The notes beneath the pieces are model-generated. The model worked only from the letters and a program-made list of their open reading frames with translations. It ran no database searches and was not told the DNA's origin. Shown here in pieces: positions 1-64,000 of a DNA stretch of 64,000 nt (position 1 is the first letter of the stretch; each line of letters begins with the position of its first letter). The DNA is from Polyangiaceae bacterium (GTDB lineage Bacteria; Myxococcota_A; Polyangia; Polyangiales; Polyangiaceae), in contig JAHBVY010000005.1 in NCBI GenBank assembly GCA_019637265.1, forward strand, positions 1 through 64,000. The letters are read 5' to 3'. The position numbers and the translations under genes are program-made.

Positions 1-1
1 A

Positions 2-901
2 TATTTCCTCGGGCATCCGGAAATTCGGGAGTGGATCGTACGCCACGCGATCGGCGCGACGATGCCCAACCTCAATACCTCCATCATGAGCGCAGTTCCG
101 TTCGTGCTACCTCCTCTCCCCGAACAACGCGCGATCGCCCGCATCCTCGGCACCCTCGACGACAAGATCGAGCTGAACCGCAAGATGAACGAGACGCTCG
201 AGGCGATGGCGCGAGCACTGTTCAAGTCGTGGTTCGTCGACTTCGACCCCGTGCGCGCCAAGGTCGAAGGCCGCGCTCCAAACGGTATGGACGTCGAGAC
301 CGCGAACCTATTTCCGAACGAGTTCGTGGAGTCGGAGTTGGGCGACATCCCGAAGGGGTGGTTGGTCCGCAACATCAGCGACATCCTTTCGCTTGAATAC
401 GGCAAGGCGCTCAAAGAGGCCGACCGTCAGCCGGGTGATGCGCTCGTCTTCGGCTCGAATGGAGTCGTAGGTCGTCACTCCAAAGCTCTCGTTCACGGCC
501 GAGGCATTGTCGTTGGCCGAAAGGGCAATCCAGGCATCGTGAAATGGGCGCCGTCGGATTTCTTTGTCATCGACACCGCGTTCTTTGTTCAAGCCAAGGA
601 GCCGCTTGGGCTACGCTTCCTGTTCCACCATCTCGATGGCTTGAATCTCGCAAGGCTCTCTGCCGACTCTGCCGTCCCCGGCGTGAACCGAAACGCGATC
701 TACGCGCAGCAGATCGTAGTGCCACAGCCTAAGCCCATCGAGTCGTTCGAGAACATCGTGGAGTCGTGGGGGCGAGCCGCAGAAGGGCGCGAACGTGAAT
801 CCGCGACGCTCGCCCGGCTCCGCGACTCCCTCCTCCCCCGCCTGCTCTCCGGCGAACTCGATGTCAGCGCCGCCTCGCGCGAAGTGGAGGGCGCAGCATG
901 A
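2..901 (+). CDS. hsdS: Type I restriction-modification specificity subunit HsdS (5' end outside window)
   Basis: The reading frame is open from base 2, so the gene begins upstream of the window and only the C-terminal ~299 residues are seen. HsdS selects the DNA target of a type I R-M complex. The visible part has the conserved central region (PPLPEQRAIARILGTLD, then an LFKSWFVDFDPVRAK helix), a second target-recognition domain, and a C-terminal conserved helix ending in LRDSLLPRLLSGELDV, typical of HsdS coiled-coil spacers. Its stop overlaps the start of the next gene by ATGA, so translation is probably coupled. hsdM is expected just upstream but cannot be seen. Confidence 0.93.
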   Translation, partial: YFLGHPEIREWIVRHAIGATMPNLNTSIMSAVPFVLPPLPEQRAIARILGTLDDKIELNRKMNETLEAMARALFKSWFVDFDPVRAKVEGRAPNGMDVETANLFPNEFVESELGDIPKGWLVRNISDILSLEYGKALKEADRQPGDALVFGSNGVVGRHSKALVHGRGIVVGRKGNPGIVKWAPSDFFVIDTAFFVQAKEPLGLRFLFHHLDGLNLARLSADSAVPGVNRNAIYAQQIVVPQPKPIESFENIVESWGRAAEGRERESATLARLRDSLLPRLLSGELDVSAASREVEGAA

Positions 902-3222
902 AGCTGACGCGCATCACCAAGTTGAAGTACCGCGTGTTCCGCGACTTCGTGTGGCCGAGCGAGCTGCACTCGTTCGCGCAATTCAACGTCGTCTACGGCT
1001 GGAACGGCTGCGGAAAGACGACGCTATCGTCGCTGCTCTCGCTCGTCGAGAAGAAGACCGCGCTCCCCAAAGAGGAGGGCGAGCTGGAGCTGGAGTTCAA
1101 CGGGACGACGAAGGTCACCGGCGCGAAGCTGGCGACCAAGCCCGTGCCCCAGGTGCGCGTGTTCAACCGCGACTTCATCAACTCCACCTTGCAGTCGGCA
1201 GGTGGCATCGCACCCATCTACTTCCTCGGTGAGGATAGCGTCGAGAAGCAGAAGGAAGTCGACCAGCTCAAGAGGGACCTCGATTCGGTGAACGACGAGG
1301 TGATGAACGCGCAAAACAAAGAGACCAAGGCGGCGAATGCGCTAGACGAGTTCTGCAAAGACAAGGCGAAGCTCATCAAGGAGCTGCTGACCGGCGCGAA
1401 CAGCCAGACCTACAACAACTACAACAAGGCGAAGTTCAAGGAGGCTACTGAGAGACTGAACGCCGAGAGCGCCACTGTGGCGATGCTTACGGACGAACAG
1501 AAGACATCGCTCCGCAGCCAGAAGGACGCGCAACCCAAGGCGAACATCGAGAAGGTCGCCGAGCCGTCCGTGGACATCGCCACGCTCACGAGGGAGGTGG
1601 ACGCCCTCGTCGCCCGCTCCGTCGTCGCACAGACGCTCGACGAGTTGACTTCGCACGCGAAACTCGCCGCGTGGGTGCAGCAAGGCCTCGCCCTGCACTC
1701 AGGCGAGCACGCCTCGGACACCTGCCGCTTCTGCCTGCAGCCCCTCGATGCGGCCCGCCGCGCGGCGCTTGAGGCGCACTTCAACGACGCCTTCGCCAGC
1801 TTCCAGAAGGACGTGGGGGCGCTGCTCGCGAAGCTGAACGCGGCCAAGCGCAGCGCGGGTTCGTTGACGCTGCCCGACGCCTCACGCTTCTACGAGGCGC
1901 TCACCGCCGAGGTGACTGCAGCCAGCGCCCAGGTGACGACCGCGCGCTCCGAGACCGAGAGCGCGCTCGACGCGCTCATCGCCCAGGTCGAAGCCAAGCG
2001 CGATAACCCTTTCGCGCCCGCTGCGTCGGTGCCTCCGGCTGCCTCGATGCCCGCCGCGCTCACCGCTGTCGTCGCAGCACTCAACGCGCTCATCGAGCGA
2101 CACAACCAGACCTCCGCGCAGTTCAAGGCGTCGGTGGACGAGGCATGCAAGAAGCTCGAAGCCTCCTACCTCGCCGAGGCGCATGCCGAGTTCCTTCAGC
2201 TCTCCGGGGCGGTAACCACTGCCAACAGCGCGCTTGAGACCATCAAGAGCAAGCCCGCAGGCATCCAGGCGCAGATCTCCGAGTTGGAGCGCGCCATCCT
2301 CGAGCATCGCCGCCCCGCTGACGAGTTGACCGAAGAGCTGCGCGCCTACCTTGGCCGCGACGAGCTGCGCTTCGAGGTGAAGGGCAACGGCTACGCACTC
2401 ACGCGCAACGGCCAACCCGTCGCGCACCTGAGCGAGGGCGAACGCACCGCCATCTCGTTCCTCTATTTTCTCAAGTCCCTGCAGGACAAGACCTTCGACA
2501 TGGCGAAGGGGATCGTCGTCATCGACGACCCCGTGTCGAGCCTCGACGCCAATGCCCTGTTCTCGGCCTTCGGCTATATGAAGGAGCGCACCAAGCAGGC
2601 CGGGCAGCTCTTCATCTTCACGCACAGCTTCCCGTTCTTCAGGCTGGTGAGGAACTGGTTCCATCACCTCCCGAAGCAGCGGAGTCCGCAGGTTGACCGG
2701 CGCCTCGGTCGCTTCTTCTTGCTGCGTCCGCGTCGCCATACCGACGGCTCACGCACCAGCCACCTCGGTCCGCTCGACCCGCTGCTCCAAGAGCACGAAT
2801 CCGAGTACCAGTACCTCTTCAAGCGCGTCTACGATGAGGCCCACCGGACCGATATCGTCAGCTTGGAGCATCACTACGGGCTCCCCAACGTCGCGCGTCG
2901 TCTCATCGAGGCGTTCCTCGCGTTCCGCTTCCCGGAGATGAGCGGCGACCTCGGACCGCGGCTGGATCGCGTCGTGGACACCTACAACTATGACACGGCC
3001 AAGAAGACGCGCGTCCTGCGCCTACTCAACACCTACTCGCACGCTGGTGCCATCGCTGACCCCGAGCACGATCTCTCACTGCTCGCTGAGACGCAGCCAG
3101 TTCTGCTCGACGTCCTCGAGTTGATGAAGACGGTCGACAAAGACCACTACGATGGCTTGGAGAAGCTGGTCGCGCCGCCGTTGGGTGTCCTTGCCGCCGG
3201 CTCGTCCAATGGTGTCGAGTGA
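898..3222 (+). CDS. AAA_13 ATPase with zinc-hook motif, RloC/PrrC-like putative anticodon nuclease
   Basis: A 774-residue SMC/ABC-type ATPase. Seen: Walker A GWNGCGKT at residues 34-41, a long helical coiled-coil region, a mid-protein CxxC (C276, C279) where RloC carries its Rad50-like zinc hook, an ABC signature-like LSEGERTAISF, and a Walker B VIDDPVSSLDAN. The C-terminal part has R667-x3-E671 followed by H715, resembling the Arg-Glu-His triad reported for PrrC/RloC anticodon nucleases. Such proteins are often encoded inside type I R-M loci and are thought to act when restriction is disturbed. The gene overlaps hsdS by 4 bases. The ATPase family is clear; tRNA cleavage is inference from the motif and context. 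It could instead be a non-nuclease AAA_13 defence ATPase. Confidence 0.82.
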   Translation: MKLTRITKLKYRVFRDFVWPSELHSFAQFNVVYGWNGCGKTTLSSLLSLVEKKTALPKEEGELELEFNGTTKVTGAKLATKPVPQVRVFNRDFINSTLQSAGGIAPIYFLGEDSVEKQKEVDQLKRDLDSVNDEVMNAQNKETKAANALDEFCKDKAKLIKELLTGANSQTYNNYNKAKFKEATERLNAESATVAMLTDEQKTSLRSQKDAQPKANIEKVAEPSVDIATLTREVDALVARSVVAQTLDELTSHAKLAAWVQQGLALHSGEHASDTCRFCLQPLDAARRAALEAHFNDAFASFQKDVGALLAKLNAAKRSAGSLTLPDASRFYEALTAEVTAASAQVTTARSETESALDALIAQVEAKRDNPFAPAASVPPAASMPAALTAVVAALNALIERHNQTSAQFKASVDEACKKLEASYLAEAHAEFLQLSGAVTTANSALETIKSKPAGIQAQISELERAILEHRRPADELTEELRAYLGRDELRFEVKGNGYALTRNGQPVAHLSEGERTAISFLYFLKSLQDKTFDMAKGIVVIDDPVSSLDANALFSAFGYMKERTKQAGQLFIFTHSFPFFRLVRNWFHHLPKQRSPQVDRRLGRFFLLRPRRHTDGSRTSHLGPLDPLLQEHESEYQYLFKRVYDEAHRTDIVSLEHHYGLPNVARRLIEAFLAFRFPEMSGDLGPRLDRVVDTYNYDTAKKTRVLRLLNTYSHAGAIADPEHDLSLLAETQPVLLDVLELMKTVDKDHYDGLEKLVAPPLGVLAAGSSNGVE

Positions 3223-3239
3223 ATGGTGGAGTTTCCCTC

Positions 3240-4697
3240 ATGACCACCAAACGCAAGCAGGGCGAGACTCACCTCGTCGAGTGGAAGGAGTCATGGCGTG
3301 ACGAGTACCTGAGGTGGCTTTGCGGCTTCGCCAACGCCGACGGCGGCACGCTCATCATCGGCATGAGCGACAAGGGCGAGCCCGTGGGCGCGCGGGACGC
3401 AGACCGGTTGCTCGTCGATCTGCCGAACAAGATCCGCGACACGCTGGGCCTCGTGGTGCCGGTGAGGAGCGTCACCAAGAAGGGCAAGTCGCTCGTCAAG
3501 ATCGACGTCGCCCCCTCACTGCCACCCATCAGCTACAAGGGCGAGTACCACGTCCGCTCCGGCAGCACGAAGCAGCAGCTCACCGGCAACGCGCTCTCGA
3601 CGTTCTTGCTCCGCAAGTTCGGGCGCACGTGGGACGGGTCGCCCGTGCCCCATGTGACGGTCAAGAACCTGAGCGCGGAGGCGTTCAAGCGGTTCAAGGC
3701 CCACGCGCGTGACAGCGACCGCATGCCGCCGGGCTCGTTGACGGCGAGCCGCGCCGAGCTCATCGAGCGACTCCGGTTGACCGAGACGGGCATGCTCAAG
3801 CGCGCGGCCTTGCTGCTCTTCCACGCTGATCCAGAGCGCTGGGTCACCGGAGCCTGGGTAAAGATCGGCATGTTCCGAGGGGGCGCCGATCTCGCGTTCC
3901 ATGACGAGGTCCACGGGGACCTGTTCACCCAGATGGACAAGACCCTCGAGCTGCTCCACACGAAATACATGGTGGCGTGGATCAGCTACCGAGGTGTCGC
4001 GCGACGCGAGACCTTCCCTGTACCTCGCGACGCCCTACGCGAGGCGCTGCTGAACGCTCTCATCCACAAGGACTACAGCTCAGGGAACCCGATCCAGATC
4101 CGCGTCGAGACTGACAGCCTCTCGATCTTCAACTCCGGTCCGTTGCCGCCCTCATGGACGGTCGAGACCTTGCTCGGAAAGCACAGCTCGCAGCCGCACA
4201 ACCCCGACATCGCCAGCACCTTTTTCCGCACCGGGCTCATCGAGGCGTGGGGCCGTGGCTACGAGCGCATCGCCGAGTCGTGCCGTGAACAAGGCACACC
4301 CGAGCCCACGGTCGAGTCCGACGGCAACGGGGTTCGCATCCAGTGGGCGTGGGTGAACCCGGCGTCCGACGCCGATCGAATTCGAGCGCGCGTCGAGGGA
4401 CGGGTACAAGTCACCGACCAAGTCGCAGGACAAGTCGCAGGACAAGTCGCAGGACAAGTCGCAGGACAAATCGAGCGCCTCCTTGCCGTGATGGTTGCAG
4501 AGATGCCGCGTGATGAGATGCAGGTGGCGCTCGGGCTCACCGGACGCGCAAACTTCACCGTCCAGTACCTCAAACCCGCGCTCGACGCTGGGCTCATCGA
4601 GATGACCATCCCCGACAAGCCGAACAGCCGCTTGCAAAAGTACCGCATCACCGCTGCGGGCAAGACGTACCTCGCGACGAAGAAGGGGCCCCGATGA
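3240..4697 (+). CDS. Schlafen AlbA_2-domain protein with winged-helix C-terminus
   Basis: About 485 residues. The N-terminus ([17 protein letters not shown], then [19 protein letters not shown]) is the Schlafen AlbA_2 fold. The middle has a GHKL-like part ([33 protein letters not shown]) usual in RecG-like/AlbA_2 proteins. A short DQVAGQ repeat linker (about residues 394-409) precedes a helix-turn-helix tail. These proteins are common in R-M and defence islands; some Schlafen-type relatives act on nucleic acids, but the biochemical role here is unknown. Start ATG 3240 is chosen because GGAG lies 8 bases upstream. A GTG at 3219 overlapping the previous stop is the alternative. The stop overlaps hsdR by ATGA. 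Confidence 0.85.
4419..4466 (+). repeat. 12-bp tandem repeat, four exact copies, in AlbA_2 gene
   Basis: Unit CAAGTCGCAGGA repeats four times without change, flanked by degenerate copies (CAAGTCACCGAC before, CAAATCGAGCGC after). It encodes (QVAG)n between the catalytic part and the winged helix. Because the unit is a multiple of 3, copy-number slippage would change linker length without a frameshift. Confidence 0.95.
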
Positions 4698-7600
4698 CGG
4701 CCTTCACCGAGTCCATCGTCGAGCAGGCCGCGCTCGCGTGGCTGTCGGCGCTCGGCTACGCCGTGGTCGCGGGCCCCTCCATCGGGCCCGGCGAGCGCGC
4801 CGAGGAGCGCCGCTCGTACGCCGACATCGTGCTCGAAGGCCGCCTGCACGAGGCGCTCGCACGGCTCAACCCCAGCGTCTCGCGCGAGGGGCTCGACGAG
4901 GCCTTCCGCAAGCTCACGCGCATCTCGTCGCCCGATCCAGTCTCGGCGAACCGCGAGCTGCACCACTACCTCGTGAACGGCGTCAGCGTGGAGTACCTGC
5001 GCACCGACGGCACCATCGGCTACGACCCGGTGCGCGTCGTAGACTTCGACGCGCCCGACAACAACGACTGGCTTACCGTCAACCAGCTCACCATCACCGA
5101 GGGCGGCCACAACCGTCGCCCCGATGTCGTCGTGTTCCTGAACGGATTGCCCATCGCCGTCATCGAGCTGAAGAACGCCACCAGCGAGAACGCGACCATC
5201 TGGAACGCTTTCCAGCAGCTCCAGACTTACAAACACGAGCTGCCCTCGCTCTGCGTCTTCAACGAGCTGCTGATCGTCAGCGACGGCCTCGAAGCGCGCA
5301 TCGGCACGCTCTCGTCGAACAAGGAGCGCTTCCTGCCGTGGCGCACCGTCGGGGGAGAAGAGCTGGCACCGAAAACGATGTCGCAGCTCGAGGTGCTCTT
5401 GCGCGGCGTCTTCGACAAGCGACGCCTGCTCGATCTGCTGCGCTACTTCATCGTCTTCGAAGACGACGGCGATGCCGCCATCAAGAAGATGGCGGGCTAC
5501 CACCAGTTCCACGCCGTGGCCCGCGCGCTCGACGCCACTCTCGCGGCCTCACGCCCGCAGGGAGACCACCGCGTCGGCGTGGTCTGGCACACGCAGGGCT
5601 CCGGCAAGAGCCTGACGATGGCCTTCTACGCAGGGCGCGTGGTGCTGCACCCTTTGATGCAGAACCCGACGCTGATCGTGCTGACCGACCGCAACGATCT
5701 CGACGAGCAGCTCTTCGGCACCTTCGCGCGTTGCAAAGACATCCTGCGCCAGAGCCCCGAGCAGGCGAAGGACCGCGCGCACCTGCGCGAGCTCTTGAAG
5801 GTTGCCTCGGGCGGCGTGGTCTTCACCACCATTCAGAAGTTCATGCCCGAGACGCGCGGCGACACCTTCCCGCTCTTGTCAGAGCGCTCGAACATCGTAG
5901 TGGTCGCCGACGAGGCCCACCGCAGCCAGTATGACTTCATCGATGGCTTCGCCCGCCACATGCGCGATGCGCTGCCCAACGCCTCGTTCATCGGCTTCAC
6001 CGGCACGCCCATCGACGCGGCCGACAAGAACACGCGCTCGGTCTTCGGTGACTACGTCAGCGTCTACGACATCCAGCGCGCGGTCGAAGACGGTGCGACG
6101 GTGCCCATCTACTACGAGAGCCGCCTCGCCAAGCTGGAGCTGAAGGCAGAAGAGCTGCCGCAGCTCGACGAGGCCTTCGACGAGCTAACCGAAGGCGAGG
6201 AGCTGAAGGGCCGCGAGAAGCTGAAGACGAAGTGGTCGGCGCTCGAAGCGCTGGTCGGAACTGACCGCCGCCTGCAGCTCATCGCGAAGGATCTCGTGCA
6301 GCACTTCGAGGCGCGCCTCGAGGTGATGGACGGCAAGGCGATGCTCGTCTGCATGAGCCGCCGCATCTGCGTCGACCTCTACGAGGCACTCACAGCGTTG
6401 CGCCCCGACTGGCATGACGAGAGCGACGACAAGGGCGCCATCAAGATCGTGATGACGGGCTCGGCGTCGGACCCGAGCAACTGGCAGCAGCACATCCGCA
6501 GCAAGCAGCGACGAGAGGCGCTTGCCAAGCGCTTCAAGGATCCGAGCGACCCGTTCAAGCTCGTCATCGTGCGCGACATGTGGCTCACGGGCTTCGACGC
6601 CCCGTGCATGCACACCATGTACATCGACAAGCCGATGCAGGGGCATGGCCTGATGCAGGCCATCGCGCGAGTGAACCGCGTGTTTCGCGACAAGCCGGGC
6701 GGCCTCGTCGTCGACTACCTGGGCCTCGCCGACCAACTGAAGAAGGCGCTGCATACGTACACCGAGAGCGGCGGCCATGGTGAGACGGCGCTCGATCAAG
6801 AAGAGGCAGTCGCGCTGATGCTTGAGCGCTACGAGGTGTGCAGCGACATCTTCCATGGCTTCGACTGGAGCGCATGGACCAGCGGCTCACCCGCCGCACG
6901 TCTGTCCGTCCTGCCCGCCGCGCAGGAGCATGTGCTCACGCAGGAGAATGGCAAGGAGCAGCTGCTCCAGGTGGTAACCGAGCTGTCCAAGGCGTTCGCG
7001 CTCGCGGTGCCGCACGAAGAGGCCATCCGCATCCGCGATGATGTGGGCTTCTTCCAAGCCGTGCGCACCGCCATCGCCAAGACGCAGGTGGGCGGCAGGA
7101 ATAGCGCGGGCGACATCGACCACGCCATCCGGCAGATCGTCAGCAAGGCCATCGCGAGCGACCAAGTCATCGACATCTTCGCGGCGGCGGGGCTGAAGAA
7201 CCCCGACATCTCGATCCTCTCCGACCAGTTCCTCGCCGACGTGCGCGGCATGCAGCACCGGAACCTCGCCGTGGAGTTGCTGAAGAAGCTGCTGAACGAC
7301 GAGGTGAAGGCGCGCAGCAGGCAGAACCTCGTGCAGGCGCGCTCGTTCGCCGATCTCTTGGAGAAATCGGTGCGACGCTACCAGAACCGCGCCATCGAGG
7401 CAGCCCAGGTCATCGAGGAGCTGATTGAGCTGGCGAAGGAGATGCGCAAGGCACAAGCGCGCGGCGAAGAGCTGGGGCTCACCAGCGACGAGCTGGCGTT
7501 CTACGACGCGCTCGAGGTCAACGACAGCGCGGTGAAGGTGCTCGGCGACGACGCGCTTCGGAAGATCGCTCGCGAGCTGGTCGACAGCGTGAAGCAGAAC

Positions 7601-7771
7601 GTCAGCATCGACTGGACCGTGAAGGAGTCGGTGCGCGCCAAGCTACGCGTCATCGTAAAGCGCATCCTGCGCAAGTACGGCTACCCGCCCGACAAGCAGG
7701 AAGCCGCGACGAACACGGTGCTCGAGCAGGCCGAGCTGCTGAGCGATCTGTGGGTGGGAGCGTCGACATGA
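4694..7771 (+). CDS. hsdR: Type I restriction enzyme motor/endonuclease subunit HsdR
   Basis: 1025 residues, a usual length for HsdR. It translocates DNA and cleaves unmodified DNA as part of the HsdRMS complex. Seen: a PD-(D/E)xK nuclease with D144 and E158-L-K160 in the N-terminal domain; SF2 helicase Walker A TQGSGKS at 300-306; DEAH box D406-H409; SF2 motif TGTPI; and a late helicase motif in the ARVNR segment. All key residues look intact, so the enzyme is probably active. Start ATG overlaps the preceding stop, and its own stop overlaps the next gene, the first gene of a type III CRISPR effector set. Confidence 0.96.
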
Positions 7772-8775
7772 CACACCCCTATGAGCTGAGGGCCCTAACC
7801 GACGTCTGGACAGGCGACGCAGGCACTGCCCAGTCGAAGCAGGCGAACCGGCTGATCCCGACGGGCCTGCTCGGCTCGATTCGCTGGTGGTTCGAGGTGC
7901 TCGTGCGCGGCCTGGGCGGCGCCCCGTGCGATCCTTCGGCGAACCAGAAGGCATGCCTGAACGACCAACATTGCGCCGTCTGCGAGCTGTTCGGCTGTAC
8001 CGGCTGGGCGCGCAAGTTCCGCTTCGACGTCCGCGACGCGCAGGGCGCGGTGATCACCTCGAAGCTGACGAAAAACACGGCGTTCCACCTGCGCTTCACG
8101 CCGCTGCGCGCAGTGAAACCCGAGGAGTGGGCGCTCCTCGAGCTGACGCTGCGCCTCATCAGCGACTTCGGCGCGCTCGGCGGCAAGACGGTGCTGAAGC
8201 CGTCGGACGAGCAGCATCGGCAGCGCGAGCCCCACCATCAAGACCATGGACTCGTGAAGCTGCTGTGCCCTCTCGCTGCGACACAGACTCGAGAGCAACT
8301 TCAAGACTATGTAAGGCGATGGCCGAGGAGGCCCGCTGTCACAGGCACAGCGTGGGCTTCGTGCGACCATATGTGGTTCGTCGAAGGACGGCACCTCACA
8401 CGTCGAGATGCCAACGGGTCGACGTTCAACGAGTTCGTCGGGCGCGACCAGCGGAAGACGTGTCGCGACTGCGGCGCAACCCACCTGCCTCCAGCGAAGT
8501 GTCCGAACACCAAGAAACATCCCAAGCGCTTCAGTGATGCGAAGCCGTCCAGCGCGAGCAAGGCTTGGCTCGCCGGAGGGGTCGGTGAGAGTAAAAAGGT
8601 CTTCAGTTTCAAGACTCCTGCACGCACCTTTGGCTTCGTTCAGCAGACGAGCGAGCTGGCTACCACCCGCGACGAGCTGCGCGGCATCTGGAAAATGCCT
8701 GAGGCCAACGACTGGTTCTTCTCGGGGGATGAGCTGCTCTCTCGCCTGTTCTCGGCGAAGAAGGGCTTACGATGA
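7768..8775 (+). CDS. cmr1: Type III CRISPR RAMP protein, Cmr1-like
   Basis: 335 residues. The N-terminal [19 protein letters not shown] is the RAMP helix with the Cmr1-type [22 protein letters not shown] segment (C69, C72) matches the C-x2-C-LFG signature of Cmr1/Cmr6-type subunits. A second cysteine cluster, C232-x2-C235-x9-C245, may bind zinc. In Cmr complexes Cmr1 caps the end of the RNA-guided backbone. ATG overlaps the hsdR stop (ATGA), so it is physically coupled to the R-M operon. The start at 7768 is preferred over 7750. Which group-7 RAMP it is remains somewhat open. Confidence 0.82.
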
Positions 8776-9575
8776 CGTTCGAGCACATCGATCCGCGGCT
8801 CGCCAAGCTCAAGGACGACAAGGACGGCGCGCGACGCGAGTATCAATCGAACCTGCCGAAGAGCCACCCTGGCTACGAGCCGTCATCGCCACCCCTGCTG
8901 CGTGACTGGTTGGAGCTCATCGTCACGTTCCAGCTCCAGGCGCCATGGTTCTCGAAGGACGACCTACCGTTCCACGTCCTCGACAACCCCGTCCACCGCG
9001 ACCACGTCTTCGGCGCACCGTTCATGCCCGCGTCGAGTTGGAAGGGCCTGCTGCGCTGGGCTGCGCGCATGAGGACCGGGTTGCTCTCGCACCTCGAAGC
9101 GAACAACAACACGTTGACGGGTTGGAGAGACTCCGCCGAAGTCGTCCACCTGTTCGGCAACGAGCGCGAGGAGGCCGAGCGCTTCCAGCGCGGCGCGCTC
9201 GCCTTCCGCCCCACGTGGTTCGTCTTCGACAAGGTGGGGTTCGAGGTTATCAACCCGCACGACCGCACGAAGAAGGCGGGCACCAAGCCGATCCTTTACG
9301 AGGTCGTCCCGCCCGGAGCCACTGGCACGCTGAACGTGCTCTACGCGCCGACGCCGGGCGTGACACCGGCAACGAATCGGCAAAAGGCCGTGCTGCTGCT
9401 GCTCGACAGTGTGGAGTCGCTCATCACGGAGTACGGGTTCTCGGCGAAGCGCACCTCGGGCTGGGGTGTCGCCACCATCACCAAGGCTACCCTTCGGTGG
9501 CGTGATGGGTCGCGCAACGGGAAGCTCTCGGATCTCCGCGACGAGGCGAAGAAGCTCGTGGGAGGCGCGGCATGA
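8772..9575 (+). CDS. Type III CRISPR RAMP protein (Cmr6-like / Cas7 group)
   Basis: 267 residues. Contains the RAMP helix FMPASSWKGLLRWAARM, a GALAFRPTWF strand, the INPHDRTKKAGTKPI segment and a C-terminal glycine loop (KRTSGWGVATI), all typical of Cas7-type RAMPs in Cmr modules. It would be a backbone or cap subunit of the effector, holding crRNA and target RNA. Start ATG overlaps the previous stop (ATGA), as does its own stop with the next gene. Cmr6 is the best guess from size and position, but a diverged Csm/Cmr paralogue cannot be excluded. Confidence 0.75.
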   Translation: MTFEHIDPRLAKLKDDKDGARREYQSNLPKSHPGYEPSSPPLLRDWLELIVTFQLQAPWFSKDDLPFHVLDNPVHRDHVFGAPFMPASSWKGLLRWAARMRTGLLSHLEANNNTLTGWRDSAEVVHLFGNEREEAERFQRGALAFRPTWFVFDKVGFEVINPHDRTKKAGTKPILYEVVPPGATGTLNVLYAPTPGVTPATNRQKAVLLLLDSVESLITEYGFSAKRTSGWGVATITKATLRWRDGSRNGKLSDLRDEAKKLVGGAA

Positions 9576-12535
9576 GCGCGAGCGATCCGTTCAAGGCCTT
9601 GCGCGACAACCGCGCCGCACTGCTCGCCTGCGAAGCTATCGGCTGGCTGCACATGGCGGGCAAGGTGCATCCCGACTTCGTGAAGCAGCAGGCGTCCGAC
9701 GCGGTCAAGGGGGCCACGACGTGGAACCAGATTAATTGGGCCACGAACGTCATCGGCAAGTTTGGATCGCTTCCCAGTGTTGGCGCGAAGGCCATCACGC
9801 CGAATGACCTCTTCGAAAAGCACCAAGGTCCGAAGCGGAACGCCCCTGAGACCGATAACGTACTCGGCCTTCTCCAAGCCGCGCACGCGATGGCGTCGGG
9901 CATCGAGAAGAACACGCCCGGCGACTACCAGAAGCAGCCCTCTGCCCAGACGTGGCTCACGACGGCGTTCGGGCATCCCGTTCAGAACCTCCTCGGCACG
10001 ACCCCGCCAGCCATCCTCACGGGCGGCGCGTGGTCGACCACCGAGCAGCAGATCGGGACCATCATCGGTGGTCTCGCCGCGCGGGTGAAGGACCCGACGA
10101 ACCTCAACGAGTGGATCAAGTGGCGCAACGGCGCGATTGGCTCTGCGGGCTGGCTGCGTGAAGCGTTCACAACCACGCTCGCCGAGACGCGCGTCCCCAA
10201 CAACGACGTCACGCTGTGGGACCAGTCCTTCATCGCCGCCGCGCTCTTCAAGGCGGCCGCCGCAGGCGCAGTGCTCTCGGGAACGTCCTTCGAGTGGCGC
10301 AAAGGCAAGGCGAACACGCGCTGGCGCGTGCTCACCATCGGCATCGGCACCGAGCACTACGAGGCGCGCGCCGTACGCATCGGCGACTGGACCGGCACGC
10401 GCGACGCGATCGCTTCGTTCTTCGATGAGGTCTGCGCGTTCGTCGAGGTCGACCTCGCCATCGGCGCCTGCGTCTACCGCGACGAGCGCACGCTCTCATT
10501 CACGTTTCCTGGCTATCGGCTCGACTGCAAGGACAGCCTTAACGACGACTTGGCCAAGAAGCTGCGCGCGAGCATCGAGACCGAGGTTGACAAGCTCGCC
10601 AAGACGCAAGCCTTCGAGACGCCACCGCTGGTGCGGCTCTCGTCCTCGACACGCTCGTTCATCGCGATGTCTCGCGAGCTGGCTGAGGCGCGTCGGGTCT
10701 TGGAGGTGCCTGTTCACCGGGCGTGGTCCATTGCGAGTGACGGCAGCCGGGGCAAGCACGTCTGCCCGGTAACGCTGGTGCGCGCCGGTGAGCCGTCGAA
10801 CAACGGCAGCGACCGCAAGCAGGACGCCTCGAAGAGCGCGTATGACCGAAGGACAGGCCGCCGGTCGGCGTGGGAGCAGAGCGGCGGCGACACCATCTGG
10901 ATCAGCGAGGTCGCTGACGAGAACGACCGCGTCGCCCTGCTGACGTTCAGCTTGGGCCTTGAAGGTTGGCTCGACAGCACGCACGTGGACTCGCTGCGCG
11001 CGCAGAGCGTCGTCGAATGGCGCGCGAACAACGCCTCGCTCGCGGCCATCAACGCGAGCACGCCACGAGCCTCGCTCCGCACGCACGTCGAAGGCTTCGT
11101 GAACTCGCCAACCAAGAGCGCCAAAGGAACACTGAACGACGCCGTCCTCTCCTCGCTGAACGACGGCTTCGCCCACGAGATCTCACTCGAGGACTTCTTC
11201 CACAAGGTCGTCGAGGATCGTGCGGGCACTTCGGCGTGGTCGTCGCTCAACGAGACCCGCGCGGCGTGGCTCACGCACCAGCTCTTCCGCAAGAATGCCT
11301 CGCCGGGGCGCGTACACCGCTTCTGGCGCACGACGCGGGCGTTCTTCGCCGAGGCGCTCGAGGAGTTTCGCACGCTGGTCTCGGGTACCGGTGGCGCTCG
11401 CACGCAGCGCCTGAGCCTGACGCTCTCAGGCGGCACCAACCTGCGCGTCGGCGAGGTGTACGCCGGGCACCTGCCGTCGGCCCCGAACGCGCCGTTCGAA
11501 ATCCTGCGCCGCGCGAGCGACTTCGTGACGGTCTGCAACCTCGCGCGCGTGCTCGGCCCAGACGGCGACGCCGCAAAGCTCAAGGGAATGCAGTTCGATG
11601 CGTCGGACGACGATGGGCAGCGACGCTGTTTCACCATCGACGCGGTCTCGGCCGCCGAAGGTGCCCTGTGGTCGTACCGCCCGCTCATCGTGCTCGAAGA
11701 GAACCCTGAGCGCTTCCGCGTGCTTGTCCCGCTAGCAGCGGAGGCCGCGTGCGTGGACCACATCATCACCAAGTGGCGCAAGGAGATGTCGCGTGTGTGG
11801 GACAGGCTCCCCCTGCGCATCGGCGTCATCGGCTTCCCGCGCAAGACGCCGTTCCAGGCCGTCATCGAAGCCACGCGCAACGTCGAGGACGACCTCGGGG
11901 CAGCGGGCGGCGAGCGCTGGCGCGTGGCCGCGGTTGGTGTGCAGCCGAGCACGACCAAGCTCTCGTTCGAGGTGGCTGGCAAGAGCGAGCAGGTCGAGCT
12001 GCCCTCGCAGCTCGCGGATGGTCGCGACGATGTCTACTTCTCCAATCTCGCCGTCGTTGGTGCCGAGCGTGAAGCACGCGACTTCACGGCGCCCCGACCT
12101 GACGGAGCCTCGGTCGTCTATCGACGCGCCGCAGAGCTGAAGCCGGGCGACGAGGTCTTCGTCGAGCCCTCGCGCTACGCCTGTGTGTTCCTCGACTCGA
12201 CGGCGTGCCGCTTCGAGCCCATCACCGTGCACCCGCTCTCCGAGTGGGATCGACGGCGAACCGTCTGGGATCTGGTCGAGAAAGCCGCGCCAAGCCTGAC
12301 GGCAGCCCGCGCGGTCGAGCAGTCGCTGCGCGAGGCACGAGAGCGATGGACCGACGAGAACGGCGTACTCGACTGCGCCGCGTGGACCGGGTGGGTGCAT
12401 GCCGTCCTCGCGAACGAGTGGAACGCCAAGGAGCACCTGCAAGACCTTGAACACGCAGCGCAAGACGGCCTGCTCGAGCGCGTCTTGAGCTGGCACCTGC
12501 ACGTCCTGAAACAGACGACCGGAGTGAGCCCATGA
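9572..12535 (+). CDS. csx11: Cas10-like large subunit, Csx11 family (subtype III-C type), degenerate
   Basis: 987 residues. The N-terminus (NRAALLACEAIGWLHMAGK) aligns by eye with the Cas10/Csx11 HD motif but has H27-M28 where HD is expected. The first palm region reads IGACVYRDERTLSF around residues 297-309, and no GGDD is found anywhere. The middle segment TIWISEVADENDRVALLTF (441-459) is characteristic of Csx11. The preceding zinc knuckle is reduced to CPVT (C398, T401). Subtype III-C is known for an extremely diverged Cas10 with an inactive cyclase. Inference: a structural large subunit with neither DNase nor cyclic-oligoadenylate synthesis. Start ATG follows GAGG and overlaps the RAMP stop. 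Confidence 0.75.
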   Translation: MSASDPFKALRDNRAALLACEAIGWLHMAGKVHPDFVKQQASDAVKGATTWNQINWATNVIGKFGSLPSVGAKAITPNDLFEKHQGPKRNAPETDNVLGLLQAAHAMASGIEKNTPGDYQKQPSAQTWLTTAFGHPVQNLLGTTPPAILTGGAWSTTEQQIGTIIGGLAARVKDPTNLNEWIKWRNGAIGSAGWLREAFTTTLAETRVPNNDVTLWDQSFIAAALFKAAAAGAVLSGTSFEWRKGKANTRWRVLTIGIGTEHYEARAVRIGDWTGTRDAIASFFDEVCAFVEVDLAIGACVYRDERTLSFTFPGYRLDCKDSLNDDLAKKLRASIETEVDKLAKTQAFETPPLVRLSSSTRSFIAMSRELAEARRVLEVPVHRAWSIASDGSRGKHVCPVTLVRAGEPSNNGSDRKQDASKSAYDRRTGRRSAWEQSGGDTIWISEVADENDRVALLTFSLGLEGWLDSTHVDSLRAQSVVEWRANNASLAAINASTPRASLRTHVEGFVNSPTKSAKGTLNDAVLSSLNDGFAHEISLEDFFHKVVEDRAGTSAWSSLNETRAAWLTHQLFRKNASPGRVHRFWRTTRAFFAEALEEFRTLVSGTGGARTQRLSLTLSGGTNLRVGEVYAGHLPSAPNAPFEILRRASDFVTVCNLARVLGPDGDAAKLKGMQFDASDDDGQRRCFTIDAVSAAEGALWSYRPLIVLEENPERFRVLVPLAAEAACVDHIITKWRKEMSRVWDRLPLRIGVIGFPRKTPFQAVIEATRNVEDDLGAAGGERWRVAAVGVQPSTTKLSFEVAGKSEQVELPSQLADGRDDVYFSNLAVVGAEREARDFTAPRPDGASVVYRRAAELKPGDEVFVEPSRYACVFLDSTACRFEPITVHPLSEWDRRRTVWDLVEKAAPSLTAARAVEQSLREARERWTDENGVLDCAAWTGWVHAVLANEWNAKEHLQDLEHAAQDGLLERVLSWHLHVLKQTTGVSP

Positions 12536-13488
12536 GCAGTAACCAACAGCAGTCGCAGCAGCGCAGCTTTCAGGTGTTTCACACCGTGGGCCTCGCGATC
12601 GATCCCATCCACATTGGCACGGGAGGTGCTCGGCTCGGGCGCGTCGACAACACCATCGTGCGCGACCCGGTGACGCGCATCCCGAAGATCCCGGGTTCGA
12701 GCCTCGCGGGCGTCCACCGCGCCTACGCGGCGATGGCACTCGAAGACGCGCGTACTGAGAACGACAGACGAACGTACTACCCGGATGATGCTGGACAGGG
12801 CTCGGCAAACAACGACGGCGGAGGTCCGATCAACGCGGTCTTCGGCCACAGGAACTTCGCTGGCCTCGCAGCGTTTAGCGACGCGCAGGTGGTGCTCTTC
12901 CCTGTGGCTTCGCGAGAAGGTCCGCTGTGGGTGACGTCGCCGAGCGCGCTGCATTTCGTCGGTGCGAACGCGACGGTCGACGACGCGAACAAGAACAAGG
13001 CCCAGCGAGGTGGCGAGAAGGGGCCCATCAACCTGGGGTGGCTTCAGCTCGAGGCCGAGTCGTGGACGGGCCTTCAGGCGGTGAAGGACGCGCTCAAGGG
13101 CTTCGGCGTGTGCGAGGACTTGTACAAGGACCTGCGGGTCACTGAGCGACTCGTGCTCGTCTCCGACAAGCTCTTCGGCCACGTCGTCAACAGCAACCTC
13201 GAGGTGCGTACCTCGGTCGCCATCAACCCGGCGACGGGCGCGGCAGAAGACGGCGCGCTCTTCACCTACGAGGCGATTCCGCGCGGATCCATACTCATGT
13301 GGGACGTGACCTGCCGTGACCCGCGCCACTTCAAGGGGAAGCGCAGCGAGGACGCGGTCACCAACACGCGGCAGGTCCATGACGTAGTCGCCAAGGCGCA
13401 CCCGCTGCTCGCGGCGCTCGGTATCGGCGGCATGGGGACTCGCGGCATGGGGCGCCTCGAAGTGCTCGCCGTCGGAGGTGCTCAATGA
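12532..13488 (+). CDS. cmr4: Type III CRISPR RAMP Cmr4 (Cas7 backbone, target-RNA nuclease)
   Basis: 318 residues. Near the N-terminus HIGTGGARLGRVDNTIVRD is followed by IPKIPGSSLAGVHRA, matching the Cmr4 pattern of G-x-G..VD-x-x-I-x-R-(E/D)..IPGSSLKG. D39 sits where P. furiosus Cmr4 has its catalytic D26, so cleavage of target RNA at 6-nt steps is predicted to be kept. The C-terminal GIGGMGTRGMGRLEV is the RAMP glycine loop. GGAG lies 7 bases before the ATG, which overlaps the csx11 stop. Confidence 0.88.
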   Translation: MSSNQQQSQQRSFQVFHTVGLAIDPIHIGTGGARLGRVDNTIVRDPVTRIPKIPGSSLAGVHRAYAAMALEDARTENDRRTYYPDDAGQGSANNDGGGPINAVFGHRNFAGLAAFSDAQVVLFPVASREGPLWVTSPSALHFVGANATVDDANKNKAQRGGEKGPINLGWLQLEAESWTGLQAVKDALKGFGVCEDLYKDLRVTERLVLVSDKLFGHVVNSNLEVRTSVAINPATGAAEDGALFTYEAIPRGSILMWDVTCRDPRHFKGKRSEDAVTNTRQVHDVVAKAHPLLAALGIGGMGTRGMGRLEVLAVGGAQ

Positions 13489-13985
13489 CCGTCCAAAACC
13501 TCGACGCCGCCTGCGCGAAGCTCGGCGCCAAGCTCGCCGCTTCGGGAAACAAAGACACGGAGAACAGCATCACGAAGGCGCTCGGCGTGCTTGAGGAGCA
13601 AGGCGTGTACGCGCTGCTCCTCTACCTTGTCGCAAGGGAGAGCGGAAAGTTCGTCCCCGACCTGCTTGAGTTCATGGAGCAGTGGTGCGGATTGCAGAAC
13701 GGAAGGCAGCTTTGGAACTCTTGGGCCGACAAGCGCAAGAAGCTCGACGAATTCGAGAAGAAGTTGAAGTCAGCGAAGGCGCAGGGCGAAAGAGACAAAG
13801 CCAAGAAGGACCTTGATGCAGCAAAGAAGACCGCGAACGACGCACGCGATGCAATCTTCAACGCACTGAGCGGTCACTCGAGCGACCTCGACAAGCTGCT
13901 CTTCGCGCGCGACCTGCTGCACCGCGCGCTCGTCTACGCGCGCTACCACGCCAAGGCAGCACAGACGGGTGGAGCGAAGGCGTGA
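13485..13985 (+). CDS. cmr5: Type III CRISPR small subunit Cmr5
   Basis: 166 residues, mostly helical. ENSITKALGVLEEQGVYALLLYL near the start and LLFARDLLHRALVYARYHAKA at the end match the Cmr5 small subunit, which lines the inner filament of the effector. A Lys/Glu/Asp-rich insert in the middle (about residues 85-120) makes it longer than many Cmr5 proteins. GGAGG precedes the ATG by 7 bases; the ATG overlaps the cmr4 stop. Confidence 0.83.
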   Translation: MTVQNLDAACAKLGAKLAASGNKDTENSITKALGVLEEQGVYALLLYLVARESGKFVPDLLEFMEQWCGLQNGRQLWNSWADKRKKLDEFEKKLKSAKAQGERDKAKKDLDAAKKTANDARDAIFNALSGHSSDLDKLLFARDLLHRALVYARYHAKAAQTGGAKA

Positions 13986-14866
13986 CGTGGTCGCTCTTTC
14001 GCTGGACCTGGCAGCTCGAAGGCCCACTGCATGTCGGCATGCCCCCGGCTGGCTCACTGAACCGCACGCGGCTCTACGTCCCTGCACGCGCACTCTGGGG
14101 CGCGCTGACCGCCGAGCTGGCTCGTCGAGAAGCACAGGCCGGGAACGCCCCGCAGTACCCGACCGTCGGAGAGCACCTTCAAAAGGACTACCGCTTCACG
14201 TACCTCTATCCGGCCGAGAAGGTTGGGGACACGTGGCGCGCATGGCTCCCAAGCTACCGCGACACGCTGGGACTCGGGTGGTCCCGCGAGGACCAGACTG
14301 AAGCTGTCGTAAGCGATCGGCAGCTTCGACGACGCCTGCTCTCGACGAGACCCGGCACGTCCATCGACGCGAGCACCGATGCAGCGGATGATGGCTCACT
14401 GCGTGAGACGGAGGTCCTGGAGGCGCACTGGCGCGACGCGCACGGCGGTGATGGTGGCCTGGTCGCGTTGGTCGGCTACGTCTTCATCCGCACTGCGAAG
14501 GCCAAGGACAAATTCCCTGTCGAGCGTCGGCGGCTCGATGCGATCAAGGACCTCTTCATCGGCGGCGACACCCGTTACGGCTTGGGTCATGTCCGCCGCA
14601 TCGCGTTCGACATCGTAAAGCGGGCGGAGGCATTCGGCGGGGTGGCCACGCTCAATGAGGATAGCCCGCAGATCGAGGCTTCGACAGTGCATGCCCACGC
14701 GCGTGGTGGTGCCTTCCTGAAGGGCGCCTTGGAACTCCTCGGGGGGTGGGATCGGGGAGCTATTCGTGATCTCGACCAGTCCGCGCCTCTCTGGCAGCCT
14801 GGCTCCTACGCAGCGCTCATCCAGTGGTCGATCGAAGCGGACGGCTCGTGGAAGGCCGTACGGTGA
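13982..14866 (+). CDS. Type III CRISPR RAMP protein (Cmr3/Cas5-position)
   Basis: 294 residues. LHVGMPPAGSLNRTRLYVPARALWGALTAELAR is an N-terminal RAMP pattern (split here only by description), and DTRYGLGHVRRI is a glycine loop. As the last unassigned RAMP of the six-gene set it probably fills the Cmr3 (group 5) place that holds the crRNA 5' tag, but sequence alone does not prove this. The start is GTG overlapping the cmr5 stop (GTGA), with GGAG 7 bases upstream. This gene ends the defence operon; 63 bases later the convergent idh gene ends. Confidence 0.72.
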   Translation: MTWSLFRWTWQLEGPLHVGMPPAGSLNRTRLYVPARALWGALTAELARREAQAGNAPQYPTVGEHLQKDYRFTYLYPAEKVGDTWRAWLPSYRDTLGLGWSREDQTEAVVSDRQLRRRLLSTRPGTSIDASTDAADDGSLRETEVLEAHWRDAHGGDGGLVALVGYVFIRTAKAKDKFPVERRRLDAIKDLFIGGDTRYGLGHVRRIAFDIVKRAEAFGGVATLNEDSPQIEASTVHAHARGGAFLKGALELLGGWDRGAIRDLDQSAPLWQPGSYAALIQWSIEADGSWKAVR

Positions 14867-14929
14867 CGGAGCAGAGCGACGCGAGCACGCGCTCCCCGAA
14901 GATGCGCCAACCAACAAGCCCCCCTTCGC

Positions 14930-15961
14930 TCAACCGTTCAACCGCTCGATCACCGCCTGCACGAAGCCTTGGGTGCCGAGCTCACCGCCTAGGTCGCGCG
15001 TCTTCTGGCCGTCCTCCAGGGCGGCGCTGTAGGCGCGCTTGATCTTCTCTGCGACCTCGGCGCAGCGCGGGTCGTGGCGCGTGTCCGCCAGGCGATTGAG
15101 CATCATGGTGCCGCTCATCAACAGCGCGAGTGGGTTGGCCACGCCCTTGCCCGCGATGTCTGGCGCGGAGCCATGCACCGCCTCGAACACCGCGTCATCG
15201 TCGCCGATGTTCGCGCCCGGCGTGACGCCCAGGCCACCGACCAAGCCGGCGCACAGATCGCTCACGAGGTCGCCGTACAGGTTCTCACACAGGATGATGT
15301 CGAACTGCGACGGGTCCTGCACGAGCTTCATGTGCGCTGCGTCGATGATGACCTCCTCGTACTTGATGTTCGGGTAGTCCTCGTTGTGCACCTTGCGCGC
15401 CTCGTCGATGAACATGCCGTCGCTCATCTTCATGATGTTCGCCTTGTGGAACACCGAGATCTTCTTCCTCTGACGGTGCGTGGCGTACTTGAAGGTCCAG
15501 TGCGCGATGCGGTGGCACGCGACGCGCGTCGCCACCTTGAGCGACGCCACCACGCCGTCCGTGATGAGGTTCTCGATGCCGCTGTAGAGGCCCTCGGTGT
15601 TCTCCCGCACGATGATCAGGTCCACGTCCTCGAAGCGGGTCTTCACGCCGGGCATGCTGCGCACCGGGCGCACCGCGGCGTACAGGTTGAGCTTTTTCCT
15701 CAAGGCAACGTTCACCGAGCTGAAGCCCGCGCCGATGGGCGTGGTGCACGGGCCCTTGAGCGCGACGTGGTGCTCACGGATGGCGGCGACCGTCTCCGCG
15801 GGCAGTAAGTCTTCCTTACCGCGGTCGAGGGCCGCGACACCGGCGTACTGGGTCACGAAGCGCACCGGCGCCTCCGCCGCTTCGAACACCGCCTTGACGG
15901 CGTCGCTCACCTCCGGGCCGATGCCATCGCCAGGGATCAGGACAACTGTGTGGATCGTCAT
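14930..15961 (-). CDS. NAD-dependent isocitrate dehydrogenase
   Basis: 343 residues. Oxidatively decarboxylates isocitrate to 2-oxoglutarate in the TCA cycle. Seen: TIHTVVLIPGDGIGPEV at the start; the substrate loop FSSVNVALRKKLNLYAAVRP; IVRENTEGLYSG; the metal-binding ENLYGDLVSDLCAG; and VFEAVHGSAPDIAGKGVANP. The S-x-N-x-x-x-R substrate motif and missing isopropylmalate features favour isocitrate over 3-isopropylmalate dehydrogenase. The frame stays open far upstream, but family alignment puts the start at ATG 15961. It converges on the CRISPR operon. Confidence 0.93.
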   Translation of the reverse strand: MTIHTVVLIPGDGIGPEVSDAVKAVFEAAEAPVRFVTQYAGVAALDRGKEDLLPAETVAAIREHHVALKGPCTTPIGAGFSSVNVALRKKLNLYAAVRPVRSMPGVKTRFEDVDLIIVRENTEGLYSGIENLITDGVVASLKVATRVACHRIAHWTFKYATHRQRKKISVFHKANIMKMSDGMFIDEARKVHNEDYPNIKYEEVIIDAAHMKLVQDPSQFDIILCENLYGDLVSDLCAGLVGGLGVTPGANIGDDDAVFEAVHGSAPDIAGKGVANPLALLMSGTMMLNRLADTRHDPRCAEVAEKIKRAYSAALEDGQKTRDLGGELGTQGFVQAVIERLNG

Positions 15962-16085
15962 GGTTCTCTCTCGCTCGGGCCTGGGGCACCTTCGGTGCGC
16001 CGGCCGCAGGTTGAGGCGGGCAGCTCCCGAGGGGGCACGGGGGCTCGCCAGGGTTCTAGAGAACACGCCCGGCGACTTCAAGCGG

Positions 16086-16099
16086 TCCCCAAAACCAGC
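16086..16099 (-). repeat. Dispersed G-rich motif, short copy
   Basis: On the minus strand reads GCTGGTTTTGGGGA, about 125 bp upstream of the isocitrate dehydrogenase start and in the same sense as that gene. Member of the dispersed intergenic motif described in the findings. Confidence 0.5.
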
Positions 16100-16234
16100 T
16101 GCGCTGAAGCGCGCTGAGACGGTGGCGCGGAGGCGAGGGACGATCCATAGCTGGCGCGCACTCGACACCGCGCCGCGGCGGCTCCAGGTACCGCCCAACC
16201 CCCTCGAAGAGAGAGCGCGCTCGCGCACCACGCC

Positions 16235-17479
16235 ATGAGCTCCCCCGCCCCGGCCGCTCGCCCCATGCGGCTGCTCCCCGAGCCCCAACCCGCCTCCCCC
16301 GGGCGACTCCCCGTCGAGCCCGTCATCACGCCGCCGTTCGCGCTCCTCTTGTTCACGCAGGGCGTGTTCGGGCTCGCGTTCTCCTTGTTCTTCCTGCTCC
16401 CCAAGTTCCTGACGCGGGAGCTCGCGGCCACGGGCGGCCAAATCGGGCTCACCGCCGCGCTGGCGCCCGCCGCTGGGGTGCTCGGGATCCCGCTGATCGC
16501 AGTGGCGGTGGAGCGCTTCGGCCGTAAGCGCCTGGTGACGCTGGGCGCCACCGTCGCGGCGATGGCGGCGTTCGGTTACCTGTGGGTGGATCGGGTGGGG
16601 CCGCTCCTCATCACGCTTCGCTGCGTGCAGGGGCTGGCCTTCTCGTTGGCGTTCAACGCCGCCGCCACCCTCGCGGCGGATCTCGCGCCGCGCGCGCGGC
16701 TGTCCCAGGCGCTCGGCTGGTTCGGCGTCTCGTTCCTGGCCACCAACGCCGCCGCGCCGCTGATCGCCGAGCCGATCGCGGATCACTTCGGCTGGAAGTC
16801 AGTGTTCCTGTTTTCAACCGGGCTCACCCTGTTGGCGGCGCTGCTCAGCACGCGGCTGATCGAGCCCGCTCACGATCAGCCGCGAGCCGGCGCGCGGGCG
16901 GTGGCGCCAGCGGACGACACCATCCTCGCGGCGCTGCTGAAGCCGCGCGTGCTCGCGGTGTGCTTCGGCGCGCTGGTGGCGGGCGCGGGGCTCGGCGCGG
17001 TGTTCACCTTCCATCAGCCCTACGCGCTGAAGCTGGGGGCCGACCGGGTGGGCGGCTTCTTCCTCGGTTACACGGCCGCCGCGGTGCTGGTGCGGGTGCT
17101 GCTCGGTGGGCTGCCGGATCGCGTGGGGCGGCTCCGGGTGGGCGCGGCGTCGCTGGGGGGCTACGTGGTCGTGGTGGCGGCGATGGGCTCGCTCACGCCC
17201 GCGCTGCTGGTGCCGTTCGGCGCGGCGTTTGGGTTGGTGCACGGGCTGATGTACCCGGCGCTGAACGCGGTCGCCGTGGAGGACGCCACGGATCACCAGC
17301 GGGGCGCGGTGATGAGCTACTTCAACGGCGCCTTCAACTTGGGCGTCGCCGGCGCGAGCCTGGGGCTCGGCTACGTCGCCGACGCGTTCGGCTACCGCGT
17401 GCTCTTCTGGCTCACGGCGGGCGTGGTGCTGCTCGCCCTGCCCGTCCTCGCCTGGGGTCGCGCCAGCTCCCGCGGCTGA
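16235..17479 (+). CDS. Major facilitator superfamily transporter
   Basis: 414 residues with about 12 hydrophobic segments after a Pro-rich 30-residue cytoplasmic N-terminus. The loop between TM2 and TM3 (VERFGRKRLVTLG) has the MFS motif A form, and a second copy (GLPDRVGRLRVG) follows in the C-terminal half. Substrate cannot be told; the sequence resembles drug-efflux-like MFS proteins. The start may be ATG 16235 or 16265; neither has a clear ribosome binding site. Divergent from idh. Confidence 0.88.
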   Translation: MSSPAPAARPMRLLPEPQPASPGRLPVEPVITPPFALLLFTQGVFGLAFSLFFLLPKFLTRELAATGGQIGLTAALAPAAGVLGIPLIAVAVERFGRKRLVTLGATVAAMAAFGYLWVDRVGPLLITLRCVQGLAFSLAFNAAATLAADLAPRARLSQALGWFGVSFLATNAAAPLIAEPIADHFGWKSVFLFSTGLTLLAALLSTRLIEPAHDQPRAGARAVAPADDTILAALLKPRVLAVCFGALVAGAGLGAVFTFHQPYALKLGADRVGGFFLGYTAAAVLVRVLLGGLPDRVGRLRVGAASLGGYVVVVAAMGSLTPALLVPFGAAFGLVHGLMYPALNAVAVEDATDHQRGAVMSYFNGAFNLGVAGASLGLGYVADAFGYRVLFWLTAGVVLLALPVLAWGRASSRG

Positions 17480-17498
17480 ACGCCGGGAGCCTCGCGGA

Positions 17499-18260
17499 TC
17501 ACCTCGCGCCGGACTGGGACGGCGCTCGGGATGCCGTCTGGCCAGCTGACTTAGGCGCTGGAGCCCGAGTCTTTCCAGCTGACTTAGGCGCTGACGCGCC
17601 GTGATTCGTCTGCTTGGCTGACTTGGAGGCGGACGGCAGATCGTCCTCATAGAGCTCGTCCTGCTCCTCCTCCGAGTCCAGCTCCTCCGGCGCGGCCTCC
17701 GCCGAGACCGGCACCAGCCCGGTGACGTTGCCCTCGATGCTCCAACCGAGCAGCAGATCGTGCAGCGTCGGGTCGACGAACCAACTCTCGGCGGCCACCG
17801 CGCCCTTCGGCTGCACCAGCGCCCAGTGGTGGTGCGCGAAGCTCGCCCCAGGCAGCTTCACCCCGAACAGGCGCGGCCCCGCGCTCTGCACCGGGCGCGC
17901 CGTCGCGTCGATGCCCTGACCATCAGCCACCCTGTTGAAGATCGCGACGAACAGCGCGGTGTACTCCTCCGAGCCACCGGTGCGCTCCGCGCCGTCCGCG
18001 GCGCCCGAGCCAGGCGTGGGGGCGCCGTACTTCAGGCCCTGACTGGTCAGCTCCAGCGCGAGATCGATCGCCTTGCGCGGGCTGTCCACCCGCCGCGAGG
18101 CCGCCAAGCGGTCGATCCGCCGCTCGAGGCTGGGGCTCAGCCGCGCGCTCACGCTGACCAGCTCGTGCGGACCGCTGACGCGCAGCCCATGCCAGCGCGC
18201 GATCACGCCGCCGAGCACCGTGAAGAACACGGCCCACATCAGGCGCCGACGCCAGTTCAT
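17499..18260 (-). CDS. Hypothetical membrane-anchored protein
   Basis: 253 residues. A single N-terminal hydrophobic segment (LMWAVFFTVLGGVIA) acts as a signal anchor. The middle (RKAIDLALELTSQGLKYG, FAHHHWALVQPKG, AESWFVDPTLHDLL) recalls transglutaminase-like folds but no Cys-His-Asp triad is evident. The C-terminus is acidic, then a basic tail repeating PKSAGKT/PKSAGQT. Convergent with the MFS gene, whose stop is 20 bases away. Function not recognised. Confidence 0.7.
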   Translation of the reverse strand: MNWRRRLMWAVFFTVLGGVIARWHGLRVSGPHELVSVSARLSPSLERRIDRLAASRRVDSPRKAIDLALELTSQGLKYGAPTPGSGAADGAERTGGSEEYTALFVAIFNRVADGQGIDATARPVQSAGPRLFGVKLPGASFAHHHWALVQPKGAVAAESWFVDPTLHDLLLGWSIEGNVTGLVPVSAEAAPEELDSEEEQDELYEDDLPSASKSAKQTNHGASAPKSAGKTRAPAPKSAGQTASRAPSQSGAR

Positions 18261-18392
18261 CGGGGCACCGCTCCATTCGCGCTCAGCACGGCGAAACTAT
18301 GGCAGTGGCCCGCGCGCCCGGGCCAATTTGGCGCCGAACCGCTCCTTCACGGTGGGCCCAGCGTGAGCTCGCAGCGCGACCCGCCGACTCTC

Positions 18393-18407
18393 GTCCAACC
18401 CCCTGGG
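18393..18407 (-). repeat. Dispersed G-rich motif, short copy
   Basis: Minus strand reads CCCAGGGGGTTGGAC, about 135 bp upstream of the hypothetical gene starting at 18260 and in its sense. It shares GGGGTTGGAC with the 30388 and 40649 copies. Confidence 0.5.
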
Positions 18408-18465
18408 CTCGATCGCTGAGCGCTCGCACCTCCGCTCGCCGACGAACGCAAGCGACACACGCCAC

Positions 18466-19335
18466 TCAACCGCGCTCGGGGCTCCGACGGCGCCGCTTGC
18501 GTGGCACCAGGATCGGCTGCGGCGCGGTCGCTGGACGTGCCGCGCCCTCCACCGCCCGCTTGGCCTTCGACTCCAAGGCGTCGAGGGCGCGCACCGTCAG
18601 GTGCTCGAGGTGAGCGTCGACGTCCACCTGCTCCTCCGCCACGTACAGCTCCTCCACGTCCAGCACGTCGTCGTCACGCGGGGCGTCCTCGAAGCTCAAG
18701 ACATGATCGAACAGCTCATCAGCCGTCTTGACCAACTCCCCGCTCGCGCCGGCGTCACTCCCCGCCGCGAGCGCCTGCAAGCCGAGGCGCATCGACCGCG
18801 CGAGCGTCTCGCGCACCCCCGCGCCCGAGACCGATGAGGCCGGCACCACCGAGACCTCCGGCTGAAGCTTCAAGCGCCGGCGCACCTGCTCCGGGCTCAA
18901 GGCGCCCGCGACGTCCTGCTTGTTCGCCTGCACCACCAGCGGCACGTCGCGCCCCCGCTGCTTGATGGAACCGCGCAGCCGCGCGAAGGTGCGCAGGCTG
19001 TCCGTCAGCTGCTCCGGGGTGGGGTCGCACACGAAGACCACCACGTCCGCCATCTCCACCAGGGGGCGGCGCCGGTAGTTGCGCTCGATCTGCCCCGGCA
19101 CCGTGATCAGATGGAAGCGCACCTCCACCGAGGTGATGGGCGGCCCCAGCACCTCCATCCAATCGAAGAACATGGTGCGCCCCTTGAGCGCGGCCGGCGT
19201 GTACAGCTCACTCCGCTTGGTGGCCGGAAGCAGCGTGCACACCTGCTGGAGGTTCGTGGTCTTGCCGGCGAAGCCTGGCCCGTCATAGACGATCCGGATG
19301 ATGTGGCAGCCACGCTCCGCGTCGTAAGAGGGCAT
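18466..19335 (-). CDS. MglA-like Ras-family GTPase
   Basis: 289 residues. P-loop G-P-G-F-A-G-K-T (residues 19-26), switch region GRTMFFDWM (52-60), a G3-like TVPGQIERNYRR (79-90) and NKQD (138-141) define a prokaryotic small GTPase of the MglA/Rup family. MglA sets front-rear polarity for gliding in Myxococcus. This copy has a ~110-residue acidic C-terminal extension ending in a basic tail, and no MglB partner is visible, so it is more likely a paralogue than MglA itself. The frame is open upstream, but homology starts at ATG 19335. Confidence 0.85.
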   Translation of the reverse strand: MPSYDAERGCHIIRIVYDGPGFAGKTTNLQQVCTLLPATKRSELYTPAALKGRTMFFDWMEVLGPPITSVEVRFHLITVPGQIERNYRRRPLVEMADVVVFVCDPTPEQLTDSLRTFARLRGSIKQRGRDVPLVVQANKQDVAGALSPEQVRRRLKLQPEVSVVPASSVSGAGVRETLARSMRLGLQALAAGSDAGASGELVKTADELFDHVLSFEDAPRDDDVLDVEELYVAEEQVDVDAHLEHLTVRALDALESKAKRAVEGAARPATAPQPILVPRKRRRRSPERG

Positions 19336-19421
19336 AGCTAGGCGGTAGCCGATGCCGCCCGGCTTGGGAAGAGCCACCTCACCCAACTCGGCGACGCCGT
19401 CCGGGCAGCGCGCTGTTGTTC

Positions 19422-19439
19422 GGGGTTTGGGGGTTTGCC
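19422..19439 (+). repeat. Dispersed G-rich motif
   Basis: GGGGTTTGGGGGTTTGCC in the divergent region between the MglA-like gene and the pseudouridine synthase, G strand matching the latter. Two G runs separated by TTT. Confidence 0.75.
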
Positions 19440-19545
19440 TGCACCGCGCCGCGCGCGCCGCCAAAGGCTGTGCTCCCGCGTCAGGACAGTGAGCGGTGAA
19501 CCGCTTGTGGTCGTAGGACCTGTGGGTCGTGCTAAGGGAGCGCGC

Positions 19546-20757
19546 TTGGCCTCCTCGCCGCTCAAGAACACGCGCTTCCAGGCGCCTGCCAGGGTGACTC
19601 AGGAGCCGCCGAGCGGCTCACACCCGCCACGAACAGAGACGGAGCGTGAGGCGCCGCGGCGCCCAGCGCGAGACAAGCCGGCTGGCCGGCGGGGGGACCA
19701 ACCTGGCAAATCAGACGCGCCGCGCCGCCAAGGCGGACGATCGCGAGGCGACGGGCCGCCGAGGCATGAGGCTCTACCTCGGGAGACCCTGCGCCTCGAC
19801 CGCGTGCTCCGCGATCATTTCCACGGGGCAAGTTGGTCGGCGGTGCGCGAGCTGATCACATCAGGCAAGGTGACGATCGCGGGGGCGCGCGAGCTGGACC
19901 CGGGGCGGCCAGTCGCCGCGGGGGACTGGGTGGAGGTGAGGCTCACGGCGCCGCGGGGCGCGCGCGGCGCGCTCTCACCCGAGGCGGTGGTGTACCTGGA
20001 CGCCGAGCTCGTGGTGGTGGAGAAGCCGGCGGGCGTCGCCAGCGTGCCGTTCGAAGCGCGCGGGGAGGGCGCGCGCAAGGCCCCGTCGTCCGCCGCGCCG
20101 CGCGGTGACGTCGCGCTCAGTGAGCTGATCGCCGATCGGCTGTTTCGTGAGGCGCGCCGTGATGCGCCGCGCGGCGACGCCCACGCGCGCTCGACACTCG
20201 GCGTGGTGCAGCGCCTGGACCGTGAGACCAGCGGGCTGATGGTGTTCGCGCGCACGCCGCACAGCAAGCGCCACCTCCAGCAGCAGCTGCGCCAGCACAG
20301 CGTGCACCGGCGCTACCTCGCCATCGCCCACGGCGATGTCAGTGATGCTGTCTATCACTCGCGCCTGGTGCAAGACCGCGGCGACGGCCGGCGCGGCTCC
20401 ACCCTGAACCCCACCTTGGGGCGCGAGTCCATCACCCACGTGCGGCGGCGGAGCGCCCTCGCCGGGGCAACGCTTGTCGAGTGCCGCCTCGAGACCGGGC
20501 GCACCCACCAGATCCGCATCCACCTCGCCGAAGCGGGGCACCCCTTGCTCGGCGAGCGCGTGTACACGAAGCCCCCGCCGCCAGGCAGCGGCGTGCCCTG
20601 GCGCCGCACTTGGGCCCTGGAGGAGCTGCTCCCCGCGCCGCGCGTGATGCTCCACGCCGCCGAGCTCGGCTTCATCCACCCCAGGACGGGCCGCGAGCTC
20701 CACTTCAGCTCGCCACCGCCGCCCGACTTCGAGCAGTGCCTGGCCTCGCTGAGGTGA
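19546..20757 (+). CDS. RluA-family 23S rRNA/tRNA pseudouridine synthase
   Basis: About 403 residues. After a basic disordered N-terminus there is an S4 RNA-binding domain (LRLDRVLRDHFHGASWSAV) and the pseudouridine synthase core with the catalytic-Asp motif VQRLDRETSGLMVFA and ETGRTHQIRIHLAEAGHPLLG. This is an RluC/RluD-type enzyme. The start is uncertain: TTG 19546 is chosen because AAGGGAG lies 5 bases upstream; ATG 19435 and GTG 19594 are alternatives. Divergent from the MglA-like gene. Confidence 0.87.
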   Translation: MASSPLKNTRFQAPARVTQEPPSGSHPPRTETEREAPRRPARDKPAGRRGDQPGKSDAPRRQGGRSRGDGPPRHEALPRETLRLDRVLRDHFHGASWSAVRELITSGKVTIAGARELDPGRPVAAGDWVEVRLTAPRGARGALSPEAVVYLDAELVVVEKPAGVASVPFEARGEGARKAPSSAAPRGDVALSELIADRLFREARRDAPRGDAHARSTLGVVQRLDRETSGLMVFARTPHSKRHLQQQLRQHSVHRRYLAIAHGDVSDAVYHSRLVQDRGDGRRGSTLNPTLGRESITHVRRRSALAGATLVECRLETGRTHQIRIHLAEAGHPLLGERVYTKPPPPGSGVPWRRTWALEELLPAPRVMLHAAELGFIHPRTGRELHFSSPPPPDFEQCLASLR

Positions 20758-20848
20758 GCCGCCGCGCCGCGAGCCGCGCTCAGCCGTAGGTGAATCGAGG
20801 CCCATCGCGCGCACCGGGTGATTGGGCAATGCACCTGACTGAAGCGCT

Positions 20849-21235
20849 CTAGTCCACCGCGCGAGGCGTCTTGTCCGCGAGCGGCACCACGTAGTGGTGC
20901 GCCCGGGTGAAGCGCGACACCCGCGCGAGATCCACCGTGGGGTCCACCAGCGCCTGACTCGGCCTGCCGTTGAGCGCCGCCCACGAGCGCGCGAACACCT
21001 GCACCTCAGCCTGCCTCGTGGCAGAAGGCTCGTGCTGCTGACCGTGTGCCTGGCCGCCTCCCCTCGCGCGCGCCTGCGCCGCGAGGTGGTGCGCGTATTG
21101 GAGGATCAGGTCGGGCTGCGTCGAGAGCATCTGATACTGGAGCCGCGTCAGCTCGCGCTCGGGGACCACGCGGTAGCTCGCGCCGCTCGGCAGCCTGACG
21201 TCGTACTCGAGGCGCGGGCCCGAAGCAGCGGGAAC
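20849..21235 (-). pseudogene. C-terminal remnant of HTTM / vitamin K-dependent gamma-carboxylase-like protein
   Basis: The minus-strand frame reads RLEYDVRLPSGASYRVVPER, ELTRLQYQMLSTQPDLILQYAHHLA, and later NGRPSQALVDPTVDLARVSRF. This matches the soluble C-terminal part of bacterial HTTM proteins (statement from memory of the family). An in-frame TAG at 21236-21238 stops the frame upstream, and the membrane domain of several hundred residues is absent, so this is a decayed fragment rather than a working gene. Its reading frame is still intact for about 129 codons. Confidence 0.68.
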
Positions 21236-21244
21236 CTAGTGAAC

Positions 21245-21259
21245 ATGATTTTCATTTTC
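21245..21259 (-). promoter_or_regulatory. Possible Fur-box-like site
   Basis: On the minus strand GAAAATGAAAATCAT differs from the Fur consensus core GATAATGATAATCAT at two positions. It lies directly upstream of the gene remnant and stands out as AT-rich in GC-rich DNA. Function is inference. Confidence 0.35.
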
Positions 21260-21698
21260 AACAAGAGGCGCGCGGATTCTCACCGTGAGGCGCGAATTCA
21301 CGGAGGAATTGCCGGTTCCGAGTGAAGCCCCGGCTGAGCGGCCAAGGCCGCAGCCAGGCCCTGTGCGCGCGGGCACCGAATGAAAGACAGGACGCCGTCC
21401 GAAGAGGCCGCGCGCCGACGAAAAGACAGTGCGACGTCCTACAGCTCCCGCGCCACCAGGCGCGCCAGCTCGGCGTGGGCTGCATCCAGCTGCTCGAACG
21501 GCGCGCTCCCCCCGCTCAGAAGAGCGCCGCCCCGCCACCCAAGAACTGCCTCCGCGCCAAGCCCGTCGTCATGAGCGAATCCTAAGCGCTCGGAGCCTCG
21601 GGCGCCTCCCCGCGTTTCAATCCTGCGGAAGATAGCTAACCTGACGAACGCTCGCGCGCGCTGCACTAGCCGCTCTTCATCCCCCGTCGAGGGCCGCG
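21260..21698. other. Intergenic region without a convincing gene
   Basis: Between the gene remnant and the DUF3592 gene. A 75-codon minus frame (21439-21666) ends in an Ala/Leu-rich helix (FEQLDAAHAELARLVAREL) and could be another decayed fragment, but it has no recognised family and no ribosome binding site. No tRNA or repeat is seen. Confidence 0.5.
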
Positions 21699-22055
21699 CT
21701 AGTCCAGGAAGCGGAACACCTCGGGGTCCTCCGGCAGGTAGCGGACCTGACGCGTGCTGCCCACCTGGAGCCGCGGCGCCTCCATCGTGGAGACGAAGCG
21801 CTTCGTCTCCACCCGAATGGGCGGGCCGCCCTTCGCCGGAGTTATTTCCATATGAAATAATACGCGCGGTCGCTTGTTCTGATAGGAGCCCGTCTCCTCG
21901 TAGGAGAGGATCTTGGCGACGCCCAGCTCGCCCGACTCCGCGAGCGCCTGCTCCTCACGGTGGTCGATGAAGGCCGACACGCCCCAGCCCACCCCGAGCA
22001 GAGCGAACACCACCCCAACGATGCCAAACGCCACCTTAGGATTCTGAGCAGCCAT
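21699..22055 (-). CDS. DUF3592-like small membrane protein
   Basis: 118 residues: one N-terminal membrane helix (VAFGIVGVVFALLGVGWGVSAF) followed by a small beta domain with RFVSTMEAPRLQVGSTRQVRYLPEDPE, the DUF3592 pattern (ending in a Y-L/N-P-x-D/N-P-E element). Role unknown. Start ATG 22055 has GGAG 8 bases upstream. A strong hairpin (22069-22100) lies in its leader. Confidence 0.75.
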   Translation of the reverse strand: MAAQNPKVAFGIVGVVFALLGVGWGVSAFIDHREEQALAESGELGVAKILSYEETGSYQNKRPRVLFHMEITPAKGGPPIRVETKRFVSTMEAPRLQVGSTRQVRYLPEDPEVFRFLD

Positions 22056-22068
22056 CGCGACCACTCCT

Positions 22069-22100
22069 AGCACGGCAAACGGTTCACCGTTCGCCGTGCT
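22069..22100 (-). promoter_or_regulatory. Leader hairpin upstream of DUF3592 gene
   Basis: AGCACGGC pairs with GCCGTGCT and, after one mismatch, AACGG pairs with CCGTT around a TTCA loop: 13 base pairs ending 14 bases before the start codon, next to the ribosome binding site. It could limit translation or be an operator dyad. Confidence 0.55.
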
Positions 22101-22195
22101 CAGGAGCGTGAAGGGGAGCGGCACCCAGCTGAAGGCGAGGCCCCCCTTGAGGCGAGGACGCGGGCGACCGCCTGGCGGCCACCTGAAGGGTCGCG

Positions 22196-22242
22196 CGCCA
22201 ACCGTGGGGCAACACGGAGCCTGCCCCACACTGCGGTTGGCG
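22196..22242 (-). terminator. Long hairpin downstream of recA, probable terminator
   Basis: CGCCAACCG plus TGGGGCA pair with TGCCCCA and CGGTTGGCG, with a 5-base bulge and a 10-base loop. It begins about 22 bases after the recA stop codon. No clear U-tract follows, so it may be a transcript-stabilising or Rho-assisted terminator. Confidence 0.6.
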
Positions 22243-22264
22243 TTTCACCTCAGGCGCAGCGCCT

Positions 22265-23599
<1,335 letters not shown>

Positions 23600-23662
23600 G
23601 TCTCTCCATTCCGCCCCGCCTCATGCGGAGCCGACGCTCATGGGGGCTTCCCCGGCACTAGA

Positions 23663-23675
23663 TCAGTTTTACTGA
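23663..23675. promoter_or_regulatory. Candidate recA operator dyad
   Basis: TCAGT-TTT-ACTGA, a perfect 5-bp dyad flanked on both sides by CTAG, in AT-rich sequence upstream of recA. Position suits an SOS/LexA-type operator, but it does not match the classic E. coli or Gram-positive SOS boxes. Confidence 0.45.
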
Positions 23676-23752
23676 CTAACTAGCCATTGTCTTCACGACG
23701 AGCGGGCCCGGGTCGGCCGGCGTCACCGATCCGTCCACGGGCTGCAGCCCAC

Positions 23753-23769
23753 GGGTTTGGGGGTTGGGC
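23753..23769 (+). repeat. Dispersed G-rich motif
   Basis: GGGTTTGGGGGTTGGGC between the comM stop and recA. Here the G strand is opposite to the flanking minus-strand genes, an exception to the usual orientation. Confidence 0.7.
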
Positions 23770-23787
23770 TGCCGAAGCGAGCCACGG

Positions 23788-25368
23788 TCAAATAGGCTCA
23801 CGATCGAGGAGCCGTCCCTGCACGGCCTCGGCGACGTGCGGTGCGCCCACCCGACTGGCCCCCTCCAGATCAGCGATGGTGCGCGCCACCCGGAGCACCC
23901 GCACGAAGGCGCGCGCCGACAGGCCGAGCTGGTTGACGGCGCGCGTGAGGGTGCGCTCGGCCGCGCCATCGAGGCGCGCCACGGACTCCGCCTCCTTGTT
24001 CGACAGCTGCGCGTTGCAGCTCGCGCGCACCTCGCCACGCAGCTGACGCTCGCGCTGGACCGCGCGCGCCGCGACCACGCGGGCTCGCACCGCCGCCGAT
24101 CCCTCCCCCTTCGTCTGACTGGTGAGCGCCTCCACGCTCACCGGCTCCACGGAGACATGGACATCCAATCTGTCCAATAGGGGACCGGAGAGCCGCGACA
24201 GGTAACGCTGGCGCTGACCCTCGCCGCAGCGACAACGACGCCGAGGGTGACCATGGTAACCGCAGGGGCAGGGGTTCACCGCCGCGACCAGCATCATCTG
24301 CGCGGGGAACCGGGCCTTGGCGCGGGTGCGCGACACCAGCACGGCGCCATCCTCCAGCGGCTGACGGAGCGCCTCCAAGGTGCTGCGCCGGAACTCCGCC
24401 AGCTCATCCAAGAACAGCACCCCATGATGAGCCAAGCTCACCTCACCGGGGCGCGGGATCTCCCCGCCGCCCACCAAGCCCGCGTCGCTCACCGAGTGAT
24501 GCGGTGCCCGAAACGGCCTTCGCGACACCACCCCGCGCGCGGGCTCCACCAGGCCGGCCACGCTGTGGATGGCCGTGCACTCGATCGCCTCCGCGAAGCT
24601 GAGCGACGGCAGCACGCTCGGCAAGAGCCGCGCCAGCAGCGTCTTCCCCCCGCCGGGCGGGCCGATCATGAGCAAGTTGTGTCCCCCCGCCGCGACCACC
24701 TCGAGCGCACGCCGCGCCTGGGACTGCCCCCGCACGTCGCACAGATCGAGCCCCTCGGTCTCACTCGGCTCTGGGGTGAAACTGGTGAGCGGCACGCGCG
24801 GCAGCGGCGCAGCGCCCGTCAGGTGCCAGATCACCTCCTCCAGATCCTTCGCGGCGTACACCGCCACGCCCTCCACCAAGCCCGCCTCACGTTTGTTTCC
24901 GTACGGAACTATAGCGACCGTGATGCCGCGCGCCCGCGCGCCCTCCAGCTGCGGCAGCACCCCGCGCACCGGCTGGAGCTCACCCGCGAGCGACAGCTCC
25001 CCCAAGAGCAGCACGCCCTCGAAGCGCTCCGGCGGCAGCTGGCCGATGGCGCCGAGCACGCCCACGGCCATCGCCACGTCGAGGCTCGCGCCGCTCTTAC
25101 GCAGATCCGCCGGGGCGAGGTTGATGGTGAGCGCGTACTCGTCCACCAGCACCCCGAGGCGCGCGAGCGAGCTGGTGATCCGCACCCGCGCCTCGCGCAC
25201 CGCGACGTCTGCCAGGCCCACCAACTGGAACAACGAGGGCCCGCGGGTGCAGCACACCTCCACCCGGATGGCGTGAGCGTCGAGCCCCGACAGGGCGCTC
25301 GCAGCGACGGCGGCGAGCCCGAGGGGCTTACCGCAGATGGGGGCTTGAGAGCTCGCGACGGCGACCAT
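23788..25368 (-). CDS. comM: YifB/ComM-family Mg-chelatase-like AAA+ ATPase
   Basis: 526 residues. N-terminal Lon-like domain (SLFQLVGLADVAVREARVR, LAPADLRKSGASLDVAMA) is followed by an Mg-chelatase AAA+ domain with Walker A IGPPGGGKTLLA, RPFRAPHHSVSDAGLVGGG and Walker B VLFLDELAEF, and a C-terminal four-cysteine zinc site around NPCPCGYHGHPRRRCRCG. ComM is a hexameric branch-migration helicase acting in natural transformation. The start ATG 25368 matches family length. Same strand as recA, 188 bases upstream of it, so possibly cotranscribed. Confidence 0.93.
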   Translation of the reverse strand: MVAVASSQAPICGKPLGLAAVAASALSGLDAHAIRVEVCCTRGPSLFQLVGLADVAVREARVRITSSLARLGVLVDEYALTINLAPADLRKSGASLDVAMAVGVLGAIGQLPPERFEGVLLLGELSLAGELQPVRGVLPQLEGARARGITVAIVPYGNKREAGLVEGVAVYAAKDLEEVIWHLTGAAPLPRVPLTSFTPEPSETEGLDLCDVRGQSQARRALEVVAAGGHNLLMIGPPGGGKTLLARLLPSVLPSLSFAEAIECTAIHSVAGLVEPARGVVSRRPFRAPHHSVSDAGLVGGGEIPRPGEVSLAHHGVLFLDELAEFRRSTLEALRQPLEDGAVLVSRTRAKARFPAQMMLVAAVNPCPCGYHGHPRRRCRCGEGQRQRYLSRLSGPLLDRLDVHVSVEPVSVEALTSQTKGEGSAAVRARVVAARAVQRERQLRGEVRASCNAQLSNKEAESVARLDGAAERTLTRAVNQLGLSARAFVRVLRVARTIADLEGASRVGAPHVAEAVQGRLLDREPI

Positions 25369-25481
25369 GGCGGCGCCCTAAGCAGGGCGCGTGCCGAACG
25401 GATCCTGCGGGTAACGCGGGCTCGAGCGCCCCGGCAGCCATGGCGAACCGGCGGCCATTCGCTCAGGTCACTTCAGCGCGC

Positions 25482-28400
25482 TCACTTCGCCTTGGCCGCC
25501 GCCGCGCGGGCCCCCTCGGCGTCGCCGGTGGCGGTCAAGGCCTCGCTGAGCATGAGCCAACCGGAGCGCGCGCCCGGGCGCGCCTCCGTGGCCCAGCGCG
25601 CGAAGCTGACCGCCTCCTGCTTACGGCCCACCAGGAGCAAGGCGCGCGCGAGCTTCACCCCCGCCTCCACCCGCGCCGGCGACAACACCACCGCGCGGCG
25701 GTACAGTCGCTCGGCGCGCAGGTGATCGCGCCGCGCCAGGGCCTCATCCCCCTTGGTCTGGTGGACGTGCGCCTCGCGCTCCACGGCGGCGCTGTTCGTC
25801 GCGGGAACACCGCTCGCCGCGAGCCACGCCTCGCGCGCCTCCGGGTATCGCCCCGCCAGCGCCAGCGCGTCCCCCAAGAGCAAGCGCGTGGGGTTGTCCG
25901 CGTCCCCCTCCAGCGCTCGCTTCAGGTAGGTGACGGCCTGCTCTCCATCACCTCGCATCATCAGCACCAGGCCGAGCCCGCTCGCGGCGCGCGCGTCGCC
26001 CGGCGCCAACGTCAACGCCTGACAGTAAGCGAGCTGCGCACGCGCCAGATCACCCGCGACGATCGCGCGCTTGGCGCGATCCACCTCACGCTGCGCCGCG
26101 CCTTGAGCGCCCACGGGAGGATCCACCCCCGCGACGAGCGTCTCACAGGAGGGCACCGCGCGCCGCTCCGGGACCGGCAGATCGCCCGACGAAGCGGGCT
26201 TCGCGGCAGACCCAGTATCAGGCACCTTACCTGACGAAGCGGGCTCCTCCGCGGAGCGCCCGGCGGCAGACAGTGCACCTGACGGTGCCTGCTTCGCGAC
26301 GGGCGAAGCCGTGGAGGGCGCCTTCGCTGAAGGCTCCTTCACCGCGGGCGCCGCCTTCGCCTGGGTCGCTGGCGTGGGGCTCCGCTCGGCGCCAGGCGAG
26401 GCGGTGCTCCCCTCAGGCGACGCGGGCGCCTCGGCGGCGGGCGGCTGTTCGTCAGCCGCAGTGACTAACACTGGGGTGGCGGCGCGCGACTCGAGCAGCG
26501 TGGAGAGCCCCCAGCCGATCAAGGTGAGCGCCGCGACCAGCGCCCCCAGCGCGCCCACCCCTGCCCAGATCAGCTGCGAGCGGCTCAAGCCGAAATGCCT
26601 GGGCGAAGCGGACGGCGGACGCAGGCTCACGGACTGTGGGGCGCTCAGCGAACCATCGCTCAGCAGCTCTGCGCTCGCGGCGGGCTGCGGCGCGAACATC
26701 GCTTGCGCCTCCTTTGCCATGGGCACCACGCCGGGCGCGAGCTGGGGTGCCCCCTCTGGCGTCAGCCCAGCGGGGAGTCGCGGCGCCACGAGCCCTTCGG
26801 GAGCGAACGCTCGATCGGCGTCGTCGTCTCGTAAGAGCCCCGCGGGCTGAGTCGCGATGCGCGGGAGCGCCGGCGGTAGATCGCTCGGCGGCGGCGCTGG
26901 GATCGACTCGGGGATCGTCGCCTCCTCGCCCTCGGCCATGCCGAGCGCGACGTCCACCGTCGCGAGCAGGTTGGTCGCGTTGGTGCCGCGCCCTGGCTCC
27001 ACGTGCACGCGCCCCGAGCCCAGGTTCAGGAGCGCCGCCAAGGCCTGCGGCCCCTCGAGGCGCGCCCCCGCCTGGGTGAAGCCGACCGCGCCGGCCACCA
27101 GCCCCTCCGCGATGGAGATCTGCACGTAGTAGCGCGGGTTCCTGATGGTGACGCGGAGCGGCCCCTCCCCCACCAACGCCCGCAGGAGCCGCGCTGGCCC
27201 GAGCGCTTCGAGCCGGGTGTCGAAGGGCGCGCCCATCGCGAGCCGCGCGGCGATCACCCGCTCCGGCTCCGAGAGCCCCATCAGGCGACTGAGCAGCACC
27301 GAGGTGTGCGGCACGCCGCGCTCCTCGGACCACAGCTCGTCCCAATGCACGACGAGCAGCGACGCCCAGCGCAAGCGCCGGTGCTCTCGCAGGGTGCGGA
27401 CCAGGCGATAGCCTGGTCCTCGAAGCTGACTATCCCCGATCACGAGCACCATCGGGTCCAGCTGCCGAAGCCGACCGAGGTGCGCTGGCGACGGCTCCAA
27501 ATCCGTCACCACCACGTGCGCGCCGCTGCCGCGCAGCACCTGGGCCACCGCGTCGGCGCGCGCCGAGTCATCGTCAGCGAGGATCACACGCAGCCCGCTG
27601 ACGTCCACCGCGCGGCCCTCGTCGTCGAAATCCGACGTGAGCAGCTCCACGGTCCCCATCGCGCGCTCGTCGAACTCATAGAGCAGCGGCTCGGCGTGCT
27701 CGATCTGGGAGCGCACGCGCGCGACGAACTCGTCGATCAGCGTCGCCAAAGGCCGGCCGCGCCCGAGCACCAGCCGCACGCTCTTCTGCTCCGCCTCGGC
27801 GACCGAATCGCCTTGCTTCACCGAGAGGATCCCGCTTCTTAGCTCGTGAGCAAGGGTGTCCACCAACTCTCGCAGCGTCGCCTCCCCGACGCGCCCCACC
27901 GCCTCACCACGCTCGGGGATCTCACGGGCAAGCTGGTTCACGCGCTCGGCGAGCGCGCTCACGCTGGCGCTCTTCGGGACCACCGCCGCCGCGCCGTGGC
28001 GGAAAGCCTCGAGCCGCGCGCCGAGAGCGGGATCGTCCGTCACCAGCGCGACGGGCACCACCGAGCTGAGCGGCGACGCCGCGAGCTCGTCGAGCAGCGC
28101 GCGCGTGTCCTCGCGCCCGCCGTCTCCCATCAACACCACGAGATCGGGTGCAGCGACGGTGACCGCCGACACCACCGACCCTGGCTCCACCGCCTCCACG
28201 AACACCGAGTGACGCCCGAGCGCCGCCGTGAGCGCCTCACACAGCGCCGGCTCGAAGCCGACCAGCAGCACGGCTGGCTCGGTGGGGTGATCGGGGACCG
28301 AAGGCGACCTCGAGGTCGACGCCGCTGGGGCAGCCAAGGCGGGCCGCGCTTCGGGCGCGCGCGCCGCTGGCGCGTCGATCGGTGGCAGCTCCAAGACCTG

Positions 28401-29027
28401 CGTCTTCGCCAGCGCTCCCTGATGGCGAGGCGCAGGCGGCGCGATCGCGGGCGGGGCAGGCTCGGCCGGGGCAGCTTCGATCGAGCGCGCCTCGAGCGGT
28501 GGGCTCGGAGCCGGCTCATCGACGGGCGCCGGCCCAACCGACACCATCCGATGTGCGACCAGCGGTCCGTCAGCTACCTTGACCGGTGACTCGGCGCTCA
28601 CCGTTCGCGGGGGCGCGGGCCGCGCCGCTCGTGGGGGAGCTGCCGGGCGCGGCGACGCGGACGACGGGAGCCTCACCTCGGAGCGCGCGGGGGACTCGGG
28701 CGCCTTCACCTCGGGGCGCGCCGGAGGTGCGGGGCGCGCTGGAGGCCCAGGGCGCACCGGGGGCGCTGGGCGTGCGCGCACCGCCGAGGTCTCGGCGCTC
28801 GGCGCCGTCGCGTCGACGTTTTTCTTTATGGAAACACGAGGTGGCGCGGGTGAGCGCGGCGCCGGCCCGGGGATGCGCGAAGGGCGGAGCCCGCTCGGCC
28901 CAGGGATCCCCAGCAGCGTCTCTTGGCGGGCCCGAGGCGGCGCGGCCGGCACCGCGATCGGGCGCCTCCCAGAGCCGCCCTCGCCCTTGGGCACGGGGCG
29001 GGGCACTTTGGGGCGAGCGTCGGACAT
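25482..29027 (-). CDS. Large receiver / DUF4388-like / TPR protein with one membrane helix
   Basis: 1181 residues. In order: Pro/Ala/Arg-rich disordered N-terminus (1-245); a receiver-like domain (PAVLLVGFEPALCEAL, about 250-370); a helical segment; a second receiver-like domain (LRVILADDDSARADAVAQVL, about 475-590); a region resembling DUF4388/PATAN (about 600-700); one membrane helix (LIWAGVGALGALVAALTLIGWGL, about 817-840, described not quoted in full elsewhere); and TPR repeats to the C-terminus (about 975-1181). This architecture is typical of myxobacterial signalling proteins. Receiver 1 lacks an obvious phospho-acceptor pattern. Start ATG 29027 is preferred over 29063. The ligand and partners are unknown. 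Confidence 0.8.
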   Translation of the reverse strand: MSDARPKVPRPVPKGEGGSGRRPIAVPAAPPRARQETLLGIPGPSGLRPSRIPGPAPRSPAPPRVSIKKNVDATAPSAETSAVRARPAPPVRPGPPARPAPPARPEVKAPESPARSEVRLPSSASPRPAAPPRAARPAPPRTVSAESPVKVADGPLVAHRMVSVGPAPVDEPAPSPPLEARSIEAAPAEPAPPAIAPPAPRHQGALAKTQVLELPPIDAPAARAPEARPALAAPAASTSRSPSVPDHPTEPAVLLVGFEPALCEALTAALGRHSVFVEAVEPGSVVSAVTVAAPDLVVLMGDGGREDTRALLDELAASPLSSVVPVALVTDDPALGARLEAFRHGAAAVVPKSASVSALAERVNQLAREIPERGEAVGRVGEATLRELVDTLAHELRSGILSVKQGDSVAEAEQKSVRLVLGRGRPLATLIDEFVARVRSQIEHAEPLLYEFDERAMGTVELLTSDFDDEGRAVDVSGLRVILADDDSARADAVAQVLRGSGAHVVVTDLEPSPAHLGRLRQLDPMVLVIGDSQLRGPGYRLVRTLREHRRLRWASLLVVHWDELWSEERGVPHTSVLLSRLMGLSEPERVIAARLAMGAPFDTRLEALGPARLLRALVGEGPLRVTIRNPRYYVQISIAEGLVAGAVGFTQAGARLEGPQALAALLNLGSGRVHVEPGRGTNATNLLATVDVALGMAEGEEATIPESIPAPPPSDLPPALPRIATQPAGLLRDDDADRAFAPEGLVAPRLPAGLTPEGAPQLAPGVVPMAKEAQAMFAPQPAASAELLSDGSLSAPQSVSLRPPSASPRHFGLSRSQLIWAGVGALGALVAALTLIGWGLSTLLESRAATPVLVTAADEQPPAAEAPASPEGSTASPGAERSPTPATQAKAAPAVKEPSAKAPSTASPVAKQAPSGALSAAGRSAEEPASSGKVPDTGSAAKPASSGDLPVPERRAVPSCETLVAGVDPPVGAQGAAQREVDRAKRAIVAGDLARAQLAYCQALTLAPGDARAASGLGLVLMMRGDGEQAVTYLKRALEGDADNPTRLLLGDALALAGRYPEAREAWLAASGVPATNSAAVEREAHVHQTKGDEALARRDHLRAERLYRRAVVLSPARVEAGVKLARALLLVGRKQEAVSFARWATEARPGARSGWLMLSEALTATGDAEGARAAAAKAK

Positions 29028-29622
29028 GGGTCCATGATTGTCTCCCACCGCACCCCCGGGCACCAGTTAGTGTGCGGTGCTCCACCTCGAACGCAGCCGC
29101 AGACACCCAGCGCTCACGCGGCGACCGACACCGCCGACGCGACGGAGGCAGGCGCACGGCCTTGAAGCGCCACGCCAAACCCCCCAAACAAAAAACCCTG
29201 GCTGGACGCGCTGGCGCTGGCGATCCTGAGCGGGTGCTCAGCCCGAGGCCGGCGCCCGATACCGCCCCCGACGAGTCACCACCGGCGCGCGCGCCTCGGC
29301 CACCCCGCTGCGCCTCAAATCATCCTGCGCCTCGAGCCATCCCCCGCAAGGCTGGTTGACAGGACCGGAAATGATCGTAGAACCGCCGGCCCTATCGCCC
29401 GCCCTCTGGGCGGGCCGGCGCCCGTCGTGGAGCGAAGTCGCAGCCGCCCGCTCAGCCCGGCAGCCTAGCGCGCTCTGCCGCGGGGGGTGCTGCGAGCGTC
29501 GGACGATTTCGAGCCTTGTCTCACACCAGGCACCCGGCCTCCCGCGGTAGACGCTAGAACCCAGAACATTTCATTTTCAACCCGTCAGCGAGCTGTTAGG
29601 GGAGGCCCCCCAAGGAGTCCCA
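29028..29622. other. Divergent intergenic region upstream of rpsD
   Basis: 595 bases between the receiver/TPR gene and rpsD. It contains a G-rich motif copy (29174-29189, minus sense) and an AT-rich stretch AACATTTCATTTTCAACC at 29567-29584, about 40 bases before rpsD, that may be part of its promoter. No tRNA, riboswitch or credible gene was found; several open frames here are compositional. Confidence 0.6.
29174..29189 (-). repeat. Dispersed G-rich motif
   Basis: Minus strand GTTTGGGGGGTTTGGC, about 150 bp upstream of the receiver/TPR gene, in its sense. Confidence 0.72.
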
Positions 29623-30219
29623 ATGAGTCGATACACAGGCCCCCGAGTCAAGATCATGCGCGCCCTGCACTGCGATCTGCCTGGCCTCTCCGCGAAGACC
29701 AGCGAGCGTCGCCCCTACCCCCCCGGTGAGCACGGGCAGGACCGCAAGAAGGTGAAGGAGTACGGCCTGCGGCTGATGGAGAAGCAGAAGCTTCGCATGA
29801 ACTACGGCCTCACCGAGCGCCAGCTCAAGAACGTGATGCGCGACGCCAAGCGCAGCAAGATGGCGGCGACGGACAAGCTGCTCGAGCTGCTCGAGCGGCG
29901 CCTGGACAACGTGGTGTTCCGCGCTGGCTTCGCCCGCACCATCCCCGCGGCGCGCCAGCTGGTGACCCACGGCCACGTGCTGGTGGACGGGCATCGGGTA
30001 GACATCGCGTCTTACCGCATCCGGCCCGGCCAGAAGATCCAGCTCAAGGTCCCGAAGAAGATGGGCCAGCCGGCTGCCCCCCGCTTCGAGGCGCCGCCGT
30101 GGCTCAGCGTGAACCGCGAGCAGCTCGAGGCCCAGGTGAACGACCTGCCCACGCCCGAGACGCTGCTGTTCCGCGTGAACACCCAGCTCGTCATCGAGTT
30201 CTACTCGCAGATGATGTGA
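29623..30219 (+). CDS. rpsD: 30S ribosomal protein S4
   Basis: 198 residues. Binds 16S rRNA early in 30S assembly. Seen: N-terminal SRYTGPRVKIMRAL, then RRPYPPGEHGQDRKKVKEYGLRL; the S4 domain KLLELLERRLDNVVFRAGFA and VTHGHVLVDGHRVDI. AAGGAG lies 5 bases before the ATG. No other ribosomal genes flank it, so it is not in the usual alpha-operon position. A rho-independent terminator follows. Confidence 0.97.
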   Translation: MSRYTGPRVKIMRALHCDLPGLSAKTSERRPYPPGEHGQDRKKVKEYGLRLMEKQKLRMNYGLTERQLKNVMRDAKRSKMAATDKLLELLERRLDNVVFRAGFARTIPAARQLVTHGHVLVDGHRVDIASYRIRPGQKIQLKVPKKMGQPAAPRFEAPPWLSVNREQLEAQVNDLPTPETLLFRVNTQLVIEFYSQMM

Positions 30220-30286
30220 GCCACTCGGGTGGGGCTGACGCTTCGGGCGTCGCATCCACCCGCTGGCTCGAGCCATCGCCGCAACT

Positions 30287-30318
30287 CATCGCCGCCCCGA
30301 GCGGCGATGCTGCTTTTT
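30287..30318 (+). terminator. Rho-independent terminator after rpsD
   Basis: CATCGCCGC pairs with GCGGCGATG around a 5-base loop, followed by CTGC and TTTTT. It lies 68 bases after the rpsD stop. Confidence 0.78.
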
Positions 30319-30645
30319 GTCGCCACGCCTCACCAGCGTCATCGTGGCGCGCCCACTCGCCCTCCTGGGCCCTCAGGGTGCTGGGTCGGGGGGTTGGACG
30401 GCACCGCGACGCGAGCCCTGGATGGCTCACCACCCTACGTCACCCGGAGCGGCGGACCGGATCAGTCATGCGCACGTACGGATGACGCAGTGTGTGAAAG
30501 TAAGTTACACATACTATACGGACGCGAGTGGCTTTCCGCTGCGCGAAGCCGTGCGTGATGTGCCAAGCTCTCGCATCAGGCAGGCTCGAGCACTGGGGGC
30601 GCGGCGCGTCCGCCGGACCTCGAGGCCTAGCGTCTTGGAGGATCT
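30319..30645 (+). other. Intergenic region upstream of lipoprotein gene
   Basis: Holds a G-rich motif copy (30388-30408) and an AT-rich stretch near 30490-30520 with GTGTGAAAGTAAGTTACACA and CATACTATACG, a possible promoter or operator (imperfect dyad GTGTGA/TTACAC). No gene seen. Confidence 0.5.
30388..30408 (+). repeat. Dispersed G-rich motif, long copy
   Basis: A 21-base sequence beginning GGGGGGTTGGACGGCACC, identical to the reverse complement of 40649-40669. It lies about 240 bp upstream of the 30646 lipoprotein gene and in its sense. Confidence 0.85.
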
Positions 30646-31668
30646 ATGCGATTGAAGTTGAAGTGGGCTGGCTGGGTGTGTGCGCTGGGGCTCAGTGCGT
30701 TCGCGTGCTCGTCGGATGACGGCGACAACAAGGGTGGCAACGGCGGCTCGGGCGCCAGTGGCGGCAGCGGTGGGCAGGTCGGTGAGTGCGTCCCGACGGC
30801 CGCCGAGTGCTACGTCGACGGGCCCCGCGGCCCCGGCGCGGAGTGCCTTGCGAAGCACGACAACAGCAGCGCGAACGTGTGGTCAGGGCGCTTCTCCTAC
30901 TTGAAGATCGAGAAGCCTGCCGCGCTCGCCAACCAGCTGGTGCAGAACCTGGTGGTCGACAAGGGCATCACGCTGAACCAGAGGGCGTGCAACGAAGAGG
31001 GAGACGGCACCTTCACCTGGCTCTTGGAGTTCGACCCGGCGAGCGGCCGCCTGAAGACGGGCGGCGGCCAGCCGATCACGGATCCGAAGGCGGGGAGTTG
31101 CTTCGTGACCATCCCCAACAGCAACCCCGCCATCGCGGTGGCGCCGACCGAGGTCGACGTGGACGTGACCGAGTCGGGGGAGTTCGAGGCGACGATCGAC
31201 GCCGTGGTGGTCCCCATCTTCCTCGACGTGGAGATGAGCAAGACCATCTTGCTCCCACTTCACCAGATCGCCTTCAGCGGCTCCTTCAGTGACGATCGCA
31301 ACTGCATCGGGCGCTACAACGGCGACCAGTTCGAGATCTCGAACACTTGCAAGCCGGACACCACCCAGGGGCAAACGGTGTGGACTACGGGCGGCAGCCT
31401 CCAGGGTTACATCACCATCGAGGAGGCTGAGGCGGTGTACATCGACGATCTGAAGGCGTCCTTGTGCGCGCAGATCGCCGGGTCCACCTGGAAGGGACAG
31501 CCGACGGGCAGGTGCGCGGAGACCGACGCATGGCAAGCCGGTGAGCGCCCCGAAGGTGACTGGTGCGCCGCCACCAACAGCCCCGCGACGGGCGCTTGCA
31601 ACGACGCGTGGCAGCTGAAGGCAGGCTTCGCCGCGTCCGCGATGAAGGTCAACGGCGACTGTCCATGA
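30646..31668 (+). CDS. Secreted lipoprotein of unknown function
   Basis: 340 residues. Signal peptide with lipobox LSAFAC, cysteine at about residue 21, then a Gly/Ser linker (NGGSGASGGSGGQ) usual in myxobacterial surface lipoproteins. The rest is a cysteine-rich beta domain (repeated single Cys in NQRACNEEG, DRNCIGRYNGDQFEI, SNTCKPD) with no recognised family. GGAGG lies 4 bases before the ATG. Followed by a strong hairpin, so probably monocistronic. Confidence 0.82.
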   Translation: MRLKLKWAGWVCALGLSAFACSSDDGDNKGGNGGSGASGGSGGQVGECVPTAAECYVDGPRGPGAECLAKHDNSSANVWSGRFSYLKIEKPAALANQLVQNLVVDKGITLNQRACNEEGDGTFTWLLEFDPASGRLKTGGGQPITDPKAGSCFVTIPNSNPAIAVAPTEVDVDVTESGEFEATIDAVVVPIFLDVEMSKTILLPLHQIAFSGSFSDDRNCIGRYNGDQFEISNTCKPDTTQGQTVWTTGGSLQGYITIEEAEAVYIDDLKASLCAQIAGSTWKGQPTGRCAETDAWQAGERPEGDWCAATNSPATGACNDAWQLKAGFAASAMKVNGDCP

Positions 31669-31675
31669 GCTGACG

Positions 31676-31713
31676 CCGAGGGCGACGAGCGGATCACCGT
31701 TCGTCGCTCTCGG
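31676..31713 (+). terminator. Hairpin downstream of lipoprotein gene
   Basis: CCGAGGGCGACGAGCGG pairs with CCGTTCGTCGCTCTCGG (17 positions, two G-U type pairs) around an ATCA loop, 8 bases after the stop codon. No T-tract follows. Confidence 0.65.
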
Positions 31714-31845
31714 ATCCTGATGGAGCTCGGCCGTCGATGCCGCGCATGAGCGCGTGACGCGAGGGCCGAGCCGCACCGTTTCGAGCAAACTGCCGCCGCT
31801 CAGGTAGCGCTTGCGCGCCCTCCGCGCGTGACCTAAACGCGCGCG

Positions 31846-33222
31846 ATGCGGCTCGTCAGGTTGATCGGTCCCGAGCTGCGCGCGCTGCTCGACGAGAGCC
31901 CGGCGGACCTGCTCGAGCTGCTCGACGACATCCACCCCGAGGACATCGCCGACGTGCTCAACGAGGTCGATCACGACCTCGCAGTGCGCGTCCTCCGCAC
32001 CCTGCCCACCGAATACTCGGCGCAGGTGTTCGAGCGGATGGAAGACGGCGCGCGCGGCGAGCTCGCGCACGTCATGGGGATCGATCGGGCCGCCGAGCTG
32101 GCGGTCCAGATGGACACGGACGATCTGACCGACTTCGTCGCCGATCTGCCGCCCGAGCTGAGCCTGCCGCTGATCCGCAAGCTCGAGGAGCTGGACGCCG
32201 AGGTGGCGACGGACGTCCGCGGGCTCCGCCAGTGGCCGGAGACTTCGGCAGGTGGCCTGATGACGACGGATTTCGTCGCCGTCCCGCCGCAGATCAGCTT
32301 TCAGCAGGCGATCGAGATGATCCGCCAGCAAGCAGCCGACGCCGAGACGCTGGACACCATCTACGTGGTCGATGAGGGCGAGCGCGCCCGCGGCTTCCTC
32401 CGCATCCGCGACGTGCTGCTGGCGGAGCCACGCATGCTCGTGGAGGACGTGATGCGGGGCAACCTCATCAGCGTGCCGCCAGAGATGGATCAAGAAGAGG
32501 TGGCGCGCACCCTCGGCAAGTACGACATGAACACGCTGCCCGTCATCGACGACCAGGGGCAGCTGCTCGGCGTGATCACGGCGGACGACATCTTGGACGT
32601 CATCGCGGAGGAGCAGAGCGAAGACGTCCACAAGATGGGCGCCATCGATCCGCTCAGTGAGACTTACTTCGACACCTCCATCGGCACCTTCATCCGCAAG
32701 CGCGCGCCCTGGCTGCTCGTGCTGTTCGTCGGCGGCTTCTTCACGGCCACGGCGATGCGCCGCTTCGACTACGTGCTGGCGAGCGTGGCGCAGCTGAGCT
32801 TCTACCTGCCGATGCTCATCTCGGCGGGGGGCAACTCGGGCTCTCAGTCATCTACCCTGATCATTCGCGGGCTGGCGGTCGGGGACATCCAGATCCGCGA
32901 TTGGCTGCGGGTGCTGAGCCGTGAGCTGCTGCAAGGGCTCGTGCTCGGCGGGCTGCTCGGTCTGGTGGGGGCGCTCCGGGTGTTCGTGGGGGGTGAGAGC
33001 CAAGCGTTCGCGCTCTTGGTAGCGCTCACGCTGGTGTGCATCGTGGTGATGGGGTGTGTGGTGGGCGCCATGATGCCCATCCTGCTGAGCCGCGTCGGCC
33101 TCGACCCCGCCACCAGCTCCACGCCCTTCATCGCCACCCTGGTCGACGTCCTCGGCATCCTCATCTACCTCGCGCTCGCGAGCTGGCTGCTCCAGGCGGC
33201 CCTCGGCGTGGCCACGGGCTAG
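31846..33222 (+). CDS. mgtE: Magnesium transporter MgtE
   Basis: 458 residues. Order: MgtE N-domain of helical repeats (LLDDIHPEDIADVLNEV, about 1-130), two CBS domains (about 135-260; MTTDFVAVPP and VMRGNLISVPP, ending VITADDILDVIAEEQSED), a plug helix and five C-terminal membrane helices with ISAGGNSGSQSSTL, the pore signature, at about 326-340. MgtE is a Mg2+-gated Mg2+ channel. The start ATG has no obvious ribosome binding site. Confidence 0.95.
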   Translation: MRLVRLIGPELRALLDESPADLLELLDDIHPEDIADVLNEVDHDLAVRVLRTLPTEYSAQVFERMEDGARGELAHVMGIDRAAELAVQMDTDDLTDFVADLPPELSLPLIRKLEELDAEVATDVRGLRQWPETSAGGLMTTDFVAVPPQISFQQAIEMIRQQAADAETLDTIYVVDEGERARGFLRIRDVLLAEPRMLVEDVMRGNLISVPPEMDQEEVARTLGKYDMNTLPVIDDQGQLLGVITADDILDVIAEEQSEDVHKMGAIDPLSETYFDTSIGTFIRKRAPWLLVLFVGGFFTATAMRRFDYVLASVAQLSFYLPMLISAGGNSGSQSSTLIIRGLAVGDIQIRDWLRVLSRELLQGLVLGGLLGLVGALRVFVGGESQAFALLVALTLVCIVVMGCVVGAMMPILLSRVGLDPATSSTPFIATLVDVLGILIYLALASWLLQAALGVATG

Positions 33223-33349
33223 CGTCGATGCGCAAAAAACCACGCTTTGGCTGGCGGGGTTCACTAGACTGAGCCGGGTGTGCTGAGCTTGCCTCCAGGC
33301 TGGCCCCGCGCCCACCTTGGGGGACTCAGCGCGCCCCGAGTACGCTCTC

Positions 33350-36300
33350 ATGCCCACCCTGAGCTCCAGTATCGTCAGGCACGCTGTCGCCACCATGAAG
33401 GAGGTGGAGGACGCGCTGGCGCGCCAGGTGTTGTACGGCGGCGACCTCCTGACCAACCTGCTCGAGCTCGCCTCGGTGGACGAAGCGCGGCTGCTCCGGG
33501 TCTTGAGCCAGCGCCACGGGCTCCCGGCAGCCCCCGCGGGGGAGCTCCCGCGACCGGCGCCGGCGGTGCTGCGCCTCGTGCCGCGTGACATCGCGCTGCG
33601 CCACGAGGCCTACCCGCTGCCCATGGACGACCCGGAGGGGCGCACCCTCGCGCTGTGCGTCGCCGCGCCGCTGCCGCGCGACGTCGAGGAAGATCTCGGG
33701 TTCCTCCTCGGGGTGGAGCTGCGCCAGTACGTTTCCGTGCGGCAACGGGTGCTCCAGGCGCTCGCGCGCGACTACGACGCCCCGCTCGATCGCCGCAGCG
33801 AGCGCGTGCTCGCGCGGCTCGACGGCGCGCCCGAGCGGCCGAGCGAGGGGCCGCCCGCGTTCGATCTCAGCACGGGGCTCGCGGAGGTGCCGCGCCCGCC
33901 GTCCATCCCGCCCATCGCCTTCCCACCTCCCACGGAGCTCCCCTCCGTGCTCCCAGAGGCTCCGCACCTCGACGCCCCATTCGTCAGCGACGTGCACGAC
34001 GCGGAGACGACCCACGTCCCCGAGGTCGCGCTCCGCGATTTGGCGGCGGCGCACGAGGCGCACGCCGCCTCACTCGGCCGGGGGGAGGCTGCGCCCGAGC
34101 CCATCGAAGGTCCCCCCACCGCGTACCGCCCCTGGCAGCCCTCGAGGCCGCCGAGCGCTCCTCCCGGACCCGACCCCTCCGCAGCTTCCCACGTGGGCGC
34201 TCGCCCCAAGCCGAAGGACGCAGGCCCCACCCTCCCCTCGCTGCGCCTGCCACCCCTCGCCAGCGATGCGCCGCACCCCAACGTCTCGGTACAGGAGTTG
34301 CCTCGAGCCTCCGCGCCCGAAGCCAGTACGGAGGCACCGGCAGCACCTCCCCCAGAGTTGGGCGAAGCGCCCACCCAGCTCGCGCCGCTCCGAGACGAGC
34401 CGCCGCACCCCGCACCAGACGAGGCGCCCCAAGAGCCCGCTTCGAGCCCGAGCCCGGATACGGAGAGCCACCCAGAGCCCCGCACGCCCTCCAGCACCAC
34501 GCCTTCCCCCAGCGGGGCGTCGGCGCCCAGCCCTGAAGAAGCGCCCAGCCCTGAAGAGGCGCCCAGCCCTGAAGCGGAGCGCGCGCCCCACGCCAAGCGG
34601 ATCGGCGACCCCGCGGCGCTGCAGCAGGGCGCCTTGCGCTGGCGCAAGACGGAGCACCCGCGCGGTCGGGGAGCCGCGTCGCGACGCCGGGGCCCGTACA
34701 CCGTGGCGGCGGCGGAGGCCGATCTGCTCGCGGCGCAGAGCCGCGACGAGGTGCTCGCCACCTGGTTCGACTTCGCGGCGCAGTTCTTCGACTACGCCGC
34801 GCTCTTCGCGCTCCAGGGGGATCTCGCGGAGGGTTGGTCCGCGAGCGGCGCCGGCGCCAGCGCCGCCAAGGTGCGGGGGATTGGGGTGCCGCTCGACCTG
34901 CCCAGCGCGCTCGCGGACGCCAAGCGAGGCTCGGCGCCGCTGCTGCAAAACCTCGCGCGCGCGGGCCTGGATGAGAGCCTCGCGCACGACCTGCGGCGCT
35001 CCAGTGAGGGACAGAAGCTCTTCTTACCCATCGAGGTGCGTGGGCACTGCATCCTGATCTTGCTTGGGTGCGAAGGGGCGGAGGACGTCAGCCTCACGGG
35101 GGTTGGCCCGGTGCTCGCCTTCGCCCCGCTGGTCAGTCAGGCGCTCGAACAGCTCATCTTACGGCGCAAGCAGGCGCCGCGCGGGCGCGCGAGCCAGGCC
35201 ACGCTGCCCGACGCGCTCGCGCGGCTCTCGGAGGCTCGCCGTCGCCCACGCCGCGAAGCCGCGCCCACCCACGAACGCACCCAAGCGCTGATGGAGGCGC
35301 TCGCCGCCAACGCGACCCACAAGTCACTCGGCGCACCCCCGGCGAAATCCGTCGCACCACCTGACGAACCGCCCGCTGCGCCGAGCATCATCAAACGCCC
35401 TGACGAATCACCCACTGCGCCCGACGCACCGCCCGCAGCACCACCAGCCCAAATCGTCACCCAAGCTGACGAAGTACCCTCAGCGCCAGTCGTCACCCAA
35501 GCTGACGCACCACTCGCAGCGTCCGCAGCGCCAGCCGTCCAACCCCCTGATGAAGCGCCCGCGGCGCCCGCCGTCACCCAACCCGACGCACCGCCAGCTC
35601 CCCCCGTCACGACGGCGAGCAGCTCTGCCAAAGCGCCCCCCGCCCAGACGACCCACATCGCACCGCAAGGCGCCCTCACCCCGCTGCGCACCATCCCCCT
35701 GAGCACCGCGAACGGCAGCGCCCCAGCGCCGCGCGCCGCGGTCCCCGCTGACGCACCCACCACCACGCCCCTCGCGCCCCTCCCCACCAAACCCCTCGCC
35801 GCGCCCCCGGCAGCACCCGAGCAAGCCCCTGCGGCCGAGGCCCCGCGGCGACCCACCCCGGTCGCGACACCCAGTCAGTCACCCGAGCGACCCAACCCGC
35901 TGGCCACCCCCGGTCAGTCGCCCTCACAAGCTGAAGCGGAGGCCCCCAGCTCCGAGCCCATCCCGCTGAGCAAGCCCAAGCAGAGCCAGCCAACGCCTGA
36001 CCCTGCGGACGGCGCGGGGCGCCGCACCGCCATGCTCGGCTCACCGCCGGAAGGGCGACTCCCAGCACCCACCGGGGCGTCTCCTGCGCGCGTCGGTCCT
36101 CCGAAGAAGCCGCAGAAGATCGACACCCCGCCGCAGGGTACCCCCACCTCCGTCTCCCAGCTGACGCGCGCCCGGCGCCCCATCTTGGCGCCGAGCAGCC
36201 TCCGGCGCGGCGACCCTGCGCTCAGCGGCACGCCCACCGCGCACCAAGGTAGTCCGCCCGCGCAAAGCAACCCGCCGGCACAACCAGCGCAGGCCAGCTC

Positions 36301-37654
36301 AACGGCGCCAAGCGGCTCACCAGCGCAAAGCAGCCCGGCGCCACGCCAAGCCAACTCAGCGCAAAACAGCCCGACCGCGCGAAGCACCTCAGCAGCGCGA
36401 AGCACCTCGACAGCTCGAGCCAGCTCAGCGACGCAAGGCGCGGGAGCGCCCAAGCCACCTGAAGCTCGCAGCAGCGAGCCGCCCGTCTTCCCCCTGACGC
36501 GTCGCTCGAGCAAGCCGCCAGCTCCCGAGCCCACCGAGCAGGAGCACGCCTCGACGCCGGAGATAGACGTCAGTGACAGTGACAGTGACGACTTCGACGC
36601 CGAGCTCACCGCGGCGCTGCTCGCCGAGGAGGGCCCGGAGATAGACATCAGCGCCGTGGAGGAGCGAACCGGCGAAGGCGACGACGACTGGTTCGAGGAC
36701 GCGCCGCTGTCCATGAGCTCGCGCCGCGTCGCCGTGGGTCCCCAGCGCCCCCAGGCCTCTCACGACTCCGCCGAGCTCCACCTCCCCAAGGTGATCGTCA
36801 ATGAGTCTGACGCCCATGAGCTGGTGCGGCGCCTCGCTCGAGGTGAGGGCGACGCGGAAGATGAGCTGGTGCAGCTCGGGCCGAGCGCGCTCGGGGCGCT
36901 GCTCGCTGCCTTCCCTGGCCCGCTCTCGCCCGGAGCGAGCCACGGTGAAGCGGAGCTGCCCATGAGCCAAGCGGGGCCCCTGCTGCGCACGCTGAGCCGC
37001 ATCGGGCGGCCGGCGATCCCCTTCATCGCGGTGCGCACCCAAGATCGGGATCCTGTCGTGCGGGCCTGGGCCACGCGGCTGCTCGGTGAGCTGCCGAGCG
37101 GTGAGTCCGCGCGCGCCGTGGGGCGGCGCCTGCTCGATCGCGATCCCGAGGTGCGGCGCGCGGTGCTCATCGCCTGCCGGCAGCTGCTGCGGCACCCCGA
37201 GGCGGCCGAAGCGCTCAGGGACCTCCTGAAGCAATTCGCGCTCGGCGCCGAGCAGAACCTGGAGGCGGCGCTCGCGGCGGTGGAGGCGCTGGCCGACCTG
37301 CGCAGCGCGCCGAGCGTGCCGCTGCTCATCGAGTTGCTCCAGAGCCAACCCGCCGACGTGATCCGCGCGGCGCACGAGGCGCTGGTGGTGATCACCCGCC
37401 AAGACTTCCAGCGCGATCCCCGCGCCTGGCGCGTGTGGTGGCAACGGCACCTGGAGCAGCACCGCATCGAGTGGCTGATCGAGGCGCTCACCCACGAAGC
37501 CACCGAGCTGAGGCGCGCCGCGGGTGACGAGCTCAAGTCGCTGACCAAGGAGTACTTCGGCTACTACGACGACCTCCCGGAGCCCGAGCGCGAGAAGGCG
37601 CAAGCGCGCTACCGCGAGTGGTGGTCGAGCCGCGGGCGCCAACGCTTCGTGTGA
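33350..37654 (+). CDS. Giant MshEN / GAF-like / HEAT-repeat protein with Pro/Ala-rich linkers
   Basis: 1434 residues. The N-terminus (about 10-145; LLELASVDEARLLRVLSQRHGLP, RLVPRDIALRHEAYPL) is an MshEN/GspE-N domain, the type that binds c-di-GMP in some ATPases. A Pro/Ser/Glu linker with three copies of APSPEE-like units follows, then a GAF-like domain (about 450-605), a second very long Pro/Ala/Ser linker (about 620-1070), an acidic stretch with a SDSDSDD run, and C-terminal HEAT repeats (about 1200-1430). No ATPase or enzymatic core is present. Probably a scaffold in signalling or motility. Start ATG 33350 is preferred over TTG 33317. Confidence 0.78.
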   Translation: MPTLSSSIVRHAVATMKEVEDALARQVLYGGDLLTNLLELASVDEARLLRVLSQRHGLPAAPAGELPRPAPAVLRLVPRDIALRHEAYPLPMDDPEGRTLALCVAAPLPRDVEEDLGFLLGVELRQYVSVRQRVLQALARDYDAPLDRRSERVLARLDGAPERPSEGPPAFDLSTGLAEVPRPPSIPPIAFPPPTELPSVLPEAPHLDAPFVSDVHDAETTHVPEVALRDLAAAHEAHAASLGRGEAAPEPIEGPPTAYRPWQPSRPPSAPPGPDPSAASHVGARPKPKDAGPTLPSLRLPPLASDAPHPNVSVQELPRASAPEASTEAPAAPPPELGEAPTQLAPLRDEPPHPAPDEAPQEPASSPSPDTESHPEPRTPSSTTPSPSGASAPSPEEAPSPEEAPSPEAERAPHAKRIGDPAALQQGALRWRKTEHPRGRGAASRRRGPYTVAAAEADLLAAQSRDEVLATWFDFAAQFFDYAALFALQGDLAEGWSASGAGASAAKVRGIGVPLDLPSALADAKRGSAPLLQNLARAGLDESLAHDLRRSSEGQKLFLPIEVRGHCILILLGCEGAEDVSLTGVGPVLAFAPLVSQALEQLILRRKQAPRGRASQATLPDALARLSEARRRPRREAAPTHERTQALMEALAANATHKSLGAPPAKSVAPPDEPPAAPSIIKRPDESPTAPDAPPAAPPAQIVTQADEVPSAPVVTQADAPLAASAAPAVQPPDEAPAAPAVTQPDAPPAPPVTTASSSAKAPPAQTTHIAPQGALTPLRTIPLSTANGSAPAPRAAVPADAPTTTPLAPLPTKPLAAPPAAPEQAPAAEAPRRPTPVATPSQSPERPNPLATPGQSPSQAEAEAPSSEPIPLSKPKQSQPTPDPADGAGRRTAMLGSPPEGRLPAPTGASPARVGPPKKPQKIDTPPQGTPTSVSQLTRARRPILAPSSLRRGDPALSGTPTAHQGSPPAQSNPPAQPAQASSTAPSGSPAQSSPAPRQANSAQNSPTARSTSAARSTSTARASSATQGAGAPKPPEARSSEPPVFPLTRRSSKPPAPEPTEQEHASTPEIDVSDSDSDDFDAELTAALLAEEGPEIDISAVEERTGEGDDDWFEDAPLSMSSRRVAVGPQRPQASHDSAELHLPKVIVNESDAHELVRRLARGEGDAEDELVQLGPSALGALLAAFPGPLSPGASHGEAELPMSQAGPLLRTLSRIGRPAIPFIAVRTQDRDPVVRAWATRLLGELPSGESARAVGRRLLDRDPEVRRAVLIACRQLLRHPEAAEALRDLLKQFALGAEQNLEAALAAVEALADLRSAPSVPLLIELLQSQPADVIRAAHEALVVITRQDFQRDPRAWRVWWQRHLEQHRIEWLIEALTHEATELRRAAGDELKSLTKEYFGYYDDLPEPEREKAQARYREWWSSRGRQRFV

Positions 37655-37739
37655 GTAACCGCTGGATATCATTGAGCTTTTCACAAAAGTGCCGCGCCCC
37701 TTGAAGCGCCCGGCCGCCGTGTGTCAGAACCCCCAACCG

Positions 37740-37937
37740 ATGTTGGACGATCGCCAAGCCGACGCGCTGCGAGCCGCCAACCACGCGCTGACCACGGGGC
37801 AGCAGCGTGAGGCGCGCCGCTTCGCCTCCATTGAGCTCCGAGTCTCGGATCCTCGCACCAGCCGCTGGGAAGTCGCGGCCATCAGCGCCGTCGCGAGCAC
37901 CGCCGCGCTGCTGGTGCTCGGCCTCTGGCTGTTCTGA
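37740..37937 (+). CDS. Small C-tail-anchored membrane protein (hypothetical)
   Basis: 65 residues ending in a single membrane helix (VAAISAVASTAALLVLGLWLF) at the extreme C-terminus, with a basic-acidic N-terminal segment (DDRQADALRAANHAL). An upstream ATG at 37689 would add 17 residues. No family recognised. It follows the HEAT protein on the same strand and could be cotranscribed. Confidence 0.5.
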   Translation: MLDDRQADALRAANHALTTGQQREARRFASIELRVSDPRTSRWEVAAISAVASTAALLVLGLWLF

Positions 37938-38122
37938 GCCCGCCCTGGCGCGCGCGGTGGGGACACATCGGGCGTAGGGGCGCCTGATCGTTCGCCCCTG
38001 CTGACTATCAGCGCCCGGACGACTCGGACATGCGGTCCGACCCACTGACTAGCCCATAGACAGGCAGCAGCACCGTCACGGCGCTGTCCCGCCGGTGGAT
38101 GCGGCGCGGAGGCCCCCGCCGG

Positions 38123-39844
38123 TCAACCTCCCGGCAGCTTCAAGCGCGGCCGGGTTGGGGACGGTGCGGGCGCAGGTGCAGGGGACGGAGCCGGCGCGGG
38201 CGCAGGGGACGCAGAAGGCGCTGGCCGGTTGAGGCCCGGCAGCCGCAGGCGCGGGGGAGCCGGCGACGGCGCAGGCGCGGGCGAAGGAGCCGGTGACGGC
38301 GCGGGGGAGGGCGCCGGAGGATCTGGCGTGACCGGCGGCGGCATCTCCGGGATCACCGGGATGGGCAGCGGGAGCACCGAGGGGAACGTCGGCACCACGG
38401 GGGGGTTGGCAGGCGCGGGCGCGGGCGCGGGCCGGGGAGCTGCGGGCGCGGGCGAAGGAGCGGGCAGCTGAGACATGGGCTCCTCCGGCAAGCTCACGAG
38501 CGGCTCCTCCGGCTCGACCACCACGGGCTCCACCACGGTGAGCTGCGCGGCGGGCGTCATGGTGGCGCCGGTCGGCAGTGGAGTTTCCCCACGGAAAAGT
38601 CCCTGCTCACCCGCCACCACCAGCGTGGCCCCACCGAGCACGATCGCCAAGGCGATGAGCCCGCCCGCCAGCCGTGAACGCCGCTCCGGTGGCGCCGCAG
38701 GCGGAGGCGCCAGGTAGGCTACGGGCGCCGCCGCGTAAGGCGCCGGCGGTGCCAGCTGCGTCACGTGGGGCGCCGGCCCGCTCAGCGTCAGCGACCCAAC
38801 CGGCGACAGCGCTGGATAAGCCGGCGCGGTCACCGTGTCCGTGCGGCGCCCCGCGAACCGGATGGAGCCCACCGGGAGCTCCCCGTGCGCCGCCGCCGTC
38901 AGCTGCTCCGCGAACAGCTGAGCGCTGGCCGGGCGCGACGCCGGGTCCTTCGCGAGCCCCATGGACACCACGTCTTCCACGCTCGGGTCCAGCGCCAAGC
39001 CCAGGGTGACGAAGGAGCGCGGCGCCGCCGTCAGGTGCCGCGTGGCCCACTCCCACGGCGTGTCCGCGTCCTCATAGGGCAGCGCGCCGGTGAGCAGCTC
39101 GTAGGCGATCACCGCCAGCGAGTAGATGTCGCTCAGCTGGTTGATGCGGCTGTCCTTGAACTGCTCCGGGCTCATGTAGGGCGGCGTCCCGAGCACGCTG
39201 CCATCACTGGTCAGCTTGACGTCCAAAGTACGGCCGTCTCCGTCCAGGCGCCGCGCGATGCCGAAGTCGAGCAGCTTCACCTTCGGCTCCTCGTCGGTGC
39301 TGCCCTGCTCGAGGTAGATGTTCTCCGGCTTCAGGTCGCGGTGCACCACGCCGAGCGCGTGCGCCTCGGTGAGCGCCCCGGCGATCTGTGAGATGATGGC
39401 GGCCGCGCTCACGGGTGACAGCGGCGCGCGCGCCTCGATCACGTCGCCCAGCGACTCCCCCTCCACCAGCTCCATCACGATGAAGAGCAGGCCCTCGTCG
39501 GTCTCACCGAAGTCGTAGACGCGCACCGTGTTCGGGTGCGTGAGGCTGCGCAGCGTCTCGCACTCCCGGTAGAAGCGCGCCACCAGCACCGAGTCGTGCA
39601 CCGCGTGCAGCACCTTGATGGCCACGTGGCGCCTGGCACCCTCGAGCTCTTCGCCCGCGTACACCACGCCCATGCCGCCCTCCCCCAGCACCCGCTCCAC
39701 GCGGTAGCGCCCGAGCAGCACCTGCCCCAGGAGCCGGTCTCGCGGCGTCGTCGTGGGCGCCTGCACCAGCGCACCACAGGCGTTGCAGTAGCGGCCTTCC
39801 ACCTCGGCGCCGCACACCCGGCAGGTCTCGGTAGGAGCAGTCAC
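38123..39844 (-). CDS. Serine/threonine protein kinase, membrane-anchored
   Basis: 573 residues. A zinc ribbon (C8, C11, C20, C23) precedes a Hanks-type kinase: GEGGMG loop (54-59), K77, HRD-L-K-P-E-N with catalytic D170, DFG 193-195, and GTPPYMSPEQF. A single membrane helix (LAGGLIALAIVLGGATLVVAG) follows, then an almost pure Pro/Ala tail (PAPSPAPAPSP type). All catalytic residues are present. Such kinases are numerous in myxobacteria; the substrate is unknown. The PAPSP tail is unlikely to fold and probably spans the periplasm or cell wall. Confidence 0.92.
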   Translation of the reverse strand: MTAPTETCRVCGAEVEGRYCNACGALVQAPTTTPRDRLLGQVLLGRYRVERVLGEGGMGVVYAGEELEGARRHVAIKVLHAVHDSVLVARFYRECETLRSLTHPNTVRVYDFGETDEGLLFIVMELVEGESLGDVIEARAPLSPVSAAAIISQIAGALTEAHALGVVHRDLKPENIYLEQGSTDEEPKVKLLDFGIARRLDGDGRTLDVKLTSDGSVLGTPPYMSPEQFKDSRINQLSDIYSLAVIAYELLTGALPYEDADTPWEWATRHLTAAPRSFVTLGLALDPSVEDVVSMGLAKDPASRPASAQLFAEQLTAAAHGELPVGSIRFAGRRTDTVTAPAYPALSPVGSLTLSGPAPHVTQLAPPAPYAAAPVAYLAPPPAAPPERRSRLAGGLIALAIVLGGATLVVAGEQGLFRGETPLPTGATMTPAAQLTVVEPVVVEPEEPLVSLPEEPMSQLPAPSPAPAAPRPAPAPAPANPPVVPTFPSVLPLPIPVIPEMPPPVTPDPPAPSPAPSPAPSPAPAPSPAPPRLRLPGLNRPAPSASPAPAPAPSPAPAPAPSPTRPRLKLPGG

Positions 39845-40007
39845 GAGCCGCCCATGCCCCGGCGGCGCCCGGCGTGAAAACCGGGACCCGCCTTGAAGCC
39901 GTAAGAGCTCGGAATCATTGGACTACCGCGTCGACCGGCCCGCGCGCCGGACCCGCCCGATGGGCGCCTCTCACCAGACCACGAAGGGCGCGAAGCCGTC
40001 AGCCGCC

Positions 40008-40472
40008 CTACTCTTCGTCGAGGTCGACGTCCCAATCGAGGGTGTGCTCGGCGCCGACGAAGGGCGGCACCACCACCGCCGCCATCGCGTTCAAGATGCA
40101 CTTGCCGAGCGGGGTGTCCTTGAACTCGCTCGAGATGTCAGAGGCCTTGACGTTACCGCTGTTGGCGAAGGTGAGCGTCACCTTCGCCTTACCGCGCGGC
40201 CCATCCGCCGTGACGACGCCCACGCAGGTCTTGGCGGAGCGCGCGGCGCGGATCAGCTCGAGCTCCGCTTGGCGCTCGTCGAACTGCTGCCGCTTGTCCT
40301 CATCGGTCTCCTCCATCACGTAGTCGGAGCCGTCGTCCTTGGGCTGCCGCTTGGCGTCCTCGGCCAGCTGCTCTTCCAAGAGGTCGTCTGGAGACTTGAC
40401 CCCCTGGCTGCCATAGGAGGGCCCGCACGCCACCGCGAGGGCTGCCAACAAAACTAGCGCCGTCTTTCGCAT
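40008..40472 (-). CDS. Lipoprotein with AgmX/PglI-like C-terminal domain
   Basis: 154 residues. Signal peptide MRKTALVLLAALAVAC with lipobox cysteine at residue 16. The C-terminal part (VTLTFANSGNVKASDISSEF, TPLGKCILNAMAAVVVPPF) resembles the TonB/AgmX-like domain found in many myxobacterial envelope proteins. Start ATG 40472 is chosen to begin the signal peptide; ATG 40484 four codons upstream is possible. Divergent neighbours suggest a single-gene unit. Confidence 0.75.
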   Translation of the reverse strand: MRKTALVLLAALAVACGPSYGSQGVKSPDDLLEEQLAEDAKRQPKDDGSDYVMEETDEDKRQQFDERQAELELIRAARSAKTCVGVVTADGPRGKAKVTLTFANSGNVKASDISSEFKDTPLGKCILNAMAAVVVPPFVGAEHTLDWDVDLDEE

Positions 40473-40648
40473 GGCGCGAAACATACCAGCGGCGCCGGCC
40501 ACGCAACAACATCCAGCGGGTGCCTGCTGAGCCCCCGCCTCTCGGCGGGGTCGTGCGGCTCCTTCGGGGTGGGCGCGTTCGGGCCGACGCGCGGCGCCAG
40601 TCCGCCAGCAGCGCTGGATGAGGACGCACGCCACGCAGCGACGCCCGG

Positions 40649-40680
40649 CGCGGTGCCGTCCAACCCCCCCAAAACCAGCC
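40649..40680 (-). repeat. Dispersed G-rich motif, longest copy
   Basis: Minus strand GGCTGGTTTTGGGGGGGTTGG then ACGGCACCGCG. It lies about 180 bp upstream of the lipoprotein gene (start 40472) in the same sense. Twenty-one bases are identical to the 30388 copy. Confidence 0.85.
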
Positions 40681-40749
40681 ACGGGCGCACCCACATCGAG
40701 GTCGACTCACGCGAGCGAGCGAGACGCGACGAGTTGCCTCACGACCAGC

Positions 40750-42114
<1,365 letters not shown>

Positions 42115-42171
42115 TGCGCAAAAAATGCTAGTCTTGGCTCCCGTGGCACGCAACAAGGTTCGTATTCGTGA

Positions 42172-42277
42172 GCCTGAAGCGATATTTCGCGGGCCTGACG
42201 GGCGTTTTTTGCCAGCCTGACACGGTATTTCGCGGGCCTGACCGGCATCTCGCGCGCCTGACGCGGCATTTCGGCTG
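42172..42277 (+). repeat. Five degenerate 20-22-bp direct repeats
   Basis: Units start with GCCTGA at 42172, 42193, 42215, 42236 and 42256 and share GCCTGAcrcGgyATtTCGCGg. Spacing of 21, 22, 21 and 20 bases is about two DNA turns. The array fills most of the region between the sigma-54 regulator gene and the NamZ-like gene. Confidence 0.88.
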
Positions 42278-42285
42278 AGGGTCGC

Positions 42286-42306
42286 TTGGTTTTTGGGGGT
42301 TGGTCC
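42286..42306 (+). repeat. Dispersed G-rich motif
   Basis: TTGGTTTTTGGGGGTTGGTC, just after the 21-bp repeat array and about 120 bp upstream of the NamZ-like gene, in its sense. Confidence 0.8.
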
Positions 42307-42424
42307 AAACGCGCGACCGCGCGCGGCGCTGCAGTCAGCGGGCGTCTCCGATCAACGGGCGGCTCCGGGAGGAGCGAGCAGCAAACTGACGGCGCGCTGA
42401 GGCGGGATCTGTTAGGAGCGCGCC

Positions 42425-43663
42425 ATGTGGGTAGGACTCGATCAGATCGCGACGGGGCAGTTTGGGGCGACGCGGCGGAGGCTGCGCGGCGCGCGAGTGG
42501 GGGTGCTGACCCACGCGGCGGCGACCGATCGACGCGGCTACTCCTGCCTCGAGACCCTGGATGAGCTGGGGGTGCACCCCCGGGTGGTGTTCGGGCCCGA
42601 GCATGGGCTGGACGGCGCCCTGCAAGCGCAGGAGGCGGTGCCCACGCCGGACGCGGAGGGCGACGACTGGACCCAGCGCTTCGTCAGCCTGTACGGCTCG
42701 AGCAAGGAGTCGCTCACCCCGACCCCGGAGCAGCTCGAGGGGCTCGACCTCTTGCTGATCGATCTGTGTGACGTCGGCAGCCGCTACTACACCTACGTGT
42801 GGACCGCGCTGCTCGCGGCGCGCGCCGCGAGCGCGCTCGGGATCCACACCTTGATCCTCGATCGCCCCAACCCCATCTCCGGCGATCCGCAGCGGGCCGA
42901 AGGCGCGCTCCAAGCGGAGGGCTTCCTCTCCTTCGTAGGGCTCGAGCCGCTCCCGATCCGCCACTGTCTTACCTTGGGGGAAATCGTCGCCCACTTCCTG
43001 CACCAAGGCGGCGCCGAGCTCGGGCCCGACGGCGCGCTCAGCATCGTGCCGACGCGCGGCTGGGAGCGGCTGCAGACGGCGCGCGCTTGGGGGCGTCCCT
43101 TCGTGCCGCCCTCCCCCAACATGCCTTCGCTCGAGACGGCGCTGGTGTACCCCGGCGGCTGCCTCTTGGAAGGGACCAACCTCTCCGAGGGGCGCGGCAC
43201 CACCCTGCCCTTCCTCACCGTGGGCGCGCCGTTCCTGGATGGAGAGGCGCTGGCCCGCGCCCTGCGCGACGCCGCGCTGCCGGGCGTGGTGGTGCGGCCC
43301 ACCAGCTTCAAGCCGAGCTTCGACAAGTTCGCCGGGGAGCTGTGCCGCGGGGTGATGCTGCACGTCACCGACGAGCGGCTCTTCCGCCCGGTGAGCACCT
43401 ACCTCACGCTCATCACCTTAGCGCAGCGCCAAGCGCCGGAGCAGTTTCAGTTCAGCACCGAGGCCTACGAGTTCGAGCGCGAGACGCCCGCCTTCGATCT
43501 GCTGACCGGCAGCACCGCCGCCCGAGAGGCGATCCTCGCCGGGGAGAGCCCTAGTCAGGTGTGCGAACGAGTAGCCCCCCAGGCCGTGCTGAGCGCCGAA
43601 GGCGCGCCCTGGGCCGACGCCGTCACAGCCATCGAAGCGCTGGCGCAGCGCGCCAGCGCCTGA
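42425..43663 (+). CDS. NamZ-like (DUF1343) exo-beta-N-acetylmuramidase
   Basis: 412 residues. VGVLTHAAATDRRG, FGPEHGLDGALQA, IDLCDVGSRYYTYVWT, LDRPNPISG and above all PPSPNMPSLETALVYPGGCL with EGTNLSEGRGTT are signatures of DUF1343, shown in NamZ to release N-acetylmuramic acid from muropeptide sugar ends. No signal peptide is evident, so it may act in the cytosol in cell-wall recycling, unlike secreted relatives. Start ATG 42425; a GGAG about 10 bases upstream is modest. Confidence 0.9.
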   Translation: MWVGLDQIATGQFGATRRRLRGARVGVLTHAAATDRRGYSCLETLDELGVHPRVVFGPEHGLDGALQAQEAVPTPDAEGDDWTQRFVSLYGSSKESLTPTPEQLEGLDLLLIDLCDVGSRYYTYVWTALLAARAASALGIHTLILDRPNPISGDPQRAEGALQAEGFLSFVGLEPLPIRHCLTLGEIVAHFLHQGGAELGPDGALSIVPTRGWERLQTARAWGRPFVPPSPNMPSLETALVYPGGCLLEGTNLSEGRGTTLPFLTVGAPFLDGEALARALRDAALPGVVVRPTSFKPSFDKFAGELCRGVMLHVTDERLFRPVSTYLTLITLAQRQAPEQFQFSTEAYEFERETPAFDLLTGSTAAREAILAGESPSQVCERVAPQAVLSAEGAPWADAVTAIEALAQRASA

Positions 43664-43723
43664 CGCGCCCATTCAACCCGCCCGCACGCGATACGTCAAC
43701 ACGGCTGACCGTCCGCCCGCGAG

Positions 43724-45016
43724 CTAACGCGGGATCACCACCGTGGCGCAGCCGAAGGCGATGTCCACCTTGCCGGAGGTGCTCGCCTTGACCTGATCGC
43801 AGGTGGTGGGGCACGCCATCACCCGCGTCGGGCTCGTGGGGTTGTCGTAGTACCAGCCGCCGAGCGCGGGGTCGCACTCCGCCTCGTTATCCACACGGTA
43901 AATACGCGTGGTGTTGCCGGAGTCGTCGGTGAAGTCCACGTTGACCTTGTTCGCCTCGAACACTTGACCCGCCGGCGGCGCGGGGATCCCCCACTCACAC
44001 TCGAGCGGCACCGCGCCTTGGGAGATCTTGGTGGCCAGCTGATCGAAGATCTGCTGGAACGTGGCCTGGCACGCGGGCAGCTGCCCCGGCGGGCAGTTGC
44101 AGATGTCCCCGTGGATCCCCCCGGTGCGGTCCACGATCTCCTTGTACACGGTGCCGATACGCGCCGCGTTCGGGCACTGCGTGAAGGCGTAGATCGCGCT
44201 GAAGGTCCAGCTCGGGGTGCCGTCAGGGTTGCGCAGCCGGGAGTCGAGGTTCGTGTAGTCCGTGATGAAGCGATCGGGGTTGTTGTCGTAGACGCCCGGA
44301 TCCCCAGTGCTGTTCGAGTCCCCCGCGCGCGAGTCATCGTCAGTCACCACGACGACGTACTTCAGGGAGTCCGCCCGCAGCATGCCCTGGTAGTGGCTGA
44401 AGCGCGCGACCAGTTGGCGCAGCGCGTCCACGCTGTCGATGATCGGGATGTCGAGCGCGTTCATCGGCTGGGTGTGGAGGAAGCTCGGCGGCTTGGAGTC
44501 CGTGCCGCCCGGCGGGCACTGGCCTGAGCCGAGCGGCGCCGGCACGCAGATGCCAGGCAGGAAGAGCTGCGAATAACTCGCGAGCATCACCACGTGGATG
44601 TCGATGCCGGTCGCGATGATCTGCTGCGAGAAGGCGTTGATGTTCAGCTGAACCGCCTGAGCCTCCTCCATCATGCTGCCCGAGGTGTCGATGGCCCAGA
44701 TGATGTCCGCGGGCTGAAAGCGCTCCTCAGCCCGCTGGGAGACCGACTGACACGCGGCGTCCGAGTCCAGCCCGCCCGTGCCACCTCCATCGAACGGGAG
44801 GCTGGTGCCACCGGTGCCACCGAAGGCGCCCGCGCCACCGCTACCACCGAAGGCGCCGCTCCCGCCGCTCGCACCCGAGCCGCTGCTCGCACCCGAGCCG
44901 CTGCTAGCGCCCGAGCCACCGCTCCCGGAGACGCCGCTCCCACCACTGTTCGCAGAGCAGCCGAGCGCCATCACCAACGCGGCCGCCGTCAGCCCACCCA
45001 AGTTGCATCGCGTCAC
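43724..45016 (-). CDS. VWA-domain lipoprotein
   Basis: 430 residues. Signal peptide with lipobox ALGC (cysteine at about residue 20), then a long Gly/Ser/Ala linker of repeated GSGAS/GSGAF units (about 22-70), and a von Willebrand A domain starting ADIIWAIDTSGSMMEE, a complete MIDAS DxSxS. The C-terminal part is cysteine-rich (CNCPPGQLPACQATF; CPTTCDQV). Surface-exposed adhesion or calcium-binding role is inferred. The linker DNA is itself a degenerate repeat. Confidence 0.85.
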   Translation of the reverse strand: MTRCNLGGLTAAALVMALGCSANSGGSGVSGSGGSGASSGSGASSGSGASGGSGAFGGSGGAGAFGGTGGTSLPFDGGGTGGLDSDAACQSVSQRAEERFQPADIIWAIDTSGSMMEEAQAVQLNINAFSQQIIATGIDIHVVMLASYSQLFLPGICVPAPLGSGQCPPGGTDSKPPSFLHTQPMNALDIPIIDSVDALRQLVARFSHYQGMLRADSLKYVVVVTDDDSRAGDSNSTGDPGVYDNNPDRFITDYTNLDSRLRNPDGTPSWTFSAIYAFTQCPNAARIGTVYKEIVDRTGGIHGDICNCPPGQLPACQATFQQIFDQLATKISQGAVPLECEWGIPAPPAGQVFEANKVNVDFTDDSGNTTRIYRVDNEAECDPALGGWYYDNPTSPTRVMACPTTCDQVKASTSGKVDIAFGCATVVIPR

Positions 45017-45117
45017 GCCGGGAGCTTACCCAAAGAAAGGCCGCCCGTGAACGCTCGCGTTCTCGACTCCCTGCGTCATGGCGCCGGCGATGTGAGGTGA
45101 TGTGCGATGCGAGGCCG

Positions 45118-46527
45118 CTAAGGCACCTGGTGACCCCGAACACACGCCTCGACGGCGGCGGGGTCCTTCGGCAGCTGCTCCGTGAGCACCTCGTGGCCGT
45201 GCTCCGTCACCAGCACGTCGTCCTCGATGCGGATCCCGCGGACGTCCGCGTAGCGCTCGAGCTCCGCCCAGTTCACGAGCGGCGCCAGCGCTCCCGCGTG
45301 CTCCCGCGAGGTCAGCCCCGGGATTTGATAGAAGCCCGGCTCGATCGTCACCAGCATGCCTGGCTCGAGATCGCGATCGAGCCGGAGGAAGCGATCGCCC
45401 GCGCCCGGCAGGCGAGAGCGCCCCGGCGCGTAGCCCGCGCGGTCCCCGAGGTCTTCCATGTCGTGCACGTCCAGGCCGAGCAGGTGACCAATCCCGTGCG
45501 GGAAGAACAGCGCGGAGAGCCCGGCCGCGTACGCCTCCTCCGGATCGCCGTTCACCAGCCCCAGCTCCGCCAGCGCGCCGAGCAAGGCGCGCCCCGCCGC
45601 GCGGTGCACCTCCAAGTAGCGCACGCCGGGCGCCACCTTCGCGATCGCCGCGCGCTGCGCGATGAGCACCGCTTCATAGGCCGCCCGCTGCGTCGAGCTG
45701 AACACGCCGCTCACCGGCCACGTGCGGGTGACGTCACCCGCGTAGCCCTCCGCCGTCTCCGCACCGACGTCCGCCAAGAGCAGGTCACCTGCCTCGATCT
45801 CGTGGTGGTGGCGCTCGCTGTGCAGCACCTCACCATGCACGGTCACGATCGAGTTGTAGGAAGGCACCATCCCCGCCGCGGTGATCGGCAGCTCCATCGC
45901 GGCGCGCACCGCCGCCTCGCGGAGCCCCGGGCGCGTCGCCGCGAAGCCCGCGCGGTGCGCCTCCATCGTGACCGCCGCAGCCTGGCGGAGCTGCGCGATG
46001 GCCGCGTCGTCGTGCCGAAGCCGCGCGGCGATCAGCGCCTCGGCCAGGGTGATGGCGGCGCCTTCGAGGCTCGCGCCGCCGCCCGCCACCACGTCTCGAT
46101 CGAGCTGCTCCGCGAGCCAGATCGCGGTGTCCGCGTCCTGCGGTGGGATCAGCGCCACCTCTGGGCCACCCTGGAGCTCCGCGAGCGGTCGCACCGGGAG
46201 CCCCAGCTCCACCTCGAGCTCCTCGAGGCTCGGCGCGGGTCCTGTCCACAGCGCGTCGCTCGGATCGGGGGGCAGCGCGTACAGCGTCCAGGTATCCTTA
46301 TGGAAACTCAGCACCGCGCCCTCGAGGTGCCGCCCGATGAGGTAGAGGAAGTGACTCTCGGCGCGGAAGCGGTAGCGGTTGTGGGGGAAGTTGCGCGGCC
46401 GGGAGTAGCCCGCCGGCAACCAAGCGGTCTCTACCTCGGGGCCGCCCGCGGTTCGGAGCGCGGCCGCGAGGCGCGCGCGGCGGTCGATGAAGGCAGCGCG
46501 GGGGCTGGGCGTCGTCCAGTAGGCCAC
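45118..46527 (-). CDS. pepP: Xaa-Pro aminopeptidase
   Basis: 469 residues. N-terminal AMP_N domain (FIDRRARLAAAL, NRYRFRAESHFLYLIG) followed by a pita-bread metalloprotease with metal ligands in LLADVGAETAEGYAGDVTRTWP (two Asp), FPHGIGHLLGLDVHD (His), VTIEPGFY (Glu) and GIRIEDDVLV (Glu). It removes N-terminal residues before proline. The start is GTG at 46527. Divergent from the bufferin cluster. Confidence 0.93.
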   Translation of the reverse strand: MAYWTTPSPRAAFIDRRARLAAALRTAGGPEVETAWLPAGYSRPRNFPHNRYRFRAESHFLYLIGRHLEGAVLSFHKDTWTLYALPPDPSDALWTGPAPSLEELEVELGLPVRPLAELQGGPEVALIPPQDADTAIWLAEQLDRDVVAGGGASLEGAAITLAEALIAARLRHDDAAIAQLRQAAAVTMEAHRAGFAATRPGLREAAVRAAMELPITAAGMVPSYNSIVTVHGEVLHSERHHHEIEAGDLLLADVGAETAEGYAGDVTRTWPVSGVFSSTQRAAYEAVLIAQRAAIAKVAPGVRYLEVHRAAGRALLGALAELGLVNGDPEEAYAAGLSALFFPHGIGHLLGLDVHDMEDLGDRAGYAPGRSRLPGAGDRFLRLDRDLEPGMLVTIEPGFYQIPGLTSREHAGALAPLVNWAELERYADVRGIRIEDDVLVTEHGHEVLTEQLPKDPAAVEACVRGHQVP

Positions 46528-46751
46528 GGCGTGAGCCTACGCCTCCTGGTCTGTCAGAGCGACCGGAGCGCAATACGCACCCCCCCCGCTCTCTCGAGGA
46601 CCGTCGTGATCACAGCAGAGTTGTGCGCGGGCAAAGGATTTGAAACCATGCCACGGGGCGCCCCGTAGGGGCCCTGCGGGTGGCGTGGCGAGGGACGCGC
46701 GCGGCTCGCGGCCTCCAAGGCCGAATCCATAAACCAACAGGAGCGATACAC

Positions 46752-47000
46752 ATGAAGCTTGGAAACATTTTGGCGAGCACCGCTGCGGCGGGCCTGCTGC
46801 TCGGAACGGCGGTGGCCTGTGGTGGCAACGCGGCGCCCGCCGCCGCCCCGGAGCCTGGCGCCGCGGCTGGCGCCAAGGACTGCTGCAAGGGCCTGAACGA
46901 GTGCAAGGGCAAGGGCGGCTGCGCTGGCGACAGCCACGACTGCGCCGGCAAGAACGAGTGCAAGGCGGCGGGCGGCTGCAACGCCCACTGCCCCAAGTAG
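46752..47000 (+). CDS. bufA: Bufferin-type Cys-rich RiPP precursor
   Basis: 82 residues. An N-terminal export signal (ILASTAAAGLLLGTAVAC) is followed by an Ala/Pro linker and a core with eight cysteines (44, 45, 51, 57, 64, 70, 76, 80) in two related units: CKGLNECKGKGGC and CAGKNECKAAGGC. Such exported Cys-rich peptides sit beside DUF692 (MNIO) and DUF2063 genes and are modified at Cys to bind copper or other metals. Both partners follow here. AGGAG lies 8 bases before the ATG. A longer ATG form from 46680 is unlikely. Confidence 0.83.
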   Translation: MKLGNILASTAAAGLLLGTAVACGGNAAPAAAPEPGAAAGAKDCCKGLNECKGKGGCAGDSHDCAGKNECKAAGGCNAHCPK

Positions 47001-47157
47001 CCCACAGCACGGCCTAGCACACCGGCCGCCGGCGCCCGCGCGCTCGACGATGGGCGGCGCGAGCGCCGCGGCGGCCTGGTGTGTGTTGGCGAAGCCCTCT
47101 CTGCGAGACCTCCAGAGCGCCGCTCCAGATCTCGAGGGTGACCCACACTAGCGACGA

Positions 47158-47172
47158 GTCAGCCTAGCTGAC
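47158..47172. promoter_or_regulatory. Perfect dyad upstream of the MNIO gene
   Basis: GTCAGC-CTA-GCTGAC ends 7 bases before the ATG of the DUF692 gene. It could be an operator or a hairpin at the ribosome binding site; half-sites resemble those of the recA dyad. Confidence 0.4.
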
Positions 47173-47179
47173 TGACCCG

Positions 47180-48202
47180 ATGAACCAGGACCCAGCGCCG
47201 GACCCAACCCAAGAGCCCCGGGGCGCGCGCCTCGGCTGCCCCGACCTCGGCGTGGGCATCGGGCTGCGCGTGCCGCACTACCGGCAGATCTTGAGCGAGG
47301 CCCCGAAGGTCGATTTCTTCGAGGTCATCAGCGAGAACTTCATGGTGCCGGGCGGGCGGCCCCGTTACCACCTGGACGCCGTCCGCGAGCGCTACCACAT
47401 CGTGCAGCACGGGGTGTCGCTGGCCATCGGCTCACCCACGCCGCCGAGCAAAGACTACCTCCTGCGGCTGAAGGCGCTGGTGAGCGAGGTGAAGCCTCCC
47501 TGGGTGAGCGACCACTTCTGCTGGGGGCAAGCGCGCGGGATGCACCTGCACGACTTACTACCCATGCCGTACACCCGCGCCGCCATCGAGCGCGTGGTGG
47601 CGCGCGCGAAGGCGATTCAAGACACCCTGGGCGTGCGCCTCGCGCTCGAGAACACGTCAAGTTACCTGACTTACACCCAGAGTCAGATGACGGAGTGGGA
47701 GTTCATCAGCGAGGTGGCGGAGCGCGCGGACATCGGGCTGATGTTCGACGTGAACAACGTCTACGTGTCGGCCTACAATCACGGCTTCGACCCGTACGAG
47801 TTCATCCACCACGTGCCGCATCACCGCATCGTGCAGATCCACCTGGCGGGGCACACTCAGCGCGGCACCCACATCTTGGATACCCACAGCGCGGAGGTGG
47901 CGGACCCGGTGTGGGACCTCTACCGCGAGACGATCGGGCTGGCGGGCCCTGTCTCCACGCTGATTGAGTGGGACGATGACATCCCGCCGCTCGAGCGGGT
48001 GCTGGAGGAGGCCGAGCGCGCGCGCGCCGTGCGCGATGGCGCCGTGAGCGCGCGCGTGGAGCGGGCCGCGCGCGGGCTGAATCCAGCGCCGCGCTTCGTG
48101 CCGCGCGCGCCGCCGGAGCGCCGGGTCGCTCCAGCAGAGGCGCCCCACGGCGCGGGCTGGAGCGTCGGGGGGCCGCGTGAGCTCGCCTACGGTGAGCCGT
48201 GA
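47180..48202 (+). CDS. bufB: DUF692 multinuclear non-heme iron oxidase (MNIO), bufferin-modifying
   Basis: 340 residues. TIM-barrel DUF692 signatures: GIGLRVPHYRQIL, DFFEVISENFM, HGVSLAIG, VSDHFCWG, LALENTSSY, FDVNNVYVSAYNHGFDP, VQIHLAGH and LIEWDDDIP, carrying the His/Asp/Glu metal ligands. MNIOs convert peptide cysteines into thiooxazole-type groups using an iron cluster. The Ala/Arg-rich C-terminus is longer than usual. The next gene starts within its stop (GTGA), so they are coupled. Confidence 0.93.
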   Translation: MNQDPAPDPTQEPRGARLGCPDLGVGIGLRVPHYRQILSEAPKVDFFEVISENFMVPGGRPRYHLDAVRERYHIVQHGVSLAIGSPTPPSKDYLLRLKALVSEVKPPWVSDHFCWGQARGMHLHDLLPMPYTRAAIERVVARAKAIQDTLGVRLALENTSSYLTYTQSQMTEWEFISEVAERADIGLMFDVNNVYVSAYNHGFDPYEFIHHVPHHRIVQIHLAGHTQRGTHILDTHSAEVADPVWDLYRETIGLAGPVSTLIEWDDDIPPLERVLEEAERARAVRDGAVSARVERAARGLNPAPRFVPRAPPERRVAPAEAPHGAGWSVGGPRELAYGEP

Positions 48203-49170
48203 AGGGCGAGCAGCGCGTCGAATCGGGGGGCGCTGAATCGGGAGGCGCCGCGGGCCGCGCTGTTTCTACGCCGGAACACCAAGCGATCGAGGAGCACGAA
48301 GAGCGCGAGCTGCCGGTCAGCGACGCCGAGCGCGCCCAGCTCGACCAGCTCCAAGCCTGGGTGGCGGAGCGCTTGGTGTCGCCGCGCGCGCTGGAGCGCG
48401 ATCCGGCGGCCGTCCAGCGCGCGAGCGTCGAGCTCAGCGGCAGTGACCACCTCTCCCCCGTCGCCCAGCTCGAGATCTACCGTGAGCAGTTCTGGCTGCG
48501 GCACACCAGCGCCTTGTTGGAGGACTACCCCGCGCTGAGCGCCGTGCTGGGCCAGGCAGCGTGGGAGCGCCTGACGGAGGGCTACCTCGCGGCGCACCCT
48601 CCGGACAGCTTCACCCTGCGCGATCTCGGGCGCGCGCTGCCCGCCTATGTTGCGCGCTGTGAGTGGCTCCCGGAGCAGGCGTTGGCGGAGGATCTCGCGC
48701 GCCTCGAGTGGGCCTACGTGGAGCTGTTCGACGCCGCGCCCGGCGCGCCCGTCAGCCACGAGCGGCTCGCGGCGATCCCGGAGGGCGCCTGGCCCACGGC
48801 CAGGCTCGGCATCGAGTCGAGCCTGCAGCTCGTCTCCGCGCGGTACCCCGTCGCCGCGCTGCGCGTCGAGCTGATCGCGGATCCGGCGCGCGCCAACGCG
48901 CCGCTCCCAGCGCCCGCTGAAGAGCACCTGGTGCTCTATCGCCGCGGCCTCGACATGCACCGCGAGCCCTTGCCGGCCCTGGGGCTCGCGCTGCTCACCC
49001 AGCTCCGCGCGGGTGAGCCGCTCGGCGCCGCCTGCGACGCCCTGCTTCAGAGCGCGCTGGAGCGCGGGGCCAGCACCTCGGAGGCGGCCGCGAAGGAGCT
49101 CGAGGGCTCCCTCGGGGCGTGGTTTCAGCGCTGGGCGGCGCTCGGGTTCATCACCTCGGTCGAGGTGTGA
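48199..49170 (+). CDS. bufC: DUF2063 protein, MNIO partner (BufC-like)
   Basis: 323 residues. LEIYREQFWLRHTSALLEDYPAL, HPPDSFTLRDLGRALPAYV and LARLEWAYVELFDA are hallmarks of the DUF2063 'putative DNA-binding' family, which partners DUF692 enzymes and presents the precursor peptide. The C-terminal domain (WFQRWAALGFITSV) is typical. The GTG start overlaps the bufB stop. The first ~40 residues are a low-complexity extension. Confidence 0.9.
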   Translation: MKGEQRVESGGAESGGAAGRAVSTPEHQAIEEHEERELPVSDAERAQLDQLQAWVAERLVSPRALERDPAAVQRASVELSGSDHLSPVAQLEIYREQFWLRHTSALLEDYPALSAVLGQAAWERLTEGYLAAHPPDSFTLRDLGRALPAYVARCEWLPEQALAEDLARLEWAYVELFDAAPGAPVSHERLAAIPEGAWPTARLGIESSLQLVSARYPVAALRVELIADPARANAPLPAPAEEHLVLYRRGLDMHREPLPALGLALLTQLRAGEPLGAACDALLQSALERGASTSEAAAKELEGSLGAWFQRWAALGFITSVEV

Positions 49171-49194
49171 GCCCAGCCAAGCAGCCCATCGCCG

Positions 49195-50919
49195 CTACAG
49201 CACGTCCACTGGGTAACCGTTGTCGTCGTAGGCGCGCGCGGCGATCAGCTTCCTCAGCTCGTCGTCGTTGCCGGCGAGCTTGCCCAGGTGGCCCCGCACG
49301 CGGCTGAGCGCGGCGCGGGTGAACATGCGGGTCATGTCGAGCTCACGCCGCGCGCCGTCTTCACCGCGGCGCTGCACCGCGCGCGTGCTGCGGGAGAGGC
49401 AGGCGATGATGGCGTAGAGGTCGATGGCGATGTTCGCGACGCGGAGCTGCGTGTACTGCATCTCCGACACCTCCGAGCCGTGCTCCGTGAGCGCCCGTTG
49501 ACACGCCTCTTGGAAGGCGGACAGCGCGCCCGCGAGCTGCTCCTGCTCCGGCGCGAGCAGCGGATGACAGCGCGAGCGCTGCGCGCGCGGCCACAGCTCA
49601 CGCGCTTTGCTCTCCGCGAGCTTCCTGAGCACCCGAAGCCCCTTGACCGGCTCGCGCAGCGCCTGCTCCACCTCCTTCAGGCGCTTCGCTGGCGCCGCGA
49701 GCCCCCGCAGCGCGATCACCGTCCTCAAGATCTCGTTGGTGCCATCGATCACGAAGGCGCCACGCGCGTCCCTCAGGTGGCGCTCGAGCGCGTGCGGACG
49801 CACGTAGGCGGCGCCGCCCGCGAGGCTCATGGCGTCGCTCACCACGCGCCACAGCGCCTCGCTCCCCGCGACGCGACACATCGCGCTCTCGAGGCGGTAG
49901 TCAGTGCCTGCGTCGGCGAGCCCCGCCGTCAGGTGCACCATGGACTCCACCGCGAAGGTGTCGCTCATCATCCGCGCGATCTTGTCTTTGACGATGGCGA
50001 ACTCGCCGATGCTGCGGCCCAGGCTGTAGCGCTCCTGCACCCACTTGACCGACTCGCTTACCACCGCGCGGCACTGCCCCACCCAGATCCCCGCCAGCGC
50101 CACCCGCGCGGCGCTCAGCACATCCATCGCTATTTCGTAGCCGCCGCCCGGCTCCCCGATGAACGCGTCGCGCGTGAGCGGCACCGCGTCGAAGCGGACG
50201 TCGCACATCTGCACGCCGCGCAGCCCCAGCATGTCGTGCGGCGGACCCACCGTCACCCCCGGGCCGCGCTCCACCACCAACGCCACCAGGCGCGGGCGCT
50301 CGCCCGCCTCGGGGGCGTTGGTGCGCGCGAACACCACCCACAAGTCCGCGCGCTCGGCGCCGGTGACCCAGCGCTTCTCACCGCTCAAACCGTACGCGTC
50401 CCCCACCCGCGTGAGCTGAGTGCGCATCGCGGTGGGGTCGCTCCCCGACACCTCCGCCAAGGCGAAGCCAGCGCGGAGCTCCCCGCTCGCGAGCCGCGGC
50501 GCGTAGCGCGCCCGGAGCTCGGCGCCGCCGAACTGCGAGATGGCGCGCGCCGCCAGCGACTCGTGCACGTACACGCTGAGGGCGAGCGAGGCATCCGCCC
50601 GCCCGAGCTCGCTCATCACCCGCGTGTGCCCCATGGCCGAGAGCCCCAGGCCGCCCACCTCCGTGGGCAGCCCGCTGCCGAGCAAGCCGGCCGCCGCCAC
50701 GCGCTCCACCAGCGGCTCCGGCAGCCTCGCGTCGCGGTCGATCGCCGTCGAGTCGATCGCGCCCCGGAGCGCGCCCAGCGCCGTCAAGAGCGCCTGCACC
50801 CGCCGCCGCTCCGGCTCCGCCATGCTGGGGTAAGGGTAGGCAATCTCCTCCGCGACCTGCCCAAAGAACAGCCGCGAGCTGAGGTTCGTCTCGTGCTTCA
50901 TCGCTCCGCCCGAATTCAT
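49195..50919 (-). CDS. Acyl-CoA dehydrogenase family protein
   Basis: About 568-574 residues. Core domains: VGGLGLSAMGHTRVMSELG, FALAEVSGSDPTAMRT (FAD/substrate), LSGEKRWVTGAERADLWVV, GGAAYVRPHALERHLRDARG and IDGTNEILRTVIALRG. A ~170-residue C-terminal extension makes it resemble VLCAD/ACAD9-type enzymes. It likely oxidises fatty acyl-CoA; chain length unknown. Start ATG 50919 or 50901 (preceded by GGAG). Upstream lies a CGTCAG-CCCAA-CTGACG dyad (51019-51035). Confidence 0.9.
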   Translation of the reverse strand: MNSGGAMKHETNLSSRLFFGQVAEEIAYPYPSMAEPERRRVQALLTALGALRGAIDSTAIDRDARLPEPLVERVAAAGLLGSGLPTEVGGLGLSAMGHTRVMSELGRADASLALSVYVHESLAARAISQFGGAELRARYAPRLASGELRAGFALAEVSGSDPTAMRTQLTRVGDAYGLSGEKRWVTGAERADLWVVFARTNAPEAGERPRLVALVVERGPGVTVGPPHDMLGLRGVQMCDVRFDAVPLTRDAFIGEPGGGYEIAMDVLSAARVALAGIWVGQCRAVVSESVKWVQERYSLGRSIGEFAIVKDKIARMMSDTFAVESMVHLTAGLADAGTDYRLESAMCRVAGSEALWRVVSDAMSLAGGAAYVRPHALERHLRDARGAFVIDGTNEILRTVIALRGLAAPAKRLKEVEQALREPVKGLRVLRKLAESKARELWPRAQRSRCHPLLAPEQEQLAGALSAFQEACQRALTEHGSEVSEMQYTQLRVANIAIDLYAIIACLSRSTRAVQRRGEDGARRELDMTRMFTRAALSRVRGHLGKLAGNDDELRKLIAARAYDDNGYPVDVL

Positions 50920-51077
50920 GCGTGCTTCATCCTCAGGGTAGCTGACGGGTCGCGCCGGCGGCGCGCGGCGCGCCCTCCACCTGGACGCCCGAGTCGTGCG
51001 CCGAGGTGAGGCGTAAACCGTCAGCCCAACTGACGCTCGGATTGATGCGTCCCGAGCTCATGCGTGGCCACCCCAAC

Positions 51078-52886
51078 TCATTCGTGACTTCGCGGGGTCT
51101 CGGGCGGGGGCTCCGGCAAGATCTCGGGCGCGGTGGGCTCGGCGACGATCAGCTCCGGAGCGCTCGCGGGGCGCGCCGGCGGTGGCTGCGCCGAGCCGAG
51201 AAGCGGAGCACCGCCCGCGTCGTGCACCTGGATCTCCGGGGATGACCCGACGCCGCGCGGGATGGCCGCCGAGGGCACGCCGAACTCCTCCGCGCGCTGC
51301 GTCTGCCACTGGTACTTGATGCGGTGGTGATTCATGTTGACCAGCGTGTCCGTCATCCGCGTGATGAGGGTGCGAAGATCGGACACCTCGAGCCCCGCTT
51401 CGTCCAGCTGCCCCGAGGCCACCTTGGTGAACACCACCCGCTGGATCATCGCCTCGAAGTTGGCGCGGGTGGGCGCCTCCACCGTGCGCGACGCCGCCTC
51501 GATGGAGTCCACCACCATCAAGATGGCGGTCTCCTTGGTCTGCGGCTTGAGCCCCGGGTAGCGAAACGCGGACTCATCCAGCCCCTTGGGGTTGCCCTGC
51601 TGCTGGCACTTGTTCCAGAAATACTCGACCAGCTGCGTGCCGTGGTGGGTGTACGCGAACTCCACCACGCTCTCCGGCATGCGGTGCTGCCGCATCATCT
51701 GAGTGCCCACCACCACGTGAGCCATGATGGCGTCCGCGGACACCTCCGGATCGAGCCCCTCGTGCGGCGACTCCTCGTCGGGCCCGAGGTTCTCCACGAA
51801 GTAGCGCCGCTGCACCATCTTCCCGACGTCGTGATAATAGGCGCCGACCCGCGTGAGCAGCGCGTCCGCGCCGATCGCGCTCGCGGCTTGCTCGGCGAGG
51901 TTCGCCATCGCGCGGGAGTGCTCCCAAGTGCCCGGCGCCCGCTCGCTCAGCTTGGTGAGCAAGGGGTGCTCCAGGTCGGTCAAGTCGAGCAGCTTCTCGC
52001 GCGGCACGTGGCCGAAGAGGCGCGCCGTCCAGCTGCTGAGCAGCGCGCCCACCACCCCCCCGAGCAAGCCGCCCCCGACGCAGGCGAGCAGGTTCGAGTT
52101 GCCGAGCCGAGCCAAGTCAGCCTGAATGTCGAACGAGCCCGCGATGGTCAGGCTGGTCGCCACGTACACCAGCGCCCCGAACACCCCGCCGAGCAGCGCC
52201 GAGAGCACCATCTGCCGCGACTTACGCCGATCGCGAAACAGCAGGGTCGCTGACATCCCCTGGGTGAGCAGCACGCTGAGGAGCAGCAAGTCGAGCTGCA
52301 TCAGCGACGCCACCACGAACGCCGTGATCAGCGTCATGAGCAGCGCCGTGCGCCGATCGAAGGAGGTGGCCACCCACAGCGGCAGCATGCTGACCGGCAG
52401 CCACAGCTCGGGCAGCGGCGTGAACAGGAGCCCTGCCTTGCTCGCCAGCACCAGCGCCCCCAGCACGCCGAACAGGCCCACCTGAGTCCGCACCAGCTTC
52501 AGCCGGTTCTGACCGAACTTCCGTAAGTAGGTGGTGAGCGTCAGCGCCAGCACGAAGAACAGCGCGAACACCCCCAACACTCGGTGCCAGCTGGGGGGCC
52601 TGAGGCGCCGCTCTTGCTCGTAGATCAGGCGGTGCGCCTGCTTCTGAGGATCGAGCATGACGCCGCGCGCCACCACCACGTCGTCGTGGGGGTAGGTGAG
52701 CTCCAGCCGCCCGGTGGTGAGGTCGCGCTCGAGCCGCGGTCCATAGGGGATGCGCTGGGTGGTGACGACGGGCGCGCCGTACTTGGGCGTCCACGCGGGG
52801 ATGAAGCGATCCCCCGAGTGGATCGCGGTCCACACCATCGCGCTGATCAGGCTGATGAGCAGCGAAGCGCCCCAGCCGACGCGCAT
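51078..52886 (-). CDS. pgpH: PgpH-like 7TM-HD phosphodiesterase (c-di-AMP)
   Basis: About 602 residues. One N-terminal membrane helix, a short ~100-residue extracytoplasmic segment, then seven membrane helices and a cytoplasmic HD domain: GTWEHSRAMANLAEQAA, GAYYHDVGKMVQRRYFVEN (H-D near 350), AHVVVG, YTHHGTQLVEYF. The C-terminal ~70 residues are Pro-rich. PgpH hydrolyses c-di-AMP; the extracellular domain here is much shorter than in Listeria PgpH. Start ATG 52886 has AGGA 5 bases upstream. Divergent from folP-cdaA-cdaR, whose CdaA makes c-di-AMP, which supports the assignment. Confidence 0.88.
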   Translation of the reverse strand: MRVGWGASLLISLISAMVWTAIHSGDRFIPAWTPKYGAPVVTTQRIPYGPRLERDLTTGRLELTYPHDDVVVARGVMLDPQKQAHRLIYEQERRLRPPSWHRVLGVFALFFVLALTLTTYLRKFGQNRLKLVRTQVGLFGVLGALVLASKAGLLFTPLPELWLPVSMLPLWVATSFDRRTALLMTLITAFVVASLMQLDLLLLSVLLTQGMSATLLFRDRRKSRQMVLSALLGGVFGALVYVATSLTIAGSFDIQADLARLGNSNLLACVGGGLLGGVVGALLSSWTARLFGHVPREKLLDLTDLEHPLLTKLSERAPGTWEHSRAMANLAEQAASAIGADALLTRVGAYYHDVGKMVQRRYFVENLGPDEESPHEGLDPEVSADAIMAHVVVGTQMMRQHRMPESVVEFAYTHHGTQLVEYFWNKCQQQGNPKGLDESAFRYPGLKPQTKETAILMVVDSIEAASRTVEAPTRANFEAMIQRVVFTKVASGQLDEAGLEVSDLRTLITRMTDTLVNMNHHRIKYQWQTQRAEEFGVPSAAIPRGVGSSPEIQVHDAGGAPLLGSAQPPPARPASAPELIVAEPTAPEILPEPPPETPRSHE

Positions 52887-53193
52887 GCGAGTCCTGAGCA
52901 CTGCGCTAACCCTTGACCTGAGCTTGCTGGGGGTTTTGGGGGTTGGCTGCGACGGCGCGACGCAGCGCGAGCCCCCACCTGCCGCGAAGCGCCGCGTGAC
53001 TTCGGCGCCCACCTGCCCGCCACCGCGAGGCGCGCCGCCACGCACAGCACGCGCCGGTAGGGGCCCAACAGGCCCGCGGCGCGCCGCTCGAGCTGGGCGA
53101 TTCACTCAGCACGCGCCGCTTATAGCGCATGGGGTACGCCGAGCGCGAGAGGCGGGGTTGCGGAGGGCCGCGTCGCTTGCTACCGGAATCCAT
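52887..53193. other. Divergent promoter region, pgpH / folP-cdaA-cdaR
   Basis: 307 bases holding a G-rich motif copy at 52927-52947 in the folP sense. Open frames on both strands run through it but lack homology; the FolP homology begins near 53194. No RNA gene seen. Confidence 0.6.
52927..52947 (+). repeat. Dispersed G-rich motif
   Basis: CTGGGGGTTTTGGGGGTTGG, with two G5 runs separated by TTTT, about 250 bp upstream of folP and in its sense. Confidence 0.82.
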
Positions 53194-54066
53194 GTGGGAG
53201 GCTTGAGCGCGCCGCTCGGACCTAGGCTGTCGCTAGTCCGGCGGGCAGGGAGCGCCGTCGTGATGGGCGTGCTCAACGTCACGCCCGACTCCTTCTCCGA
53301 TGGCGGCCGCTACCTCGAGCCGAGTGAGGCGCGCCAGCGAGTGGACGAGCTGATGCGCGACGGCGCCGACTGGATCGACGTCGGCGCCGAGTCGTCGCGC
53401 CCCGGGGCGCTCCCGGTCCCCGCGAAGGAGCAGCTCGAGCGCCTGGAGAGCGTCATCCTCCACGCCCTGCGGGTGGGCGCGGTGGTCAGCGTCGACACCA
53501 CCAGCCCGGAGGTCGCCGAGCGGGCGCTCGCGCTGGGCGCGCACCTGATCAACGACGTCTCTTGCCTCGCGGATCCCGATCTCGCGAAGGTCACCGCGCG
53601 CGCCGAGGCCGATCTGCTCCTGATGCACGCCCGCGGCCCGATGAGCGCGATGCCTGGCTTCAGCGAGTGGCCCGACGACGCGTACAGCGACGTGGTGGAC
53701 GACGTCTCGCGTGAGTGGGCGGCGGCGCGCGAGCGCGCGGTGCAGGCGGGGCTGTCGGCGGATCGCGTGTTCTTCGATCCGGGGCTCGGCTTCGCGAAGA
53801 ACGCGCGGCACAGCTTCGAGGTGCTGCGGCGCCTCTCGGAGTTTCAGCACCTGGGTGCGCCGATCATCGTCGGCCCGGGGCGCAAGTCGTTCATCGCCGC
53901 GGTGGATCCATCCTCGCCCAGTGAGCGCCTGGGGGGCACCGTCGCCGCCTGCGTCATCGCGGCGGAGCGCGGCGCCTCCGCGCTCCGCGTTCACGACGTG
54001 CGCGAGGTGCGTCAAGCCTTGGCGGTGCTCGGCGCCTGCAAGCAGCAGCAGGTGGGCCATGCTTGA
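53194..54066 (+). CDS. folP: Dihydropteroate synthase
   Basis: About 290 residues. Condenses p-aminobenzoate with dihydropterin pyrophosphate in folate synthesis. VMGVLNVTPDSFSDGGRYL, DWIDVGAESSRPGA, SVDTTSPEVAERAL, LINDVSCLADPDL, FFDPGLGFAKN and GPGRKSFI are the family motifs. The frame is open far upstream; GTG 53194 gives the usual ~24 residues before the first beta strand, but TTG 53203 and others are possible. Its last codons overlap the cdaA start. Confidence 0.93.
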   Translation: MGGLSAPLGPRLSLVRRAGSAVVMGVLNVTPDSFSDGGRYLEPSEARQRVDELMRDGADWIDVGAESSRPGALPVPAKEQLERLESVILHALRVGAVVSVDTTSPEVAERALALGAHLINDVSCLADPDLAKVTARAEADLLLMHARGPMSAMPGFSEWPDDAYSDVVDDVSREWAAARERAVQAGLSADRVFFDPGLGFAKNARHSFEVLRRLSEFQHLGAPIIVGPGRKSFIAAVDPSSPSERLGGTVAACVIAAERGASALRVHDVREVRQALAVLGACKQQQVGHA

Positions 54067-55345
54067 GGCGTTCGTCAGCTACTTTGCCGATCGCAGCGCG
54101 GCGCAGCTCGCGCGCGACGCGCTCGACGTCTTCATCGTCTACTACATCTTCTACCGCGCGCTCTTGGTGGTGCGAGGGACGCGCGCCATCCAAGTGGGCG
54201 TGGGCCTCGGCGCGGTGATGCTGCTCTACGTGGTGGCCCAGCGGCTCCGGTTGGAGACGGTGCTCAACATCCTGGGCACCCTGCTCTCGAGCCTGCTGCT
54301 CTTGGTGGTGGTGGTGTTCCAGAACGACATCCGCCGCGGCCTGATGCGGCTCGGGCGCGGCGCGAGCCTCGGCAGCTCCCGCGCGGCGGAGTCCCAGGTG
54401 ATCGACGACGTGGTGGAGGCCGCGACGGAGCTCGCCAAGCACCGCATCGGCGCCATCATCTGCTTCGAGAAAGAGGCCAACCTGGATGAGTTCGTCGAGC
54501 AGAGCCAGAAGGGGATCTCGCTGGACGCTCAGGTCACGCGCGAGCTCTTGGTGAGCCTGTTCCTGCCGGAGGGGCTCAACAAGCTGCACGACGGCGCCGT
54601 CATCATCCGCAGCCTGCGGATCGCCAAGGCGGGCGTCTTCTTCCCGATGAGCGGCACCCGCGCCATGGACTCTCAGTTCGGCTCGCGGCACCGCGCCGCC
54701 ATGGCCATCACGGAGGAGACGGACGCCGTCTTGGTGGTGGTGAGCGAGGAGCGCGGCACCATCAGCTTCTGCTTCAACGGCAACATCGTCTCACCCATCT
54801 CCGCGGCGGATCTGCGCAGCATGCTGAACGCCGAGCTCGGCCCTCGCAAGAAGGCCACCAAGGCAGCGGCCAAGGCGGTGCTGGCGCGCGCGGCGGCGCC
54901 CAAGTCCGCGGCCGATCGGAGCTCGCGCGTCACCCTGGCCTCACCGCCGGAGGACGCCGACCGCACGTCCAAGCTCCTCGTGGAGCGCGTCTCGCGCAGC
55001 GAAGACCGCAAGACGGCGATCCCCACCGCGGATGACAGCGGCCCTGTCAGTATCCGCTTCACGGAGCCCACGGACGCACGCCAGCCCAGCGCCGCCCCGG
55101 CCGACGAGACGCCGAAGCCGCTCCGACAGCGCAAGACGGAGCCCACGGAGGTGGAGCCGGAGGTGCGCCCCACGAGCGATCCGCTGAAGCCGCTCCGACA
55201 GCTCAAGCCGGAGTCCGCCGAGGTGGAGCCGGAGGTGCGCCCCACGGGCACGCCGCTCGCGCCCGCCACCACCCCCATGCCGCTCCGCAGCTCGTCACCC
55301 GACGGCCCCGAGAGCTCCCGGGGTGAGCCTGGAGAAGGCGCGTGA
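54059..55345 (+). CDS. cdaA: Diadenylate cyclase CdaA (c-di-AMP synthase)
   Basis: 428 residues. Three N-terminal membrane helices (about 20-90) are followed by a DAC domain with DGA (178-180) and RHRAA (210-214), both intact, so it should make c-di-AMP from ATP. Beyond about residue 270 is a ~150-residue disordered tail with two copies of a PLRQ(R/L)K..E..EVEPEVRPT unit, unusual for CdaA. Overlaps folP upstream and cdaR downstream (GTGA), giving a coupled folP-cdaA-cdaR operon. c-di-AMP signalling is less common in Gram-negative lineages, though known in Deltaproteobacteria. Confidence 0.95.
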   Translation: MLEAFVSYFADRSAAQLARDALDVFIVYYIFYRALLVVRGTRAIQVGVGLGAVMLLYVVAQRLRLETVLNILGTLLSSLLLLVVVVFQNDIRRGLMRLGRGASLGSSRAAESQVIDDVVEAATELAKHRIGAIICFEKEANLDEFVEQSQKGISLDAQVTRELLVSLFLPEGLNKLHDGAVIIRSLRIAKAGVFFPMSGTRAMDSQFGSRHRAAMAITEETDAVLVVVSEERGTISFCFNGNIVSPISAADLRSMLNAELGPRKKATKAAAKAVLARAAAPKSAADRSSRVTLASPPEDADRTSKLLVERVSRSEDRKTAIPTADDSGPVSIRFTEPTDARQPSAAPADETPKPLRQRKTEPTEVEPEVRPTSDPLKPLRQLKPESAEVEPEVRPTGTPLAPATTPMPLRSSSPDGPESSRGEPGEGA

Positions 55346-56301
55346 TCCGCCGGCTGCTCGCGTGGCTCAGCCCCGCCTTCACCGAGAACCTGGGGCTCAA
55401 GCTCATCGCGATGACGTTCGCGATGGGCCTGTTCGCTTACCAACACAGCCGTGAAGATCAGCAGCAGCGCACCATCCCCGTCGGGGTGGTGCTCAGGCTC
55501 CCGCCCGACAACGCCAAGCGCGAGCTGATGACGCCGATCCCGGCGAACATCCACATCACGGTGCGCGGCTCCACCCGCTCCATCGATCGCATGCTCACCT
55601 CGGGCATCGCCCCGGTGGAGCTCGACCTGCGCGACGGCAAGACCAGCCGCGTCAGCTTCGACTCCGAGATGTTCTCGGTGCCGCTCGACGTCGACGTCGG
55701 CATCATCGACCCGCCGAGCATCGAGCTCGACTGGCAAGACGTCGTCACCCGCTCCATCCCCGTGCAGGCCGCCATCACCGGCAAGACGGCGGAGGGCTTC
55801 ATGGTGAAGGGCGACCTGAAGGTGGACCCCACCCACGTCACCGTGGAGGGGCCAGCGGCCCTGGTGGAGGTGATGCAGTTCGCGCGGCTGTCCGCCTTCG
55901 ACGTCTCGGGGCTGTCGGAGGGCGTGTACCGGCGCCGCATCGCCATCGACGATCCGCCGCCCCGGGTGCGTTACCTCGACCCCCGGGCGCCGCGGCCAGG
56001 CGTGACCGTGACCATCGTCCGGCGCGTGAGCGAGCAGCTGTTCACGAACCGCCCGGTGGAGGTGATCGGCGTCACGAATGGTAAGGCGAACCCGCGCACG
56101 GTGGACGTCACCGTGATCGGTCCCCCGGAGGTGATCCGCTCGCTCAAGCCAGAGCAGGTGGTGCCGCGCGTCGACCTGAGCACGGCCAAGGACATCAACT
56201 TGGCCGAGATGAAGCACGGCTCCACCACCCTCACGGTGGAGCTCGAGATCAGCGACGCCGAGGTCAAGTGCCAACCACCGCGAGTGACCGTACGCTGGTG
56301 A
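55342..56301 (+). CDS. cdaR: YbbR-domain regulator CdaR
   Basis: 319 residues: N-terminal membrane helix (LGLKLIAMTFAMGLFAYQHS) followed by extracytoplasmic YbbR repeats (for example VTVRGSTRSIDRML-like IHITVRGSTR, AITGKTAEGFMVKGDLKVDP, VEGPAALVEVMQFA). CdaR modulates CdaA. GTG start overlaps the cdaA stop. Confidence 0.92.
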   Translation: MIRRLLAWLSPAFTENLGLKLIAMTFAMGLFAYQHSREDQQQRTIPVGVVLRLPPDNAKRELMTPIPANIHITVRGSTRSIDRMLTSGIAPVELDLRDGKTSRVSFDSEMFSVPLDVDVGIIDPPSIELDWQDVVTRSIPVQAAITGKTAEGFMVKGDLKVDPTHVTVEGPAALVEVMQFARLSAFDVSGLSEGVYRRRIAIDDPPPRVRYLDPRAPRPGVTVTIVRRVSEQLFTNRPVEVIGVTNGKANPRTVDVTVIGPPEVIRSLKPEQVVPRVDLSTAKDINLAEMKHGSTTLTVELEISDAEVKCQPPRVTVRW

Positions 56302-56353
56302 GCCGCGCTGTACTCCTCCCGTGGACCAACGCGTCGCTGAGCTGGGCAGCTGA

Positions 56354-56371
56354 CTGACGGGTGACCGTCAG
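56354..56371. terminator. Hairpin between convergent cdaR and boxR
   Basis: CTGACGG-GTGA-CCGTCAG, a 7-bp perfect stem 53 bases after the cdaR stop in a convergent gap. No T-tract, so only a candidate. Confidence 0.4.
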
Positions 56372-56402
56372 GTGACTCGACCGTCGGCGCAGAGTAAAAC
56401 TG

Positions 56403-56422
56403 GCAAACCCCCAAAACCAAGC
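56403..56422 (-). repeat. Dispersed G-rich motif
   Basis: Minus strand GCTTGGTTTTGGGGGTTTGC in the convergent cdaR/boxR gap. Here it is downstream of both genes, so it does not fit a promoter role. Confidence 0.75.
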
Positions 56423-56510
56423 GATGAGGCAGCTGCGCTGACTTGTCACGCTGGTGGCCGGCGCTGAGCCTGCTCGGCGGTGTCAAGGTTCGCCCGAACG
56501 GCTCCCTCGC

Positions 56511-57251
56511 CTACCCGAGTGATTCCATAAGGTAATCGAGCGTGCCCTCCACGCCCATCTGGTGCGTCTCCACCACGTGATCTGCCTGGGCGTAGAGCGG
56601 CGTGCGCGCCTTGAGCAGCGCCTTCAAGTCGGCCATGGCGTTGCTGCGGTTGTGCATCGGGCGGGTGTCGCCCTGCGCCAGCACGCGCTCCATGTGATCC
56701 TCCGGGCGCGCCCTGAGCCACACCGTGGTCGCGCTCCGACGCAAGAGGTCGTAGGTCTCCGCGTCGCTCACGATGCTCCCGCCCGTCGCCAGCACGCCGC
56801 CCTGGGTGTCGCGCAGGAAGCGCCGCAGCGTCTCCCGCTCCAAGCGCCGATAGAACGCCTCACCCTGGAGCTCGAACACCTCGCGGAGCGTCATCCCAGC
56901 TGACTCCTCCACCAGCTGATCGAGCTCGACGAACGGCAGCTCCAGGCGCGCCGCCAGCCGCCGCCCGATGGTGCTCTTACCCGCGCCGCGCATCCCCAAG
57001 AGCGCGATCACCTGGCTCGGCTCGGGCTCGACGTGGTGGAGCAGCTCCGAAGCGGTGGTGCCCAAAGCGGCCGACACGTCGCACAGCCGCACCACCGAGA
57101 TGTTGCCGCGCCCCGCCTCCAGCTCGTGCAAGAACCGCTCACTCACCCCGGTGCGCCGGCTCAGCGCGCCGACGGTGAGGCCCCGCTCGAGTCGCCGCGT
57201 CCGCACGGCGCGCCCGAGCGCGAGGAGGGTCGGGTGAGGGCTCCGCGTCAT
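56511..57251 (-). CDS. boxR: BoxR-type benzoyl-CoA-responsive regulator (XRE + shikimate-kinase-like)
   Basis: 246 residues. An XRE helix-turn-helix (RLERGLTVGALSRRTGVSERFLHELEAGRGNISV, about 15-60) is joined to a shikimate-kinase-like domain with P-loop GMRGAGKSTIGRRLAARL and LATGGSIVSD. BoxR/BzdR proteins of Azoarcus and relatives repress benzoate genes until benzoyl-CoA binds the kinase-like domain. Divergent from boxC, with two operator-like sites in the 86-bp gap. Confidence 0.93.
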   Translation of the reverse strand: MTRSPHPTLLALGRAVRTRRLERGLTVGALSRRTGVSERFLHELEAGRGNISVVRLCDVSAALGTTASELLHHVEPEPSQVIALLGMRGAGKSTIGRRLAARLELPFVELDQLVEESAGMTLREVFELQGEAFYRRLERETLRRFLRDTQGGVLATGGSIVSDAETYDLLRRSATTVWLRARPEDHMERVLAQGDTRPMHNRSNAMADLKALLKARTPLYAQADHVVETHQMGVEGTLDYLMESLG

Positions 57252-57254
57252 CCC

Positions 57255-57268
57255 TGCAATATACTTCA
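57255..57268. promoter_or_regulatory. Candidate BoxR operator 1
   Basis: TGCA-ATATAC-TTCA, one mismatch from the TGCA-N6-TGCA arrangement reported for BzdR/BoxR operators. It starts 3 bases upstream of the boxR start codon, so binding would block boxR expression. Confidence 0.6.
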
Positions 57269-57286
57269 GATTTGGAGCGAAGTGAC

Positions 57287-57300
57287 TGCATGATACTTCT
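57287..57300. promoter_or_regulatory. Candidate BoxR operator 2
   Basis: TGCA-TGATAC-TTCT, a second, weaker copy exactly 32 bases after the first (about three DNA turns) and 37 bases before boxC. Confidence 0.55.
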
Positions 57301-57337
57301 TGAACGGGCGTCTGGGTGCGACTAATCTGCGCACCTC

Positions 57338-58981
57338 ATGGATGCGATTCGATTCGAGACCCACCCCGATCGCTACCGGCATTGGAAGCTCCGCTTCGAG
57401 GGTGAGGTCGCCACCCTGGATCTCGACATCCCGGAGGATGGCGGGCTCCGCCCTGGCTACGTGCTGAAGCAAAACAGCTACGACTTGGGCGTGGACATCG
57501 AGCTGGCGGACGCCATCCAGCGCATCCGCTTCGAGCACCCCGAGGTGAAGGCGCTGGTCGTCTCCGGCGCGAAGGATCGCGTGTTCTGCTCGGGCGCCAA
57601 CATCTACATGCTGGGGAGCTCCACCCACGCGTTCAAGGTCAACTTCTGCAAGTTCACCAACGAAACGCGGCTCTACTTGGAAGATCTCGCGGAGCACAGC
57701 GGCGTGCGCACCTTGGCGGCGCTCACCGGCGCCTGCGCCGGGGGTGGCTACGAGCTCGCCATGGCGTGCGAGCGGATCCTGCTGGTGGACGACGGCTCCA
57801 GCGCCGTCAGCTTACCTGAGGTGCCGCTGCTCGGCGTGCTGCCAGGGACAGGCGGGCTCACGCGGCTGGTGGACAAGCGCAAGGTGCGGCGCGACCTCGC
57901 GGATGCGTTCAGCACGGTGGCCGAGGGCGTGCGGGGGAAGCGGGCGCTGGCCTGGGGCCTGGTCGATCGGGTGGAGAAGAAGTCGGGGTTCAGCGAGGCG
58001 CTGAAGGAGACGGTCAGTGAGCTTGTCCAGGGCGCGAAGGAGCGCACCGGGCAGGGGGTGACGCTCACGCCGCTCGCCCCCGAGCGTGACGGCGAGGTCA
58101 CGCGTTACCGCTACGTGGAGCTCCGAGTCGACGCTGAGGCGCGGGTCGCTCACCTGTCCATCAGCGCCCCTGAGGAGCCCACGCCCAGCACGGCGGAGGC
58201 GCTGCGCGCGGCGGGGGCTGACGCTTGGGCGCTCCGCATGTTCCGTGAGCTGGACGACGCCCTGCTCGACTTGCGCTTCAACCACCCGCAGATCGGCCTC
58301 TTGGTGCTGCGCACCACGGGCAGCGCCGAGCAGGTGCTGGCGAGCGACGCCTCGCTGATCGAGCTGGCCAAGACAGACTGGTTCGCTAGTGAAATCTTGC
58401 TGCACATGCGGCGGGTGCTGAAGCGGCTCGATCTGATGGCGCGCACCGTGTTCGCCATCGTCGATCAGGACACCTGCTTCGCCGGGAGCCTGCTGGAGCT
58501 GGCGCTGGCCGCCGATCGCTCCTTCATGCTCGACGTGGACGACGGGCCCACGCTCGCCTGCTCGGAGCTCAACTTCGGCGCGCTGCCGATGGCGAGCGGG
58601 CTCACTCGCCTGGAGGCGCGCTTCTACGGTGCTCCGGAGCAGGTGGGGAAGGTGCGAGAGCACATGGCGAGCGAAGGCGCCATCGACACCGAGGCCGCGC
58701 GCGAGCTCGGGCTGGTGACGTACACCCCAGACGACATCGACTGGGAAGACGAGGTGCGGATCGCGATGGAGGAGCGCGCCGCCTTCAGCCCGGACGCGCT
58801 CACCGGGATGGAGGCGAGCCTGCGCTTCGTCGGCCCGGAGACGCTGGAGACCAAGATCTTCGGGCGCTTGAGCGCTTGGCAGAACTGGATCTTCCAGCGC
58901 CCCAACGCCGTGGGCGAGCGCGGTGGCCTCACCACCTACGGCACCCCGGAGCGCCCCAAGTTCAACTTCGATCGCACCTGA
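57338..58981 (+). CDS. boxC: 2,3-epoxybenzoyl-CoA dihydrolase (benzoyl-CoA-dihydrodiol lyase) BoxC
   Basis: 547 residues with two crotonase-like halves (VEGE..., first active-site region GAKDRVFCSGANIYMLG and GACAGGGYELAMACERILLVDDGSS; second half LVLRTTGSAEQVLASD). BoxC opens the ring of 2,3-epoxybenzoyl-CoA to 3,4-dehydroadipyl-CoA semialdehyde plus formate. Length and motifs match the family. It heads the boxC-boxB unit; 175 bases separate them. Confidence 0.95.
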   Translation: MDAIRFETHPDRYRHWKLRFEGEVATLDLDIPEDGGLRPGYVLKQNSYDLGVDIELADAIQRIRFEHPEVKALVVSGAKDRVFCSGANIYMLGSSTHAFKVNFCKFTNETRLYLEDLAEHSGVRTLAALTGACAGGGYELAMACERILLVDDGSSAVSLPEVPLLGVLPGTGGLTRLVDKRKVRRDLADAFSTVAEGVRGKRALAWGLVDRVEKKSGFSEALKETVSELVQGAKERTGQGVTLTPLAPERDGEVTRYRYVELRVDAEARVAHLSISAPEEPTPSTAEALRAAGADAWALRMFRELDDALLDLRFNHPQIGLLVLRTTGSAEQVLASDASLIELAKTDWFASEILLHMRRVLKRLDLMARTVFAIVDQDTCFAGSLLELALAADRSFMLDVDDGPTLACSELNFGALPMASGLTRLEARFYGAPEQVGKVREHMASEGAIDTEAARELGLVTYTPDDIDWEDEVRIAMEERAAFSPDALTGMEASLRFVGPETLETKIFGRLSAWQNWIFQRPNAVGERGGLTTYGTPERPKFNFDRT

Positions 58982-59156
58982 CGGTTCAGGGACAGGGCCT
59001 CGAGCCGCGGCGCGCGCCGCATCGTCAAGCTACCGGACCCAACCATCAGCACACCTGACCCACAGAGCTCCATCGGCGTCCAACGCAAAACGTCCGCGTC
59101 AACAGAGAGCGCTCGAGATCACGCCGCCCGTTCACGAACCTAGCCTCGGAGGGACC

Positions 59157-60575
<1,419 letters not shown>

Positions 60576-60578
60576 CGC

Positions 60579-61328
60579 CTACAGCAGGTGGATCTGCACG
60601 CGGGCGCGCGCGTTCTGGTAGAACTCTTGGAGCGCGGCGGCGAGGCGGCGGCTCACGTACCAGCGCCGCAGGTGGGGCTCCGCCTCACGGAAGCTCAGGC
60701 GCCGGAACGGCGTCTCGGCGCTGGCATGGAGCGACTCGAGCTCGGCGCGGCTCGGGCGCAGCATCGGGGTGATCATGCGGTCCACGTAGAGGCTGGCCCG
60801 CGCCTGGCGCCGGAACACGCGGAGCAGCTCCGCCTGGCTCAAGCCCTCGGCCTCCGCCGCGCTCACGATGGCGCGCTCACCGCCGGCGCGCTGGGCCCAG
60901 GCCGCGCGGGCGTCCCGCGCGCGGAGCCGGAGCTCGGCCTCCGAGGGCGCGCGGTCCATCCGTAGCCCGGCGAGCAGGCTCTCCGCCACGTGGCGCTCCA
61001 TCGCCGCGCGCACGTGGCGCTCGCGAAACGGTGTGGCCTCCGTCACCCGAAAGCCAATGTCCGACAGCGCCTCGAGGCGCGCTTCGAACGCCAGCTCGCG
61101 CTCGAAGATGAACTGGGGCGACATCACGCCGCCGATCTCCGGCGCGACGAAGCGCACCACCGCGCGATCGACCCCCGCGCGGGGAGCGCCGCGCGCAGGC
61201 GCCGCGAGCGCCGCTGCGGGTCCCATGAAGAGCGCCGTGAGCAGCACCCCCGCGAACAGCCGCGCAGGGCCCCTCAGCGCACCAGCGCGACTCGTCAGCA
61301 GCGCTGTCAGCGCAGCCGCTGGGCTCAA
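60579..61328 (-). CDS. Secreted SurA/foldase-like protein (hypothetical)
   Basis: 249 residues. N-terminal signal (LFAGVLLTALFMGPAAALAA, ending AAPA) followed by a helical domain (RAPSEAELRLRARDARAAW, EAEGLSQAELLRVFRRQARASLYVDRMI) like the N-terminal chaperone part of SurA/PpiD, with no PPIase domain. Start GTG/ATG overlaps the upstream UPF0158 stop by 4 bases, so they are coupled. Function inferred only. Confidence 0.65.
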   Translation of the reverse strand: MSPAAALTALLTSRAGALRGPARLFAGVLLTALFMGPAAALAAPARGAPRAGVDRAVVRFVAPEIGGVMSPQFIFERELAFEARLEALSDIGFRVTEATPFRERHVRAAMERHVAESLLAGLRMDRAPSEAELRLRARDARAAWAQRAGGERAIVSAAEAEGLSQAELLRVFRRQARASLYVDRMITPMLRPSRAELESLHASAETPFRRLSFREAEPHLRRWYVSRRLAAALQEFYQNARARVQIHLL

Positions 61329-62035
61329 CCGCGCGCCTCGCGGGTGTCCTCGCCCGGCTCGGCGTCCTCCGCGCGCGCCTCCCCCTCCCCGCGCTGCGCG
61401 AAGCCGCGCGCCACGCGGCGCGCGCGCACGAACTCGGCGAAGGCCAGCACCTTGTCCAGATCGCGCGAGCCGAGCACCTCGATCACCTCCCGCAGCTGTT
61501 TCCGCATGGAATCAATCGAGCGCTGGCGACGCCCGGTGAGCAGCTCTTGCGAGATGGGCGCCGCCTCCACCGGCGGCTGCGCGGCGGGCGCCTGACGCGC
61601 CACCGGGGTGAGGTGGTTCGCGGTGAGCCAGGCCTCCATGAACACCCGGAGCCGCTCACTGCGGAACGCGAACCAACGCTCGCGCTCGGTGGCGTGCGCC
61701 ATCAGCACGTCCTTGAAGCGCCGGAAGGCGCCCTTACCATCGATGGCCGAGGTGAGCCGCGCCTGCAGCGCGGCGTCGTCCACCATGGGGATGAAGCGCT
61801 CCATCCAACGGTACTGCTCCCGGGAGCTCACCGGCTCGATCCCGAGGTAGCCATCGTCAGCCGCGATGCGCGAGTGCATGTCAGGGTCGGCGATGCCATC
61901 CACCACCCGCAGCACCTCCCCCGTCGCCAGGTGAAGGTAGCTGTGGACCTCTTGGGCGTTGTTCTCGAAGGCATCTTCGAGCGCCTCCCAGTCCACGGGC
62001 ACCTCGCGCATCTCGTCGCTCTCGTCCGCTCTCAT
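61325..62035 (-). CDS. UPF0158 family protein
   Basis: 236 residues. VDWEALEDAFENNAQEVHSYL, GYLGIEPVSSREQYRWMERFI, and GAFRRFKDVLMAHATERERWF are the UPF0158 signature. The C-terminal ~90 residues add a Pro/Ala linker and a helical segment (MRKQLREVIEVLGSRDLDKV). No function known. First gene of a two-gene minus-strand unit, downstream of glpK. Confidence 0.85.
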   Translation of the reverse strand: MRADESDEMREVPVDWEALEDAFENNAQEVHSYLHLATGEVLRVVDGIADPDMHSRIAADDGYLGIEPVSSREQYRWMERFIPMVDDAALQARLTSAIDGKGAFRRFKDVLMAHATERERWFAFRSERLRVFMEAWLTANHLTPVARQAPAAQPPVEAAPISQELLTGRRQRSIDSMRKQLREVIEVLGSRDLDKVLAFAEFVRARRVARGFAQRGEGEARAEDAEPGEDTREARG

Positions 62036-62163
62036 GATTCAAACCTCGCGGCTCGTGACCCATAGCACGTCACGCCGCGGGCCGCGCGGCCACACTGCCG
62101 GGCTCGCTCCCGGAGCGGAGGCGCCGAACGCTTCACGCCGTCGGCCGCGCCTTCACCTGGCGA

Positions 62164-63687
62164 TCACACCGCCTGGCCGCGCGCGCGGCGCACCGCGCTG
62201 TGCCAGCCCGCCAGCGCTCGGTCGCGCTCCGCCGCGCTCATCGAAACTCGGAATTGGTCCTGGATTTTGACGGTACGCGCGGCGTCCTCCGCGTCCCGGT
62301 AGAGCCCGACGCCGATCCCCGCGAGCATCGCCGCGCCACGCGCGGTGGTCTCGAGCTCACTCGGGCGCTCCACGGTGAGCCCCGCCAGGTCGCTCTGGAG
62401 CTGCATCAAGAGGTCATTGGCGGCCGCGCCGCCATCCACCCGCATCAGGCTGAGCGGCTCCCCCAGGTCATCCCCCATCGCACGCACCAGGTCCGTCACT
62501 TGCAGCGCGATCGCGTCCAGCGTCGCGCGCACCAGGTGCGCGCGCGTGGTACCCCGGGTGATGCCGCTGATGAGGCCGCGCGCCTCCGGGTCCCAGTACG
62601 GCGCGCCCAGGCCGACCAGCGCCGGCACGAAGTGCACGCCGCCGGCGTCGGGGACGCTCCGCGCCAGCGCCTCCGTCTCGCTGGCGCTGGTGATGATGCC
62701 GAGCGAGTCACGCAGCCACTGCACCGCGGCGCCCGCGATGAAGGCGCTGCCCTCCAAAGCATACACCGCCTCGTCCCCCAGCTGCCACGCCAAGGTAGAC
62801 AGCAGCCCGAACTGACTCTTCACCACGCGCGAGCCGGTGTTCATCACCACGAAGGCGCCGGTGCCGTAAGTGCACTTGACCTGCCCAGGCCGAAGGCAGG
62901 CCTGCCCGAACAGCGCCGCGTGTTGATCGCCCGCGATGCCCGCGATCGGGATTCCATCCGGTAAAAACGTCAGCCCCTGGGTGTGACCGACCACCGCCGC
63001 CGAGGGCACGATGCGCGGCAGCACCGCGCTCGGCACCCCCAAGATCTCGCAGAGCTCAGGATCCCAACGACGCGTGGCGAGATCCATCAAGAGCGTGCGG
63101 CTGGCGTTCGTCGCGTCCGTCACGTGCGGCGCGTCCTTGTGGGGCGCTGCCAAACCCCCTGCCCCCCCTGCGAGCCTCCAGACCAAGTAAGAGTCCACGG
63201 TCCCGAACGCGAGCTCCCCGGCCGCGGCCCGCTCGCGCGCTCCCGGGTGCTGATCCAAGAGCCACGCGAGCTTGGTCCCCGAGAAGTAAGGGTCCAGTAC
63301 CAATCCGGTGCGCTCACGCACCAGCGCCTCGTGACCCGCCGCCTCGAGCTCCGCGCAGCGCGCCGCCGTGCGCCGGTCCTGCCACACGATGGCGCGCTGA
63401 ATCGGGACGCCCGTCTGACGATCCCAGAGCAGGGTCGTCTCGCGCTGATTGGTGATGCCGATCGCCGCGATCTCGCTGCCGACCACGTGGGCCGCGCGCA
63501 GCGCCTCCCGCACCGCGCCCATGACGCTCGCCCACAGCTCCTCCGGGTCGTGCTCCACCCAGCCAGGCTGCGGGAAGTGCTGGGGGAACTCGCGGCTGGC
63601 GCGCCCGAGGGTGACCCCCTCCGTGTCCATCACCAGACAGGTGGAGCCGGTCGTCCCTTGATCGATCGCGAGGAGGTGCCCTGCCAT
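62164..63687 (-). CDS. glpK: Glycerol kinase
   Basis: 507 residues, standard length. Phosphorylates glycerol to glycerol-3-phosphate. Seen: [114 protein letters not shown] and [15 protein letters not shown]. Active-site residues look intact. No glpF or glpD is adjacent. Confidence 0.97.
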
Positions 63688-64000
63688 GGTAGCGACCCTA
63701 CCAAATTCCTCGGCTTTCGAGCGTCAGCCGGTGGAAGCGCTGCCTCGAGCCCCACGGCGCGATCCGCCGCGCCTCGTGCTGGCGGGCGTGGCGCGAGGTC
63801 TCGCAGCCGTCGAGCACGGGGGTCAGGGGTTTGGTTTGGGGGTTTGGCAAGCCGCTGCCAGGCGCTCGCCCGGGCGCTGAGCGCCGCGCCCCAAGGCTCG
63901 AGCACGCCGCCGACGGCAAGGCGCCTTCATCTTGGCCACTGGAGCCCGCTTGTTCCGCGGCCGGGCCCCGGCTAGCCTCTGTTGGCTCATGGCGCGTCTC
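63688..64000. other. Intergenic region to window edge
   Basis: Upstream of glpK. Contains a G-rich motif copy (63826-63848). An ATG at 63989 on the + strand could start a gene that runs beyond the window (only M-A-R-L visible). No other feature seen. Confidence 0.5.
63826..63848 (+). repeat. Dispersed G-rich motif
   Basis: GGGGTTTGGTTTGGGGGTTT, about 140 bp before the possible + strand start at 63989. Three G runs in 23 bases. Confidence 0.8.

Follow-up and report, generated by a model that had tools for sequence, protein, structure and literature searches.

The window, a 64,000-nucleotide stretch of a Polyangiaceae contig, carries a stand-alone three-gene operon at 46752-49170; on reading the sequence, the genes flanking it on both sides were found to lie on the opposite strand. 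The first gene, bufA (46752..47000, + strand), encodes an 82-aa precursor, a lipoprotein-type Buf2-like peptide, and is preceded by an AGGAG ribosome-binding site (46739..46743, +) that can be read directly. It is followed on the same strand by bufB (47180..48202), which encodes an MNIO (DUF692/PF05114) maturase and whose start codon is uncertain, and by bufC (48199..49170), which encodes a partner protein with DUF2063 and an RRE-type domain (PME-type 1). The stop codon of bufB and the start codon of bufC overlap in the sequence GTGA (48199-48202), and the order precursor, MNIO, DUF2063 protein is the gene order of Buf2 clusters (PMC12452194). A sequence-only reading of this DNA had placed an exported peptide upstream of DUF692 and DUF2063 genes overlapping by GTGA and had called the locus a bufferin-type RiPP cluster. 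All three genes and the overlap were found as it described them, and the cluster type is upheld by a BufB product above the curated cut-off, by the bufA-bufB-bufC order and by a Cys-rich, exported precursor whose similarity to BufA2 is weak yet significant. That reading overlooked the lipobox, the additional cysteines, the promoter element and the hairpin. No copper gene adjoins the operon and no DoxX gene lies within it. A phage or plasmid origin was rejected because no relatives were found among viral contigs or plasmids. Elsewhere in the window, bp 42425-43663 contain a gene for a NamZ-type exo-beta-N-acetylmuramidase (PF07075, PF20732).

The bufB product scores 358 bits against PF05114 and 347 bits against the NCBIfam BufB model NF050167, passing the curated cut-off of 310. 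Positions conserved across 59 aligned MNIOs include H77, D111, H112, E157, D190, N193, H221, D234, H236 and E263. Specifically, BufB N193, D234 and H236 align with the site-3 iron ligands N175, D242 and H244 of HvfB, replacement of which abolishes activity; by comparison with that study (PMC13419390), the MNIO iron-ligand positions are retained in BufB. The bufC product was identified as a DUF2063 protein with PF09836 (60.5 bits, cut-off 27.2). Its AlphaFold2 model (mean pLDDT 92) is most similar (probability 1.00) to TglI (8hi7) and NGO1945 (3dee), both of which are MNIO partners, and weakly matches the RRE protein TbiB1, as for the C-terminal RRE-type domain of PME-type 1 partners.

BufA begins with a signal peptide (46752..46820, +) in which, by direct reading, the sequence LLLGTAVA is followed by the predicted lipid-anchor cysteine, C23, a residue kept in at least 90% of the alignment. 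The Sec signal was recognized by inspection and pattern only, from a conserved hydrophobic segment and this lipobox, which was assigned with a simple pattern rather than a trained signal-peptide predictor. Judging from these features, BufA is probably anchored to the cell envelope. Its core, DCCKGLNECKGKGGCAGDSHDCAGKNECKAAGGCNAHCPK, contains a first unit, CC-KGLNEC-KGKGGC (46881..46922, +; C44, C45, C51 and C57), and a second unit, C-AGKNEC-KAAGGC (46941..46979, +; C64, C70 and C76). All four cysteines of the first and C64 and C70 of the second are invariant in 16 relatives, as is C80 of the C-terminal HCPK (46986..46997, +). The two-unit Cys core described earlier is therefore present, with units spanning C45-C57 and C64-C76, but three cysteines outside these units had been missed: C44 (which completes the CC at the head of the first unit), C80 and the lipobox C23. 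In total there are eight core cysteines, six in the two Cys-Lys units and two more; Buf2 precursors are recognized by 6 (or 12) (PMC12452194). A comparison of bufA with the copy from the same genus gave a dN of 0.19, a dS of 0.67 and a dN/dS ratio of 0.28, with 15, 11 and 31 substitutions at the three codon positions; by these values, BufA is under purifying selection.

BufA shares its Cys-Lys units, Sec signal and precursor-MNIO-DUF2063 order with the Buf2 bufferins (Buf_6/12Cys; NCBIfam BufA2), but differs from them in its eight core cysteines with CC and HCPK, in an operon without DoxX, and in two further respects. First, it matches the BufA2 model NF050166 with only 29 bits (E-value: 9e-7, profile positions 9-62 of 79), below the curated cut-off of 60. 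Second, the usual Buf2 tail GW...EC..KGG with its sixth cysteine, which is present in canonical relatives lacking the CC pair, is absent and replaced by GGCNAHCPK. Because it has neither the required score nor the tail, BufA is termed a Buf2-like variant and not a member of NCBIfam BufA2; its working principle is most likely the same.

The unit C-x3-N-x-C-K-x2-G-x-C is found beside MNIOs in one-pair, two-pair and longer precursors of Acidobacteriota, Verrucomicrobiota, Planctomycetota, Pseudomonadota (Gammaproteobacteria) and other phyla. It corresponds to the Buf2 family (PMC12452194) and to the "Cys-Lys" group (PMC13097082), while EGKCG marks the oxazolin/fontiphorin ("Lys-Cys") group and not the bufferins (PMC12452194, PMC13097082). 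It had been suggested from the sequence that, as NECK-x2-GGC differs from EGKCG, the product may differ. In this form the argument does not hold: since the unit is ordinary in Buf2 and EGKCG is the mark of another group, the contrast is, on the sequence patterns, one between two known groups and not a sign of a new product. NECK-x2-GGC is the standard Buf2 unit, and no new chemistry is needed to account for it. BufA has no EGKCG repeats of the kind found in oxazolin/HvfA precursors, and membership in the oxazolin, methanobactin and chryseobasin families was rejected based on model scores under the cut-offs (for example, 253 for the bufB product with the HvfB model, cut-off 360). The oxazolin and fontiphorin systems (HvfABC and FonABC) have in common with this operon an MNIO with a DUF2063 partner and, as predicted here, 5-thiooxazoles and copper binding, but the EGKCG repeats are their own. 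FonBC leaves NACKG-type substrates unprocessed (PMC13097082).

The lipobox also has precedents. Approximately 16% of Buf2 precursors are predicted lipoproteins (PMC12452194), and lipidation has been demonstrated for the MNIO substrates DybA and NedA (PMC12636315). These share with BufA, for which lipidation is predicted, a signal-peptidase-II lipobox, but DybA belongs to another MNIO subfamily and NedA has an EGKCG core, both unlike the operon described here. Given these predicted and demonstrated cases, the lipid anchor as such is not new. What is new is a predicted lipoprotein precursor of a Polyangia-only subtype with CC and HCPK, eight core cysteines and no usual tail.

Matches to BufA were found in 70 of 108 genomes of the same family (E ≤ 0.01), and a scan of approximately 85,000 species returned 304 relatives. 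In the best 80 of these 304 loci, an MNIO lies beside the peptide in 59 and a DUF2063 partner in 56, and the A-B-C order with the same peptide is seen in 56. In the Polyangia subtype, neither the CC preceding the first unit nor the cysteine close to the C-terminus (HCPK) varies, and the GW...EC..KGG tail is missing; by the simple pattern, 35 of 40 CC-flagged precursors also carry a lipobox. In the tree, the 27 MNIO sequences encoded with CC-type precursors cluster together (one change, support 89), suggesting that the type arose only once. Tentatively, the operon might represent a distinct Polyangia bufferin subclass, tail-less, lipid-anchored and with eight cysteines, that would hold copper at the membrane surface, use the invariant CC and HCPK cysteines as an additional site and belong to a sigmaF-NrsF regulon in trans. 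It is on balance unlikely that the extra cysteines (CC and HCPK) make the product unlike that of an ordinary Buf2 operon, either because a different set of cysteines is modified or because the pair is oxidized to a disulfide or provides a dithiol metal site. The invariance of C44 and C80 in the Polyangia subtype, the loss of the usual tail cysteine and the grouping of the subtype's MNIOs are consistent with such a product; however, neither the repeat unit nor the set of MNIO ligands departs from the ordinary, and in Buf1 it is the central cysteines that are modified, the outer ones being joined only in a disulfide (PMC12452194).

Upstream of bufA, at 46641..46667 (+) and 110 nt before the start codon, is an ECF-type promoter element, TGAAACC-N16-CGTA, that is conserved in the clade and is a probable sigmaF-type site. 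This two-box element was noticed by reading the upstream regions of relatives. Among the 14 members of the MNIO clade, GAAACC-N15/16-CGTA is exact in 9 and has at most one mismatch, counted over the ten fixed bases GAAACC/CGTA, in 13 (shuffle means 0 and 0.18); as the pattern was found on the same sequences, these counts are descriptive and not an independent test. The element occurs once in the window (0.02 expected), and the genome contains seven exact matches compared to four for the reversed pattern. With so few exact matches in this genome, the regulon rests on comparison between genomes. Two such comparisons were more independent of the clade count. In an exact-pattern search of eight relatives, the element was found before CC-type bufA genes, in four genomes before the precursor gene of another MNIO cluster, before an ECF sigma factor gene followed by NrsF and, as single cases, before genes for MsrA, DoxX, a peroxiredoxin and an MBL-fold protein; this search also gave matches of no evident meaning, and the reversed control was similarly frequent in some genomes. 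In the other comparison, sigmaF-NrsF operons were picked by the NrsF gene and the region upstream of the sigma factor gene was then scanned. All 11 readable cases had a match with at most two mismatches of 11 bases (0.64 expected), and 7 of them had one with at most one mismatch (0.03 expected), where expected values are from letter shuffles with spacers of 15 to 17 allowed; the best match had a spacer of 16 in every case.

The genome encodes a single NrsF (PF06532, G000:C15:321678-322271), beside an ECF sigma factor and on a different contig from bufABC. This NrsF has two conserved cysteines of the periplasmic type, in the contexts ALECGAL and ACPTTDSWH, and a copy of the element with two mismatches of 11 precedes the adjacent sigma factor gene. 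An ECF element is shared by the sigma operon and its putative targets, as in a sigmaF-NrsF regulon. In Caulobacter vibrioides, sigmaF recognizes GTAACC-N16-CGAA, is held by NrsF through two cysteines and controls two DUF692/DUF2063 operons, one of them away from sigF (PMC3511200). The two species have in common an ECF promoter upstream of DUF692 and DUF2063 genes, an NrsF with two conserved cysteines and a regulon that includes methionine sulfoxide repair and DoxX. They differ in that sigmaF-NrsF is here on another contig, the boxes are GAAACC/CGTA rather than GTAACC/CGAA (one base per box) and the precursor is not a DUF2282 protein. From this comparison, the bufABC element is probably a sigmaF-type site, read by a metal-stress sigma factor of the kind that acts in Caulobacter. 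According to a recent survey, sigma/NrsF genes are present in Buf1 clusters and absent from Buf2 clusters (PMC12452194); in contrast to that statement, Buf2-like precursors near NrsF genes were observed in five Polyangiaceae loci (L275-L279), two of which (L275 and L276) also have a sigma-like gene. These observations connect Buf2-like clusters with the sigmaF-NrsF stress pathway of Myxococcota in a way that can be tested, and the footprint of the element could serve to find more members of an envelope metal-stress response.

A copper-dependent CorE-type sigma factor was rejected as the regulator because no ECF-like protein found in the genome is CorE-like with a C-terminal Cys-rich domain, and a scan upstream of bufA found no sigma-70 promoter. 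A second clade, with MNIOs that group with Labilithrix, lacks the ECF-type element upstream of bufA (L113, L116, L119 and L123) and has another shared box, approximately GATACCTTTGTACGCT. An exact copy of the element also lies 157 nt before an RpoH-like sigma-70-family gene of the same genome (L180, 1501-1526; gene at 1684) and may be due to chance. In two genomes (L208 and L219) the element precedes the gene for a related lipoprotein that appears YceI-like by eye and has no Pfam match.

The gap between bufA and bufB contains a 28-bp hairpin without a T run (47017..47084, +; fold z -2.5 against dinucleotide shuffles). It was rejected as an ordinary terminator because it lacks the T run and was not called by a terminator scan. 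Most relatives have a long hairpin of different sequence in the same gap, followed in one case by T7 (L099), and several of these are no more stable than base composition predicts. The hairpin likely acts as an attenuator or in processing and so sets the precursor/enzyme ratio. It is common in RiPP operons for the precursor to be kept in excess of the enzymes.

Based on gene content and order, conservation, the lipobox and the ECF element common to the sigmaF-NrsF operon, we consider it likely that bufABC produces a membrane-tethered, Buf2-like copper-buffering RiPP that bears thiooxazoles and is induced through sigmaF. Metal or thiol stress would cause NrsF to let go of sigmaF, which would then transcribe bufABC, with the hairpin keeping the BufA precursor in excess. 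BufC would hold the precursor while BufB oxidizes cysteines in the C-x3-N-x-C-K-x2-GGC units to 5-thiooxazoles. Following export by Sec, signal peptidase II and acylation would anchor BufA via C23, and the thiooxazoles together with free thiols would sequester copper in the envelope. The operon would accordingly represent a copper-buffering system already known from bacteria, in a form specific to this lineage that defines a lipoprotein-type subtype.

The same kind of operon and CC-type peptide could instead act mainly against another thiophilic metal (Ag, Au, Cd, Hg or Cr) or against oxidants, with copper incidental. In Caulobacter, chromate and cadmium likewise elicit a sigmaF response (PMC3511200), gig operons are gold-responsive (PMC12452194) and, in relatives, the element precedes the MsrA, peroxiredoxin and DoxX genes mentioned above. 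We regard this as improbable, however, as those thiooxazole peptides from MNIO-DUF2063 pairs that have been examined to date are copper binders (PMC13097082, PMC12538549), and copper induces the Caulobacter sigmaF regulon while a sigF mutant is copper-sensitive (PMC8224329). It is very improbable that the MNIO has another substrate and that BufA, left unmodified, is a Cys-rich metal-binding lipoprotein: CC-type precursors without an MNIO within 5 kb do exist in some Polyangia (L098, L106-L109 and L111), but the genome's single CC-type precursor gene sits directly before bufB, and both the gene order and the grouping of MNIOs by precursor type are conserved.

The CC-type loci that lack an MNIO in the flanking sequence covered (up to 5 kb) also include L118, L130, L131 and L134. 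As several of these genomes carry a complete operon elsewhere, maturation of such precursors in trans is possible. The genome studied here contains a second MNIO cluster (L002; G000:C3:81005-84793), in which a lipoprotein with CGAGTC and PGKCGG motifs (721-1197) is encoded upstream of a 635-aa protein with fused MNIO and HvfC-like parts (1456-3363). The promoter element lies upstream of this cluster with one mismatch, and the four relatives noted above have exact copies.
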